From contig SHYY01000008.1 in the NCBI GenBank assembly GCA_009692555.1, forward strand, positions 1 through 64,000: 64,000 nt of DNA, in the 5' to 3' direction. Of this stretch, positions 1 to 64,000 are shown piece after piece (the stretch's first letter is position 1; each line of letters begins with the position of its first letter). Source of the stretch: Myxococcales bacterium. GTDB lineage: Bacteria; Myxococcota_A; Polyangia; Palsa-1104; SHYY01. The position numbers and the translations under genes were made by a program. The notes under the pieces were generated by a model, which saw nothing but the letters and a program-made list of their open reading frames with translations, did no database searches and was not told where the DNA came from.

Positions 1-42
1 ATGGCCTGTGACGTCGAGCTTCTGGTAGGCCAGCATGGGCAT
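1..42 (-). CDS. N-terminal fragment of a protein running off the left edge; resembles the four-helix-bundle (S23/IVP) family start
   Basis: Reverse complement reads ATG CCC ATG CTG GCC TAC CAG AAG CTC GAC GTC (MPMLAYQKLDVTGH...) preceded by AAAGGAGG. 'MLAYQKLDV' resembles four-helix-bundle protein N-termini. Only 14 codons visible. Confidence 0.35.
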   Translation of the reverse strand, partial: MPMLAYQKLDVTGH

Positions 43-124
43 CCTCCTTTGTGGCCAGGGTGGTCGGTTGGCAGGAGGAATTTGTTGCGGGAGGAAGTTC
101 GATTGCCGTCGCTGCGGACGGGAC

Positions 125-154
125 GACTACGACTACGACTACGACTACGACTAC
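125..154. repeat. Perfect hexamer tandem repeat (GACTAC)x5
   Basis: Read directly: gactacgactacgactacgactacgactac. Confidence 0.95.
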
Positions 155-699
155 GTGACGAGCAAGAGCCAGCAAGAGGGCCCCCTCCGCTGTTGAGCAC
201 CCCGGGAGTTGGAGGGTGATCGTCGCCGTTCCGCCGCCGCCGCCGTCGTCGTTGCCATCGCCGGACGGCGAGCAGCGGGGGAAGCGCCCGGGCCATGCGG
301 TTTCGCGGCGCGCAGATCGCGCAAACCCACGTCCCATGCGGCGACGCGCCTCGGCGCCACTATTTCCAACATCGTTTCATGTAGTTCGCGGTCATGTCGC
401 ACCGCGTCGCGTGATCTGTCGCCGCGCTTATTTTTCGGGGCGCAGCTTTTTCCTGAATGGTTCGCGCTGGATCTGCGTGCCGTCGCTTTTCCGCTTGCCA
501 CAGCGAAGGAGCGTTTGCTAGAAACAGCGACGTCGAGGGGATGGATGCTGGGTCCCAATGGGTCGTTTTTCTGGTCGGGTCTTGGGACGTCTTGCTGCAC
601 CCTCTTGCTGCACCTTCTTAACTGCCATTGGCAACCGGAGCGGGTTGCTCTTCTTGATGGCAACTGTCTGACAGTGTGAGTGTTTTTTTGCACGGTTGG

Positions 700-730
700 T
701 TATCCACAGAGGTGGATAGCTTGTGGATAT
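700..730. promoter_or_regulatory. Two DnaA boxes in inverted orientation upstream of dnaA
   Basis: TTATCCACA at 700-708 (perfect consensus); TGTGGATAT at 722-730 (reverse strand ATATCCACA, 1 mismatch). Confidence 0.7.
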
Positions 731-755
731 CTTTGTCGCTTCTCGAAGGGGACGC

Positions 756-2120
<1,365 letters not shown>

Positions 2121-2320
2121 TCACCTCGCGACTCCACCCTCCGCCCTCCGCCCTCACCCCGACCCTCTCCCGCTGGCGAGAGAGGGAGACGATCTCGTCG
2201 GAGAGTGACGATGGGTGACCCTATGTGTTCGTGCTTGAAGCGGCGGATCCGGGGTGGTATGTCGGTGCCTGTGGAAGGCGCTGTGCGATCGGGTGTGGAC
2301 GGTCTGGGGAGAAGCGGGTC

Positions 2321-2459
2321 TGTGGGTAAGATCGGTGCTCTCGGGCAAAGGATCCACGGATCGATTCACAGCGGATCTTCAATCATCCGAAGGCAGTAGG
2401 CCGGTTATCCAGATCTTCACAGGGCCTATTCCGGATCCTTTCTTTTATTTAATAGATCC
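2321..2459. promoter_or_regulatory. Candidate oriC elements (DnaA boxes plus AT-rich unwinding region)
   Basis: TGTGGGTAA 2321-2329 (rc TTACCCACA, 1 mm); TTATCCAGA 2405-2413 (1 mm); AT-rich tttcttttatttaatag 2439-2455 flanked by GGATC/GATCC, in the 413-bp dnaA-dnaN gap. Confidence 0.55.
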
Positions 2460-2533
2460 ATGAAGAGAAAGAGCACTGGGGACACCGTTCTCTTTCAACC
2501 ACGAAACGAAACGACGAACGACGGGAGCAGCCG

Positions 2534-3649
2534 ATGGAGATCAAGATCGAGAAGAACGCGTTCCTCGCTGGACTCGCCCTCGCACAGGGCGTGGCGGATC
2601 GCAAGTCGACCATGCCGATCCTCGCCAACGTTCTCCTGCGCACCGATGGGCGGGACAAGGTCTTCCTCGCCGCCACCGACCTGAATGTCACGGTGACCGC
2701 GGAGCTGCCGGCGAAAGTGGAGAAGGAGGGCGGCCTCACCCTCGGGGCCAAGCAGCTCCACGATATCGTGAAGCAGCTCCCGGGCGAGGAGCTCTCGCTC
2801 AAGCGCGGGGAGAACCACTACGCCGAGATCAAGGCGGGCAAGGTGGACTACCGGATGGTCGGGATGGCCGATCGCGACTACCCGAAGGTGCCGAACCATC
2901 GCGAGGTGACGTTCTCCAAGGTGGACGCGGGGATCCTCCGCGACCTGATCGCCAAGACGTTCTTCTCCATCTCCAGCGACGAGACGCGCTACCACCTGAA
3001 CGGCGTGCTCTTCGAGTGCGACGGCAAGGGCGACAAGGCGCGCGCGCGGATGGTCTCCACCGACGGGCATCGTCTCTCCAAGATCGAGCGTCCGCTGCCC
3101 GGCGGCCCGGAGATCCCGCAGGGGGTGATCATCCCGCGCAAGGGGCTGATGGAGATCCGGCGCGTGCTGGAAGGGGTGAGCGGCGAGATCGAGCTCGGGT
3201 TCCAGCAGGGCCACGCCTTCGTTCGCAACGGGCGGATCGCGGTCTCGGTGAAGCTGATCGAGGCGCAGTTCCCGCCGTTCGAGCAGGTGATCCCGAAGGA
3301 GCACGACAAGCTGTGCGGCCTCGACCGAATCGCCTTCCTGGAGGCGCTGAAGCGCATCTCGCTGATGTCGTCGGACAAGACCTGGGGGATCAAGTTCACC
3401 CTCGAAAAGGGGCTCCTCCGGGTGGCCTCCGACAACCCCGATCTCGGCGACGGTCGCGAGGAGCTCGACGCGGACTACGACGGGCCGGCGCTCACGGTCG
3501 GGTTCAACGCGCGCTACTTCATCGACGTGCTCGGGGAGATCGAGACCCAGCGCGTGCGCCTCGAGCTGGGCAACGAGCTCGATCCCGGAGTGGTCCGGCC
3601 GATCGATGGCGGCGACTACCTCGGCGTGATCATGCCGATGCGGATCTGA
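2534..3649 (+). CDS. dnaN: DNA polymerase III beta sliding clamp
   Basis: MEIKIEKNAFLAGLALAQGVADRKSTMPILANVLL ... GDYLGVIMPMRI; position after dnaA. Confidence 0.97.
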   Translation: MEIKIEKNAFLAGLALAQGVADRKSTMPILANVLLRTDGRDKVFLAATDLNVTVTAELPAKVEKEGGLTLGAKQLHDIVKQLPGEELSLKRGENHYAEIKAGKVDYRMVGMADRDYPKVPNHREVTFSKVDAGILRDLIAKTFFSISSDETRYHLNGVLFECDGKGDKARARMVSTDGHRLSKIERPLPGGPEIPQGVIIPRKGLMEIRRVLEGVSGEIELGFQQGHAFVRNGRIAVSVKLIEAQFPPFEQVIPKEHDKLCGLDRIAFLEALKRISLMSSDKTWGIKFTLEKGLLRVASDNPDLGDGREELDADYDGPALTVGFNARYFIDVLGEIETQRVRLELGNELDPGVVRPIDGGDYLGVIMPMRI

Positions 3650-3677
3650 TCGGGCCCTCGGGCTCTCTTCGCGCCCG

Positions 3678-4787
3678 GTGAGGCTCCTCGCCGTCGAGCT
3701 GGCCGATTTTCGCAACGTCGCGGGGGCGCTCGTCGTGCCGCATCCGCGCTGCAATGTCTTCCACGGCGACAACGGCCAGGGCAAGACCAACCTCCTCGAA
3801 GCGATCTTTCTCGTCGGTACGCTGACCTCGTTTCGCGCCTCGCGGGTGGAGGAGATGGTCCGCTTCGGCGCCACCTTTGCGCGGGCCAGGGCGCGCGTGG
3901 AGCGGAGTGGGCTGGAGCGGCTTTACGAGGTGGAGATCGCCACCCAGCCTGCGCGCAAGGTGGCCCGCGTCGACGGGAAATCGGTGCGGGCGACGGCCGA
4001 CTACTTCGGCGGCTTCAACGTGGTGCTGTTCGCCCCCGATGACCTGCAGCTCCCGCGCGGCGCCCCCGGGGAGAGGCGGCGCTTCCTCGATCGCGCGGTG
4101 TGGAACGCCGAGCCGGCCCTGCTCCGCGAGGCGCAGACCTACGCGCGCCTGCTCAAGTCGCGGAACGCCCTCCTGCGTACCCCGGACGCTGCGCGCCTCG
4201 ACGACCTGCTCGAGGTCTACGATGCGCAGCTGGCCGCGGCGGGTGCGGCGATCGTCGCCCGCCGTCGGCGCTATCTCGGAGCGCTCGCACCCCGCGTCGC
4301 GGTGGCCTTCGAACGCATCACGAAGAGCGGCCTGCCCCTTTGCATCGGTTACCGCACCCGCCAGCAGGGCAGCGACGGGGAGCTGGCCGCCGAGCTCTCT
4401 GCCGCTCTCCGCGCCGACCGCAGAAAGGACTTCGCGCGCGGCTTCACCTCGGCGGGACCGCACGCCGACGATCTCGAGCTCACCCTCGACGGGCGGCCGG
4501 CGGGGCTGTACGGCTCGCAGGGACAGCTCCGGGCGCTGGTGCTGGCGCTGAAGATCGCCGAGATCGAGCAGCTCGACGAGGTGCTCGGCGATGCGCCGAT
4601 CCTCCTGCTCGACGATGTCTCCTCCGAGCTAGACGAGGCGCGCAACGCCGATCTGTTCGCTTTTCTTCGTGAAGTTCGCTGTCAGGTGTTCATCACCACC
4701 ACCCACCCCGCGCACGTCCTGTTGCACCCCGATCCCGGTGCTCGGTGCGATTTTCGAGTGACCGCAGGAACGATCGCACGATCCTGA
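3678..4787 (+). CDS. recF: DNA replication/repair protein RecF (GTG start)
   Basis: GDNGQGKTNLLEAIFL Walker A; LYGSQGQLRALVLALKIAE signature; PILLLDDVSSELD Walker B. Confidence 0.95.
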   Translation: MRLLAVELADFRNVAGALVVPHPRCNVFHGDNGQGKTNLLEAIFLVGTLTSFRASRVEEMVRFGATFARARARVERSGLERLYEVEIATQPARKVARVDGKSVRATADYFGGFNVVLFAPDDLQLPRGAPGERRRFLDRAVWNAEPALLREAQTYARLLKSRNALLRTPDAARLDDLLEVYDAQLAAAGAAIVARRRRYLGALAPRVAVAFERITKSGLPLCIGYRTRQQGSDGELAAELSAALRADRRKDFARGFTSAGPHADDLELTLDGRPAGLYGSQGQLRALVLALKIAEIEQLDEVLGDAPILLLDDVSSELDEARNADLFAFLREVRCQVFITTTHPAHVLLHPDPGARCDFRVTAGTIARS

Positions 4788-4790
4788 TAA

Positions 4791-7481
<2,691 letters not shown>

Positions 7482-7496
7482 TCGATCTAGGGGAGT

Positions 7497-7600
7497 GCGT
7501 GCCGCCCTCCCTCGACGGGCACCCCCCCCCACTCGATCCTGGGGGCAAGCCCCCACCCGTCGAGCCTCCCTTCCTGCTACGGCGGGACTGCCCGCCGGCC
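7497..7600. repeat. GC-rich intergenic multi-hairpin element, copy 1
   Basis: GCGTGCCGCCCTCCC...CTGCTACGGCGGGACTGCCCGCCGG; hairpins TGGGGGC-AA-GCCCCCA and GGCGGG-ACTG-CCCGCC; shares core blocks with 14495-14570. Confidence 0.5.
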
Positions 7601-7754
7601 GTGCCGTGCGCGGCTTTCAGACTCAGTCCCACGCTACCCACTTCGACCAAAACTAGCACCAGCCGCCCTGTCTCGACGATTGCAACCAGACTTGGCCGAA
7701 AAACAGCGAGACCCGAGTCTGACGCGCGGAACTAAAACAGGTAGAGTAGCGCGC

Positions 7755-8780
7755 ATGACAACCGAGCTTCGTCGCACGCGCATGGTGGGCCTCGGGGGCT
7801 TCGTGCCCGAGCGGGTGGTCAAGAACGACGACCTGAAGCAGTGGATGGACACCTCGGATCAGTGGATCCAGGAGCGCACCGGGATCCGCGAGCGGCGCTG
7901 GGTGGACTGGGACAAGAAGATCGGCTCGTCGGACCTGGCGGTGGAGGCGTCGAAGCGCGCGCTCAGCGACGCGGGGATGGTGCCGAAGGACATCCAGATG
8001 GTGATCTTCGCGACGCTGTCGCCCGATCACCTGTTCCCCGGCACGGGCGTGTTCCTGCAGCGAAAGCTCGGGATTCCCGTCGGTGCGGCGGTGCTCGATA
8101 TCCGCCAGCAGTGCACCGGCTTCATCTACGGGACCTCGATCGCCGATCAGTTCATCAAGACCGGGATGTACGACCGGATCCTGGTGATCGGCGCGGAGGT
8201 GCACTCGACCGGGCTCGATCTGTCGACGCGCGGGCGCGATGTCTCGGTGATCTTCGGCGACGGAGCAGGCGCGGCGATCTATGCCCCGGCGGTCGACGAC
8301 GTGAGCTACATCATCTCCAGCCACCTGCACGCCGACGGCAACTCGGCGGAAGATCTTTGGACCGAGTATCCATCGTCGAAGGAGATGCCGCAGCTCGATC
8401 CGGCCGAGGTGGCGGAGGGGAAGACGCGCCACTTTCCGCAGATGAAGGGGCGCCAGGTGTTCAAGCACGCGGTGCCGAGGATGGCGGAGTCGGTGTTCGA
8501 GGCGCTGGCGCGGAACGGGGTGCCGCTCGCCGATCTCAAGATGCTCATCCCGCATCAGGCAAATCTACGGATCAACGAGTACGTGCAGAAGCAGATCCTC
8601 GGGCTGCCCGACGACAGGGTCTACAACAACATCCAGCGCTACGGGAACACCACGGCGGCGTCGATTCCGCTGGCGCTCTACGATTGCCGGCGCGAGGGCA
8701 AGGTGCAAAAGGGCGATCTGGTGTGCCTCGCCGCGTTCGGCGCCGGCTTCACCTGGGGCTCGGTGCTGATGAAGCTGTAG
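7755..8780 (+). CDS. 3-oxoacyl-ACP synthase III (FabH-like ketoacyl synthase)
   Basis: MVGLGGFVPERVVKNDDL; DIRQQCTGFIYG active-site Cys; IPHQANLRINEYVQ; YGNTTAASIPLAL. Confidence 0.9.
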   Translation: MTTELRRTRMVGLGGFVPERVVKNDDLKQWMDTSDQWIQERTGIRERRWVDWDKKIGSSDLAVEASKRALSDAGMVPKDIQMVIFATLSPDHLFPGTGVFLQRKLGIPVGAAVLDIRQQCTGFIYGTSIADQFIKTGMYDRILVIGAEVHSTGLDLSTRGRDVSVIFGDGAGAAIYAPAVDDVSYIISSHLHADGNSAEDLWTEYPSSKEMPQLDPAEVAEGKTRHFPQMKGRQVFKHAVPRMAESVFEALARNGVPLADLKMLIPHQANLRINEYVQKQILGLPDDRVYNNIQRYGNTTAASIPLALYDCRREGKVQKGDLVCLAAFGAGFTWGSVLMKL

Positions 8781-8803
8781 CTTCCGCTACTGCTAGCGGA
8801 AGC
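8780..8803. terminator. Bidirectional hairpin between convergent genes
   Basis: GCTTCCGCTA-CTGC-TAGCGGAAGC, perfect 10-bp stem spanning both stop codons. Confidence 0.65.
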
Positions 8804-9803
8804 AGTCGGCGAACGAGATGAAGCGGCCGACGGAGGGGTAGTAGTAGGCCCACAGGAAGCACATCTCGTTGTCCTCGGCCGACTGCCCGAACATGTAGGT
8901 CTTCTGGCCGTTGTTCTGGTAGTGGCACTGCCAGCGCAGGCCCTCGCCGGCGGCGAAGGTTTGCAGATGGGCGTCGTCCCAGGTGACGAAGGGCGGGTTG
9001 TCGTAGGGCTGGCCCATGGTCAGGTTGGTGCCGGCGGCGGCGCTCGACGACTTGTCGATGGTCATCAGGGTGCCGCGCTTGTGCTGGTGGGTGGTGAGGC
9101 CGAACATCTTGATCCCCGGCGGCATCTTGAAGAAGGCCGGGGGCAGGGTGGTGGCGCCGGGGGGAACGCCCTTGCCGCCGAACATCTTGTCGAGCGGGCT
9201 CACCGAGCCGCAGAACATGATGTCGGCCTTCTCGTATGCGGCGGCCTTGCCGACGGTGAGGCGGATGTCGCCCTGGCCGACGATCGCCTTGGCGGTGGAG
9301 TTGATGTAGTGGGCCTCGATCTTCACCATGTCGCCGGCCTCGAAGTGGTAGGCGGCGCCGGAAGGGAGGGGCAGCGCGTTGTTGTCCTGGCTCTCGGCGA
9401 TGTAGATCGGGATGTCGCCGCCCGCGATGTCGAGGGGCTGGCACTCGTAGACCTCCTTCTTCTCGGTGGCCTCCTTCGACTTGAAGAAGATGAGGTGATG
9501 GGAGCCGGGGGCGAGGGTGGCGTCGAGGCGGATGACATCGATCGCCGTCGTGGTGGGGAGCTTGAAGCGGGTGCAGACGGTCTTTTCCTTGCCGGCGTCG
9601 AGCGGGATCGGGCCGATGCCAAGGGTGAGCACCTCGGTGACCGCCATTGCGAGATCGGAACCGGGAGGCACGGCGAGGTCGGAGCCTGGAAGTGGGGCGC
9701 CGTCACCGACAGAGACGCCGAGATCGGACGCGCCCGGGGGAACGCTGGCGCCGCCGCAGCTGGCCAGGAGAAGGGCGGCGAGGAGAGCAGGAAAGCGACG
9801 CAT
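8793..9803 (-). CDS. Lipoprotein resembling copper type II ascorbate-dependent monooxygenase (PHM-like) domain
   Basis: Lipobox MRRFPALLAALLLASC; LTTHQHKRGTLM and CHYQNNGQKTYMFGQSAEDNEMCFLWAYYYP resemble the C-terminal Cu-monooxygenase fold. Confidence 0.6.
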   Translation of the reverse strand: MRRFPALLAALLLASCGGASVPPGASDLGVSVGDGAPLPGSDLAVPPGSDLAMAVTEVLTLGIGPIPLDAGKEKTVCTRFKLPTTTAIDVIRLDATLAPGSHHLIFFKSKEATEKKEVYECQPLDIAGGDIPIYIAESQDNNALPLPSGAAYHFEAGDMVKIEAHYINSTAKAIVGQGDIRLTVGKAAAYEKADIMFCGSVSPLDKMFGGKGVPPGATTLPPAFFKMPPGIKMFGLTTHQHKRGTLMTIDKSSSAAAGTNLTMGQPYDNPPFVTWDDAHLQTFAAGEGLRWQCHYQNNGQKTYMFGQSAEDNEMCFLWAYYYPSVGRFISFADCFR

Positions 9804-9944
9804 GGAGCCTCCGAACGGTGGAAAAATACACGGTAGCTGTGGCGTGGCTCAGGCGCCAACGAATTCGGAGAATGCGTACTGTGCCTGATCGACCCGCCGC
9901 AGGCGGCACAGCAGCGTCCCCAGGGTCTTCGGGGACTCCGTCCC

Positions 9945-10355
9945 CTACGGCTCGTAGCGCTTGATCCCGAGGAGGAGGTCCATCGTGGCCTGGTCGGCGT
10001 CGGGGAATGGGTACTGCTCGAACTCGTCGGAGGTGACCCAGCGGAAGTCCTTCACGCGGCGGGCGCGCACCGGGCGGGTCGCGTCGAGGGTGGCGGCGTA
10101 GAGGCAGAGGGCGACCGCGTAGCCATCGTAGACGTGGTGCTTCTCGGTGAGCTTCTGGCCGATCACGGCCTCGGCGTCGATGCGCTCGCGGAGCTCGCGC
10201 TTGAGGGCGTCCTCGTCGCGCTCGCCCTCCTCGGCGCGGCCGCCGGGGAACTCCCAGAGCAGCGGCAGCACCGCCTGATCGCGCCTTTGCGTGATGAGGT
10301 ACCGGCCGTCCCGCTCGACCACCGCGGCGACCACCCGGATCATCTTTGCTGCCAT
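9945..10355 (-). CDS. MutT-like NUDIX hydrolase
   Basis: VVAAVVERDGRYLITQRR...LWEFPGGRAEEGERDEDALKRELRERI (near-canonical Nudix box). Confidence 0.85.
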   Translation of the reverse strand: MAAKMIRVVAAVVERDGRYLITQRRDQAVLPLLWEFPGGRAEEGERDEDALKRELRERIDAEAVIGQKLTEKHHVYDGYAVALCLYAATLDATRPVRARRVKDFRWVTSDEFEQYPFPDADQATMDLLLGIKRYEP

Positions 10356-10402
10356 GGCGCGGAGTCTAGGTTCGGCGGGCGCTCAAGTCAAAAACGAGGG
10401 CC

Positions 10403-11503
10403 TCACGATTTCTGGCTGGCGAAGTAGATCAGCGTGCCGATCACAACGGCGAGGAAGAGGAAGAAGAGGAGGAGCTTGAAGACGCTCCAGGGGGCCTTGC
10501 CGACCACCTCGCCGGTCTGGCCGTTGACGAGGAAGCGGTAGACCTTTTCTTGATAGCGGTAGGCGGCGATCCACACGGGGAGGAGGACGTGCTTGTAGGT
10601 GAGGGCGCTGTAGTCGTTGTGGACCTGGAGGCTGCGGTGGGTATCGCCGCCGACGTCGCGGCCGCAGCGGCTCTGCTGCTCGCTCTCGATGCGCGCCTGG
10701 GCCTTGGCCCAGCCGTCCTGGAGGCCGACGGCGTACTCCTCGGCGCTCCAGCCGGCGAGGTAGGCGGGGACGTAGGGCTTGAGCTGCTTCGTGTCGAAGG
10801 TCTTCAGGTGCTCGGCGAGGTTGTCGGGGAGGCCCTTCGAGGCGCACACGAGGAGGTCGTCGTAGACGTCCTTGCGCTGGCCCCAGGCGTTCGACCACTC
10901 GGTGCGCTGCACGCGGCGGGTTTTCGCGACGGTCTGGCCGTTCTCCTGGGTGGTGAACTCCTCCTCCTCGTAGTAGTGGCGACCGCGCTCGGCGCGCCAC
11001 TGGGAGTCGACGCGCGCGTCGTAGGTCCAGAAGGGGACGTAGACGCCGTTGACCTCCTGCACCTTGGCGAGGTGCTTGAGATCGCCCGGGCGGAACCAGA
11101 GCTTGCCGAGCCAGCGTGCGAAGGCGGCGTTGGCGGTCTTCTTGTCGACGGCGAAGGGGAGCAGCGACTCGGGGCGGATCGCGTTGGCGTTCTCCGCCTG
11201 ATCGAGCACCTTCGAGGAGCCGCAGAAGGCGCACTTCGTCGACGTGACACCGCCTTGGAAGGAGACGTTGGCGCCGCACTCCTGACAGCGATGGACGCGC
11301 ACCGCCGCGCCGAGGCCCTTCGGGGCCGACCCGAAGCCGGCGAAGAGATCGCGCTCGACCACCTGGTGGTGGCCGTCCTGCGGCACCTCGCGGACGAAGC
11401 CGCAGTGGCCGCACTTGAGCTTGCCGCTCGTGGCATCGAAGGCCAGCTCGGCGCCGCAGTTTTCGCAGCGGAACCTCTGGGCCTGCACTTCTCCGTTGGC
11501 CAT
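10403..11503 (-). CDS. Zinc-ribbon protein with C-terminal TM segment (YdjG-like)
   Basis: Internal ATG MANGEVQAQRFRCENCGAELAFDATSGKLKCGHCG; second CxxC pair RCQECGANVSF...KCAFCGSS; C-term FKLLLFFLFLAVVIGTLIYFA. Longer ORF to 12550 rejected. Confidence 0.7.
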   Translation of the reverse strand: MANGEVQAQRFRCENCGAELAFDATSGKLKCGHCGFVREVPQDGHHQVVERDLFAGFGSAPKGLGAAVRVHRCQECGANVSFQGGVTSTKCAFCGSSKVLDQAENANAIRPESLLPFAVDKKTANAAFARWLGKLWFRPGDLKHLAKVQEVNGVYVPFWTYDARVDSQWRAERGRHYYEEEEFTTQENGQTVAKTRRVQRTEWSNAWGQRKDVYDDLLVCASKGLPDNLAEHLKTFDTKQLKPYVPAYLAGWSAEEYAVGLQDGWAKAQARIESEQQSRCGRDVGGDTHRSLQVHNDYSALTYKHVLLPVWIAAYRYQEKVYRFLVNGQTGEVVGKAPWSVFKLLLFFLFLAVVIGTLIYFASQKS

Positions 11504-11623
11504 GGGCCTCTCCTTCGTGCGCGGGCTTGTGTCCGCTTGTGCCTTGGCGGGCGGGCGATTATTATTCCTGGCCTCACCTTGGCGCAAGGGTAAGCAACGG
11601 CGGACTAACGGAGGACACGGGCG

Positions 11624-12730
11624 ATGGGAATCTTCGATTTCGTGAAGCAGGGCGTGCGCGACATGTCGATCGCGCGTCCCGAGAGCGCCAAGGCGCTGCC
11701 GATCTACAAGCACCCCGATCAGACCATCCCGATGAAGGCGCAGCTGACGGTGATGGCCGATGAGATCGCGTTCTTCTACAAGGACGGGACGCTGGTCGGG
11801 CAGATCGGGCCGGGGCGCCACACCCTGGAGACCTCGAACATCCCGTTCCTCGACATCATCGTCGACAAGTTCACCGGCGGAAACGTCCTCAAGGCGGAGG
11901 TGTGGTTCGTCACCATGCGCGAGATCGCCGGGCTGAAGTTCGGCGGGCGGATCGGCGCGCAGGAGGACCCCAAGTCGGGGGTGCCGGTGGAGACGATGGT
12001 CCATGGGGACTACTCGATCCAGGTGAACGACGCGACCAAGTTCATCGCCTTCTTCGGCCTCCGGGCGATCGCCAGCGAGGACGAGTTCACGGGGTGGTTT
12101 CGCAACCAGGTGCTGAAGGTGATCCGCGACCGGATCGCCGAGCTGCTGGTGAAGAAGAAGTGGCCGCTGCTCGATGTCACCTCGGGGGCCTACACCGAGG
12201 AGATCGAGGAGGACGTGATCCTCGGTGTGAAGAAGCACCTCGCGTCGTACGGCGTCGATGTGGTGCGGCTCGGCAACTTCGAGATATCGATCGGCGAGGA
12301 GGATGGCAAGAACCTGAAGAAGCTCTACACCGACGCGGCCTACATCCGGATGTCGGGGGGCATGGCGGGCTACCAGCAGTTCGCGGCGGGGAAGGCGATG
12401 ATGGGCGCGGGCGAGGGGATGGCCAAGGGCGGCGGCGAGGGTGGCGGGGGCGGGATGCTGGCCGGGGCGGGGCTCGGGGTCGGGGTCGGGATGGCCAACA
12501 TGTTCAACCAGCAGCAGCATCCGCCGCCGCAGGCTCCGCAGGCTCCGCAAGCGCCTGCGGGCGCCGGGCAGGTGACGTGTGGGGCGTGCAACAAGCTGGT
12601 CGCCGCCGGGAAGTTCTGCGCCGAGTGCGGGCAGACGCTGGCGCCGGCGAAGGCGTTCTGCGCGAACTGCGGGCAGCAGATGGCCGCGGGCTCGAAGTTC
12701 TGCCCCGGCTGCGGGAGCAAGACGGCGTAG
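11624..12730 (+). CDS. SPFH-domain protein (YdjI/virion-core-like) with C-terminal double zinc ribbon
   Basis: MGIFDFVKQGVRDMSIARPE... SPFH-like core; C-term CGACNKLVAAGKFCAECG and CANCGQQMAAGSKFCPGCG. Confidence 0.75.
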   Translation: MGIFDFVKQGVRDMSIARPESAKALPIYKHPDQTIPMKAQLTVMADEIAFFYKDGTLVGQIGPGRHTLETSNIPFLDIIVDKFTGGNVLKAEVWFVTMREIAGLKFGGRIGAQEDPKSGVPVETMVHGDYSIQVNDATKFIAFFGLRAIASEDEFTGWFRNQVLKVIRDRIAELLVKKKWPLLDVTSGAYTEEIEEDVILGVKKHLASYGVDVVRLGNFEISIGEEDGKNLKKLYTDAAYIRMSGGMAGYQQFAAGKAMMGAGEGMAKGGGEGGGGGMLAGAGLGVGVGMANMFNQQQHPPPQAPQAPQAPAGAGQVTCGACNKLVAAGKFCAECGQTLAPAKAFCANCGQQMAAGSKFCPGCGSKTA

Positions 12731-12773
12731 CGGCGGTTCTCACCCGATCACAAATCACGACCAGGAGACATTC

Positions 12774-13202
12774 ATGGCGGTCAAGCGCATCTCGCCCGAG
12801 GAGGCCCACACGTTGATGGGCGACGGGTACACCTACCTCGATGTGCGATCGGTCCCGGAATACAACCAGGGGCATCCCGAGGGGGCGAACAACGCGCCGC
12901 TCCTGCACATGGGCGCCGGCGGGATGGCGCCGAACCCGGAGTTCGTCGCGGTGGTCCAGGCGAACTTCGCCAGCGATGCGAAGCTGGTCATCGGCTGCAA
13001 GATGGGCGGTCGGTCGCAGCAGGCGGCGATGCAGCTCGAGGCGGCGGGCTTCACGAACCTTCTCGAAATGCGCGGCGGCTGGAGCGGCCAGGCGGATGCG
13101 ATGGGGCGGATGGTCGACAAGGGGTGGTCGACCCTCGGCCTGCCGGCAGCGACGGCGGCGACCCCGGACGGGAGCTGGGACGAGCTGAAGGCGAAGAAGT
13201 AG
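12774..13202 (+). CDS. Rhodanese-like domain protein
   Basis: MAVKRISPEEAHTLMGDGYTYLDVRSVPEYNQGHPEGANN; active-site-type loop GCKMGGRS. Confidence 0.85.
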   Translation: MAVKRISPEEAHTLMGDGYTYLDVRSVPEYNQGHPEGANNAPLLHMGAGGMAPNPEFVAVVQANFASDAKLVIGCKMGGRSQQAAMQLEAAGFTNLLEMRGGWSGQADAMGRMVDKGWSTLGLPAATAATPDGSWDELKAKK

Positions 13203-13211
13203 CCCGGCGCG

Positions 13212-14450
13212 ATGGAGCCGATCACCCTGCGGTGCCGGTTCTCGCGGGAGCGCGATCACGACGCCGCACGCCGCAGCGCCGAGGCGATCTGCTCCGAGGT
13301 GGAGCGCCTGGGCGGGATGGTGAGCGGGGCGGGGCAGGTGGTGTGGGCAACGCTCCACCCGGCGCTGCCGCCGATCGCGGTGCAGGAGTCCGGGCGCGCG
13401 GTGGAGGCGCGGGTGCCTGCCTGGCCGGGCGGGCCGGGCTATCACGAGGCGGCGCTGGCGATGCTGCGGGCCGCCGCGGCGGAGGCCGGGGTCGACCTCA
13501 CCGTCGAGGATTCGACCGGATTCGCCGAGAGCGGTGATCGCGCGGCGCTGGAGACGGCCCACATCGCGGCGCTCCGGGCAGCGGCGGCGGAGGCGCTCGG
13601 GTTCCTCGATCGGGTCGGGGAGCGCGCGCACCTCCAGTTCGGGTTGCCGCTCCAGGGAGGCATCGACGCCTTGCGCATCGCCGGCGATCCGCCCGGGGTG
13701 TTCACGCCCCTCGGGCGCCGGGATCGGCGCTGGCTGGAAGGGCTCGTCGGCGGTGCGGTGCCGGCCGAGAGCTTCTTCCCCTGGTGGGGCGCCGCCCGCG
13801 ACGGGGAGGCGGAGCGCCGCCTGGCGCGCGCGCTCATCGAGAGCCAGCTCACCTGGCGGCCGGCGAAGACCGAACGGCAGAAGAAGCTCCGCTCGATCGC
13901 CCTGGATGGGCTGCGGCGCGGCGCGGAGGGGGCGCCGCCGGAGTACCTCGGGTTGCTGGCTCATCTCGAGGAGCTGGCGGCGGGCCGGGAGCTGACCGGG
14001 ATCCCGTCGCTCCGGATCGCCGATCGGCTGGCGCCACTGGCGCTGGGGTGGACCGCGGTGGTGCCGGGTCACTTCGAGGTGGGGCTGTCCGATGCGGCGG
14101 TTCCGCCCCAGGTGACGGTCGGTCATGTACATCTCGATGTCCATCTGCGGGTGGAGAGCATGGGTCAGGCGGCGCCCGAGGGCGTTCCCCTCGACGAGCG
14201 GATCGAGCATCTGTTCGCGCAGCCCCAGGCGGCGGGCGCCGAGGAGAGGCGGGAGCAGGAATTCGCCGGCTACGCCATCGAGCGCCCGCTCGCCGACGGG
14301 GGGACGATCCTGATCGGGTCGCTGGTGGGTGAGCTGAGCCATTTGATCGTACGGATTGTGATCGCTCCGGGCGGCGAGCCGCAGGCTGCGCGGCGGATCG
14401 TTGCGTCGATCCAGCCCGAGCGGGCGGCACCGCACTTCCACGCCATCTAG
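13212..14450 (+). CDS. Hypothetical protein, 412 aa
   Basis: Long ORF with clear start spacing after the rhodanese gene; no family recognised. Confidence 0.6.
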   Translation: MEPITLRCRFSRERDHDAARRSAEAICSEVERLGGMVSGAGQVVWATLHPALPPIAVQESGRAVEARVPAWPGGPGYHEAALAMLRAAAAEAGVDLTVEDSTGFAESGDRAALETAHIAALRAAAAEALGFLDRVGERAHLQFGLPLQGGIDALRIAGDPPGVFTPLGRRDRRWLEGLVGGAVPAESFFPWWGAARDGEAERRLARALIESQLTWRPAKTERQKKLRSIALDGLRRGAEGAPPEYLGLLAHLEELAAGRELTGIPSLRIADRLAPLALGWTAVVPGHFEVGLSDAAVPPQVTVGHVHLDVHLRVESMGQAAPEGVPLDERIEHLFAQPQAAGAEERREQEFAGYAIERPLADGGTILIGSLVGELSHLIVRIVIAPGGEPQAARRIVASIQPERAAPHFHAI

Positions 14451-14481
14451 AAAGGAACTCGCTGCGCTCATCCCTTTCTAG
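14447..14481 (+). terminator. Hairpin overlapping the preceding stop codon
   Basis: CTAGAAAGG (14447-14455) / CCTTTCTAG (14473-14481), perfect 9 bp. Confidence 0.5.
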
Positions 14482-14494
14482 CCATCAACCGAGG

Positions 14495-14570
14495 GCGTGC
14501 CGCCCTCCCCCATCGGCAGAGCCGCTGGGGTCCCCCTCCCTGCTACGGCCGGACTCCCGGCCGGGACGCC
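14495..14570. repeat. GC-rich intergenic multi-hairpin element, copy 2
   Basis: GCGTGCCGCCCTCCC...CTCCCTGCTACGGCCGGACTCCCGGCCGG; shares blocks and order with 7497-7600. Confidence 0.5.
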
Positions 14571-14645
14571 CGTGGCGCCCTGAAAGCGGGTCGGCCGCAG
14601 GCCGGTGAGTCACTGATTTTGAATCTGGCGAGAATGAGGCCCACG

Positions 14646-15293
14646 ATGCGACCTGTGCTCCATCACTTCTGGCTCTCCTCCGCCTCCTGGCGCGTTCGCT
14701 GGGCGCTGGCGGAAAAGGGCATCGCTTTCGATTCGGTGATGGTCGATCTCCGGGCGGGCGAGCAGCGATTGCCCGAGCACCTGGCGCGAAATCCGATCGG
14801 CCATGTGCCGGTGCTGTACATGGACGGCGTGTGGCTGGCCGAATCGGTGGCGATCCTCGAGTACCTCGAGGAGACGGTCCCCTCGCCGCCGCTCTATCCG
14901 CGCGAGCGGGTGGCGCGCGCGCGCGTGCGGCAGATTGTCGAGCTGGTGAATTCGGCCATTCAGCCCTTGCAGAACCCGACCATTCTGGCGCGCCACTCCG
15001 ACGATGCTGCAGCGCAAAACGAATGGGCGCGCTTTTTCAACGAGCGCGGCCTTCTGGCCTGCGAGCGCCTGCTGGCGCAGATCGCCGCGGAGGGCTGGGG
15101 AGGGCGCTTCTCCGTCGGTGACGAGCTGACGGCGGCCGACCTGTTCCTGGTGCCGCAGGTTTCCAGCGCGCGCCGCTTCGGGGTGGATATGGCGGTCTTC
15201 CCGCGGGTGGTGGCAGCCACCGACGCCGCCAGCGCGACACCCAACGCCGAGGCCGCCCGGCCCGAGAACCAGCAAGGGGCGCCCGGGCGGTGA
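14646..15293 (+). CDS. Glutathione S-transferase family protein (maleylacetoacetate isomerase-like)
   Basis: VLHHFWLSSASWRVRWALAEKGIAFD...NPIGHVPVLYMDGVWLAESVAILEYLEE; start ambiguous (14619 TTG, 14634 or 14646 ATG). Confidence 0.8.
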   Translation: MRPVLHHFWLSSASWRVRWALAEKGIAFDSVMVDLRAGEQRLPEHLARNPIGHVPVLYMDGVWLAESVAILEYLEETVPSPPLYPRERVARARVRQIVELVNSAIQPLQNPTILARHSDDAAAQNEWARFFNERGLLACERLLAQIAAEGWGGRFSVGDELTAADLFLVPQVSSARRFGVDMAVFPRVVAATDAASATPNAEAARPENQQGAPGR

Positions 15294-15334
15294 GCGTCAA
15301 CGACGCCCGGACGAAGGGTGCGCGCGTGAATCCT

Positions 15335-15863
15335 GACATGAAGATCCAGCCGGTTCCGCCCACGGAGAGATGTCGAGAGAGCTTCTTGCGTGGGCTTCGT
15401 GACTTCCGAGACGAAGGCCTTCCCTGGTGGATCGGAGGCGACCTCGAGATCGCCGAACAGGACTTCGCCGCGTTCGTGGCCAGGAAAGTGGCAGACTCGA
15501 ATCGGAGAACCGAAACGCTGGTACCCAAGACGCATCTCTGGGCCGTGACGGATGAACAGTTCGTGGGGCGGATCTCCATTCACCACGAATTGAACGATGC
15601 GCGATGCGCTTCGCGTCGAAGGCGGGCACATTGGCTACGATACGGTGCCCTCCTTCCGGGGACGCGGAGTCGCCACGGAGATGCTGCGTCAGGCGTTGCC
15701 ACTGGCTCGCGCGCTCGGACTGACTGCAGTGCTGATCACCTGTGACGACACGAACGCGGCCTCCATCCGCGTGATCGAAAAAAACGGAGGCTCGTTGAAG
15801 GAGAGGAAGGCCCTCGATGCGAGCAGGCCTCTCAAGTGCTACTACTTTATCGCCCTGGGATGA
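15335..15863 (+). pseudogene. GNAT acetyltransferase split by a frameshift
   Basis: Frame 1 ends ...FVGRISIHHELNDA; the other frame continues LRVEGGHIGYDTVPSFRGRGVATEML...LKCYYFIALG. Exact 7-bp duplication GATGCGC-GATGCGC at 15596-15609; deleting one copy restores frame. Start position approximate. Confidence 0.75.
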
Positions 15864-15870
15864 GGGGGGA

Positions 15871-16578
15871 ATGAGGAAACGAGAAAACAGGGCTCTTTCC
15901 GAGGCTGCCGGGAAGATCGCGGCTCCATTCAGCCTTCTTTTGGCCTGCCTGGCGTCCCTCCTTCCGGAGCGCTTGCGGCGCCACATTTCGCCGGGCGACG
16001 ACTCGCTGGTGCTGCCGACGGCTATCTCCGCGTACCTTCAGGCCGCAGGGGGAGTGGTCCTTGGTTTCCTGATGTTCGCTCGCTACCACCGCGCCATCAC
16101 CTCGGGCGACTTCACGCTGCCCACCGACGGCAGCTACGCGCCCACCTTCGTCTTCGGAATGACCCTCTACGTGGGGTTCGCGTTCAGCGGATGGGGAGTG
16201 GTCTCGCTGTGGCTGTTCACCGAAGGCCTGGTTCGCGCCGCCGCGGCGATGATCGGAAGCGAGCTTGGGAGCGCGCCAGTGGTGATCGCGGACGCGGCTG
16301 TGGCAGCGCTTCGTCGACGGTGGGCAACCCACCAGCGAGGCCCGCTGCTGCACGATGTGGTCACCTTCGCAGGGGCGGACTTCGATCTTTGCATCGTGAG
16401 CCAGATCTCTCGGGATTGGGACCCACTCGCCACGATCCGCCTGGAGGGAAAGCTCTATCGCCTGACCAATCGGGAGGAGCTTGCGGCGGCGACGCGCCCG
16501 CACGTCTACAAATTGCACCTCATCCCCCCGGAACATATCGTCCGCCGGATCGAGGACTATCCTCTCGAGGGTGCCTGA
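15871..16578 (+). CDS. Membrane protein of unknown function
   Basis: ORF with two hydrophobic segments (AISAYLQAAGGVVLGFLMFA; FVFGMTLYVGFAFSGWGVVSLWLF). Confidence 0.55.
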   Translation: MRKRENRALSEAAGKIAAPFSLLLACLASLLPERLRRHISPGDDSLVLPTAISAYLQAAGGVVLGFLMFARYHRAITSGDFTLPTDGSYAPTFVFGMTLYVGFAFSGWGVVSLWLFTEGLVRAAAAMIGSELGSAPVVIADAAVAALRRRWATHQRGPLLHDVVTFAGADFDLCIVSQISRDWDPLATIRLEGKLYRLTNREELAAATRPHVYKLHLIPPEHIVRRIEDYPLEGA

Positions 16579-16594
16579 AGCGCGTCGGCGCGGG

Positions 16595-18064
16595 TCATTC
16601 CGCGGCTCCGTCGCTTCGCTTCGCGCGGACGTCGGGGAAGGCGAAGGCGATCGCGCTGGCGAGGAGCGCGAGAGCGACGGTGGCGAAGGCGACCCGCACG
16701 AGGGCGTGAGCGAGGGCGGCGCGGGCGGAGGCGAGCAGCGGCGGCGGAATGCTGCTCCAGCGCGTGGGATCGACCAGCGCCTCGGGGGGCGGCGCGGAGG
16801 GGAGATCGGCGAGGCGGGTGGTGAGGAGCGCCATGAGGAGCACGCCGAGGGCGGCGGTGCCGAGGGTCATCCCGATCTGGCGGGTGAGCTGGAGCGTGGC
16901 GGTGACGGCGCCGCGGCGATCCCAGGCGACGCGGTCCTGGACCACGATGATCAGCGCCGTCGACGCGAGTCCCATCCCGGCGCCGAGGAAGACCTGGCCA
17001 CCCTCGAAGAGAATCCAGCCAGGCACCGGGCCTTGCGTGAGGGCGGCGGCGGTGGTGGCGAGCGCGGCCAGGCCGACGACGAACGCTCCGGCGCGGAGCA
17101 CCTTGCGGTAGCCGCTGGCGAGGATCCAGCGGCCGGCGACGAAGGACATGGCGGTCCAGGCGAACGAGACCGGAACGCCGAGCATGCCGGCGACGAAGGG
17201 CGATAGGCCGAGCACGCCCTGGAGGTAGAGCGGGACGTAGGCGATGAAGGCGAACAGCACCGCGCCGAGGAGGAAATTGGCGGCGCAGGCGATGGCGAAG
17301 ACGCGATCGCCAAAGAGGTCGACCGGGAGGACGGGGGCGGCGGCGCGCCGCTCGACGAAGTAGAGCAGCGCGGCGAAGACGACTCCCCCGAGGAGGAGCG
17401 CGGGATCGGCGCCGCGACGACCGAGGCCGGCGAGGAGGAGCGCGAGCGTGGCGGCGAGGAGGAGGGCACCGGCGACGTCGAAGGTGGGGCGGCCGCGCGG
17501 GGCCTTCTCCTGATAGAACGTGGCGATCAGGAGCGCGACGCCGACGCCGAGCGGGAGGTTGATTAGGAAGGCCCAGCGCCAGTGCCAGTAGGTGACGAAG
17601 GCGCCGCCGACGCCCGGGCCGATCACCGACGAGACGCCCCACACCAGCGCGAACAGTCCCTGTACCCGCGCGCGCTCCTCGACGGTGAAGAGGTCGCCCA
17701 TGATGGTCTGGGTGACCGGGAAGAGCGCGCCTCCGCCGGCTCCCTGGACGATCCGCGCGGCGATCAGCATCGGCATCGAGGTGGCGAAGCCGCACAGGCC
17801 CGAGCCGACGAGAAACAGGCCGAGGCCGATGAAGTAGCTCGCGCGGCGGCCGATCAGATCGGCCAGCTTGCCGTAGATCGGCACCGTAGCTGTCGAGGCG
17901 AGGAGGTAGCCGGAAAAGACCCAGGCGTAGAGCTCCATTCCATGCAGCTCGGAGACGATCCGCGGCATGGCGGTGCCGACGACGGTGATGTCGAGCGACG
18001 AGAGGAACGTCCCCACCAGGAGGGCGAACACCGTCGGTGCGCGGCGGACTTTGGGCGGGGACAT
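16595..18064 (-). CDS. MFS transporter, DHA2/EmrB-type
   Basis: FLSSLDITVVGTAMPRI; YGKLADLIGRR; multiple TM segments. Confidence 0.9.
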   Translation of the reverse strand: MSPPKVRRAPTVFALLVGTFLSSLDITVVGTAMPRIVSELHGMELYAWVFSGYLLASTATVPIYGKLADLIGRRASYFIGLGLFLVGSGLCGFATSMPMLIAARIVQGAGGGALFPVTQTIMGDLFTVEERARVQGLFALVWGVSSVIGPGVGGAFVTYWHWRWAFLINLPLGVGVALLIATFYQEKAPRGRPTFDVAGALLLAATLALLLAGLGRRGADPALLLGGVVFAALLYFVERRAAAPVLPVDLFGDRVFAIACAANFLLGAVLFAFIAYVPLYLQGVLGLSPFVAGMLGVPVSFAWTAMSFVAGRWILASGYRKVLRAGAFVVGLAALATTAAALTQGPVPGWILFEGGQVFLGAGMGLASTALIIVVQDRVAWDRRGAVTATLQLTRQIGMTLGTAALGVLLMALLTTRLADLPSAPPPEALVDPTRWSSIPPPLLASARAALAHALVRVAFATVALALLASAIAFAFPDVRAKRSDGAAE

Positions 18065-18196
18065 GGGAGAGAGCGGCGGGCGCGAGCCTGCGCGCTAGGA
18101 GCCTGTTGGGGTAAGGCGCCGTAGCGAGGCTGCCGAGACCGAGGTCAGGCGAGAAGCGACGACGACGGACTGCTTTCTGCAATCCGAGGAGGAGCG

Positions 18197-18239
18197 ACGT
18201 TGCTCTCCGAGCTTGCTGCACGTCGGCGATAGCCGACGA
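18197..18239 (-). repeat. Dispersed repeat copy B (see 4902-4943)
   Basis: Reverse complement cgtcggctatcgccgacgtgcagcaagctcggagagcaacgt matches copy A. Confidence 0.7.
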
Positions 18240-18297
18240 AGCATGGCCGAAGGGATCGGCGGCCGCAGTAGGCGCATTACTCCGATAGCTCCTTAGT

Positions 18298-20604
18298 TTA
18301 GGGGATCGAGACGCTGCCGGTCTCTTTGTCGACGCCGGCGCCGTGCTCGCTGGTGATCATCTTCTCGGGGGGCTCGCGCACGTTGACCCAGGTGACGTTG
18401 TCGCCGCGCTTGATGCTGCTGCCGCCGGCGTCGTAGAGGTCCTTGCCGCCGATGTCGACGAAGATTCCGACGGTGGGGATCTTCTGGCGCGCCAGGTTGT
18501 CGTCGACCTCGCCCGAGAGGTTGCCGCAGCCGAGGGTGGGCTCGCCGGGCGCGTGGTACTCGTCGTTGCCGCCGATGTTGATGAGAACGCCCATGCCATT
18601 GGCGTTGCCGGAGCCGAGCGAGAGGCCGGGCGCGCGGTAGACGTCGTTGCCGCCGAGGTCGATGTGCCACGAGGTGGAGAAGTCGTGGCCGACGCCGATC
18701 GAGGTGGCCGCGGGGACCACGTTCGGGTTGTATTTGTCGTCGCCCGCGTCATCGAGGAAAAGGGCGAGGGCGAAGTGCGCCGCCGAGCCCTGGACGTACC
18801 ACTTGCCGTCGTAGCTGTCGTTGCCGCCCCCGTCGGCGAGGATGCCGGTGCCGAACCAGTAGCCGGTGCCCTGGCCGAATACGCTGGTGGTGTAGACGTC
18901 GTTGCCGGCGCCGTCGCGGAGCACGCCGAGACCGCCCGACATGTAGGTGCTGTCGCCCGGGCCGCCCGCGCGGCGGCCGAAGCCCGCGCCCTGGGTGAAG
19001 GACGAGTTGCCCCTCCCGGGGAGCTGCGGGGTGAAGTAGAGCGGGTCGCCGCCCTTCACTGGATCACCGACGTCGGCGAGGTACTTGTCGGCGCCCTCGC
19101 GGTCGTAGAGGAAGCCGGCGGCGCGCACGTAGGCGAAGCCCTGGGAGACGGTGTAGGTGCGGTACGTGTCGTTGCCGCCCTGATCGATCAGCAGGCCGAC
19201 GCCGAAGATGCCGGCGCCCTGCACGCCCGCCTCGCCCTCGTAGATATCGTCGCCGCCCGCGTCGTAGAGCACGCCGACGCCGGCCACCCCGAAGCCCTGC
19301 GACATGCGCAGCGAGCGGTACTTGTCACCGTCGCTGCCGAGGTCGAAGAGCATGCCGATGCCCATCCGGCCGGCGCCCTGGCGCGGGGTCTCGGAGAGAG
19401 TGATCGGGCCGTTGTCCTTGTCGGGCTGGCCCTTCGGGTGGTAGCGGCCATCGGCGTCGGAGGGGAGGCGCTTGCCGTCGAGCGGATCGGCCACCACGTC
19501 GTAAGCGTAGGTGTCCTTGCCCGCGAGATCGATCGCCACACCGACGTGGCGCACCGCCTTGAGATCGAGCGAGCCGTCGACCGCGCCGGCGGGGAAGCGG
19601 TAGGTGTCGTCGCCCCCGGTGTCGACCACCAGGAGGATCGGCGGCTTGTTGGCGTCGTCCTCGTAGGTGTCCTTGGCCGCGTCGTGGAGCACGATCCGTC
19701 CGATCGGCGTGTCCTGATCGAACTGGAAGCCCGCCGTGCCGGCGAAACCGGCCAGCTTCGCGGTCTCGATCGCCCAGGCCAGGCGGACCGCGGCATCGAT
19801 CAGCGCCGCCTCGTCGTAGCCCTTGGAAAGGAATTCGCTGACCGCCTTCTGGTGCACCGGCGGAGGGCTGTAGGACGCCGGCAGGACCATCGCGCTCAGG
19901 CGCGTCAGGATATCGAGATCCTCCAGGGAGATCGCCTTGGCGAAGGCGAACCAGGCGCGGTTGGCGTCGGAGACGGCGAGGACCACCTGGGCCAGCGCGA
20001 CCTGCAGATCGGCCGGCACATCGGCGGCGTCAGCCTCGAGCGCGGCGGTATCCGGTTTGCCGCCCGCGTCGGTGATGAGCTTCGCGACCGCGCGCGCCAG
20101 CGGCTGCGCCGGATCGATCGCGGGCGGCTCGATGCACGGTGCGATCTTCGCGCCCAGCACGCTCCCGGCGACGGTGAGGGCGTCGGTGACGGGGGTGGGC
20201 GACTTCGCCGCGTCGTCGAGCTGCCTGACCACCGCGCGGGCGAACGGCGGCGCGTGGACCGCGGGATCATGCGCCGCGTCGTACCAGGGCAACCGGAAGG
20301 CATCGGAGCGAATGGTGGGCGGAAACAGCGACCAGTCCTTCTGGGAGAAGCCGCAGCTGCAGCGATCGAGGCCGGCCAGCTTGAGCGCCTCGTCGAGCGC
20401 ATCGGGGGCCGCGGGCTTGGTGACCGGACACTTCGGGTCGGGGTAGCTCACCGCGCCGTCGGGCGGGCCGGGCAGGCAGATCGGCGAGAGGTCCCGCGCG
20501 GCGCCCCCGTCGACGGTGGCGCTCCCGTCCCCTTCCACGGGGCCGCCTTCGGTGCCGCAGCCGGCGAGCGCAAACGCAAGGAGCGGGAGGAGGTAGTTCC
20601 GCAT
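18298..20604 (-). CDS. Large lipoprotein with multiple GG(N/D)D-x-Y repeats
   Basis: Lipobox MRNYLLPLLAFALAGC; repeats such as VVDTGGDDTYRF, LYDAGGDDIYEG, LIDQGGNDTYRT, LADGGGNDSYDG, INIGGNDEYHA. Start chosen at the lipobox Met rather than 20718. Confidence 0.8.
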   Translation of the reverse strand: MRNYLLPLLAFALAGCGTEGGPVEGDGSATVDGGAARDLSPICLPGPPDGAVSYPDPKCPVTKPAAPDALDEALKLAGLDRCSCGFSQKDWSLFPPTIRSDAFRLPWYDAAHDPAVHAPPFARAVVRQLDDAAKSPTPVTDALTVAGSVLGAKIAPCIEPPAIDPAQPLARAVAKLITDAGGKPDTAALEADAADVPADLQVALAQVVLAVSDANRAWFAFAKAISLEDLDILTRLSAMVLPASYSPPPVHQKAVSEFLSKGYDEAALIDAAVRLAWAIETAKLAGFAGTAGFQFDQDTPIGRIVLHDAAKDTYEDDANKPPILLVVDTGGDDTYRFPAGAVDGSLDLKAVRHVGVAIDLAGKDTYAYDVVADPLDGKRLPSDADGRYHPKGQPDKDNGPITLSETPRQGAGRMGIGMLFDLGSDGDKYRSLRMSQGFGVAGVGVLYDAGGDDIYEGEAGVQGAGIFGVGLLIDQGGNDTYRTYTVSQGFAYVRAAGFLYDREGADKYLADVGDPVKGGDPLYFTPQLPGRGNSSFTQGAGFGRRAGGPGDSTYMSGGLGVLRDGAGNDVYTTSVFGQGTGYWFGTGILADGGGNDSYDGKWYVQGSAAHFALALFLDDAGDDKYNPNVVPAATSIGVGHDFSTSWHIDLGGNDVYRAPGLSLGSGNANGMGVLINIGGNDEYHAPGEPTLGCGNLSGEVDDNLARQKIPTVGIFVDIGGKDLYDAGGSSIKRGDNVTWVNVREPPEKMITSEHGAGVDKETGSVSIP

Positions 20605-20619
20605 GGTGGGGACGATATC

Positions 20620-21027
20620 AGACGATCGCCGCGCGCGCGGCTTGCTGATTGCCATCGTCCCGCCTCGCGTGTGGCCTGAGCCTGAGCCGTCCCTCTCGCA
20701 CGGCGTCGAGGTGGCCAATCAGGTCATCCTGTCGCTCTACGCGATCGCGCTCCCCATCGGCACTGCTCTGCTCCCGCGCCGCTTCGGGCGCAGTCCGTGG
20801 CTCGGCCTGTTTTCCGTCCCGCTGATCTGGAACTTCAACTTCACGATCGGCTTCATCGCCTTCGCCCTCGGCGTCGCCGCGCTCCCCTTCGCCCTGGTGC
20901 TCTTCGACCGCCTCTGCGAGCGCCCGACGGTGGCGCGCTTCATCGCCGCGGCGCTCGGCGTCCCCGTGCTCTACTTCGTCCACCTTCTGCCGTGGGGATG
21001 TACCTAGTCTTAGCTTAGCTAAGCTAG
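20620..21027 (+). pseudogene. Fragment of a multi-TM membrane protein
   Basis: EVANQVILSLYAIALPIGTALLPRRFGRSPWLGLFSVPLIWNFNFTIGFIAFALGV...YFVHLLPWG; open at 5' end against the neighbouring gene and apparently frameshifted (continues MYLVLA in another frame). Confidence 0.4.
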
Positions 21028-21037
21028 CTTAGCTAGG
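21003..21037. terminator. AT-rich nested palindrome between convergent genes
   Basis: TAGCTTAGCTAAGCTA (21011-21026) and AGCTAAGCTAGCTTAGCT (21017-21034) are perfect palindromes; outer CCTAG/CTAGG. Confidence 0.5.
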
Positions 21038-21344
21038 CCTCCGCCGCCGGCTCCGCGAGGGCGCTCTCGAGCTCGCGCCGGATCCGGTTCTCGATCCGCT
21101 CGCGCAGCCCGGAGAGCACGAACGAGAGGTCGAGGTGGATCACCACACGGTCGTCGCGACACGAGATCGTCCCGCTCGCGCCCGTCCGCTTGAAGGTCGC
21201 CTCGGTGCTCGACTTCCACACCGCGGCGATCCCGTATTTCTCGGCGAGGCGCGCGTTCAAGGCGTCGAGGCGCTGGCGCACCACATCGGCGGGCAGGGCG
21301 TGCTTCTTCTCGATCGTCAGCTTGGGCATGATCGTGATTAACAT
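21033..21344 (-). CDS. Polyhydroxyalkanoic acid system family protein (PHA_gran_rgn-like)
   Basis: MPKLTIEKKHALPADVVRQRLDALNARLAEKYGIAAVWKS...FKRTGASGTISCRDDRVVIHLDL. Confidence 0.55.
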   Translation of the reverse strand: MLITIMPKLTIEKKHALPADVVRQRLDALNARLAEKYGIAAVWKSSTEATFKRTGASGTISCRDDRVVIHLDLSFVLSGLRERIENRIRRELESALAEPAAEA

Positions 21345-21365
21345 GTGCTAGCCTGTCGGGTCGAG

Positions 21366-22433
21366 ATGGCGGAAGAACGACCCGATCCCCGGCTGATCAC
21401 GCGCTTCGCCAGCTCCGGTGGCTGAGCGGCCAAAGTGGGTCCGGGCGACCTGCACGCGATCCTGGCCGGACTGCCGCGGCCCCTCGATGCCGCGGTCCTG
21501 GTCGGCACCGAGACCGGCGACGACGCGGGGGTCTACGCCCTCGACGCGGATCGAGCGATCGTCTGCACCGCCGACTTCATCACCCCGGTGGTCGACGATC
21601 CTTATCGCTTCGGGCAGGTCGCGGCGGCGAACTCGCTCTCCGATGTGTTCGCGATGGGCGGCCGTCCGCTGGCGGCGCTCGCCCTGTGCGCCTTCCCGAA
21701 GGAGCTCGATCCCGACGTGGCCCGGGAGATCCTCCGCGGCGGACAGGACAAGGTGATCGAGGCGGGCGCGGCGATCGTCGGCGGCCACACGGTGCGCAAC
21801 GCCGAGCTGCTCTACGGCCTCTCGGTGACGGGGATCGTCGATCCGAAAAAAATCCTTCGCAACGTCGGTGCCCGGCCCGGCGACGCACTGGTGCTCACCA
21901 AGGCGCTCGGCACCGGCCTGGTGATCAACGGGCGCCGGAAGGGGCTCGGCAGCGACGAGGATCTCGAGGTGGCGCTCTTGTCGATGGAGCTGCTCAATCG
22001 CGGCGCGGCCGAGGCGGCGGTGCGCTTCGGAGCCCACGCCTGCACCGACATCACCGGCTTCGGGCTGGCCGGCCACGCCCTCGGGATGGCGATCGGGTCG
22101 GGCGTCGGTGTCGTGGTCCACGCCGAGCACCTGCCGCTCCTCCCGGGCGTGCTGGCGCGGATCCGCGAGGGCGTAAGCACCGGATCTACCAGGTCAAATC
22201 GCTCGAGCTGCGCGCCCCGCCTGAAGACCGCCACCGCGCTTTCGACAGAGATGGATCAGATCGTGCACGATCCGCAGACCTCCGGCGGCCTGCTGATTGC
22301 CGTCGCTGCGGAGCGAGCCGACGAGCTGGTCGCGGCCTGCCTCGCGGCGGGCGCGGCCCGGACCTCCCGCATCGGTGACGTCGTCGCCACGAGCGAGCCG
22401 TTCCTGGAAATCCGCGGTGCGCCCAATCTCTGA
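21366..22433 (+). CDS. selD: Selenide, water dikinase; predicted selenoprotein with in-frame TGA (Sec) at 21423-21425
   Basis: ATG at 21366 reads MAEERPDPRLITRFASSGG-U-AAKVGPGDLHAIL... continuous with the 21435 ORF; DDAGVY, SDVFAMGGRPLAALAL, CTDITGFGLAGHALGMA, DPQTSGGLL motifs. Confidence 0.88.
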
Positions 22434-22454
22434 AGGCTCTGAAGGCTCTGAAGG
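22428..22454 (+). repeat. Perfect 9-mer tandem repeat (CTCTGAAGG)x3 spanning the selD stop
   Basis: Read directly: ctctgaaggctctgaaggctctgaagg. Confidence 0.95.
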
Positions 22455-22476
22455 TTTCGCCTCCCAGGAGTAGCTT

Positions 22477-23487
22477 GTGAAGCTGTGGGTCCCGCTGGTT
22501 GCCATCCTGCTCGCCGCCTGCGGTAGCGCCGGCGGGCCGTCTTCGGATGGCGGCGCGGCCTACGATCTCGCAAGGATGGCCTCCCCCGACCTCGGTTCCG
22601 GCGGCGGAGCCGATCAGGCCGCAGCGACGGGCGATCTCGCTTCATGGAGCGAGGACGGCAGCGGCGGCCCTGACGATTCGGGCGCCGCGGTCGACCTCGG
22701 ATCGGCTCCCTCCGATCTCGGCATGGCGGCAACCGATCAAGGCATGGCGGTCCCCGATCTCGCCCCGCCCAGCGACGGTGGGGCCGGCTGCGCGAAGTGG
22801 CTGGGCGACGAGGACGGCGACGGCATCGGCGACCAGTGCGACAACTGCCCGACGCTGATGAACCCGAACCAGGGCGACGGCGACAAGGACGGCGTGGGCG
22901 ACGCCTGCGATCCCCACCCCAACCTTGCGATCGACAAGCAGCTTTTTTTCGATGGTTTTGGCGATCCCGCCTTCACCACCGGCAAGTACGAGTTCATGCC
23001 GCTCAACACCGAGGGGGACTGGGTGATCGCGCTCGGCCGCTGGAAGCAGAAGATCGGGAAGCCCTCGTTCCGCACCGCGGTGGTGAAGGGGCTCGCGCCA
23101 GGCGCGCCGATCCGGGTGATGACCGCGGTGGCCGTCGATGGATCGGGGGGCGCCTACGAGCGCTCGGCGGGCCTCGTGTGGGCATCCACCGGCGCCAGCG
23201 CGGGCACGGTCTGCGCCGTCGACACCGGCGACCTGTCGAACGCCGCGCTGCATCTCTACCGCCTCGATCGCGATCAGGCGAGCGCCGCGATGGGGAAGGG
23301 GATGCTCCTCCCGGTAGCCCTGGCCGGCGCCAGCGACGGCGCGAGCGAGTCCTGCGTGGCGACGATCCAGAACCTGAAGCCCTTCGCGGGCAGCCTGCAA
23401 AAGGGCGGTCCGGTGGGGCAGATCGGCCTGCGCGCGGTCCAGACCGCCGCCGCCTTCGACTACCTCTACATCTTGCAGTCGAACTGA
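22477..23487 (+). CDS. Lipoprotein with thrombospondin type-3-like Ca-binding repeats
   Basis: GTG start; lipobox [47 protein letters not shown]. Confidence 0.8.
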
Positions 23488-23525
23488 GTCTGACTATAGT
23501 CCGGGCTCCTTCCTCCGAGGTGCCC

Positions 23526-23936
23526 ATGTCGCTCGTCGTCCGATCGCTCCACCGCCCCGAAAAGCCGGAGCTTCTCAACGAGGAGTGGATCGTCCTCGAG
23601 AACACCGGTCCCGGCGTGCTCGCCTCGGGCGGCTGGACGATCGAGGTCGGGAACCGCGGGTTCCGCCCGCACCCGCTCGGGACGCTGCAGCCGGGTTTCG
23701 TGATGCAGCCGGGAGAGAAGGTTCGCCTCATCACCGGCACCGCGTCGAAGAAGGCTCAGGGCACGCCCGCCGTCGAGGAGGGGATGAAGAACTATCACCT
23801 CTTTCTGCGCGAGCCGGTGCTGAAGAAGGCGGGGCTGGTGGTACAGGTCAAGCTGAAGCAGCTCACGCTGGCGACGGTGACCTTCGATCCCGACGCCGAA
23901 AACGGGATCGCTCCGGTCGCGGCCACCAAGGCCTGA
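23526..23936 (+). CDS. Lamin-tail-like domain protein
   Basis: NEEWIVLENTGPGVLASGGWTIEVGNRGFRPHPLGTLQPG...GEKVRLITG. Confidence 0.55.
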   Translation: MSLVVRSLHRPEKPELLNEEWIVLENTGPGVLASGGWTIEVGNRGFRPHPLGTLQPGFVMQPGEKVRLITGTASKKAQGTPAVEEGMKNYHLFLREPVLKKAGLVVQVKLKQLTLATVTFDPDAENGIAPVAATKA

Positions 23937-23937
23937 A

Positions 23938-25002
23938 CTACTCGAAGTCGCCGTCCGACAGGCCGTCGCCGGCCGGGATGGCGCGGGTGGCGCGCTTGCC
24001 CGCGAGCTCGTCGACCCGCATCGGGTTCATCCCCGGGCGGTTCTTGCCCGGGCGCAGGATATCGAAGTTCTCCCCCTCGACGAGCGGCGCGCCGGCGGGG
24101 ATGTCGCGGAGCGCCTGGAGCGCCCGCACCGCGTAGGCGCGCAGCTCGTTCTCGGCGGCGTGGACCGCCTTCTCGGCGCGCCCCAGGGCCTGCTCCATCG
24201 CGCGGATCCCGCGCACCATCTCCGCCAGCTCGTGCGGCTCGAGGGCGAAGCTGTGATCGGGCCCCGGGAGGCGCTTCGAGAGGGTGTAGTGCTTCTCGAT
24301 ACAGCACGCGCCGAGGGCCACCGCACCGACGGGGCCGGTCACCGGATCGGTCGAGTGATCGGAGAGGCCCACCGCCACCCCGAAGCGCGCCGCCAGCGTC
24401 GGGAGCACCCGCAAATTCAGCGCCTCCAGGCCGGCCGGATACTGCGCGGTGCACTGCATCACGCACAGCGGGCCGGCGCCCTGTGCACGAAGGAGATCAA
24501 GCGCCGCGGCGATCTCGGGCAGCCCGGCAGCCCCGGTGGAGATCACGGTCGGCTTGCCGGTCGCGGCCACGAACTCGAGCAGCCGGCGGTGATTGATCTC
24601 GTAGCTGGCGATCTTGTGCACTGCAACAAACGGGTCGACCGCACGGGCGTCAGCGACGGAGAAGGGCGAGGACATGAAGCCGATCCCGCGCGCGCCGGCG
24701 TAGGCCGCCAGCTCGGGGACCATCTCGTAGGGCATCGCGAGATCGCGAAAGATGGCGTGGATGTCCTCGGCGTTGCCGGCCGCGGCGAGGTAGTCACTCC
24801 GCCCCGCGCCGGGGGCGTAGACGGTCTCCGGGCGAAAGGTCTGGAACTTCACCGCGTCGCACCCCGCCTCGACCGCCACGTCGATCAGCGCAAGCGCCAT
24901 CTTGCGGTCACGCGGCGGCGCGCCGGCGCGCCAGTTCGAGCCGGCCTCTGCGATGACGAACACCGGCTCCACCGACGAGAAGGACGTCACGCTTCGGGCC
25001 AT
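23938..25002 (-). CDS. N-acetylneuraminate/pseudaminate synthase family protein (NeuB/PseI/SpsE-like)
   Basis: VFVIAEAGSNW...AVKFQTFRPETVYAP; VHKIASYEINHRRLLEFVAATGKPTVISTG; GLSDHSTDP; EKHYTL...GPDHSFALEP; C-terminal SAF-like region. Confidence 0.9.
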   Translation of the reverse strand: MARSVTSFSSVEPVFVIAEAGSNWRAGAPPRDRKMALALIDVAVEAGCDAVKFQTFRPETVYAPGAGRSDYLAAAGNAEDIHAIFRDLAMPYEMVPELAAYAGARGIGFMSSPFSVADARAVDPFVAVHKIASYEINHRRLLEFVAATGKPTVISTGAAGLPEIAAALDLLRAQGAGPLCVMQCTAQYPAGLEALNLRVLPTLAARFGVAVGLSDHSTDPVTGPVGAVALGACCIEKHYTLSKRLPGPDHSFALEPHELAEMVRGIRAMEQALGRAEKAVHAAENELRAYAVRALQALRDIPAGAPLVEGENFDILRPGKNRPGMNPMRVDELAGKRATRAIPAGDGLSDGDFE

Positions 25003-25088
25003 GGCGGCGAATGCTAGCACGGGTCACCCCGGTTGTTCGGAGCCGCGAGCGGGTTGACGCGAGGGCAAGATGTCCATAGACTCCGTCC

Positions 25089-25358
25089 ATGAACAGGAGC
25101 ATCGCGGCGGGTCGCTTCAAGCAGGAGTGTCTGCGCGTGCTCGACGAGGTGGCACGCGGGCACGAAGAAGTGATCATCACCAAGCGCGGCAAGCCGGTGG
25201 CACGCCTCGTCCCCGTCCAAACCGACCGCGAGCGCGAGGTCGCCCTCCTCGCCGAGCTGCGGGGAACGGCGAGGCTGCTGGTCAGCGAGAAGGAGTTCCT
25301 TCGGCCCAGCGCGGACGAAGCGGGCTGGATCGTTGACGGCGATGGCGACGGCGAGTAG
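25089..25358 (+). CDS. Type II antitoxin, Phd/YefM family
   Basis: SIAAGRFKQECLRVLDEVARGHEEVIITKRGKPVARLVPV. Confidence 0.85.
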   Translation: MNRSIAAGRFKQECLRVLDEVARGHEEVIITKRGKPVARLVPVQTDREREVALLAELRGTARLLVSEKEFLRPSADEAGWIVDGDGDGE

Positions 25359-25743
25359 GCCGCTGGTCGTCCTCGACACGCACGTTGCGCTGTGGTGGAG
25401 CGCCGATCCGAAGCGGCTGAGCGCGCGCGCCGCCGCCGCCATCGCCGCTGCCGATCGGCTGGGCGTCCCCACCATCGTCTTCTGGGAGGTCTCGCTGCTC
25501 CTGCGCAAGCGAAAGCTGGCCCTGGCGCTGCCGGTGGCGGAGTGGGCGGAGAAGCTGTGCCGCATCCCTCGCGTCGAGCCGCTGCCCCTCACCGTCGAGC
25601 TGGCGATCCTCGCCGACTCGCTTCCGATGCATCCCGATCCGGCCGACCGCTTCATTGTCGCTTCGGCGGTGATCCAGAAGGCCCAGCTGATCACCAAGGA
25701 TCGCCTGATCCGGAAGCTCAAGCTGGTCCGGACGATCTGGTGA
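25342..25743 (+). CDS. Type II toxin, PIN-domain (VapC family)
   Basis: LVVLDTHVALWWSADP...FWEVSLLLRKRKL...DPADRFIVASAVIQKAQLITKD; overlaps the antitoxin. Confidence 0.85.
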   Translation: MATASRPLVVLDTHVALWWSADPKRLSARAAAAIAAADRLGVPTIVFWEVSLLLRKRKLALALPVAEWAEKLCRIPRVEPLPLTVELAILADSLPMHPDPADRFIVASAVIQKAQLITKDRLIRKLKLVRTIW

Positions 25744-25777
25744 CACCGCCTTCGGGGTCGGTGTCTTTGCGTGTGGT

Positions 25778-26299
25778 ATGGTGCCGCGTGTGGAAGCGAG
25801 CGCGATCCGGCTGAGCGCCGCGCGGCCCGTCGACGAGGACGCGCGCCTCGTGATGGAGTGGCGGAACGATCCGGTCACCCTCGCTGCGTCGTTCCACGGG
25901 GCGCCGAAGACGTGGCCGGAGTTTGGCGCCGAGTTCGCCGGCTACTTCCCGGACGCGCCGCTGGTGCCGCAGTTTGGATCGTGCGACGCGGAGCGGATCG
26001 CCTTCCTGCGCTACCGTCGCTGCGCCGATCCCACCGCGACCCACGGGGAGGTGATCGACATCAGCATCAACGTCGCCCCGATGGCGCGCGGTCGCGGCCT
26101 CGGGCGGGCGGTGATCGCCGCGGCGAGCGCGTTCGCTCTCGCCACCCACGAACTGGTGCTGGCCGAGATCAAGCCGGGCAACGCGGCCTCTTCCCGCGCC
26201 TTCCTCGCCGCCGGCTACTCCCGCATCACCGACGGCGTCCACGACGTCGACGGGATCCCCGTACCCGTGGAGCGCTATGTCCTTCGCCGCGTCCGCTAG
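25778..26299 (+). CDS. GNAT N-acetyltransferase (PseH-like candidate)
   Basis: IRLSAARPVDEDARLVMEWRNDPVTLAASF...ISINVAPMARGRGLGRAVI...IKPGNAASSRAFLAAGY. Confidence 0.75.
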   Translation: MVPRVEASAIRLSAARPVDEDARLVMEWRNDPVTLAASFHGAPKTWPEFGAEFAGYFPDAPLVPQFGSCDAERIAFLRYRRCADPTATHGEVIDISINVAPMARGRGLGRAVIAAASAFALATHELVLAEIKPGNAASSRAFLAAGYSRITDGVHDVDGIPVPVERYVLRRVR

Positions 26300-27689
26300 A
26301 CCCATCCCTGCCGGCCGCCTGCGCGCGGCGTTGCTCGATCTCGACGGGACGCTGGTCGACAGCCTGCCCGCGCTGAGGAGCGCCTACCACCGTTTCCTGG
26401 CGGCCCACGATCGCACCGGCAGCGACGAGGAGTTCGCGCAGTGGAACGGCCCGCCGCTCGGGCAGATCGTCGCCGGGCTGGCCGCCACCCATGCCATCTT
26501 CGGCGACGGTGCGGCGCTGCTCGACGAGTACGCGCGGCTGGTCGAGGAGGCCTACGTGGCGGAGGCGCCGCTCGCCCCCGGGGCACTGGCCCTGCTCGAT
26601 TGGTTCGCACACGAAGGAATTGCCCTGGCGCTGGTCACGTCGGCGCCGGCTCGTCTCGCCAGCGCCCTGCTCGAACAGGGCGGCGTGCGATCGCGCTTCA
26701 CGGCCCTCGTCGGGGGCGACGAGGTGGCGCATGGGAAGCCCGCGCCCGATGGTTACCGCGAGGCCCTCGCACGCCTGGGCATCGAGCCTGTGCAGGCGGT
26801 GGTGATCGAGGATTCGCCCGCCGGCGTGAGCGCCGCGCGGGCCGCCGGGGTGCGCTGCGTGGCGGTCGCGCCTGGGGTCGCGCCTGCGAGCGTGCGCGAG
26901 GAGCTGACCCACGCCGGCGCGGTCGCGGTCGCCGCGTCGCTCGACGAGGCGCGGGCGATCTGCGAGGGGCTCCACCGTGGGAGCGGCCGGGTGGTGCGCG
27001 CGGCGCGCATCGTGGTCAAGGTCGACCTCGTGGAGAGGCCGCTCCGCTTCGAGGTCGCACGGCAGATCGACGCCACCTGGGCCGCCGCCGTCTCCGAGCG
27101 GCCGGGGCTGCGCGACGGCGAGATCGTCGCCCTCACCTCGTGGCGCGCCTCGGGCGACGGAGTTCACGTCGACGCCGAGCTGACCCACTACCGCCGGTTC
27201 CTTGCGCAGCGCCGCGGCATCCCCGTCGGTGTCCACCCGCTCGGCGTCACGGCGGTCACCCGCCTCACCGGCCGGGGCGACGATCGCCTCGTCCTCGGGC
27301 GGCGTGCCTCCGGGGTCACCCAGTACCCGGGCTGCTGGGAGCTCGTCCCCTCCGGTGGCATCGCGCGCCGCCGGGTCGCCACCGACGGCAGCGTCGACGT
27401 CGAGGGCCAGGTGCTCGAGGAGCTGGAGGAGGAGCTGGGCGTGCCTTCGGAGCAGGTGATGGCGATCGTTCCGGTCGGCCTGATCGAGGACCTCGACGAC
27501 GGGGTGGTCGATCTCTGCTACCGGATCGACGTCGACGCGGACGAGGAGGCGGTCCGCCGCGGCATCCTCCGCCACCTCGAATACATCGCGGTCGAGCTGC
27601 TCCCGCCGGCCGAGGTGGTGGCCTTCTGCACCGGTCGCGGCGAGGGCATGGTGCCCACCGTGCCCGCCCTGATCGACCTGCTCGCCTGA
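26277..27689 (+). CDS. HAD-family phosphatase fused to a C-terminal NUDIX domain
   Basis: N-term LLDLDGTLVDS, VTSAPARLASAL, KPAPDGY, VIEDSPAGVSAARAAG (HAD motifs); C-term LVLGRRASGVTQYPGCWELVPSGGI...VLEELEEELGV (NUDIX, first catalytic Arg replaced by Glu). Confidence 0.8.
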   Translation: MSFAASARPIPAGRLRAALLDLDGTLVDSLPALRSAYHRFLAAHDRTGSDEEFAQWNGPPLGQIVAGLAATHAIFGDGAALLDEYARLVEEAYVAEAPLAPGALALLDWFAHEGIALALVTSAPARLASALLEQGGVRSRFTALVGGDEVAHGKPAPDGYREALARLGIEPVQAVVIEDSPAGVSAARAAGVRCVAVAPGVAPASVREELTHAGAVAVAASLDEARAICEGLHRGSGRVVRAARIVVKVDLVERPLRFEVARQIDATWAAAVSERPGLRDGEIVALTSWRASGDGVHVDAELTHYRRFLAQRRGIPVGVHPLGVTAVTRLTGRGDDRLVLGRRASGVTQYPGCWELVPSGGIARRRVATDGSVDVEGQVLEELEEELGVPSEQVMAIVPVGLIEDLDDGVVDLCYRIDVDADEEAVRRGILRHLEYIAVELLPPAEVVAFCTGRGEGMVPTVPALIDLLA

Positions 27690-27769
27690 GGCGCGCCCTC
27701 CCCGTTGAACGCTCGGGGCGCCCGGATCCACCAAGGGATCGCGTTGACGATGGCGACGCAAGCGGCTAG

Positions 27770-28807
<1,038 letters not shown>

Positions 28808-28815
28808 CCGACCCG

Positions 28816-29997
28816 ATGAGCGGCCCGATCATCCCCTACGGACGGCAGTGGATCGACGAGGACGACATCGCCGCCGTCACCCGCGTCCTGCGCTCGGGCT
28901 ACCTCACCACCGGCCCCGAGGTGGAGGCCTTCGAGGCCGACCTGGCGTCGGTGTGCGGGGCGAAGCACGCGGTGGTGGTGGCGAACGGCACCGCGGCGCT
29001 GCACTGCGCCTACGCCGCCGCCGGGCTCGCTGCGGGCGACGAGGTGGTCACCACGCCGATGACCTTCAGCGCCACCTCGAACATGGTGCTCGCCCTCGGC
29101 GCCCGGCCGGTGTTCGCGGATGTCCTGGCGTCGACGCTGGGGCTCGATCCGGCGAAGGCGGAGCAGGCGATCACCGCGCGCACAAAGGTGATTTCCGCGG
29201 TCGATTTCGCCGGCCACCCGGCTGCGATGGACCAGTTCATGGCGCTCGCAAAACAGCGCGGCCTCCTGGTGGTCGAGGACGCGTCGCACTCCATCGGCGG
29301 TCGCTTCCAGGGACGCCCGGTCGGCTCGCTGGCCCACCTCACCACCTTCTCGTTCCATCCCGTCAAGACCATCACCACCGGCGAGGGCGGGGCGGTGCTC
29401 ACCGACGATGACACGCTGGCGGAGAAGGCCCGCGACTTCCGCAATCACGGCCTGGTTCGCGACGCCGCGCGCATGGAGCGCCGCGACGGGCCCTGGTACT
29501 ACGAGGTGCAGTCGGTCGGCCTGAACTACCGCCTCTCCGACCTTCAGTGCGCGCTCGGGCGCAGCCAGCTGAAGAAGTTGCCCCAGTTCGCGAAGAGGCG
29601 GGGCGAGATCGTCGCCCGCTGGCGCGCCGCGCTCCGGGATGTTCCTTCGCTGACCCTGCTCGTCGACCAGCCGGGCGCGGAGCCGGTGTGGCACCTGATG
29701 ACGGTCCAGGTGCGCGGCGGCCAGCGGGCGCGCGCCACCTTCTTTGCTGCACTGCAACAGCGCGGCATCGCGCCGCAGGTCCACTACATCGCGGTCAACG
29801 ATCTGCCGCTCTACCGCGGCCTCGGCTACGATCCTGCCGCGACGCCGATCGCCTTCGCCGCGTCGCACAGCCTGTGCAGCCTGCCGCTCTACCCCGCGCT
29901 CAGCGACGAGGAGCTCGACCGGGCGATCCGCGCCGTCCACGAAGCGGCCCACGAGGCAGCCCGCGAGGCCGCGGCGGAAGCTTCCGGGCGCGGATGA
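28816..29997 (+). CDS. pseC: UDP-4-amino-4,6-dideoxy sugar transaminase, PseC-like (DegT/DnrJ/EryC1 family)
   Basis: IPYGRQWIDEDDIAAVTRVLRSGYLTTGPEVEAFE; VVEDASHSIGGRF; FSFHPVKTITTGEGG; GLNYRLSDLQCALG. Confidence 0.92.
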   Translation: MSGPIIPYGRQWIDEDDIAAVTRVLRSGYLTTGPEVEAFEADLASVCGAKHAVVVANGTAALHCAYAAAGLAAGDEVVTTPMTFSATSNMVLALGARPVFADVLASTLGLDPAKAEQAITARTKVISAVDFAGHPAAMDQFMALAKQRGLLVVEDASHSIGGRFQGRPVGSLAHLTTFSFHPVKTITTGEGGAVLTDDDTLAEKARDFRNHGLVRDAARMERRDGPWYYEVQSVGLNYRLSDLQCALGRSQLKKLPQFAKRRGEIVARWRAALRDVPSLTLLVDQPGAEPVWHLMTVQVRGGQRARATFFAALQQRGIAPQVHYIAVNDLPLYRGLGYDPAATPIAFAASHSLCSLPLYPALSDEELDRAIRAVHEAAHEAAREAAAEASGRG

Positions 29998-30629
29998 TCG
30001 TCCTCGTCGACTACGGGAGCGGCAATATCCGCTCGGTGGCCAACGCCTTCGAGGCGATCGGGGCCGCGTTCCTGATCTCCGCGCGCCCCGACGATCTGCG
30101 GGCGGCCGACCGGATCGTCCTCCCCGGCGTGGGCGCCTTCGGCGAGGCGATGCGGCGGCTGGAGGCGCTCGGCCTACCCGCCGTCCTCACCGAGGAGGTG
30201 GTGCAAAAAAAGAAACCCTTCCTCGGCCTGTGCGTCGGCATGCAGCTGCTCGCCGAGCGCGGCCACGAGCACGGCGAGCACCGCGGCCTCGGCTGGATCC
30301 GCGGCGAGGTCCACCGGATCGAGCCCGCCACCGACGGCGACGGGAAGGCGTTCCCCGTCCCCCACGTCGGCTGGAATTCGGTGAAGGCGCAAAACGGCTC
30401 GGTGCTGCTGCGGTCGATGCCCGCCGAGCCGACCTTCTACTTCGTGCACAGCTACGCCTTCCGCGCCGCCGATCCCGGGGTGGTGGCGGGCACCTTCGAC
30501 TACGGCGGCGAGTTCTCCGCCGTCGTCGAGCAGGGCCACATCTTCGGCACCCAGTTCCATCCCGAGAAGAGCCAGAAGGCCGGTCTTCAGCTCCTGAAGA
30601 ATTTCCTGGCCTATGAAGCGCCATGCTGA
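29994..30629 (+). CDS. hisH: Imidazole glycerol phosphate synthase glutaminase subunit (HisH), sugar-amidotransferase-associated copy
   Basis: MIVLVDYGSGNIRSVANAFEAIG; VLPGVGAFGEAM; FLGLCVGMQLL; FGTQFHPEKSQ; ATGA overlap with pseC. Confidence 0.93.
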   Translation: MIVLVDYGSGNIRSVANAFEAIGAAFLISARPDDLRAADRIVLPGVGAFGEAMRRLEALGLPAVLTEEVVQKKKPFLGLCVGMQLLAERGHEHGEHRGLGWIRGEVHRIEPATDGDGKAFPVPHVGWNSVKAQNGSVLLRSMPAEPTFYFVHSYAFRAADPGVVAGTFDYGGEFSAVVEQGHIFGTQFHPEKSQKAGLQLLKNFLAYEAPC

Positions 30630-31411
30630 AGAAGCGCCTCATCCCCTGCGTGCTGCTCCAGAACGGGCTGCTGGTGCGCAGCGAGTCGTTCTCGATCCAT
30701 CAGGTGCTCGGCAATCCGATCCACGAGGTGGAGCGCTTCAATCACTGGGCGGTCGACGAGCTGATCTACCTCGATATCAGCCGCGACGAGAGCTACGACC
30801 TGCGCCGCGACGACCAGAAGGTGAAGCACCTCGGCGATCCCCTGGAGATCCTCGATCGCGTCTCGCGCACCTGCTTCATGCCGCTCACCTTCGGCGGGCG
30901 GATCCGCACCGTCGACGATATCCGCGCCCGCCTCGCCCGCGGCGCCGACAAGGTGACGCTCAACACCGCCGCCCTGGAGACTCCGGATTTGATCGGCGAG
31001 GGCGCGCACGCCTTCGGGAGCCAGGCGATCGTCGTCTCGATCGACGTCAAGCGAAGCGAGGACGGCCGCTGCGAGGTGTTCGGGCGCGGGGGCGCGAAGG
31101 CCACCGGGCTCGATCCGGTGCAATGGGCGCACGAGGCGGAGCGGCTCGGAGCGGGCGAGATTTTTCTCAATTCGATCGACCGCGACGGCACCGCCCGCGG
31201 ATATGATCTCGATCTGATCCGCGCCGTCGTGGCAGCGACGAGGATCCCGGTGATCGCCTGCGGGGGCGTCGGCACCTACGAAGACTTCGTGGCCGGAATC
31301 AAGGCCGGCGCGTCGGCCGTATCGGCCGCCAATATTTTTCATTTCAAGGAACTCTCCGACCGGCAGGCGAAGAAGGTGATGCGCGCCGCCGGGGTCAATG
31401 TGCGGGTCTGA
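30623..31411 (+). CDS. hisF: Imidazole glycerol phosphate synthase cyclase subunit (HisF), sugar-amidotransferase-associated copy
   Basis: MLKKRLIPCVLLQNGLLVRS; GGRIRTVDDIRARLARGADKVTLNTAA; NSIDRDGTARGYDLDLI; IACGGVGTYEDF. Confidence 0.92.
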   Translation: MLKKRLIPCVLLQNGLLVRSESFSIHQVLGNPIHEVERFNHWAVDELIYLDISRDESYDLRRDDQKVKHLGDPLEILDRVSRTCFMPLTFGGRIRTVDDIRARLARGADKVTLNTAALETPDLIGEGAHAFGSQAIVVSIDVKRSEDGRCEVFGRGGAKATGLDPVQWAHEAERLGAGEIFLNSIDRDGTARGYDLDLIRAVVAATRIPVIACGGVGTYEDFVAGIKAGASAVSAANIFHFKELSDRQAKKVMRAAGVNVRV

Positions 31412-31444
31412 CTTCCCTCTAAAAAGGTAAAAAAGGCTTTGGTC

Positions 31445-33643
31445 ATGCGCTATTGCACGAAATGCGTCTATCCCTCGATCTCCGCCGCGCCCCTCACCTT
31501 CGACGAGCGGGGCGTGTGCAGCGGCTGCCGGGTCGCCGAGCAGCGGAGGAAAATCGACTGGACCGAACGCGGCAAGAAGCTCGGCGAGCTGCTCGATCAA
31601 TACAAGCGCCAGGCCAAGGGCGCCCAATACGACTGCATCGTCCCGGTCTCGGGCGGCAAGGACAGCTACTACCAGACCCACCTCATCACCAAGGTCTACG
31701 GTCTCAAGCCGCTCCTCGTCACCTACCACGGCAACAACTTCCTCCCCTGCGGCCTGCGCAACCTCGACCGCATGCGCGACGTGTTCGACGTCGACCACCT
31801 CATCTTCCGCCCGAGCGTGAAGACGCTGGTCGGGCTCAATCGCTACTGCTTCAAGAAGATGGGCGATATGAACTGGCACGCCCACTGCGGCATCTTCACC
31901 TACCCCGTCCAGATCGCGGTCAAGCAGCGCGTGCCGCTGCTCATCTGGGGCGAGCACGGCTACACCGATCTCGCCGGGATGTACTCGATGAGCGACTTCA
32001 TCGAGATGACCGCCAAGTTCCGACTCGAGCACGCGCAGCGCGGCTACGACTGGTTCGACATGATCGAGGAGACCGAGACGCTGCGCGAGCAGGACCTCCT
32101 GTGGGCCAAATACCCCACCGACGACGAGCTTGACGACGTCGGCGTGCGCGGGATCTACATCGGCAATTACGTCGACTGGGAGGCCAATACCCACGCCCGC
32201 CAGATGAAAGAGATCTACGGCTGGGAGGACGCCCCCGAGCCGTTCGACCGCACCTACCGCCGCTTCTCGAACCTCGACGACATGCACGAGAACGGCATCC
32301 ACGACTACCTCAAGTACGTGAAATTCGGCTACGGCCGCGCCACCGATCACGCCTGCAAGGATATCCGCGCCGGTCTCATGACCCGCGAGCAGGGCGTGGC
32401 GATGATCCGCACATACGATCACATCAAGCCGCGCGATCTCGATCGCTGGCTCGCCTACGTCGGCATGACCGAACCGGAGTTCGATCGCATCGCCGACAGC
32501 TTCCGTGACCCGCGAGTCTGGCGCCGGGACGCGAACGACCAGTGGGCCAAGGACAACCTATGGGGAGAGGGCACGCTGCCGTCGGTCCGTGTGCCCGCTC
32601 CGGCAAAACCAACTCCGTCCAGAGGGAGCACCATGAAGGAGAGCGAAATCCGTCCCGACGAGCTGATGGCGGGCCAGCAGGCGCGCCACTCGGCCGATGT
32701 GCAAAGACTTCTGGCAAGGCGCAGCGAGTTCGTGGAGGTGCCCTGCCCGGCGTGCGGCGGCGAGCGGCGCGTCTACGCCTTCTCGAAGTACGACATCACC
32801 TTCTTCACCTGCGGCGACTGCGAGACGGTCTACGAGACGCCGCGGCCGAATCCGACCCTGCTGGCGGCCTTCTACGCCGCCTCCGAGAACTACGCCTACT
32901 GGGCGAAATACATCTTCCCGGCGTCGGAGGAGGTACGTCGCGAAAAAATCTTCAAGCCGCGCGCCGAGCGGGTGCGGCAGATCTGCGACGCGCAGGGGGT
33001 CGGCCGCGGGACGCTGCTCGAGGTGGGCGCCGGCTTCGGCACCTTCTGCGAGGAGATCACGCGGCTCAGGCGCTTCCAGCGGGTGATCGGGGTCGAGCCG
33101 ACGCCGGATCTTGCGGAGGGCTGCCGGAGGCGCGGGATCGAGGTGATCGAGAAGCCGATCGAGCAGGTCGATCCGGCCTCGCTCACCGTCGACGTGGTGG
33201 CCAGCTTCGAGGTGATCGAGCACCTCTTCGCGCCGCAGGATTTCGTGAAGAACTGCTACCGCGTGCTGAATCCGGGCGGGCTGCTGGTGCTCTCGTGCCC
33301 GAACGTGAAGGGCTTCGACGTGGCGCTCCTGCGCGAGAAATCGAGCACGGTCGATTGCGAGCACCTCAACCTCTTCCACCCCGCGTCGCTGTCGCACCTG
33401 CTGAAGCGGTCCGGCTTCGATGTCCTCGAGACCTCGACCCCCGGGCAGCTCGACGCCGAGCTGGTCCGCAAGGAGGTGCTCGCCGGCCGCTTCTCGCTCG
33501 ACGGGCGGCCGTTCCTGCAGCGGATCCTGATCGACGAATGGGAGAGCCACGCCGACTCGTTCCAGCGCTTCCTGATCGATAGCGGTCTCTCGTCGCACAT
33601 GTGGATCGTGGCCCGCAAGCGGGTCGAGGCGTCCCATGTCTAG
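31445..33643 (+). CDS. N-acetyl sugar amidotransferase (PseA/WbpG-like) fused in frame to a SAM-dependent methyltransferase
   Basis: N-term MRYCTKCVYPSISAAPLTFDERGVCSGCR...PVSGGKDSYYQTHLI; C-term from about MKESEIRPDEL (32632): ACGGERR zinc-ribbon-like, LLEVGAGFGTFCEEI, VVASFEVIEHLFAPQDFVKNCYRVLNPGGLLVLSCPN; no stop between. Confidence 0.85.
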   Translation: MRYCTKCVYPSISAAPLTFDERGVCSGCRVAEQRRKIDWTERGKKLGELLDQYKRQAKGAQYDCIVPVSGGKDSYYQTHLITKVYGLKPLLVTYHGNNFLPCGLRNLDRMRDVFDVDHLIFRPSVKTLVGLNRYCFKKMGDMNWHAHCGIFTYPVQIAVKQRVPLLIWGEHGYTDLAGMYSMSDFIEMTAKFRLEHAQRGYDWFDMIEETETLREQDLLWAKYPTDDELDDVGVRGIYIGNYVDWEANTHARQMKEIYGWEDAPEPFDRTYRRFSNLDDMHENGIHDYLKYVKFGYGRATDHACKDIRAGLMTREQGVAMIRTYDHIKPRDLDRWLAYVGMTEPEFDRIADSFRDPRVWRRDANDQWAKDNLWGEGTLPSVRVPAPAKPTPSRGSTMKESEIRPDELMAGQQARHSADVQRLLARRSEFVEVPCPACGGERRVYAFSKYDITFFTCGDCETVYETPRPNPTLLAAFYAASENYAYWAKYIFPASEEVRREKIFKPRAERVRQICDAQGVGRGTLLEVGAGFGTFCEEITRLRRFQRVIGVEPTPDLAEGCRRRGIEVIEKPIEQVDPASLTVDVVASFEVIEHLFAPQDFVKNCYRVLNPGGLLVLSCPNVKGFDVALLREKSSTVDCEHLNLFHPASLSHLLKRSGFDVLETSTPGQLDAELVRKEVLAGRFSLDGRPFLQRILIDEWESHADSFQRFLIDSGLSSHMWIVARKRVEASHV

Positions 33644-34259
33644 CCCCGACAAGCGGAGCGAGGCGGGGCGCCTGGAGGCGCTGTGGGGCGGCGAGTTCGG
33701 CGACGCCTACGTCGACCGCAACCGCGAGGCGGTCAACCTTCGCGGCCCGTTCTGGAGCGCGCTGCTCGACGAGTTTCCGGCGAAGCGGGTGCTCGAGGTG
33801 GGGTGCAACCTCGGCGGCAATCTCCGCTGGATCGCCGAAAAGATCCCGGCCGAGGAGGTCCACGGGATCGAGATCAACAAGAAGGCGCTCGCCGAGCTGC
33901 GAAAGGAGCTGCCGGTGAACGCGCTGTGGGGCCACGCCCGCGAGCTGCCGTTTCGCGACCGCTGGTTCGATCTCACCTTCACGATGGGCGTGCTGATCCA
34001 CCAGCCGCCCGAGATGCTCCCGCTGGTGATGGCGGAGATCGTCCGCTGCTCGCGGCGCTACGTGCTGTGCGGCGAGTACTTCGCGCCCGCACCGACGGAG
34101 GTGGCCTACCGCGGCGAGACCGGCGCGCTCTTCAAGCGCGACTTCGGCGGCGACTACCTGCGCCTCTTCCCCGAGCTGACCCTCCGCAAGCAGGGCTTCC
34201 TCGGCAAGGCCGAGGGCTGGGACGACGTCACCTTCTGGCTGTTCGAGAAGACCGCCTGA
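33636..34259 (+). CDS. Pseudaminic acid biosynthesis-associated methylase-like SAM methyltransferase
   Basis: RLEALWGGEFGDAYVDRN...RVLEVGCNLGGNLRWI...LTFTMGVLIHQPPEML resembles the family named for Pse-biosynthesis association. Confidence 0.8.
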   Translation: MSSPDKRSEAGRLEALWGGEFGDAYVDRNREAVNLRGPFWSALLDEFPAKRVLEVGCNLGGNLRWIAEKIPAEEVHGIEINKKALAELRKELPVNALWGHARELPFRDRWFDLTFTMGVLIHQPPEMLPLVMAEIVRCSRRYVLCGEYFAPAPTEVAYRGETGALFKRDFGGDYLRLFPELTLRKQGFLGKAEGWDDVTFWLFEKTA

Positions 34260-34272
34260 ACGGGGGGGCGTC

Positions 34273-35001
34273 ATGAAGCGCGTGGTCATCATCCAGGCGC
34301 GGATGACCTCCACGCGCCTGCCCGGGAAGGTGCTCCGCGATCTCGCGGGGCGCCCGATGCTGGCCCAGCAGATCGCGCGTCTCCGTCGCTGCCAGGCGAT
34401 CGACGCGCTCTGTCTCGCCACCACCATCAACGCCACCGACGATCCGGTGGCCGCGCTGGGCGCCGAGGAGGGCGTGACCGTCCATCGCGGCGACGAGCAC
34501 GACGTGCTCGCGCGCTACCTCGGCGCCGCCGCGCAGTGCCAGGCCGACGTGGTTGTGCGGATCACCGCCGACTGCCCGCTGATCGACCCCGCGATCCTCG
34601 ACGCGGTGGTCGCCACGCTGCTCGCCACCCCGTGCGACTACGCCTCGAACACGCTCACCCGCACCTACCCGCGCGGGCTCGACGTCGAGGCCTTCCACGT
34701 CGACGTGCTCCGTCGGATGGCCCGCCTCGCCACCTCGCCGATGGCGCGCGAGCACGTCACCTATTTTCTCCACCGCGAGCGCCCGGAGCTGTTCCTGCAC
34801 CGCGAGCTCACCGACACCACCGACAACTCCGATCTCCGCTGGACCGTCGACACCGAGGACGATCTCGCGCTCGTCCGCCGCATCTACCAGGAGGCCGGGC
34901 TGCCCGATCGCTTCGGCGCCTATCCCGATCTGGTGGCTTTGGTGCGCCGCAGCAAAGAGCTGAGCGCGCTCAACGCGCACGTCCGCCAGGCGACGCCCTG
35001 A
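34273..35001 (+). CDS. SpsF/PseF-like cytidylyltransferase family protein
   Basis: VVIIQARMTSTRLPGKVLRDLAGRPMLAQQI; VVRITADCPLIDPAILD; DLRWTVDTEDDLALV. Confidence 0.88.
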   Translation: MKRVVIIQARMTSTRLPGKVLRDLAGRPMLAQQIARLRRCQAIDALCLATTINATDDPVAALGAEEGVTVHRGDEHDVLARYLGAAAQCQADVVVRITADCPLIDPAILDAVVATLLATPCDYASNTLTRTYPRGLDVEAFHVDVLRRMARLATSPMAREHVTYFLHRERPELFLHRELTDTTDNSDLRWTVDTEDDLALVRRIYQEAGLPDRFGAYPDLVALVRRSKELSALNAHVRQATP

Positions 35002-35036
35002 GCGGGTGTATGATTCCCCTTTCCTAAGGAGATGCC

Positions 35037-35390
35037 ATGAGAGCCCGTTTTCCGATCGTTCTTCTTCCGACCGTCGCCGTCCTGGCCCTCGCCGCGTGCG
35101 GCGCCATCGAGGAGACCTCGCACTGCGACTTTCGCCCGAAGGAGTACCGCTGCCAGGAGCGCCGCACCCTGCCCACCTCCACCACCGTGTGGGAGGCCAC
35201 CTGCAAGGCGATCCCCAACAGCATCTACCGGAGCGGCGGCTGCCCGAAGGACGGCAAGATCGGCGGCTGCGATCAGTCCGCCGCGGCCAACCCGGTCTTC
35301 GACTGGTACTACGCCGACGCCACCGGGACGATCAAGACCGCCGCCGACGTGATGAAGGAGTGCGCCGGCAAGCCCTACCTCGCGCCCTGA
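35037..35390 (+). CDS. Small putative lipoprotein
   Basis: Lipobox PTVAVLALAAC; 117 aa, Cys-containing. Confidence 0.6.
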   Translation: MRARFPIVLLPTVAVLALAACGAIEETSHCDFRPKEYRCQERRTLPTSTTVWEATCKAIPNSIYRSGGCPKDGKIGGCDQSAAANPVFDWYYADATGTIKTAADVMKECAGKPYLAP

Positions 35391-35414
35391 GGTCGTGGAG
35401 AGGGGCGATCGCCG

Positions 35415-35597
35415 TCACAGCTCCGGGGGTGGCTCGATGAACTTGTCGCACTTCGGGCAGACGTAGCGCTTGCCCCAGGCGCTGCTCTCCTCCTCGAGCT
35501 TGTCGCCGCTGCAAAAGGGACAGGTCAGGTCGCTGGTGCGCCCCGCGAGGATGAGATCCATGACTTCCTGCAGCTGGGTATTGTCCGAGTGGTCCAT
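35415..35597 (-). CDS. Small zinc-ribbon protein, 60 aa
   Basis: MDHSDNTQLQEVMDLILAGRTSDLTCPFCSGDKLEEESSAWGKRYVCPKCDKFIEPPPEL. Confidence 0.55.
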   Translation of the reverse strand: MDHSDNTQLQEVMDLILAGRTSDLTCPFCSGDKLEEESSAWGKRYVCPKCDKFIEPPPEL

Positions 35598-35649
35598 GGC
35601 GCGTCTCCTTGGCTGGCCGCCGATTGTGCCACGACCGGAACGTCCATCG

Positions 35650-37749
35650 TCAAGGTCGATCCCAGGCCGTGACGAAGTGCAGCGCGCCGCTCGGGCGCGA
35701 GGTGCCGCTCGCCGACTCACCGATGTGGAGCGCCGGTGGCGGGGTGGCGAGGAAGGCATCCGGGCGGCCGGGGAAGATGTTCCCGTCGACGTGGAGCACT
35801 GTGTGGAGGTTCCCGGTCAGCGGCGCGGCAGCGCTCCACACGAGGTCGAAGAGGTGGGTCTTGTCCCACGCCAGCGGGCCGCTCCCGACGGTGCTGCCCG
35901 TACCGCCCAGGCCGCCGCTATCGAGCACCACCGCCTCGCCGCTCCCGCCCGCGCCGCGGCGCAGCGCCCGCCGATCGAGGCTTATCATCGGGGACGCCGC
36001 GTCGAGCAGGTAGCTGCCATCGACCAGCGCCGGATCGCCGGTGAACGAGAGCGCCACCCGGCCCACCGCGCCGCCGAGCAGCCGTCCACCCGGGTTGGCG
36101 AGCACCAGGCTCACCGCCCCCTGCGGCACGAACGAGCGCAGCGGCGACGGGTTCGGCACATACACCGATGGCACCGAGCCGATCTCCACCTGCGCGCCCC
36201 ACGCATCGAACTGCACCCGCGGCAGCGCCTGCGCGTCCTTCGGGTACTTCAGGGTGTCGATCTGCACCTGGATCGCGGCCGGCTTCTTGGCGTAGGTCTG
36301 GGTACACGACCAGCGCTGCCAGCGACGGGAGAGCGTGATCAGGCAGCGGCCGGGCTCGGCGTCGAGGCTGTCGGAGAGGGTGAGGTAGACCCGGTCGCCG
36401 TCCTTCTTGCCCTGGAGCCAGGTCGAGAAGGTGACCGTCAGGTTGCCCGCCAGATCGGTCGCCTGGTAGAGGTAGCCGTTCGCGGGGAGGTCGATGCTCT
36501 CGGCGGTGAGGTCGCCGCGCGGAGAGACCACCGCGTCGGCGGCGAGCGCCAGCCAGCCGGGTTTCCAGCGATCGAGCTGCTCGGTGGACCAGGCGTGGTT
36601 CGCGCCGTCCCCGCCGGTGAGCATGCCGAGGCGGCCGGGGTTCATCGTCGGGTCCGCCCCCGGGAGGTGGGCGAGCGCGAACTGCGCAGGCTGTCCGCCG
36701 CCTCCCGCGTAGCAGGCGACGCGCTCGCCCGGGCCGGAGTCGACCGAGATCACCGGGCAGAGGGTGCCGTCGTGCCGGTAGGTGAAGTCGGTGGCGCCGA
36801 CCGCCGCGGTGAAGGGGGGCTGGAAGGCGAGGTAGTTCGCGCGGTGCTCGGCGAGCGATAGAACGCGCTTGTGGAGCACCAGCTCGGCCAGGGAGCCGCG
36901 GAACTCGCCGCCCGCGCCACCGACGGTGAAGAGGTCGGTGTTGCCGAGGCCGCCGGCGATCGAGAGGTCACTTGGCGCGGGCAAGAGATCGCGGCCATCG
37001 ACGTACAGGGCGCTCTGGTTTTGCGCGCCCGGGCGGAACACGAAGGCGCAAAGGTGCCACGCCCCATCCGCGAGCAGGGCGGCGTCGCCCGCCACCGTCT
37101 TCGTGGCCACGCCGTCGCTGACCACCATCCGCGGCTGGCCCCCCACGCCGACGCAGGCGCGGTAGCCGCGGCCGGTCGGCTTGCCCTTGCCGAAGATCGG
37201 GTCGCAGCCGCCGCCGACCGGGGCGTACCCGGGTGGGACCTTCAACCACACCTCGACCGAGAGATCATCGCCCGCCACGTCGAGGAAGGCGGGGCCGGGC
37301 GCGGTCAGCCCCGGGCCGCGCAGCTCGATGCCGGAGCGGATGAAGGCGCTCGCCCCGGGCGGCGGGAGGTGGGTGAAGACCTGGCGCAGGTGCTTGCCTC
37401 CCGGGAGCGGCGAGAGGTCGTTCGCCCCCACCAGGTCCTTGATCGGGTCGTTCGCCTGATCGAAGCGGTAGTGTGCGAGCGTGGCGGGCGGGAGGTCCTT
37501 GAGGTAGGGTTGCGCGCGGTTCTGGAAGAGAGCGCTGGAGCGCGCATCCAGCGAAAAGAGGACCTTGGCACCTTGCGGCGCGCCGTCGGGCGAGGGCTGA
37601 AGCGCGCCATCGCCGTCCTCCCCGTCGCCTGCTCCACCGTCGGACAGCGCGGCAGCGAAGGGATCGATCCCCGCGATTTGAAAGGTGCAGCCCCCGAGTG
37701 CAACCAACGAGAGGAACCAGACGATGCAGCCTGCTATCCTCGCGCCCAC
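35650..37749 (-). CDS. LamG/concanavalin-A-like lipoprotein
   Basis: Lipobox FLSLVALGGC; FLDVAGDDLSVEVWLKVPP...DGAWHLCAFVFRPGAQNQSALYVDGRDL...GSLAELVLHKRVLSLAEHRANYLA. Confidence 0.7.
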   Translation of the reverse strand: MGARIAGCIVWFLSLVALGGCTFQIAGIDPFAAALSDGGAGDGEDGDGALQPSPDGAPQGAKVLFSLDARSSALFQNRAQPYLKDLPPATLAHYRFDQANDPIKDLVGANDLSPLPGGKHLRQVFTHLPPPGASAFIRSGIELRGPGLTAPGPAFLDVAGDDLSVEVWLKVPPGYAPVGGGCDPIFGKGKPTGRGYRACVGVGGQPRMVVSDGVATKTVAGDAALLADGAWHLCAFVFRPGAQNQSALYVDGRDLLPAPSDLSIAGGLGNTDLFTVGGAGGEFRGSLAELVLHKRVLSLAEHRANYLAFQPPFTAAVGATDFTYRHDGTLCPVISVDSGPGERVACYAGGGGQPAQFALAHLPGADPTMNPGRLGMLTGGDGANHAWSTEQLDRWKPGWLALAADAVVSPRGDLTAESIDLPANGYLYQATDLAGNLTVTFSTWLQGKKDGDRVYLTLSDSLDAEPGRCLITLSRRWQRWSCTQTYAKKPAAIQVQIDTLKYPKDAQALPRVQFDAWGAQVEIGSVPSVYVPNPSPLRSFVPQGAVSLVLANPGGRLLGGAVGRVALSFTGDPALVDGSYLLDAASPMISLDRRALRRGAGGSGEAVVLDSGGLGGTGSTVGSGPLAWDKTHLFDLVWSAAAPLTGNLHTVLHVDGNIFPGRPDAFLATPPPALHIGESASGTSRPSGALHFVTAWDRP

Positions 37750-37773
37750 GGCCCACTATACAATGGAAATTTC

Positions 37774-40311
37774 ATGGATGATGTGAGGGGACATCGCTCC
37801 TCCGGCGCGCTCTCCGTCGCCGAAACGCTGCTCGGCGTGGCGCTGGTCTTCGCGCCGCTCGCCCTCGGTACGGTCCAGTGGTGGTCGCTCGCCACCCTCA
37901 CGATGATCTCCTGCGCGGCGGCGCTCGCGGCGGCCCTCGCCAGACCGCGTCGCCTGCCCTGGCCGATCCTGCTCGCCTTCGCGGTCACCCTGTTCGTCGG
38001 GCTCCAGGCCCTGCCGCTACCGCCTTCGCTTCACCGCCTCCTCACGCCGCGGGCGGCCGAGCTGCTCGGCGAGCGCGCGGGGTGGTGCGCCCTCTCCCTC
38101 GATCCCGCCGCCAGCGCCCGGGAGTTTGCGCGCCTGCTCGGCCTCTCGGCCGTCCTCTTCGCCACCTCCCGCGTGGTCACCAACAGCAGCTCCGCGAAGC
38201 GCCGCCTCGGCTGGGTCCTGACCGGCATGGTGATCTTCCAGTGCGTGGCGGTGGTCGGCCACAAGGCGGTCGACACCAGCGCCATCTACGGCCTCGTCAA
38301 GGTGACCCGCCCGACGCTGGTGCTCGGCACCTTCGGCAACGGCAATCACCTCGCGGCCTACCTCACCCTGGGCATCCCGATGGTCGCCGTGCAGGCGCTC
38401 CGTACCAGCAGCGTGGCGATCCGGCGCGCGCTCTGGCTGACGGTGGCGGCGGCCTGCGGGCTGGTGGTGCTCACCCTGTCGCGCTCGGGAGTGGTCGGCC
38501 TGATCGCGGCGCTGCTGGCGCTGCGACTGCTCGCCGCGCGCGGTGGGGTGTCCGCCCGTCGCTGGTGGCCGATCGCCGCGGGCGGTGGCGTGGTGCTGGC
38601 CGTGCTCGGGCTCCTCGGGTCGCTGCTCGACGGACCGCGCGCGGGGCGCCTCGCCACGCTCCTCCACCCGTGGCGGCTCCTGAGCGAGGAGAAGGTCCAG
38701 GCGTGGCGCGATGTGCCCAGATTAATTAGAGATTTTTGGACGACCGGGGTCGGGCGGGGGGCCTTCGAGGAGATCTTCCCGAGCTATCGCGTCCACTCCG
38801 ACGGGATGACCTTCACCCACGCCGAGAACGCGCCCCTCCAGGTGCTCGCCGACCTCGGGGTGATCGTCGGCGGCCTCCTCCTCGCCGGCTGGGGGATCGC
38901 GCTCTATCAGGCCGCGCGGCGGGAGGTCTCGTCGCTGCGCACGAGCGGCGTGGCGCTGCGGACCGGAGCGGTGGCGGCGCTTTGCGGCATCACGATCCAC
39001 GAGCTCGGCGACTTCAGCCTGGACGCGGTCGGCGGCGTGGGCGTGACCGCCGCGGTGCTGTGGGGCTTCGCGGTGCCGTCGGAGGGGGTGCTGGAGAGGC
39101 CCATGCGGCCGTGGGCGCCGGTGGCCTCGCTGGGCGCCCTCGCGGCCTCGGTGTTCGCCCTCTGGTTCGGCTGGACGCACGATCTCGAGCGCGCCATCGC
39201 CGCAGTGGAGGCGCGGGCCGCCTTCCCGCAGGGCGACCTCCTGGCGCTCCTCGAACCGGCCATGCTGCGCCACCCGGCGGAGCCCTGGTTTCCCTTCATG
39301 GCGGGGGTGGATCGGGTTCGCCACCGACGGCCGCAAGAGGCGCTCCGCCACCTCAATCGCGCCCTCGCCCTCGACCCGACCGCGTGGCGGCCGCACCAGG
39401 TGATCGCCGACGCGCTATGGCAGCTCGGCAAGCCCGCGCAGGCGGTCCTCGAGTTCCGCTTCGCCTACCAGGCCTCGGGTTACAACGATCGGGTCATCGG
39501 AGCGCTTTTGGCGCGCCCCGGGCTGCGCATCGAGGACCAGCTCGGGCTCTTCGCCGGCGAAGACCAGGCGCTGCTGGCGCGCCTCGCCGATTACCTCGGC
39601 CGGGCGGGGCGCGACGACGACGCGGCGGTGGCGGCGCGCCGGCTGCTCGCGCTCCGCCCGAACGATCAACCGTCCCACCGGCTGCTCGCGAAAGCCGCCC
39701 TCAAGCACGGCCGCTTCGCCGAGGTGCTCACCGAGACCGCGCTCCTGCCGCCCGACGACGAGGAGGTCCTCACCCAGCGGACCCGGGCGCTCGATCGGCT
39801 CGGCCGTGTCGCCGAGGCCGACGAGCTGCTCAAGGAGCGGCTCGGCACCCCCAAGCTGCCGCAGACGGTGCTGCTGGTTGCCGAGCGCTGGCTGGACCGC
39901 AAGGAGCCCGAGTCGGCGCTCCAGATCCTCGCCAAGATTCCGCAGAAAGGGATGGCGCCGGCGGATCTGGGCCGCCTCCACCTCCTGCGCGGACGCGCGT
40001 TCGAGCTGCAGGGCAAGACCCGCGAAGCGATCCTCGCGCAGGTGGACGCGGCCCGGATCGATCCGACCGAGGTGAACCGCCTTGGCGTGGGCGCCGCCTA
40101 CGAGCGCGCCGGGCTGCTAAGGCCCGCCTACCTCGCCTACCGCGCCCTCGCGCACTCCACGCGCACTCCGTCGGCGGAGGTGAAGGCGCGCCTCGCCCGC
40201 CTCGAGGAGCAGGTGGGCGGCTCCGGACCGTCGCTGAGCGGCGGCTCGAGCACGGGTACGCCGGTACCAGGCATCCTGGCCGAGCCGGCGGGTGGCGACG
40301 ATGACGAGTAG
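37774..40311 (+). CDS. O-antigen ligase/polymerase family membrane protein with C-terminal TPR-like region
   Basis: Multiple TMs; VLGTFGNGNHLAAYLTLGIPM; LTLSRSGVVGLIAALLAL; FTHAENAPLQVLADLGV; C-terminal alpha-helical repeats. Start chosen at MDDVRGHRSS. Confidence 0.8.
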   Translation: MDDVRGHRSSGALSVAETLLGVALVFAPLALGTVQWWSLATLTMISCAAALAAALARPRRLPWPILLAFAVTLFVGLQALPLPPSLHRLLTPRAAELLGERAGWCALSLDPAASAREFARLLGLSAVLFATSRVVTNSSSAKRRLGWVLTGMVIFQCVAVVGHKAVDTSAIYGLVKVTRPTLVLGTFGNGNHLAAYLTLGIPMVAVQALRTSSVAIRRALWLTVAAACGLVVLTLSRSGVVGLIAALLALRLLAARGGVSARRWWPIAAGGGVVLAVLGLLGSLLDGPRAGRLATLLHPWRLLSEEKVQAWRDVPRLIRDFWTTGVGRGAFEEIFPSYRVHSDGMTFTHAENAPLQVLADLGVIVGGLLLAGWGIALYQAARREVSSLRTSGVALRTGAVAALCGITIHELGDFSLDAVGGVGVTAAVLWGFAVPSEGVLERPMRPWAPVASLGALAASVFALWFGWTHDLERAIAAVEARAAFPQGDLLALLEPAMLRHPAEPWFPFMAGVDRVRHRRPQEALRHLNRALALDPTAWRPHQVIADALWQLGKPAQAVLEFRFAYQASGYNDRVIGALLARPGLRIEDQLGLFAGEDQALLARLADYLGRAGRDDDAAVAARRLLALRPNDQPSHRLLAKAALKHGRFAEVLTETALLPPDDEEVLTQRTRALDRLGRVAEADELLKERLGTPKLPQTVLLVAERWLDRKEPESALQILAKIPQKGMAPADLGRLHLLRGRAFELQGKTREAILAQVDAARIDPTEVNRLGVGAAYERAGLLRPAYLAYRALAHSTRTPSAEVKARLARLEEQVGGSGPSLSGGSSTGTPVPGILAEPAGGDDDE

Positions 40312-40350
40312 GGGCGACGCGGCTGCGAGACCGACCGTTCGGAGCACCCG

Positions 40351-41604
40351 ATGCCGGCAAAAGTAGTTGACGTTGATCCCGGGGGCGTGGCCAGCTACGA
40401 ACCGGTGCACGCGCCCAACCAGCGACGAGAGCTTCGCATTCTTCACCTGACCACCGACTCGACGCGAGTGTCGGGAGCGGAGCAGCTCCTGATCGGCTTC
40501 GGCCAGCACGCGAGTCGCTTCGGATGGCGCCCCACCTTCGCCACGCTGCGCTCCGCAGGGCCGGTCAACCGCGCCTTCGCGGCGACCGGATGGCCCTCCC
40601 ATGGCCTCGGCCTGAACGGGTTGGCGGACGTGGCGCCGGTCCTCTTCCGGCTCTTCCGGCTGGTGCGCGCGCTGCGGCCTGATCTCGTCCACACCCATCT
40701 CCACCACGCCTCGGTGATCGGCGCGATGCTGCGCCCGCTGATCTCCGTCCCGCTCTTTCAGACGCGGCACTACAGCGACTACCTGGAGCGCTTCGGCACG
40801 CCCGTGCAGCGCACGCTCGACCGCTGGGCCGCCCGTCGCTGCGCTGGGATCGCTGCGGTGAGCGACGCGGCGCGCGGCCAGCTCGTCGAGAAGGAGGGCG
40901 TCGACCCGTCGCGGGTGACGGTGGTGGAGAACGGCGTCGACTGGGATCGGCTGGCCCGGCGCCAGGCTGCGCCCGGTCGCGCCACGCTCCGCCGCATCGG
41001 TGTGCCCGACGGGCCGCTGATCGCCTGCATGGCCTCGCTCCAGCTGCGAAAAGGGCACGCCACCCTGATCGACGCGCTGGCCCGGATTCGCCAGCGCGTG
41101 CCGGAGGTGCAGCTCGTCCTCCTGGGCGCGGGGCCCGAGGAGGCGGCGATCCGGCGCCAGGCCGATCTCCTCGGGCTCGCCGATCGGGTGCACCTGCTCG
41201 GCCACCGCGACGACGCGCACGACCTCTGCGCGGCGGCCGACGTCTACGCCCAGCCCTCGCTCGAGGAGGGGTTCGGGCTGGCGGTGATCGAGGCGATGGC
41301 GATGCGCTGCCCGGTGGTGGTCTCCGATGTCGGCGGGATGACCTCCACCGTCGAAGATGGAGTGAGCGGCCTCCGGGTCCCGCCCGGCGAGCCCGGGCCG
41401 CTCGGCGAGGCGATCACGGCGCTCCTCGTGCAACGCGAGAGAGCTGAGCGGGCCGGCGCGCTGGCCTCGGAGCGCGTTCGCTCCCGTTACTCCCTGACCG
41501 CGATGCTCGCGCGCTACGACGCCTGCTACCGCACCCTGCTCGGCGAGGCCATCGCCGCCCCGCCCGTCTCCGAGGAGGAGCCGCCATGCCGGATCGTCCA
41601 TTGA
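40351..41604 (+). CDS. Glycosyltransferase family 4-type
   Basis: RILHLTTDSTRVSGAEQLLIGFG; DLVHTHLHHAS; VTVVENGVDWDRL; PSLEEGFGLAVIEAMAMRCPVVVSDVGGM. Confidence 0.9.
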   Translation: MPAKVVDVDPGGVASYEPVHAPNQRRELRILHLTTDSTRVSGAEQLLIGFGQHASRFGWRPTFATLRSAGPVNRAFAATGWPSHGLGLNGLADVAPVLFRLFRLVRALRPDLVHTHLHHASVIGAMLRPLISVPLFQTRHYSDYLERFGTPVQRTLDRWAARRCAGIAAVSDAARGQLVEKEGVDPSRVTVVENGVDWDRLARRQAAPGRATLRRIGVPDGPLIACMASLQLRKGHATLIDALARIRQRVPEVQLVLLGAGPEEAAIRRQADLLGLADRVHLLGHRDDAHDLCAAADVYAQPSLEEGFGLAVIEAMAMRCPVVVSDVGGMTSTVEDGVSGLRVPPGEPGPLGEAITALLVQRERAERAGALASERVRSRYSLTAMLARYDACYRTLLGEAIAAPPVSEEEPPCRIVH

Positions 41605-41650
41605 ATCGCCCGCGCCTGAACCCGCGAGGCCGGGTTCGCCGCCACACGCC

Positions 41651-42649
41651 ATGCGCTTCGTGAACGCCCTCAAGCAGCGGGGCAAGGACGTCCTCGAGCC
41701 CTGGCCCCTCGCCAAGGCGCTGGGCTACGTCGCCCACGACGCGTGGTGGGGTCTGCGTCTCCGCGCGGGCTGGATCGAGCAGGGGGGCGTGACCGTCCAT
41801 GGCACGCTCGAGGTCGAGCAGTCGGTGGACGTGGTCGAGCTGATCCTCGACGACTACCGGCGCGCGGCGGGCTGCGAGCGCTTCACCGGACGGGTCGCCG
41901 AGATCGGCCCGGGCGACAGCGCCGGCGTCGCGTTGCTGATGCGCCACCTCGGCGCCGCGGCAGTCGATCTGATCGATCGCTTCCACAGCCGGCGCGACCC
42001 GGAGCAACAGGCGGCGATCTACCAGGCGCTGTCGCGAAAGTACGGACTCGAGGCGCTGCGCACCAAGGCGACCTGGGACGAGGACGGAATCGATGGCGTC
42101 GAGTGGCGCGTGGGGCGCTCCGCGGAGGCGTTCTTCGCCGACTGCGCGACGCGGCGCGGCCGGATCTACGATCTGGTGGTATCGCGCCACGTCATGGAGC
42201 ACCTCTACGATCCGCTCACCGGTCTGCGCGACATGCTGCGTTGCACCAAACCGGGCGGCCGCGTCGCGCACCAGGTCGGCTTCCACGACCACGGGATGTT
42301 CACGCCCCGCCACCACGCCCTGACCTTCCTCGAGATCCCCGAGGTGCTCTATCGCCACATGACCGCCAACTCGGGGCGCCCGAACCGCGTGCTCACCCAC
42401 TGGTTCCGTCGCTGCCTCGACGACCTGGTCGCCGCCGGGGCGATCGATTACACGCTCGACGTCACCCACCTCGTCGACGTCGGCCGGCTCGGCCGCGCGC
42501 AGGCGTGGGAGGAGATCGACCCGGCGCTGCGCGAGCAGGCCCTCGCATTCGTCGACCGCCACCGCGCCGCGTTCGCTCCCGAGTTCGCCGGTGTGCCGAG
42601 CCGCGACATCGCGATCACCGGGATCGCCTTCGTGGCGACCGTCCACTGA
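41651..42649 (+). CDS. SAM-dependent methyltransferase
   Basis: GRVAEIGPGDSAGVALLMRHLGA; DLVVSRHVMEHLYDPLTGLRDMLRCTKPGGRVAHQV. Confidence 0.75.
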   Translation: MRFVNALKQRGKDVLEPWPLAKALGYVAHDAWWGLRLRAGWIEQGGVTVHGTLEVEQSVDVVELILDDYRRAAGCERFTGRVAEIGPGDSAGVALLMRHLGAAAVDLIDRFHSRRDPEQQAAIYQALSRKYGLEALRTKATWDEDGIDGVEWRVGRSAEAFFADCATRRGRIYDLVVSRHVMEHLYDPLTGLRDMLRCTKPGGRVAHQVGFHDHGMFTPRHHALTFLEIPEVLYRHMTANSGRPNRVLTHWFRRCLDDLVAAGAIDYTLDVTHLVDVGRLGRAQAWEEIDPALREQALAFVDRHRAAFAPEFAGVPSRDIAITGIAFVATVH

Positions 42650-43473
42650 TGGCCCGCGGAGGAACCGAGATGCTGAGCGAGTTGCTCGCCAAACTCCGAC
42701 AGCGCGTCCGGCGCGCCGCGACGAGCAGCCCGGCGCTGACCCCTCTGTTCGCACGCCTGCGCGGCATCCACCGTCGCACCTTGCAGGTCAAGGGGCGGCC
42801 GATCTCCTTCGTGAGCGGGCCGCGCGAGTTCACCCCACCCACCGGCGTCGACCGCGACGGGCGCTACGAGGGCCCGTTCGTCGACCGCCTCGCCGACTCG
42901 ATCGCGGCAGGCGCCGCGGCGGCGCGTGAGGGGGTGTTCTTCGACGTCGGCGGACAGGTGGGCTTCGACACGCTGCTCGCCCACACCTTCGGCGCGCGGC
43001 AGTTGCACATCTTCGAGCCCGACCCGCTCGCCCAGTTCTTCATCGAGCGCAACCTCGCGGACGTCCCGCATGTGCTCGTGCGGCGCCTCGTCGGCGATCA
43101 CGACGATCAGCACACGCTCTCGCTCGATCGCTATTGCGACGAGCGCCGCCTCGCGCCCACCCACATCAAGATGGACATCGAGGGGCACGAGGTGTTCTGC
43201 CTCCCCGGAATGCTGGGGGTGCTGGAGCGCCACCGCCCGGAGCTGTACGTCGAGTTTCACGAACGCATCATCCGCGACGAGCTCGGCCTCCCCGACGCCG
43301 ATGCGCGTGTGGCCGGCTTCTTCACCACCCTCTGCGACCTCGGCTATCGCCTCGAATACAACGGGCACCACCACGCGATGGTCACCGGCGGCACCGGTCG
43401 CTACGACGACACCTGGCTCCCCGAGCCCCCCGGCCACGTCAACTTCGCGGTGGTCGCCACACCCCGGCGCTGA
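42649..43473 (+). CDS. FkbM-family methyltransferase
   Basis: GVFFDVGGQVGFDTLLAHTFGARQLHIFEPDP...PTHIKMDIEGHEVFCLPGM; overlaps previous stop. Confidence 0.82.
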   Translation: MARGGTEMLSELLAKLRQRVRRAATSSPALTPLFARLRGIHRRTLQVKGRPISFVSGPREFTPPTGVDRDGRYEGPFVDRLADSIAAGAAAAREGVFFDVGGQVGFDTLLAHTFGARQLHIFEPDPLAQFFIERNLADVPHVLVRRLVGDHDDQHTLSLDRYCDERRLAPTHIKMDIEGHEVFCLPGMLGVLERHRPELYVEFHERIIRDELGLPDADARVAGFFTTLCDLGYRLEYNGHHHAMVTGGTGRYDDTWLPEPPGHVNFAVVATPRR

Positions 43474-43484
43474 GCAGGGGCGGT

Positions 43485-44864
43485 TCAGCTCGCCGAGGTC
43501 GCCTGCCCGCCGATGGGGACGCGGAGGCGCGCCGCCTTGGCGATCAGCGCCCGGCTGACGTTCTCGAGATTCTGGTCGGTCTTGTTGCTGAAGATCCCGG
43601 GCGAGGTGGCGAGGTAGCAGGCGTGCAGGAAGCGCAGGATCGCCTCGCGGTCGGGCGGGTTGTCGAGCGCCTGGGCGACGGCGCGGCGGAGGTCGGCGAG
43701 GTTCTCGAGGTCGGTGGTCACCCCGAAGCCGCGGTAGAATACCCGGCCGAGCACCACCACCGGCTTGCCGTAGAACAGCGACTCGAACCCGACGGTGGAG
43801 TTGATCACCACCATCGCCTCGGCGCCGCGGATCAGCGCGTGCGAATTCACCGTCGGCTCGATCAGCCGCACGTTCGGGATCCGCGCGAGCTTGATCATCA
43901 TCGGGATCGAATAGGCGTCGCGGGCGCCCACGTGCGGCTTGACGTACAGCTTCGTCCCCGACGGCAGCGCGCGCTCGGCGATGTACTCGACCAGGTTCTC
44001 CTGGCGCTGGAACTGCGGCGCGCGGAGCGTGATCGCCGAGTCGATCGCGAGGTGGAGCGGGAAGAACAGGTAGCGCTCGCCTGGCACCGGCTGCTCGTAG
44101 AAGCGCGGGTTGATGCCCCGGCGCACCACCCGCTCGACGCGCTCGTAGTACATGTGGGACAGCGAGAAGTCGATCTGCTCGTCGAGAAACAGCACCCGGG
44201 CCCACTGGAGGGCGCGCAGGAAGTTCTGCGGCCGGAGACCGAGCTTCGAGGGCGCGCAGAACATCTTCTGGTCGTTGGTCACCCGCCCGCAGAGCTCCTC
44301 GGTGAACTGCCGCTCCGCCGGTGAGAGCGCGGGCGGCCGGGCGGGCAAATCGTCCCACCCGGTCTCGAGCGTGGTCAGCGCGATCCGTCCGTGCAGCGGC
44401 GCGAAGTCCACGATCAGATTCTTCGGTCCGCCGGCCTCGGCGATCCGCGCCATGCAGCGGCGGATGATCTCGCCGCCGATGTTGTTCACGAACAGCGACA
44501 CCGTGTGCTCGGCGAGGAACGTCTCGAGGTAGCGGAAGACGTGCACCGCCCGCGTCGAGAGCTCGGCGATCGGACGCGCCCAGTACTTGTGCTCCGGGTA
44601 GACGTGATCCCCGAGCGAGCCGAGGCGGTAGCGCTTCTCGACGGCGGTCATCTCCGCCGGGCTGGCCGGCCGGCTACCCTCGAAGCCCTCGTAGAGGTAG
44701 AAGACGTGCGGGTGGGTCTTGCGGAGCGCCCGCTCCCCATCCCGGGTGAGCGCGAGCAGGCCGACCGCACAGCCGTGCTGTTCGAGCCGCGCCGCGAGGG
44801 CGTCGTAGAAGCTGATGTCCTCGGGCGAATAGAGGACGGGGATGACGAAGTCGAAGTGCATCAC
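43485..44864 (-). CDS. Capsule polysaccharide biosynthesis/export protein (KpsS/LipB-like)
   Basis: GERYLFFPLHLAIDSAITLRAPQFQRQENLVEYIAERALPSGTKLYVKPHVGA; VNSHALIRGAEAMVVINSTVGFESLFYGKPVVVLG. Confidence 0.7.
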   Translation of the reverse strand: MMHFDFVIPVLYSPEDISFYDALAARLEQHGCAVGLLALTRDGERALRKTHPHVFYLYEGFEGSRPASPAEMTAVEKRYRLGSLGDHVYPEHKYWARPIAELSTRAVHVFRYLETFLAEHTVSLFVNNIGGEIIRRCMARIAEAGGPKNLIVDFAPLHGRIALTTLETGWDDLPARPPALSPAERQFTEELCGRVTNDQKMFCAPSKLGLRPQNFLRALQWARVLFLDEQIDFSLSHMYYERVERVVRRGINPRFYEQPVPGERYLFFPLHLAIDSAITLRAPQFQRQENLVEYIAERALPSGTKLYVKPHVGARDAYSIPMMIKLARIPNVRLIEPTVNSHALIRGAEAMVVINSTVGFESLFYGKPVVVLGRVFYRGFGVTTDLENLADLRRAVAQALDNPPDREAILRFLHACYLATSPGIFSNKTDQNLENVSRALIAKAARLRVPIGGQATSAS

Positions 44865-44958
44865 ATTCCGTTTCTTGCTGCTGTGTGACCGTTCGGTGGC
44901 GGAGTGTTCACGGGCGTCCGCTCTCCGTCAAGCCTCGGTTCGGGCTCCGGCGCCCGAT

Positions 44959-46506
44959 CTACCTCCCGGCGAGCTTGCGCAGGCTGAGGTAGAGCCACGG
45001 ACCCATCGCGACGAGCAGGACCCCCTCGCCGATCAGCCCACGCCGGATCGACTCGGGCGGCAGAAACCGCCCCGCGACCGCGTCGAAGGCGAGCACGCAG
45101 GCGAGCGAGTACCCCAGCGGGAGGAGGGTTCTCCCGAGGGCGCGCAGCCCCTCGCGGAGCGTTCGGCCCATGATCAGGAACGCCCCGATCACCACCGCCA
45201 CCATGTACAGGAGCAGGCCCAGGCTGCACCCCGCCGCCACCGCCGGCAGCCCCGGCCACAGCCCGACGAACAGCCGCGCGAGCAGGTAGCTCACCCCCGC
45301 CGCTCCGAGGAGGATCGCGAGGTAGGCCTTCTGCCAGTTCAGGGTGTAGAAGCAGGCCTGGAGCACCCCCACCACGGCGTACGAGTAGGTCCCGAACAGC
45401 GCGATCTGCGCGGCCTCGATGCCCGGCGTGAACTGGGGCAGAAACAGCCGCACCAGCGGCGGCAGGGCGATCGCGCCCGCGGCCACCAGGGCGGCGAACC
45501 CGACGCTCATCACGCTCAGCGGCTCGAGGACCAGCGGCGCCAGCTCCTCGCGCCGCCCGGTGCGCCCGTAGCGCTCGGTGAGGCGCGGGTAGATCACCGC
45601 GTGCGGGATCCCGGCGAGGCTGATCATGAAGTTCGTCGCGACGATGAAGGCGATCCCGTAGTGGCCGAGGCGCACCGGATCGAGGCGCTCGAGGATCACC
45701 GTGCGGTCGATCGACGTGAGCAGCGTCGAGGCGACCACGATGGCCATCGCCGGCAGGCCGACCGCGAGGAGGTGCCGGAGCGCGGCGCGATCGATCCCCA
45801 GCCGCGGCAGCCCGGAGCGCAGCGCGAGGAAGGCATCCTCGGCGAGTCCCTGGAGGAACAGGCCCCACACGAAGCCCGGGAGCCCGGCGTAGTAGGTGAG
45901 GGGCAGCGTCGCCACTGTCACGCCGGCCCCGATGAACGAGGTGGTCGAGAGCTCGCGGAAGCGGTTCTCGGTCTTGAAGGCGGTCTGGAGGTGGCCCCTC
46001 ATCAAGTTGACGAAGAGCACCGCGGCGATGGCGAACAGGATCCCCCGCTCCGACGGCCGCGGCCAGATCGCTCCGGCGAAGGCGGTGCAGGCGGAGGCCA
46101 ACAGCGCCATCCCGAGCACGAACGAGAAGGACGTCCGCGCCGCCCGATCCGCCCCGGCGAGGTCCCCCTGCCCGCGCAGGAGCGGCACATTGCGGTGCAT
46201 CCCGAACACCACGCCGAGGTGGAGATGTGCGCCGTAGTCGATGATCAGGCGCAGGCCGAGCCAGACCCCGAACACCGCCGGACCGAGCACCTTGGCCGCG
46301 ACGTAGACCCGGAGGAAGCCCGACCCCTGGCTCACGAACATCGCCACCGCGTAGTGGGCGGTGCTCTTGAGAAGCGTCCTGCGAAGGCCGCCCGAGGCCG
46401 GCACGGCCTTGGAGGGCTCGGCAGGAGCCGCGTTCTGCGGGTTCACCGACACCGGAGCGCGCCGAGGATACGCCTCGGCCCCCGGCGGCGCAGGCCAACG
46501 TGCCAC
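44959..46506 (-). CDS. Polysaccharide flippase (Wzx/MVF-like, lipopolysaccharide biosynthesis protein)
   Basis: GSGFLRVYVAAKVLGPAVFGVWLGLRLI; multiple TM segments; AVIYPRLTERYGRTGRREEL. Confidence 0.82.
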   Translation of the reverse strand: MARWPAPPGAEAYPRRAPVSVNPQNAAPAEPSKAVPASGGLRRTLLKSTAHYAVAMFVSQGSGFLRVYVAAKVLGPAVFGVWLGLRLIIDYGAHLHLGVVFGMHRNVPLLRGQGDLAGADRAARTSFSFVLGMALLASACTAFAGAIWPRPSERGILFAIAAVLFVNLMRGHLQTAFKTENRFRELSTTSFIGAGVTVATLPLTYYAGLPGFVWGLFLQGLAEDAFLALRSGLPRLGIDRAALRHLLAVGLPAMAIVVASTLLTSIDRTVILERLDPVRLGHYGIAFIVATNFMISLAGIPHAVIYPRLTERYGRTGRREELAPLVLEPLSVMSVGFAALVAAGAIALPPLVRLFLPQFTPGIEAAQIALFGTYSYAVVGVLQACFYTLNWQKAYLAILLGAAGVSYLLARLFVGLWPGLPAVAAGCSLGLLLYMVAVVIGAFLIMGRTLREGLRALGRTLLPLGYSLACVLAFDAVAGRFLPPESIRRGLIGEGVLLVAMGPWLYLSLRKLAGR

Positions 46507-46512
46507 GCGGCG

Positions 46513-47490
46513 CTATCCCTCGGAACGGCGCGCACGCACTTCGATCCCGTTGCCGCCCCGCTTCACTTCCACGTCGACCAGCCCCGCCTCCCGGCACCAC
46601 CGCTGCATCGTGCGCACGTACTGCGGCTGGTCGAACGCCGGCGAGAGCGCGTCGAAGGTGTCGAGCACGCTCAGCTCCACCTCCTGCGCCGCTGTCAGCC
46701 CCGCGTACACCCCGCGGTAGTCCTTGAGCGGGAAGAGCAGCTGGTGCCACGGGTGGAGCGGCGGAAAGAGCCTCATGTAGGCTGGCACCACCGCCCGGCA
46801 CCACCGCAGGAGGCGCGCCCTGTCCATTCGCCTGGTCAGCCAGCGTACCCGGTAGCGAGCCGTGAACGCGAGTCGCCTCCGGTCGTACACATCGACCGCC
46901 AGGTGCCCTCCGGGGCGCACCATCTCCACCAGCGATCGGAACGCCAGCGCCACGTCGGGGCAGTGCTGGATCACCCCGTAGCAGAATACGCGGTCGAAGG
47001 AGCCGCGGGCGTAGGGCATCTCGTAGATCGACGCCTGGCAGACCTCGGCGCCCGCATCGCAAAACGAGCGCCAGGTGACATCGGCCGCGCGGCTGTAGTC
47101 GAACGAGACAACGCGCGCGCCGGTCGCCAGCAGGACCTCCGTGAAGCGCCCGCTGCCGCACCCCGCCTCGAGGATCGTCTCCCCCTCCATTCTCGTCGGC
47201 CAGCCGGTGCCCCGGAACAGGCGGTCGGAGGTGATCGAGGAGCCCGTGGCGCTGTCGACCTGGGTCCGGCTGTACTCGTTCCACTGCAGCCCGAAGGAGC
47301 CCGCGTAGCCCTCGTCGGCGACGAAGCGCGGGAGCCCCTCGGCGACGGGAAAGGCGTGGCCCGCTGCGCAGGCGAGCAGGCCGCCGCCCTCATCCCCCGA
47401 TCCCGAAAAGGCGAGCGCCTGCGCGCAGGTGGGGCAGCGGTACAGCGCAAAGCGCCCCGCCCCCGCCCGCCGCTCTCGGGGCGCGTTCAT
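46513..47490 (-). CDS. SAM-dependent methyltransferase with N-terminal Trm112-like zinc region
   Basis: LYRCPTCAQALAFSG...LLACAAGHAFPVAEGLPRFV; ILEAGCGSGRFTEVLLATGARVVSFDYS; HCPDVALAFRSLVEMVRPGGHLAVDVY. Confidence 0.82.
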   Translation of the reverse strand: MNAPRERRAGAGRFALYRCPTCAQALAFSGSGDEGGGLLACAAGHAFPVAEGLPRFVADEGYAGSFGLQWNEYSRTQVDSATGSSITSDRLFRGTGWPTRMEGETILEAGCGSGRFTEVLLATGARVVSFDYSRAADVTWRSFCDAGAEVCQASIYEMPYARGSFDRVFCYGVIQHCPDVALAFRSLVEMVRPGGHLAVDVYDRRRLAFTARYRVRWLTRRMDRARLLRWCRAVVPAYMRLFPPLHPWHQLLFPLKDYRGVYAGLTAAQEVELSVLDTFDALSPAFDQPQYVRTMQRWCREAGLVDVEVKRGGNGIEVRARRSEG

Positions 47491-48269
47491 CGCGGCGTGG
47501 CGACGATGGCGAAGTTCACATGATGCGGCGGCTGATCGTGCCACGTGTAGTTGTAGAGCTGCGTCCCACCCGTGACCATCTCGTACTGGTGCCCGTTGTA
47601 CTTCATGGTGTAGCCGAGGCCGTCGAGCGTCTTGAAGAAGTTGTCGACCGCCGCATCGCCGAGCTTGAGCTCGTCGCGGATGATCCGCTCGTGGAACTCG
47701 ATGAACAGCATCGGGCGGTGCCTCTTCAGCACCTCGGTCATCCCCGCCAGGCAGAAGATCTCATGCCCTTCGATGTCCAGCTTGATGTGGGTGGGGGCGA
47801 CGTCGCGACGGCGGCAGTAGGTGTCGAGGGTGATCGTCCGCTCGTCGTCGTGGTCACCGACGAACAGCGGGTTCAGGGTGTGACGCACCCCGCGCAGGTT
47901 CTGCTTGAGGAAGAAGATCGCCAGCGGGCTCGGCTCGAAGACGTGGATGTCCTTCGCCCCGAAGGCGTCGGCCACCAGCGCGTCGAAGCCCACCGCGCCG
48001 CCGACGTCGAAGAACACCGCCTGGCCGTGCTTCTCCACCTCCTCGACCATCCGTTCGACGAACGGCCCCTCGTAGCAACCCTCGCGATCCACGCCCCAGG
48101 GCGCCCTGAACTCCCGCGGGCCGCACACAATGGAGAAGCGCTTCCCCTTGACCATCAGCGTCGGCTGCTTGATTCCACGCGCCCTCGCGACCCACGGCGT
48201 CAGCCACGGCCTGCTGCTCGCGGAGTTGCGAATCTGGTCCTTCAAGCGGTTGAACTGCTGCTTCAGCAT
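47487..48269 (-). CDS. FkbM-family methyltransferase, paralogue of 42649-43473
   Basis: AVFFDVGGAVGFDALVADAFGAKDIHVFEPSPLAIFFLKQNL...PTHIKLDIEGHEIFCLAGMTEVLKRHRP; start Met chosen at MLKQQFNRLK. Confidence 0.82.
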   Translation of the reverse strand: MLKQQFNRLKDQIRNSASSRPWLTPWVARARGIKQPTLMVKGKRFSIVCGPREFRAPWGVDREGCYEGPFVERMVEEVEKHGQAVFFDVGGAVGFDALVADAFGAKDIHVFEPSPLAIFFLKQNLRGVRHTLNPLFVGDHDDERTITLDTYCRRRDVAPTHIKLDIEGHEIFCLAGMTEVLKRHRPMLFIEFHERIIRDELKLGDAAVDNFFKTLDGLGYTMKYNGHQYEMVTGGTQLYNYTWHDQPPHHVNFAIVATPR

Positions 48270-48673
48270 CGGGGAAGCTCCTCCGGAATCGATGGAATGG
48301 GCCGGCCGGGCTCGCGCGAACCCTATACTCCGTTGGCCTGGAGGGGGCAAGCTGGTTCCCGGCCTGTCCCCGACTGGGCTTTCCGCCTTGCGTCCGCTCC
48401 CGGGCGGGGGTAGAGATCGCCCCGGATACTCCGGGCCAGGGCCCTTGGCTGCATCCTGGCTCACGAACCGTAGGTGCACTTCCGCAATCGAATGATTCAC
48501 GTTCTTCACGCCATCCGCAGCAGCGCGCACTGCGCCGAGCACGCCGGACTCCATCTTGCCGCCGCCGAGCCGCTTCATCGCGCCTGCCGCATCCGCCCTG
48601 CCCCGACTCCGACGTCCCCCGGTGTGAACGACGCGCCGCGACCCGGCAACTCGTACGTCAGGCTCTTCCGCCA

Positions 48674-50029
48674 ATGAACGATCGCACCCTCATCGCCTCC
48701 TGGGTCGCCACCGCCGTCGCCCTCGCGACCGTGGGCCTCTTTGTCGGAGAAGGGCTGACCGTCGGAGTGTTCGCCGCCGGCACCCTCGTCGTCGGCTCGA
48801 TTTTCCTCTGCCGTCGCCTCGATCCCGACCGCGCGATGAACCTCGCCGGGATCTTCGCGCTCGCGGTGGCGGTGCGCTGGGGGGTCGCCGCCGGGGTCCA
48901 CCTCCTGGTCTACAAGGACCAGCCCGGCCTGTTCGCCCCCGACGAGGTGGGCTACGAATACGAGTGCCGCTCCCTGGTCGCCTGGCTGAGCGGACGGATC
49001 CCGGCGATCCCGCCCGACGCCTACAGCCCGGGGATCGTCTGGGTCATGGCGGTCTGCTACTGGCTGCTCGGCCCGGGCCCGCTCTCGGCGAAGCTCTTCA
49101 CCGCCACCGCCGGCTCCTGGTGCGCGGTGATGGCGGCCCTCATCGCCCTCCGCGCCTACCCGCCCAAGGTGGCCCGCCGGGTCGGCCTCTTCGCCGCCAT
49201 CTTCCCGTCGCTGGTGCTGTGGTCATCGCTGCAGCTCAAGGATGCCTGGACCCTGTTCGGCGTGGAGCTGGCGCTGCTCACCTTCATGCACCTCCGGGAG
49301 CGCTTCCGCCTCTCGCTGCTGCTCCTGTTCGGGCTCAGCCTGATCCCGGTCGGCGCCAACCGACCCTACGAGGTCGTCTTCATCGCCCTCGGTGTCGGCG
49401 CCAGCTTCCTGTTCTCTTCGGGGCGTCACTTCCTCCGCAACTTCGGCCTGTTCATCATCATCACCGTCCTCCTCACCGTCGTGATCCGCCAGATCGGCGC
49501 GCTCTCTCTCGGCTACGAGGGCCTCGATCTTTCGACGATGGAGCGCTTCAACGGCATCCGCAGCGGCTACGCCGACGCCACCTCCGCGATCAACACCGAC
49601 CTGGTCGACCCCACCACCAGCACCGGGCTCCTCCTGTCGCTCCCGATCGGCCTGGTGTACTTCTTCCTCGCCCCCTTCCCCTTCACCGGCACCTCCACCA
49701 TTTCCCTCGCCACCAGCCCCGAGATGCTGCTCTGGTACGCGCTCCTCCCGAGCCTCTACCGCGGCTTCCAGCGGATGCGCAAGGAGAAGCGCTCGGTGAT
49801 CCTCCTGCCGGTGCTCTTCTACACGCTCGCCTCGTCGCTGGGCTGGTCGATGGTGGTCACCAACGTCGGCAGCCTCTACCGCTACCGCGCGCAGATCCTG
49901 TTCCTCCCGTTGATCCTCATCTCCGCCGATCAGCTGCATCGCATCGAGGCCGCCCTCCGCCAGCGGATCGCCGCTGCCCGCAACCTCCGCGCCGGCCTCC
50001 CGGTACCCTCCACCCTGGTGAGACAATGA
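48674..50029 (+). CDS. Multi-TM membrane protein, candidate polysaccharide polymerase (Wzy-like) or GT39-like
   Basis: Many TM segments; APDEVGYEYECRSLVAWLSGRIP; WSSLQLKDAWTLFGVELALLTF; directly upstream of the BY-kinase gene. Confidence 0.6.
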   Translation: MNDRTLIASWVATAVALATVGLFVGEGLTVGVFAAGTLVVGSIFLCRRLDPDRAMNLAGIFALAVAVRWGVAAGVHLLVYKDQPGLFAPDEVGYEYECRSLVAWLSGRIPAIPPDAYSPGIVWVMAVCYWLLGPGPLSAKLFTATAGSWCAVMAALIALRAYPPKVARRVGLFAAIFPSLVLWSSLQLKDAWTLFGVELALLTFMHLRERFRLSLLLLFGLSLIPVGANRPYEVVFIALGVGASFLFSSGRHFLRNFGLFIIITVLLTVVIRQIGALSLGYEGLDLSTMERFNGIRSGYADATSAINTDLVDPTTSTGLLLSLPIGLVYFFLAPFPFTGTSTISLATSPEMLLWYALLPSLYRGFQRMRKEKRSVILLPVLFYTLASSLGWSMVVTNVGSLYRYRAQILFLPLILISADQLHRIEAALRQRIAAARNLRAGLPVPSTLVRQ

Positions 50030-52281
50030 CCGAAAACAACGACTTCGTCTCGCCGGTGAACCCCGCCCCCGCCGATCCGACCGGGATCGATTTCCTGCAC
50101 CTCTACGCCGCGCTGATGAAGCGGCTGTGGCTGGTCGGCGTGGTGTTCGTCCTGGTGGTCACCGGCGTCGCGTTCTGGACCTTTCGCCAGGTGCGGATCT
50201 ACAAGGCCGAGGCGAGCCTGGTGATCGATCTCAACCCGCCCCAGGTGCTCAAGGGGGTGCCGGAGGTGGTCGATCTCGGCAACGGCGGCTACTGGTCGAC
50301 CAAGGAGTACTTCGAGACCCAGTACAACGTCATGAAGAGCCGGATGGTCTCGGAGCGCGTGGTGGCCCGCCTGGGCCTCGATCGCGACCTCGAGTTCCTC
50401 GGCATCCGGGCCGACCTCGACCCCGCGGCCAAGGCGGCGGCCCTGAAGAACGCCGACCCGGTGCGGATGGTGGTCGACCGGGTGACCGTCCTGCCGGTCA
50501 AGGACTCCCGCGTGGTCAAGGTGGCGATCGAGGATCGCGATCCCCAGCGCGCCGCCGACCTCGCCAACGCCGTGGTCGAGGAGTACATCGAGCAGAACGT
50601 CGACCGCAAGCTCACCGCCACCCACGGCGCCTCCGCCTGGCTCGCCGTCCAGCTCGAGAAGGCCAAGAAGAAGCTCGAGGACTCCGAGAAGGCCCTCTTC
50701 CAGTTCAAGGTCGATCACGGCGTGGTCTCGATGTCGCTCGAGGACCAGAAGAACACCTCGTCCTTCAACTTCGTGAAGATCAACGACTCGCTCACCACCG
50801 CGGTGCTCCGCCGGGTCGGCATCGAGTCGCGGCGCCAGAACCTCCAGGAGCTGCTCTCCGAGACCAAGGGCGCCGAGTTCCGCGCCGAGAGCTTCCGCCC
50901 CGTCGCTGACAACACGATGATCAACGAGTTCAAGCGCGAGTACTTCCGGCTCCAGAGCGAGCGCGCCGAGATGGCCGAGAAGTACCTCGCCGAGCACCCC
51001 AAGCGGGCCGCCCTCGACGAGCGGATCGGCAAGGTCAAGTCGAACATCGCCCACGCGATCCAGAACGTGCTCGACGCCTCGGAGGCCGAATACCGGCAGG
51101 TGGCCGACGAGGAGAAGCGCCTCCGCGGCCTGCTCGACAACGCCCGCTCGAGCGCCTTCGCGGTCAACAAGCTCGAGGTGCAATACCTCCAGATGAAGCG
51201 CGAGCGCGACCAGAACCAGACGCAGTACGAGGTGATGGTCAAGCGCGGAAAAGAGGTCGACATCTCCGGCTCGCTGCGCACCAACAACATCCGCCTCCTC
51301 GACGCAGCGCTGGTTCCGAGGGTGCCGTCGCGGCCGAACCGCGGGCAGAACATCCTGCTCGCGATAGTGCTCGGGCTGGTCCTCGGGATGGGCCTGGTGA
51401 TCGCCCTCGAGCTGCTCGACAACACCGTCAAGTCGCAGGACGACATCGAGAACGGCCTCGGCCTGCCGCTCCTCGGCATCCTCCCCTCGATCCCCTCCCC
51501 GGTCACCGAAGGGATCGACCCCCAGGCGGTCGCGCAGCGCGATCTCTACGTCGCCCAGAGCCCCGGGTCGGCGGTCTCCGAGTGCGCCCGCTCGATCCGC
51601 ACCAGCCTGCTCTTCGCGTCGCCCGACCGGCCGTTCAAGGTGCTGCTGATCGCCTCCACCGGCCCGCGCGAAGGCAAGACCACCACCGCGGTCGGGATCG
51701 GCATCACCATGGCCCAGAGCGGCAATCGCGTGCTGATCATCGACGGTGACCTCCGCCGCCCGCGCATCCACCGCACCTTCGGCGTGCCCTCCTCGGCCGG
51801 CCTCTCGACGCTGATCCTCGGCGAGTCGACGATCGAGGAGGCGGTGAAGAACACCGGCATCGAGCGCCTCTTCATCATGCCCGCCGGCCCGGTGCCGCCG
51901 AACCCCGCCGAGCTCCTCCAGTCGGAGCGCTACGGCGACGTGATCAAGGCCCTCAGCGAGCGCTTCGACCGGATCATCATCGACTCCCCGCCGGTCGGCG
52001 TGGTCACCGACGCCCTGGTGATGAGCGCCCGCGCCGACGGGATCGTCCTCGTCCTGCGCTCGGGGATCACCCAGAAAAAGCTCGTCTACCGCACCCGCCG
52101 CACCCTGCTCGACATCAAGGCCCACATCTACGGCGCGGTGCTGAACGACGTCGACCTCACCACCCGCGCCGGCCAGTACTACTACTACTATCGCTACGGT
52201 TACTACCCGGCGAACTACACCACCAAGGGCGACCCGGGCGGCGACAAGCCCACCGACGTGAAGCAGGAAGCCTCCACGTGA
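50026..52281 (+). CDS. Polysaccharide co-polymerase / tyrosine autokinase (Wzc-type BY-kinase)
   Basis: Wzz domain; LLIASTGPREGKTTTAVGIGITMAQSGNRVLIIDGDLRRPRIH; FDRIIIDSPPVGVVTDALV; C-term GQYYYYYRYGYYPANY. Confidence 0.94.
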   Translation: MTENNDFVSPVNPAPADPTGIDFLHLYAALMKRLWLVGVVFVLVVTGVAFWTFRQVRIYKAEASLVIDLNPPQVLKGVPEVVDLGNGGYWSTKEYFETQYNVMKSRMVSERVVARLGLDRDLEFLGIRADLDPAAKAAALKNADPVRMVVDRVTVLPVKDSRVVKVAIEDRDPQRAADLANAVVEEYIEQNVDRKLTATHGASAWLAVQLEKAKKKLEDSEKALFQFKVDHGVVSMSLEDQKNTSSFNFVKINDSLTTAVLRRVGIESRRQNLQELLSETKGAEFRAESFRPVADNTMINEFKREYFRLQSERAEMAEKYLAEHPKRAALDERIGKVKSNIAHAIQNVLDASEAEYRQVADEEKRLRGLLDNARSSAFAVNKLEVQYLQMKRERDQNQTQYEVMVKRGKEVDISGSLRTNNIRLLDAALVPRVPSRPNRGQNILLAIVLGLVLGMGLVIALELLDNTVKSQDDIENGLGLPLLGILPSIPSPVTEGIDPQAVAQRDLYVAQSPGSAVSECARSIRTSLLFASPDRPFKVLLIASTGPREGKTTTAVGIGITMAQSGNRVLIIDGDLRRPRIHRTFGVPSSAGLSTLILGESTIEEAVKNTGIERLFIMPAGPVPPNPAELLQSERYGDVIKALSERFDRIIIDSPPVGVVTDALVMSARADGIVLVLRSGITQKKLVYRTRRTLLDIKAHIYGAVLNDVDLTTRAGQYYYYYRYGYYPANYTTKGDPGGDKPTDVKQEAST

Positions 52282-52297
52282 GCTGGACGATCTGATC

Positions 52298-54211
52298 ATG
52301 TGCGGGATCTTCGGCGCGATCGGCGACGCCACCGACGAGGCGCTCGCCGCCGGCTGTGCTGCATTGCAGCATCGCGGCCCGGACGCGCACGGCGTGTGGC
52401 GCTCCGGCCAGGACGGGCTCGCCCACACCCGCCTGAAGATCATCGACCTCTCCGAAGCGGCGGCCCAGCCGATGGCGGGCTGCGATCCCCAGGTGCGGGT
52501 CACCTTCAACGGCGAGATCTACAACCACCGCGATCTCCGCGCCTTGCTCGAGGCCAAGGGCCATCACTTCCGCTCGCGCTCCGACAGCGAGGCGATCATC
52601 CACGGCTACGAGGAGTGGGGCCCGGCGGTGATCGAGCGCCTCGATGGCATGTTTGCCCTCGGGATCTGGGACGCCGCCCGCCGCCGCCTGGTGCTGGCGC
52701 GCGACCGCACCGGCAAGAAGCCGCTCTTCTACACCCTCTCCCCCGATGGTCGCACCCTCCGCTTCGCCTCCGAGGTGAAGGCGCTCGTCGCCGCCGGCCA
52801 CCCCGACGCGCTCGATCCCGCCGCCCTCCCGATGTTCCTCTCGTGGGGCTACGTCCCCGCGCCGGCGACCATCCACAAGGGCGTCCACCAGCTTCCCCCC
52901 GCCTCGCGTCTGGTCCACGAGCCGGGCCGCCACGCCCCGCGCGTCGACACGTGGTGGCGCCCGACCTTCCTCGAACCCCCGCTCGCCATCCCCTACGATC
53001 AGGCGCGCGCCCGGGTGCGCGAGCTGGTGATTGCTGCAGTGCAGCGAAGGCTCGAATCCGATGTCCCGCTCGGCGCCTTCCTCTCGGGCGGGATCGACTC
53101 CACCATAGTGGTCGGCGTGATGGCGAAGCTGCTCGGACAGAAGGTGCGCACCTTCTCGATCGGCTTCCCGGGCGATCCCGCGTTCGACGAATCGCCCGCC
53201 GCCCGCGCCACCGCGCGCCTCTTTGGCACCGAGCACACCGAGTTCCACCTCGCCCCCTCCTCGGCTTCGCTGATCGAGAAGCTGGTCTGGTTGCACGACG
53301 GCCCGTTCGGCGACTCCTCCGCGATCCCCACCCACACCGTCTCAAAGCTCACCCGCCAGCACGTCACCGTGGCGCTCTCCGGCGACGGCGGCGACGAGCT
53401 GTTCGCCGGCTACCTCCGCTTCCTCGCCGCCGAGGTCGCCGAGCGCGTGCCCGCCCCGCTCCGCTCCGGCCTGGGCGCCGCGGCGCGTCTCTTCCCGGGC
53501 GGCCTGCCCTTCCACTCGCTCGGCGCGCGCGCCGGCCGCTTCCTCCAGGGCGTCGCCCTGCCGCTCGGCGACCGCATCTCGCGCTGGAACTCCTCCTTCG
53601 CCTTCGACCTCGAGCAGACGATCCGCCCCGAGCTCCAGCCGTCGCTCGATCTTGGCGGCCCGCTCGAGTGGCAGCGCAGCTTCTTCGACGGGCGCGGCAC
53701 CACGCTGGCGCGGATCCTCGATCACAACTTCCGCACCTACCTGGCGTTCGATCTCCAGACCAAGCTCGATCGCTGCTCCGCCGGCAACGCGCTCGAGGTG
53801 CGCGCCCCGCTGCTCGACACCGCGCTGGTGGAGTACGCCGGCCGCCTCCCCGACGGCTTCAAGCGCCGCGGCACCCGCACCAAGCACATCCTCCGCGACG
53901 CCTTCTCCGATCTCATCCCCGAGGCGATCGCCCGCCGCCCGAAGCGCGGCTTCGGCGTCCCGCTCGGCGCCTGGTTCAAGGGCGAGCTGGCCCCCTACCT
54001 CCAGGACACCCTCGGCCGCGGCGCCCACGCCACGATCGACAGCTTGCTGCAACGCAGCACGGTGGACGGGTTGATCGCCGATCACCTCGCCGGCCGCGCC
54101 GATCACAGCGCCAAGCTCTTCACCCTGCTCACGCTGGAGGTCTGGCTGCGCTCGCTGCGGCCGGCGGCGACCCGCCCGGATCGCCTCTTCGCCGTCGGTG
54201 CCGCGTCATGA
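52298..54211 (+). CDS. asnB: Asparagine synthase (glutamine-hydrolysing), polysaccharide-cluster type
   Basis: MCGIFGAIGDATDEALAAGCAALQHRGPDAHGVW; SGGIDSTIVVGVMAKLL; ALSGDGGDELFAGYLRF. Confidence 0.93.
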   Translation: MCGIFGAIGDATDEALAAGCAALQHRGPDAHGVWRSGQDGLAHTRLKIIDLSEAAAQPMAGCDPQVRVTFNGEIYNHRDLRALLEAKGHHFRSRSDSEAIIHGYEEWGPAVIERLDGMFALGIWDAARRRLVLARDRTGKKPLFYTLSPDGRTLRFASEVKALVAAGHPDALDPAALPMFLSWGYVPAPATIHKGVHQLPPASRLVHEPGRHAPRVDTWWRPTFLEPPLAIPYDQARARVRELVIAAVQRRLESDVPLGAFLSGGIDSTIVVGVMAKLLGQKVRTFSIGFPGDPAFDESPAARATARLFGTEHTEFHLAPSSASLIEKLVWLHDGPFGDSSAIPTHTVSKLTRQHVTVALSGDGGDELFAGYLRFLAAEVAERVPAPLRSGLGAAARLFPGGLPFHSLGARAGRFLQGVALPLGDRISRWNSSFAFDLEQTIRPELQPSLDLGGPLEWQRSFFDGRGTTLARILDHNFRTYLAFDLQTKLDRCSAGNALEVRAPLLDTALVEYAGRLPDGFKRRGTRTKHILRDAFSDLIPEAIARRPKRGFGVPLGAWFKGELAPYLQDTLGRGAHATIDSLLQRSTVDGLIADHLAGRADHSAKLFTLLTLEVWLRSLRPAATRPDRLFAVGAAS

Positions 54212-55041
54212 AGCACGCCTTCACCGTCGATCTCGAGGACTGGTACCAGGGTGTCCCGATCGCGCAGGCGAAGAGGGCCACCGCCGAGCGCCGCCTGCAC
54301 ATCGGCACCGAGCGCCTGCTCACATTGCTGCAAAGCAACAACGCGAAGGCCACCTTCTTCGCCCTGGGATCAATTGCCCGCGAGCACCCTCGGCTGCTCC
54401 GCGCGATCAGCGACGCCGGCCACGACATCGGCTCGCACGGCCTGTCGCACGATCTCCTCTACGAGATGACCCCGGAGCGCTTCCGCGAGGAGACCCGCTC
54501 GTCGGTGAAGGACCTCGCCCACTGCATCGGCCGCGACGTCCGCTCCTACCGCGCCGCCTACTTCTCGATCACCCGCCGCTCGCTGTGGGCCCTCGATATC
54601 CTGGCGGCCGAAGGGATCAAGTTCGACTCGTCGATCTTTCCGGTCAAGAACTGGCGCTACGGCATCCCCGACTACTCGCGCCGCCCGATCGTCGTCACCA
54701 CCGCCTCGGGGCCGATCCTGGAGTTCCCGCTCTCCACCCGCCGCGTCCTCGGCAGGAACATTCCGGTCACCGGCGGCGCCTACTTTCGCATCTACCCGTG
54801 GCTGCTCACGCGCGCCAACATCCACGCCGCCGAGCGCGAGGGGCTCCCGGTGGTGTTCTATCTCCACCCCTGGGAGCTCGATCCCGATCACCCCGTCGTC
54901 CTGTTCAAGGCGAAGGCGATGGCCACCCACTACGTCAACCTGCGCTCCACGGAGCGGAAGCTCGCGCGACTGCTCGCCGAGTTCCGCTTCACCACCCTCG
55001 GAGAGGTCCTCACCGATGCGTTCCCTGGACTCGGTTCATAG
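54208..55041 (+). CDS. Polysaccharide deacetylase, DUF3473/XrtA-associated type
   Basis: MKHAFTVDLEDWYQG; ATFFALGSIAREHPRLLRAISDAGHDIGSHGLSHDLLYEMTPERFREE; FYLHPWELDP. Confidence 0.9.
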   Translation: MKHAFTVDLEDWYQGVPIAQAKRATAERRLHIGTERLLTLLQSNNAKATFFALGSIAREHPRLLRAISDAGHDIGSHGLSHDLLYEMTPERFREETRSSVKDLAHCIGRDVRSYRAAYFSITRRSLWALDILAAEGIKFDSSIFPVKNWRYGIPDYSRRPIVVTTASGPILEFPLSTRRVLGRNIPVTGGAYFRIYPWLLTRANIHAAEREGLPVVFYLHPWELDPDHPVVLFKAKAMATHYVNLRSTERKLARLLAEFRFTTLGEVLTDAFPGLGS

Positions 55042-55684
55042 CTATTTCGACCGCGAAGCCGAGCGCTTCGACGCCATCTACGACAAGGAGAAGCCGCTCC
55101 ACCAGCAGATCGGCGACGCCCTCTTCCGGCGGGTGATCCACGAGCGCTTCTCGCTGGTGCTGAACGCGATCGGCGCCCCCGGGCGGACCCTCCTCGACGT
55201 GGGCTGCGGCCCCGGGCGCTACGGCGTGGAGCTCGCCCGCCGCGGCGCCGCGCGCTGCCTCGGCGTCGATGTCGCCCAGCCGATGATCGACATCGCGACC
55301 GCCGAGGCCGAGAAGGCCGGCGTGGCCGATCGCTGCGCGTGGCAGGTGAGCGACTTCCTGTCCTGGCAGAGCGACGAGCCCTTCGACGCGGTGGTGGCGA
55401 TGGGCTACTACGACTACCTCGAAGACCCGCTCCCCCACGTCGAGAAGATGATCGGCCACACCCGCGACCGCCTGTTCGCGAGCTTCCCGAAGCGCTGGGA
55501 GGTCCGCACGCCGCTCCGCGTCCTGCGCTTCCAGCTGGCCCGCGGCTTCGTGCGCTTCTACTCCCGCCCCGAGGTGATCGACCTCTTCCGCCGCGCCGGT
55601 CAGCTCCCCTTCCTCGCCCTCGTCGACCTCGGCCGCGACTACCTCGCGATCTACGACGCCGGCGCCGCCCGCGCGAGGCGCTGA
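55016..55684 (+). CDS. SAM-dependent methyltransferase
   Basis: RTLLDVGCGPGRYGVELARRGAARCLGVDVAQPMI; overlaps the upstream stop by 26 nt. Confidence 0.82.
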   Translation: MRSLDSVHSYFDREAERFDAIYDKEKPLHQQIGDALFRRVIHERFSLVLNAIGAPGRTLLDVGCGPGRYGVELARRGAARCLGVDVAQPMIDIATAEAEKAGVADRCAWQVSDFLSWQSDEPFDAVVAMGYYDYLEDPLPHVEKMIGHTRDRLFASFPKRWEVRTPLRVLRFQLARGFVRFYSRPEVIDLFRRAGQLPFLALVDLGRDYLAIYDAGAARARR

Positions 55685-55685
55685 G

Positions 55686-56891
55686 ATGCCCGGGCCAGAC
55701 GACCTCCGCGTCCTCCACATCATCACCCGCCTGATCGTCGGTGGCGCGCAGGAGAACACCCTCTTCACCGCGATCGGCCAGCACAACACGAAGGGCATGC
55801 GGGTCACCCTGCTCGCCGGGATCGACGACGGCCCCGAGGGCAACCTCCACGACCGCGCCCACCAGGCCGGCCTCGATCTCCAGCTGATGCGCGAGCTGGT
55901 CCGCCCGATCGCCCCCACCACCGACGCGGTGGCGTTCGCAAGGCTGTGCGCCTTCATCCGCCGCGGCCGGTATGACGTCGTTCATACCCACTCCTCGAAG
56001 GCCGGCATCCTCGGCCGGATCGCCGCGCGCGCGGTGGGCACTCCGATCATCGTGCACACCCTGCACAGCCTGGTGTTCGGCGAGCACGCCGCGCCGTGGA
56101 AGAACGCCCTCTACGTGCGCCTGAAGAAGCTCTGCGCGCCGATGACCCACAAGATCATCTCGGTGTGCGATGCAACAAAGGACGGCGCGATCGCCGCCGG
56201 GATCGGCACCCTCGAGCAGCACCTCACCATCTACAGCGGCTTCCACATCGAGCCCTTCCTCCGCGTCCGCGATGCGCTGCCGGTCGCCGAGGCCAAGCGC
56301 CGCCTCGGCCTCGCCCCCGAGCACCTCGTGGTCGGCAAGGTGGCCCGCCTGTTCCCGCAAAAAGGGCACGATCACTTCCTCGCCGCCGCCCGCCTGATCG
56401 CCGCCCGGGAGCCGCGCGCCCGCTTCCTGCTCGTCGGTGACGGCATCCTCCGCGCCGACCTCGAGGCCCAGACCCGGCAGTGGGGCATCCGCGACCGCTT
56501 CGTCTTCGCCGGCCTGGTCGCGCCCCCCGACGTGCCCGCCCACATCCAGGCGATGGATGTTGCAGTGCACACCTCGATCCGCGAGGGGCTGGCGCGCGTC
56601 ATCCCCCAGGCCTCCGCCGTCGGCAAGCCGGTGGTCGCCTTCGCCCTCGACGGCACCCCCGAGGCGATCTCCCATGGCGTCTCCGGCTTCCTCACCACGC
56701 CCTACGACGCGCCCGAGGTGGCCGACCGCGTCCTCGAGATCCTCGACGACGCCCCGCGCAAGCGCGCGATGGGTGAAGCGGGCCGCGCCTTCGCCGGCGC
56801 CAACTTCCCGGTCGAGGTCATGGTGCGCCGCGTCAACGAGGTCTACCACCAGCTCGCCGCCCAGCACCTCGACCACCGCCACGCCGCCTGA
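55686..56891 (+). CDS. Glycosyltransferase family 4
   Basis: RVLHIITRLIVGGAQENTLFTAIGQ; DVVHTHSSKAGILGRIAARAVGTPIIVHTLHSLVF; SIREGLARVIPQASAVGKPVVAFALDGTPEAI. Confidence 0.92.
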   Translation: MPGPDDLRVLHIITRLIVGGAQENTLFTAIGQHNTKGMRVTLLAGIDDGPEGNLHDRAHQAGLDLQLMRELVRPIAPTTDAVAFARLCAFIRRGRYDVVHTHSSKAGILGRIAARAVGTPIIVHTLHSLVFGEHAAPWKNALYVRLKKLCAPMTHKIISVCDATKDGAIAAGIGTLEQHLTIYSGFHIEPFLRVRDALPVAEAKRRLGLAPEHLVVGKVARLFPQKGHDHFLAAARLIAAREPRARFLLVGDGILRADLEAQTRQWGIRDRFVFAGLVAPPDVPAHIQAMDVAVHTSIREGLARVIPQASAVGKPVVAFALDGTPEAISHGVSGFLTTPYDAPEVADRVLEILDDAPRKRAMGEAGRAFAGANFPVEVMVRRVNEVYHQLAAQHLDHRHAA

Positions 56892-56914
56892 TCGATGGAG
56901 GTGTTCGTCCTGAC

Positions 56915-56986
56915 CCGCGCGGTTGGCGCGCGGTGGGGGGAGGCTCGCGCGGCTGTGCCGCGGGAGGGGGGACGGGAACGTCCCCC
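56915..56986. repeat. Three tandem GC-rich hairpins between genes
   Basis: CGCGC-GGTTG-GCGCG; CGCGGC-TGT-GCCGCG; GGGGGACG-GGAA-CGTCCCCC (perfect 8-bp stem, GNRA-type loop, 56967-56986). Confidence 0.6.
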
Positions 56987-57045
56987 ACTTGAACTTGAAC
57001 TTTGGTACTATCCGCGACCACTCAACCAGGGAAGGGTCGAAATCC

Positions 57046-58008
57046 ATGAGGTATCTCATCACCGGAGGCGCCGGTTTCATCGGCTCGCATCTCGCCGAAG
57101 AGCTCCTCCGGCGCGGCCACGAGGTCTACATCCTCGACGACCTTTCCACCGGAAGCATCAATAATATCAGGCACCTGAAGACACACGACAAGTTCCATTA
57201 CGTGATCGACACGGTGATGAACAAGCAGCTCACCGCCGAGCTGATCGACGGCGCCGACATCGTCTACCACCTCGCCGCCGCGGTCGGCGTCAAGCTGATC
57301 GTCGAGAGCCCGGTCCGCACCATCGAGACCAACATCCAGGCCACCGAGATCGTCCTCGCCCTGGCCAACAAGAAGAAGCGGCCGGTGTTCGTCGCCTCGA
57401 CCAGCGAGGTCTACGGCAAGAGCGAGAACCTGCCCTTCCGCGAGGACGGCGACCTGGTGATGGGCGCGACCACCAAGGGTCGCTGGTCGTATGCCTGCTC
57501 GAAGGCGATCGACGAGTTCCTCACCCTCGCCTACTGGAAGGAGCGCAAGCTCCCGACGGTGGTGGCGCGGCTCTTCAACACCGTCGGCCCGCGCCAGACC
57601 GGGCAGTACGGGATGGTGGTGCCGAACTTCGCCCGCCAGGCGCTCGCCGGCCAGCCGATCACCGTGTTCGGCGACGGCAAGCAGACCCGCTGCTTCTGCC
57701 ACGTCAGCGACGTGGTGCGCGCGCTGATCGGCCTGATGGAGAAGCCGGAAGGCTACGGCAACGTCTACAACATCGGCAATCACCAGGAAGTGTCGATCCT
57801 CGATCTCGCCAAGCAGATCCGCGAGATCGCGCAGTCGAAGTCGGAGATCGTCTTCGTGCCCTACGAGAAGGCCTACGAGGAGGGCTTCGAGGACATGCCG
57901 CGGCGCGTGCCGGACACCGGCAAGATCAAGAACTTCATCGGCTGGACACCGACGGTGGCGCTGCCGCAGATCCTGGCCGACGTGGTGGAGTTCTACCGAA
58001 GAAACTAG
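57046..58008 (+). CDS. NAD-dependent sugar-nucleotide epimerase/dehydratase
   Basis: MRYLITGGAGFIGSHLAEELLRRGHEVYILDDLSTGS; STSEVYGKSE; YACSKAIDEFL; ARLFNTVGPRQTGQYGMVVPNF. Confidence 0.92.
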   Translation: MRYLITGGAGFIGSHLAEELLRRGHEVYILDDLSTGSINNIRHLKTHDKFHYVIDTVMNKQLTAELIDGADIVYHLAAAVGVKLIVESPVRTIETNIQATEIVLALANKKKRPVFVASTSEVYGKSENLPFREDGDLVMGATTKGRWSYACSKAIDEFLTLAYWKERKLPTVVARLFNTVGPRQTGQYGMVVPNFARQALAGQPITVFGDGKQTRCFCHVSDVVRALIGLMEKPEGYGNVYNIGNHQEVSILDLAKQIREIAQSKSEIVFVPYEKAYEEGFEDMPRRVPDTGKIKNFIGWTPTVALPQILADVVEFYRRN

Positions 58009-58026
58009 CAGGTGGAAGTGAGGTTG

Positions 58027-59814
58027 ATGGAACCGCTGCGCGACTACGGCTGGCACTTCGGGATCGCACTCGCCGCGTCCCTCGGCCTCACGGTCGCCGT
58101 CCGCACGCTGGCGCGGCGCTTCGGCTGGGTGGCGAAGCCGCGCCCCGACCGCTGGCACCAGAAGCCCACCGCACTCTTCGGCGGCGTCGGCATCTTCGGC
58201 GGCTTCCTCCTCGCGTACCTCGTGCGCCGTCCGGCCGGGCTGACCGGCGGCGGCCTGCTCACCGCGTGCGCGTCGGGGATGTTCCTCCTCGGTTTCATCG
58301 ACGATAAATTCCAGCTCAAGCCCTACGCCAAGCTGGTCGGCCAGATCGCCTTCGCCACGCTGTTCACCACCTTCGGCCTCCGTCTCCACTGGCTGCTCAA
58401 CCCGATCCTCGACCAGGGCCTCACCATCTTCTGGCTGGTCGGGATGACCAACGCGCTGAACCTCCTCGACAACATCGACGGCGCGGCGGGCGGCGTGGCG
58501 GCGATCGCCGGCGGCTTCCTGATCTACTTCTGCCACATGGCCGGGCAGGGCGACTCGGCGATGATCGCCGCCGCCTTCACCGGCGCGGTGCTCGGCTTCC
58601 TGGTGTTCAACTTCAACCCCGCGTCGATCTTCATGGGCGACTGCGGGTCGCTCTTCATCGGCTTCTTCCTCGGTGGCCTGTCGCTGGTGAACTTCGAGAT
58701 CGGCGCACGGCGGAACGTGATCGCGGTGCTGGCGATCCCGGTGCTGCTGCTCCTCCTCCCGATCCTCGACACGACGCTGGTGACGATCACCAGGCGCTAC
58801 CACGGGCGCCGCGTCTCCCAGGGCGGGCGCGATCACACCTCGCACCGCCTGGTGGCGCTCGGGATGTCGGAGCGCCGGGCGACCCTCACCTTGTGGGCGA
58901 TCTCGGCGATCTCCGGCGGCCTCGCGGTGGCGGTGAAGAACGTCTCGGCGATGATGGCGATCGGCCTCATGTCGGCGTTCGTCTTCGGGCTCCTGTTCCT
59001 GATGATCTTCCTCGGGCGGGTGAAGGTCTACCAGCAGGTCGCGAGCGAGGTGGAGGCGAACGGACGAACGCTCCTGCCGACGCTGGCGGACTTCAGCTAC
59101 AAGCGGCGCGTGTTCGAGACGCTGAACGATCTCGTCCTGATCATGCTGTGCTACTACGGCGCGTTCCTGCTCCGCTTCGACGAGAGCACGATCATGGAGC
59201 ACTGGCCGCAGTTCGTGCGCTCGCTGCCGCTGGTGATCGTCTCGCAGCTCTCGGTGTTCCTGGTCCTCGGGCTCTACCGCGGGGTGTGGCGCTACACCGG
59301 GATGGACGACCTGGCGGTGATCGTCCGCGCGGTGGCCGGCGCGGTGCTGCTCTCGACCGGCGTGCTCCTGGTGGTGTTCGGCGCGGAGCGCGTCCACCCG
59401 CGGGTGGTGGTGATCAACGCGCTCCTGCTGCTGCTCGGCGTCGGCGGCTCGCGCGTCTCGTTCCGCTTCCTCCGCTCGTGGCTGGGGCAAAAGCGCGCCG
59501 AGGGACGGCGGGTGATCATCTACGGTGCCGGCGACGGTGGCGAGCTGCTGGTGCGCGAGCTGCAAAACAACCTCGACCTCGGCCTCGTCCCGGTCGGCTT
59601 CGTCGACGACGATCCGCAGAAGGCCGGGCGGATGATCCACGGCGTGCGGGTGATGGGCTCCTCCGACGGGATCGACCGGATCCTCGCGTCGGTGCGCGCC
59701 CACGAGGTGGTGCTCTCGAGCAGCAAGATCGGCCCGGAGCGCTGGGAGCGGGTGGAGCGCGCCTGCACCGAGCTCGGGCTCGGGGCGCGCAGGATGCGGA
59801 TCGCGCTGGAGTAG
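58027..59814 (+). CDS. WecA/MraY-like sugar-1-phosphate transferase fused to FlaA1/CapD-like TM plus Rossmann domain
   Basis: N-term RPDRWHQKPTALFGGVGIFGGFL, NALNLLDNIDGAAGGVAAIAGG, NPASIFMGDCGSLFIGF, RDHTSHRLVALG; C-term YKRRVFETLNDLVLIMLCYYGAFLLRFD...VIIYGAGDGGELLVREL. Confidence 0.9.
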   Translation: MEPLRDYGWHFGIALAASLGLTVAVRTLARRFGWVAKPRPDRWHQKPTALFGGVGIFGGFLLAYLVRRPAGLTGGGLLTACASGMFLLGFIDDKFQLKPYAKLVGQIAFATLFTTFGLRLHWLLNPILDQGLTIFWLVGMTNALNLLDNIDGAAGGVAAIAGGFLIYFCHMAGQGDSAMIAAAFTGAVLGFLVFNFNPASIFMGDCGSLFIGFFLGGLSLVNFEIGARRNVIAVLAIPVLLLLLPILDTTLVTITRRYHGRRVSQGGRDHTSHRLVALGMSERRATLTLWAISAISGGLAVAVKNVSAMMAIGLMSAFVFGLLFLMIFLGRVKVYQQVASEVEANGRTLLPTLADFSYKRRVFETLNDLVLIMLCYYGAFLLRFDESTIMEHWPQFVRSLPLVIVSQLSVFLVLGLYRGVWRYTGMDDLAVIVRAVAGAVLLSTGVLLVVFGAERVHPRVVVINALLLLLGVGGSRVSFRFLRSWLGQKRAEGRRVIIYGAGDGGELLVRELQNNLDLGLVPVGFVDDDPQKAGRMIHGVRVMGSSDGIDRILASVRAHEVVLSSSKIGPERWERVERACTELGLGARRMRIALE

Positions 59815-59902
59815 CGATTATGACTTTGCTCCGCAGCTGGGCTACAATCTTGCCGCTGATGGTGAAGATGCACCTCGTGCCGGGTCCCTCAAGAGGCTTC
59901 GA

Positions 59903-61456
59903 ATGAAAAAATTAGCTTGTGCTGTTCTTGTGGCGGTGGTGGCGAGCGGCTGCGGTCCCGACGTTGAGCCCGAGGACATGGCGCCGCCGTCGCCCGATCT
60001 GCGGCGCGATGGCGCCGCCCCGAAGCCCGACCTCACCGACCCGACGCCCGCGGATCTCTCCATGAACGATCTGACCGAGAGCCCCGACCTCTCGGAGCTC
60101 CCCGACCTCCTCGGGATGGACCTCGCGATGTCGGACATTGCGGCCCCCGCCGACCTGTCGATGGCCGATCTCGCGACTCCCGACCTGTCGATGGCCGATC
60201 TCGCGACTCCCGACCTGTCGATAGCCGACCTCGCGAAGCCCGACCTGTCGATGGCCGACCTCGCCAAGCCCGACCTCGCGATGCCCGATCTCGCGATGCC
60301 CGATCTGGCCGCGGCGATGGACCTGAAGGGCGCCGACCTCGCGATGCCCGATCTCGCGAAGCCCCCGGATCTCGCGCCTCCGCCCGATCTCAAGATGCCT
60401 GCCTTCTCCGCCGCCGCGCAGTACAGCGTGGGCGGCAACTTCGTCCCCTACGACGTCGTGGCGAAGGACGTCAACAACGATGACAAGATCGACCTCGTCA
60501 CGTCGAACACCAAGGGCAACAACGTCAGCGTCCTTCGCGGCAACGGCGACGGCACCTTCAAGACCGCCCTCAACTTCGCAGCCGGCACCGCCCCGGCCAA
60601 CCTCCTCGTCGCCGACCTGAACGGCGACAACAAGCCGGACCTCGCGGTGGCCAACAGCGGCGTGGGTGGCGTCGGCACCGGGGTCAGCGTCCTGTTCGGC
60701 AACAACGACGGCACGTTCCAGGCGCCGAAGCTCTACCCGGCCGGCGCCACTCCGCGCGGCGTGGCGCTCGGCGACACCAACAACGACGGCAAGCTCGACC
60801 TGGCCGTCGGGAACCTCACCAGCAACAACGTCAGCATTCTGCTCGGCAACGGCGACGGAACCTACCAGGCGCCCGTGAACTACGTCACCGGGACGCTGCC
60901 GCGCCACGTCGCGCTCGCCGATCTCAGCAAGAACGGGCGGCCCGACATCATCACGCCGGACTTCACCGCCAACACCGTATCGGTGCTGGTCGACAACGGC
61001 CTGGGCGGCTTCAAGGCCGCGGTCGCCTATCCGGTCGATAACTTCCCCCTCTTCGTGGCGGTGGCGGACCTGAACGGCGACGGAAACCTCGACGTGGTCG
61101 CCACCAGCACCGGCGCCGGCATGGCCAACGGGAACATCAACGTGCTGCTCGGCAACGGCGATGGCACGCTCAAGGCCGCGGTGATGTACCCCGGCAGCGT
61201 CAAGCCGAACGCCGTCGCGATCGCCGACTTCAACGCTGACGGCAAGCTCGATCTCACGGTCTCGAACGGCGGCGACAAGACGATATCGATCCTGCTCGGC
61301 GACGGCAAGGGAGTGTTCGCGGCGCCGCAAAACTTCGCCGTCGCCGGCGCGGCCGGGGCGGTGACGGTCGGGCTGTTCAACGCCGACAACAGGCCCGACG
61401 TCGCGACCGCCAACGGCAGTGGCGACTCGGTCAGCGTGCTGCTCAATCAGTTTTGA
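59903..61456 (+). CDS. Lipoprotein with low-complexity (P/A)DL linker and FG-GAP/VCBS-type beta-propeller
   Basis: MKKLACAVLVAVVASGC; DLSMADLATPDLSMADL... repeats; GNGDGTF, NNDGTF, GDTNNDGKLDLAVGN, DLNGDGNLDVV. Confidence 0.85.
   Translation: MKKLACAVLVAVVASGCGPDVEPEDMAPPSPDLRRDGAAPKPDLTDPTPADLSMNDLTESPDLSELPDLLGMDLAMSDIAAPADLSMADLATPDLSMADLATPDLSIADLAKPDLSMADLAKPDLAMPDLAMPDLAAAMDLKGADLAMPDLAKPPDLAPPPDLKMPAFSAAAQYSVGGNFVPYDVVAKDVNNDDKIDLVTSNTKGNNVSVLRGNGDGTFKTALNFAAGTAPANLLVADLNGDNKPDLAVANSGVGGVGTGVSVLFGNNDGTFQAPKLYPAGATPRGVALGDTNNDGKLDLAVGNLTSNNVSILLGNGDGTYQAPVNYVTGTLPRHVALADLSKNGRPDIITPDFTANTVSVLVDNGLGGFKAAVAYPVDNFPLFVAVADLNGDGNLDVVATSTGAGMANGNINVLLGNGDGTLKAAVMYPGSVKPNAVAIADFNADGKLDLTVSNGGDKTISILLGDGKGVFAAPQNFAVAGAAGAVTVGLFNADNRPDVATANGSGDSVSVLLNQF
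60151..60300 (+). repeat. About 5 copies of a 30-bp coding minisatellite
   Basis: cgacctgtcgatggccgatctcgcgactcc at 60151, 60181, 60211, 60241 and a degenerate copy at 60271. Confidence 0.85.
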
Positions 61457-61569
61457 TCATGGGCGACCTCCTCCCACGGCTGCGCCAGACCTCCTCCTGA
61501 CTGGAGAAAATCGACCGCCTCGGGTGGGCGGCTGGCTTTTGCATTCGCTCGTTCGGTCTCAGAATCGGC

Positions 61570-62400
61570 GTGCGGGTGAACCGCCCGGAGCTGATCGATT
61601 CGATCCGGGCGGTGCTGCCGCCCGGGGCGCGGGAGATCGAGTCGCCGATCGTCGACCGGCTGTACTCGGTCGTCGGCGGTGGTGCCCCCCGGCCGGGCGT
61701 CCGCGCCTACCACCTCGTCTACGCCGACGCCCTCCGGTTGACGCGGACGCTCGACTTCGCGAACGTGCTGAACGTGCTCGACGGGGACGCCCGCCTGTTC
61801 GTGGCCTCGCTGGCGCGCCGCCGGATCTTCGTCCACGCCGGAGTGGTGGCCTGGAACGGCCAGGCGATCGTCATTCCCGGCAGCTCGCGCAGCGGCAAGT
61901 CCAGCCTGGTGGCGGCGCTGGTCCGCGCCGGTGCGACCTACTACTCCGACGAGTACGCGGTGTTCGATGAGCGTGGGCGGGTGCATCCCTACGCCCGGCC
62001 GCTCGGCCTCCGCACCGAGGGGAGCGATGTGGCCCACCGCCACCCGGTCGAGGAGCTGGGCGGCGTGGCGGGAAGCGCGGCGCTGCCGGTCGGTCTGGTG
62101 ATCGCCACCGGCTACCGCGCCGGGACGAGCTGGCGCCCGCGCCGCCTCACGGCCGGGCAGGCAACGCTCGCGCTGTTGGCCCACACCGTGCCGGCGCGCC
62201 GGGCGGCGGCGCGCGCTCTGGCGACGCTCGGGGAGGTCGCGATCGCGGCCACCGGGCTGCGCGGAGCGCGCGGTGAGGCTGGCGAAGCCGCTCAGGCGAT
62301 CCTCCGGCGGCTCGAAGCCAGAAATGACAGCGACATGAATGCCGACCGGTTGCTCGGCGACAGACACGATGATAGGGTCCGTGCCCCGGAGGTTCGTTGA
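61570..62400 (+). CDS. HPr kinase/phosphorylase-related kinase (HprK-like)
   Basis: RRRIFVHAGVVAWNGQAIVIPGSSRSGKSSLVAALVRAGATYYSDEYAVFDERGRVHPY (Walker A GSSRSGKS and downstream acidic motif). Confidence 0.8.
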   Translation: MRVNRPELIDSIRAVLPPGAREIESPIVDRLYSVVGGGAPRPGVRAYHLVYADALRLTRTLDFANVLNVLDGDARLFVASLARRRIFVHAGVVAWNGQAIVIPGSSRSGKSSLVAALVRAGATYYSDEYAVFDERGRVHPYARPLGLRTEGSDVAHRHPVEELGGVAGSAALPVGLVIATGYRAGTSWRPRRLTAGQATLALLAHTVPARRAAARALATLGEVAIAATGLRGARGEAGEAAQAILRRLEARNDSDMNADRLLGDRHDDRVRAPEVR

Positions 62401-62401
62401 C

Positions 62402-62887
62402 ATGTCCCGAAGCCGACTTCCCAAGAGCCGCAGCAGCGCCGAACTGGTGATCCGGGAGCTGCCCGACGAGCTGCTGGTCTACGATTCGACCCGGCACGAG
62501 GCCCACTGCTTGAACCGGGCGGCGATGCTGGTGTGGCGCCGCTGCGACGGCGCGACCACCGTCGACGAGATGGCGGCGGAGCTCGAGCGCGCCGGGCTGC
62601 CCCGGGAAGCGGCGGTGGTGGAGCTGGCGCTGGATGAGCTCGAGCGGGCGCACCTCGTGGAATTACGCAAGGCTGCCCCGACCGACCGGGCCGACCGGGT
62701 GCGACGATCCCGCCGCAACGTCCTCCGGCAGATCGGCCTGATCGCGGGCGCCGCGGTCGCGCTGCCGATCGTGCAGTCGATCGTTGCACCGTCGGTGGCG
62801 CAGGCTGCGAGCTGTCTTGGCCCGGGCCAGGTTTGCGGCGTGGACGGGGACTGCTGCTCCAACCTCTGCCTGGGCGTCTGCGTCTGA
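62402..62887 (+). CDS. PqqD-domain protein with Tat-like hydrophobic segment and C-terminal six-Cys knottin-like tail
   Basis: LVIRELPDELLVYDSTRHEAHCLNRAAMLVWRRCDGATTVDEMAAEL (PqqD/RRE); RRSRRNVLRQIGLIAGAAVALPIVQSIVAPSVAQAA; SCLGPGQVCGVDGDCCSNLCLGVCV. Confidence 0.85.
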   Translation: MSRSRLPKSRSSAELVIRELPDELLVYDSTRHEAHCLNRAAMLVWRRCDGATTVDEMAAELERAGLPREAAVVELALDELERAHLVELRKAAPTDRADRVRRSRRNVLRQIGLIAGAAVALPIVQSIVAPSVAQAASCLGPGQVCGVDGDCCSNLCLGVCV

Positions 62888-62889
62888 TT

Positions 62890-63765
62890 TCAGCCCGGAT
62901 CGCGGCCGAGCTTTCGCAGGACCCCTCGTCGTACCAACCGCCATAGCCCACGCCGCCGGAGCGCGCGGTCGTCGGGCGCGAGGGTTGCCAGCACCAGCCC
63001 GAGGAGGCCGCTCGGCTGCGACAGACGATCCGACCCACGGCGGGCGAGCCCTCGGTGCAGTCGAACGGCCATCGCGAAGGTGGGCCGAAGGAGGGGTGGC
63101 AGGCGCTTCTTCAGGTGGGCGAACGCCTCCGAGGCGTGCTCCTCGATCATCCAGGCGGTCGTGGTGTGCAACGCCGTCACGGCGGCGCAATCGCGTGCCC
63201 GGTCGAGCAGGGCGTCCAGCCGTGGCTGGAGACGGCAGAGGAGGCGTTCGAGGTCCGCCGGCTGGTGGGGATTCGCGTAGGTGAAGCCGTCTTTCACGAC
63301 GTTGGCGACCAGCAGCAGGAAGTGATCGAGGTCGTCGATGCGGGAGATCGCAAAGGGAAACGTCGTGCGATCGACCTCCGCGCGCGCGAGCACCTCCGCG
63401 ACGCTCAGGCGCAGCAGGTCGGGCCTCCCCATCTCGGCGTGAAGCTCGCAAAGGACGCGGCCAACGCCGAATTGAAGCTCGCCCATCTCGTCCGAGCCGG
63501 AGAGTACCCGCCAGCCGCGGGCGCGCACGAGGTCCCGAGCGCGGCCGAATTGGGCCCGAGATACGAGTAGATCGACGTCGACGTAGGGCCGGTCGCAGAC
63601 GTCATCGTAGAGCCAGCGCGACAGGACCACGCCTTTGACCGGGGCGAACGCGACGCCGGCACCGGTCAGCTCTGCGCTCACGGTCGCGAGGCTGCGCGCG
63701 GCCTCCAGGCTGAACACCCAGCGCCATTTTCGTGCGTCCGCGAGGCTGGGATCAACGGGCTTCAT
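62890..63765 (-). CDS. Nucleotidyltransferase-fold family protein (PF14907/NTP_transf_5-like)
   Basis: LTGAGVAFAPVKGVVLSRWLYDDVCDRPYVDVDLLVSRAQFGRARDLVRARGW...ELHAEMG. Confidence 0.75.
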   Translation of the reverse strand: MKPVDPSLADARKWRWVFSLEAARSLATVSAELTGAGVAFAPVKGVVLSRWLYDDVCDRPYVDVDLLVSRAQFGRARDLVRARGWRVLSGSDEMGELQFGVGRVLCELHAEMGRPDLLRLSVAEVLARAEVDRTTFPFAISRIDDLDHFLLLVANVVKDGFTYANPHQPADLERLLCRLQPRLDALLDRARDCAAVTALHTTTAWMIEEHASEAFAHLKKRLPPLLRPTFAMAVRLHRGLARRGSDRLSQPSGLLGLVLATLAPDDRALRRRGLWRLVRRGVLRKLGRDPG

Positions 63766-64000
63766 GGCCTGTCCGACCCGGCGGGCGCAGCGCGCAGAAG
63801 ATCGTCCCAGGCGGCGAAAGCGCGCTCCGCCGCAAACCGCTGGTCGTGGAGAGCCCGCGCCGCGGCGCCCATCTTGTGGCGCGCGGCGGGATCGGCCAGG
63901 AGCGAGCGCAGAGCGCCCTCGAGCCCGTCAGCGGTGGCAGGCACGGCGATGCCCGAGCCCGACCTGCGCACGAGCTGGGCGGCTTCTCCGTCCTCCGGGC
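63762..64000 (-). CDS. C-terminal fragment of a glycosyltransferase (runs off right edge)
   Basis: PEDGEAAQLVRRSGSGIAVPATADGLEGALRSLLADPAARHKMGAAARALHDQRFAAERAFAAWDDLL, typical GT4 C-terminus. Confidence 0.65.
   Translation of the reverse strand, partial: PEDGEAAQLVRRSGSGIAVPATADGLEGALRSLLADPAARHKMGAAARALHDQRFAAERAFAAWDDLLRAAPAGSDRP

What the first reader, a model, noticed from the sequence alone, without database searches (positions are those of the whole stretch)
62402..62887. PqqD domain fused to a Tat-like signal and a six-cysteine knottin-like peptide
One 161-aa protein joins three parts: an N-terminal PqqD/RRE-type fold, then RRSRRNVLRQIGLIAGAAVALPIVQSIVAPSVAQAA (twin-arginine plus hydrophobic core plus AxA site), then SCLGPGQVCGVDGDCCSNLCLGVCV. 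The tail cysteines follow C-x6-C-x5-CC-x3-C-x3-C, the spacing class of inhibitor-cystine-knot (knottin) peptides. PqqD/RRE domains normally bind RiPP leader peptides, so here the recognition domain may itself act as the leader of an exported disulfide-rich peptide. If processed after AQA-A, a 25-residue peptide (62810-62884) would be released. Sequence and Cys spacing are seen directly; export, cleavage and fold are inference.
Basis: partly seen in the sequence, partly recalled or inferred. Interest (0 to 1): 0.92.

Follow-up and report, generated by a model that had tools for sequence, protein, structure and literature searches.

The report
Tat-exported cysteine-rich peptides with PqqD leader
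In soil bacteria of at least three phyla, a protein domain that normally grips the leader of small modified peptides is instead fused, through an export signal, to a fast-changing cysteine-rich mini-peptide resembling animal and plant 'knottins', and it usually lies beside a kinase-like gene and a nucleotidyltransferase gene that could modify it.

Summary
Window 62402-62887 (+) encodes 161 aa. Residues ~10-88 form a PqqD/RRE domain (Pfam PqqD E=1.8e-5; AlphaFold beta3-alpha3; best PDB folds are lasso B1 RREs). Next come an SRRxxLR Tat motif, a hydrophobic stretch, AQA|AS, and a six-Cys tail, C6C5CC3C3C. It is not a one-off: 23 relatives from Myxococcota, a phylum holding MAGs labelled Armatimonadetes, Gemmatirosa and an actinobacterial MAG share PqqD + RR + (S/T)IVAPxxAxA|x(S/T). 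The tail evolves apart from that module: mostly Cys-rich (12 of 18 with C..C..CC..C), sometimes Cys-free, almost absent, or a ~270-300 aa domain. Exact Cys spacing is not conserved, but knottin-like loops recur in two phyla. Most copies sit with an HprK-like kinase and an NTP_transf_5 gene, the pair that phosphorylates and glycosylates a Ser of the lasso peptide pseudomycoidin. The hydroxyl residue at +2 after AxA (21/23) is the best candidate target. Best reading: a self-recognising precursor (RRE in cis) whose short, usually Cys-rich product is marked in the cytosol, exported by Tat, cut after AxA and oxidised outside. Architecture and cassette are shown; modification, export, cleavage, knot and function are inferred. 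Not a lasso peptide: no B2 protease found.

The parts
62402..62887 (+). PqqD-RR-AxA-Cys-rich tail protein, 161 aa
62429..62665 (+). PqqD/RRE domain (residues ~10-88), beta3-alpha3
   Evidence: PF05402; AlphaFold model and PDB fold matches TbiB1, TfuB1; profile matches 5sxy, 6jx3, 3g2b at weak E 0.002-0.03
62708..62806 (+). Tat-like signal: SRRNVLRQ (RR at 62711-62716), hydrophobic core, SIVAPSVAQA, AxA site
   Evidence: RR, S126, A129-P130, A133, A135 invariant in the 11-sequence alignment
62807..62884 (+). predicted 26-residue exported tail ASCLGPGQVCGVDGDCCSNLCLGVCV, six Cys, knottin-like spacing
   Evidence: weak sequence hits to omega-conotoxin TxVII 1f3k (E 0.17), omega-atracotoxin 1hvw (E 1.5) and Pfam Conotoxin_I2 (0.0055, below cut-off)
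62810..62812 (+). Ser137, position +2 after AxA: S/T in 21 of 23 family members, candidate modification site
61501..62400 (+). HprK-like kinase gene; first ATG/GTG/TTG start 61570, homology begins at CTG 61501
   Evidence: TIGR04352 E=1.5e-15, below its cut-off; homologue beside the PqqD gene in most relatives; conserved HAG, PGxSxxGK and SDE motifs
62890..63765 (-). NTP_transf_5 (PF14907) nucleotidyltransferase gene, convergent, 2 nt from the PqqD stop
   Evidence: PF14907 E=1.2e-20; homologues adjacent or close in most loci examined
59903..61456 (+). FG-GAP repeat protein with lipoprotein-like N-terminus; also upstream of the kinase in L020 and L021
   Evidence: PF13517

Best explanation
This is the substrate gene of a three-gene cassette (HprK-like kinase, PqqD-RR-tail protein, NTP_transf_5 protein). 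The N-terminal PqqD/RRE domain is covalently joined to the substrate, so recognition is in cis or by docking of the kinase and transferase on this domain. While the protein is in the cytosol, the kinase phosphorylates the conserved Ser/Thr at +2 after AxA (Ser137 here), and the NTP_transf_5 protein may add a sugar or nucleotide to that phosphate, as PsmK and PsmN do on a lasso peptide. The RR signal then passes the C-terminus through Tat, signal peptidase cuts after AQA, the PqqD part stays inside, and the 26-residue tail is oxidised outside into a disulfide-rich, probably knottin-like peptide at the cell surface or in the polysaccharide matrix. Shown: anatomy, conservation, gene cassette, variable tails. 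Inferred: phosphorylation and sugar addition, Tat use, cleavage, disulfide knot, surface role.
For: RRE fold. RR invariant and (S/T)IVAPxxAxA|x(S/T) conserved between phyla; +2 entropy 1.15 bits vs 2.39 at +1 and 2.82 at +3. HprK-like gene beside it in the window, L020-L022, L025-L027, Gemmatirosa, G598, G617 and, as a fragment seen by eye, L080; NTP_transf_5 in the window, L019-L023, L026, L027, Gemmatirosa, G598, G617, G804. Lasso precedent: PsmK phosphorylates and PsmN adds hexoses to phospho-Ser (PMC9266682). To the window, PqqD part 32-57% and signal 35-74% identical, tail without shared Cys only 11-37%; tail type does not follow the tree; five paralogues with different Cys-rich tails in G804. 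C..C..CC..C framework in 12/18 Cys-rich tails vs 4.8 after shuffling. MauE + CAHC thioredoxin-like gene directly after the Gemmatirosa member (thioredoxin part by eye). TatC and 11 DsbA-family regions over cut-off in the same genome.
Against: Two members have only 4 residues after AxA or its equivalent (DSYA in L027, GITS in L080) yet lie beside a kinase gene, so the tail is not always a peptide product. One genome carries ~270-300 aa passengers with no kinase or NTP_transf_5 in the fetched region. L024, L069, L075, L076 lack both genes nearby. HprK-like hits are below the TIGR04352 cut-off and the A4 profile finds no solved HPr kinase. AlphaFold leaves the tail disordered, so no knot is shown. 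The RR segment is just below the generic TAT model cut-off, and an N-region of ~100 residues is unusual for Tat.
Confidence: 0.45

Rival explanations
1. The PqqD domain is the working part: a peptide-binding chaperone held at the membrane by a C-terminal Tat-type anchor, serving a separate, unseen substrate; the tail is a dispensable ectodomain.
For: Nearly tail-less members L027 (DSYA) and L080 (GITS) keep the module and a neighbouring kinase gene. NCBIfam's HPr-rel-A system has a PqqD model only 74 positions long, without a tail.
Against: AxA, P at -6 and S/T at +2 are kept as at a processing site; most tails are Cys-rich and diverge fast; five paralogues in one genome differ in the tail; no other short precursor ORF was recognised near the window gene, though none was searched for systematically.
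Confidence: 0.25
2. PqqD-RR is a general export module: PqqD acts as a built-in Tat chaperone or proofreading domain for any small or large surface passenger, with no peptide modification.
For: Passengers range from 4 residues to ~300 aa (G595); stand-alone copies without kinase or NTP_transf_5 (L069, L075, L076, L077).
Against: The kinase and NTP_transf_5 genes accompany most members in several phyla; S/T at +2 is kept, which a pure export module would not need.
Confidence: 0.2
3. The Cys-rich tail binds a metal or Fe-S centre before export and Tat carries the folded metallopeptide.
For: Tat is the route for cofactor-loaded proteins (general knowledge); CC doublets are frequent.
Against: Cys number and spacing vary, no conserved His or Asp ligands; MauE-thioredoxin neighbour in Gemmatirosa points to disulfides.
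Confidence: 0.06
4. A lasso-peptide or other known RiPP cluster in disguise.
For: Kinase, PqqD and nucleotidyltransferase genes as in paeninodin/pseudomycoidin clusters (PMC9266682); B1 RREs are the nearest folds.
Against: No B2 protease (PF13471) in the genome (genome 80% complete); the asparagine synthetase at 52298-54211 is about 8 kb away and keeps an N-terminal MCGIFG start typical of ordinary AsnB; no separate precursor recognised.
Confidence: 0.03

Closest known systems
HPr-rel-A system (TIGR04352 HprK_rel_A, TIGR04353 PqqD_rel_X)
   Same: HprK-like kinase gene next to a PqqD-family gene, here with a PF14907 nucleotidyltransferase
   Different: All matches fall below the curated cut-offs (57.1 vs 200; 21.5 vs 35); the PqqD here is fused to an RR signal and an exported tail
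Phosphorylated/glycosylated lasso peptides (paeninodin, pseudomycoidin)
   Same: HprK-type kinase plus nucleotidyltransferase plus B1 RRE; best PDB folds are B1 proteins TbiB1 and TfuB1; PsmK/PsmN act on Ser
   Different: No B2 protease found in the genome, no separate precursor recognised; substrate fused to the RRE; Ser sits at the start of the mature peptide, not at its end
PqqD and other discrete RREs
   Same: beta3-alpha3 fold, PF05402
   Different: 71% of PF05402-only proteins are 110 aa or shorter and consistent with discrete RREs (PMC12710340); here RRE, export signal and core are one chain
Knottin / inhibitor-cystine-knot peptides (conotoxins, atracotoxins)
   Same: C-C-CC-C-C framework with matching loops; weak sequence hits 1f3k E 0.17, 1hvw E 1.5
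   Different: Hits are not significant; connectivity untested; bacterial, Tat-type leader, spacing varies in the family
MauA/MauE/MauD system (methylamine dehydrogenase; from general knowledge)
   Same: Tat-type leader on a small, multi-disulfide protein with MauE nearby, as in Gemmatirosa
   Different: No methylamine dehydrogenase was recognised; MauE seen at one locus only

Membership tests
RRE / PqqD domain | PF05402 match over cut-off and beta3-alpha3 fold | tested here: met
   25.4 vs 23.4 bits; model and Foldseek to B1 RREs
RRE / PqqD domain | Binds a leader peptide | not testable with these tools
   needs binding assay
Tat substrate | RR motif, hydrophobic core, AxA; Tat system present | tested here: met
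   RR and AxA invariant; TatC E=1.3e-58
Tat substrate | Matches the generic TAT signal model over cut-off | tested here: not met
   TIGR01409 14.0 vs 16.7 bits; relatives 16.2 and 15.6
Knottin (ICK) | Six Cys, C-C-CC-C-C with short loops | tested here: met
   window 6,5,0,3,3; recurs in L020, L057, L059
Knottin (ICK) | 1-4, 2-5, 3-6 disulfides forming a knot | not testable with these tools
   tail pLDDT below 50
Knottin (ICK) | Curated family match over cut-off | tested here: not met
   Conotoxin_I2 E 0.0055 (window) and 0.00029 (L057 tail), both below cut-off
RiPP precursor | Conserved leader, variable core, modification genes adjacent | tested here: met
RiPP precursor | Core peptide is enzymatically modified | not testable with these tools
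   needs mass spectrometry
Lasso peptide | B2 transglutaminase-like protease present | tested here: not met
   PF13471 absent from G000, 80% complete
HPr-rel-A system | TIGR04352 and TIGR04353 over cut-off | tested here: not met
   57.1 vs 200 and 21.5 vs 35 bits

The most novel reading that the evidence does not exclude
A new RiPP-like class spread over several phyla in which the RRE is itself the N-terminal leader of its substrate, the core is phosphorylated and possibly glycosylated at Ser/Thr +2 by an HprK-type kinase and NTP_transf_5 enzyme, and is exported by Tat to give bacterial knottins with a diversifying tail, bound to the exopolysaccharide matrix.
Probability: 0.28. Interest if true: 0.9.

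Novelty: new variant of a known kind. Interest (0 to 1): 0.72.

Why it matters
RREs are known as docking domains for someone else's leader; an RRE fused in cis to an exported, fast-changing Cys-rich core would be a different precursor logic and a searchable hallmark for a bacterial source of disulfide-rich mini-proteins. It also gives concrete candidate substrates, and a candidate residue, to HprK-like / NTP_transf_5 cassettes of the NCBIfam 'HPr-rel-A' type, for which I found no paper. The held literature had no paper joining PqqD with a Tat signal on a precursor or with HPr kinase and exopolysaccharide; that is absence in an open-access subset, not proof of novelty.

Tried and rejected
Lasso peptide: rejected, no PF13471 in the genome. 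Strict conservation of the C6C5CC3C3C spacing: rejected. Tail as a copy of a Cys repeat from another protein of the genome: the only tail-like hit (G000:C229, E 2.3) is a long Cys-repeat protein of different register. Viral contigs: no relative. Plasmids: only Gemmatirosa, with three queries. Solved-structure profile search for the kinase: nothing at E<=0.01. Literature on HprK-related kinase: none. Motif bias: the search for related loci selected on about S126-A133, but A135 and S137 lie outside that pattern, and Gemmatirosa and the G595-G804 members were found without it. A first translation of minus-strand loci was in the wrong orientation and was redone.

Full report
Observation. Pfam PqqD matches residues 26-68 over its cut-off. 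An AlphaFold model made with ten family members gives strands 15-19, 24-28, 33-37 and helices 39-46, 54-63, 70-82 at pLDDT about 90. Its best solved relatives are the lasso B1 RREs TbiB1 and TfuB1 and the RRE parts of TruD and ThcOx (probability 0.84-1.00, best E 8e-3, TM 0.70-0.72 by B1 length). Residues 103-135 hold SRRNVLRQ, a hydrophobic stretch and AQA. The model leaves the tail disordered.

Relatives. Searches of relatives, class and phylum genomes, GTDB contigs and plasmids gave, with the window's own, 23 proteins with the PqqD-RR layout. Two further proteins from the window's phylum (L047, L048) carry other passengers. The layout is rare: seven of 318 genomes of the class with full-length matches and seven of 291 of the second phylum.

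What is conserved. In the first 11-sequence alignment RR, S126, A129-P130, A133, A135 and S137 are invariant. Over all 23, position +2 after the cut is Ser 17 times and Thr 4 times; entropy is 1.15 bits there against 2.39 at +1 and 2.82 at +3. The cut was placed by eye for five divergent rows. A conserved hydroxyl between two variable positions, also in the four-residue tail DSYA, is what a modification site would look like, but there is no control yet from ordinary Tat substrates.

What varies. The tail. Compared with the window, the PqqD part is 32-57% and the last 34 signal residues 35-74% identical, while the tail without shared Cys is 11-37%. Eighteen tails have four or more Cys; 12 have C..C..CC..C against 4.8 expected after shuffling each tail (maximum 11 in 2000). 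Knottin-like loops recur in the window (6,5,0,3,3), L020 (7,5,0,4,4), L057 (6,5,0,3,8) and L059 (6,6,0,4,4). Others have 8 or 10 Cys, 4 Cys, none (L056), almost no tail (L027, L080), or a 269-303 aa passenger (G595). Tail type does not follow the module tree: 8 changes, shuffled mean 9.0, as low in 53 of 200 shuffles; many forks of that tree are weak. One genome (G804) has five paralogues with different Cys-rich tails. The window tail's best sequence matches among solved structures include omega-conotoxin TxVII (E 0.17) and omega-atracotoxin (E 1.5); neither is significant.

Neighbours. An HprK-like kinase gene ends one base before the PqqD start and an NTP_transf_5 gene converges two bases after its stop. 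The same two genes accompany most relatives: HprK-like in L018 and L020-L022, L025-L027, L049, L073, L074, and as a fragment at the contig edge in L080 (recognised by eye); NTP_transf_5 in L018-L023, L026, L027, L049, L072-L074. L023 starts too near a contig end to judge the kinase. The kinase family keeps HAG, PGxSxxGK and SDE blocks. In pseudomycoidin biosynthesis the kinase PsmK phosphorylates the C-terminal Ser of a lasso peptide and PsmN adds one or two hexoses to the phosphate (PMC9266682). The lasso protease B2 is absent from this genome, so the cassette here is not a lasso cluster. The window, L020 and L072 lie in exopolysaccharide loci (Wzz/BY-kinase-like proteins, glycosyltransferases). 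In Gemmatirosa the next gene is MauE (PF07291 3.6e-16) with a C-terminal CAHC thioredoxin-like part seen by eye, in keeping with disulfide formation on the exported tail. The host genome has TatC and 11 DsbA-family regions over the cut-off.

Mechanism. I favour a self-recognising precursor: RRE and core in one chain, marked in the cytosol at Ser/Thr +2, exported by Tat, cut after AxA and oxidised outside. Anatomy, conservation, cassette and tail turnover are shown. Phosphorylation, sugar addition, Tat transport, cleavage, knot and surface role are inferred. The strongest objection is the near tail-less members, which suit a membrane-anchored chaperone, and the large passengers, which suit a general export module; both rivals are kept.

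Novelty. No curated NCBIfam PqqD model reaches its cut-off for the window protein or the six relatives tested. I found no paper in the held library that joins these parts. The parts are known kinds; the joining of RRE, Tat-type signal and diversifying Cys-rich core, with this cassette, is to my knowledge not described.

Noticed in passing
window 58012-59814 (+): Glycosyl transferase family 4 (WecA/MraY-like) fused to a CoA_binding_3 domain of the polyprenyl glycosylphosphotransferase type; a homologue lies at the matching place in L020 (2240-4027).
   Followed up: partly
window 59903-61456 (+): FG-GAP repeat protein with a lipoprotein-like N-terminus and a long run of near-pentapeptide repeats (PDLSMADLA...); FG-GAP genes also precede the kinase in L020 and L021 and lie near the PqqD gene in L024.
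   Followed up: partly
window 61498-61503: Homology of the HprK-like gene to relatives starts at a CTG directly after an in-frame TGA, upstream of the first usual start at 61570: a non-ATG start or an upstream sequencing error.
   Followed up: partly
L077 6919-8163 and 9506-10987 (-): Two PqqD-RR proteins with 269-303 aa passengers of near-identical C-terminal half (no Pfam match outside PqqD), close together in genome G595.
   Followed up: partly
L072 6928-11911 (-): Two different PqqD-Cys genes and an NTP_transf_5 gene lie between two Wzz/BY-kinase-like genes in G804.
   Followed up: partly
L049 12551-13471 (+): MauE domain fused to a thioredoxin-like part with CAHC, right after the Cys-rich PqqD gene of Gemmatirosa.
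   Followed up: partly
L026 9304-10458 (-) and L025 4148-5242 (-): PRMT-like methyltransferases near the cassette; the L026 copy seems by eye to end in another PqqD-like segment.
   Followed up: no
L022 1138-1914 (+): A weak PEP-CTERM protein lies between the kinase and the PqqD gene.
   Followed up: no
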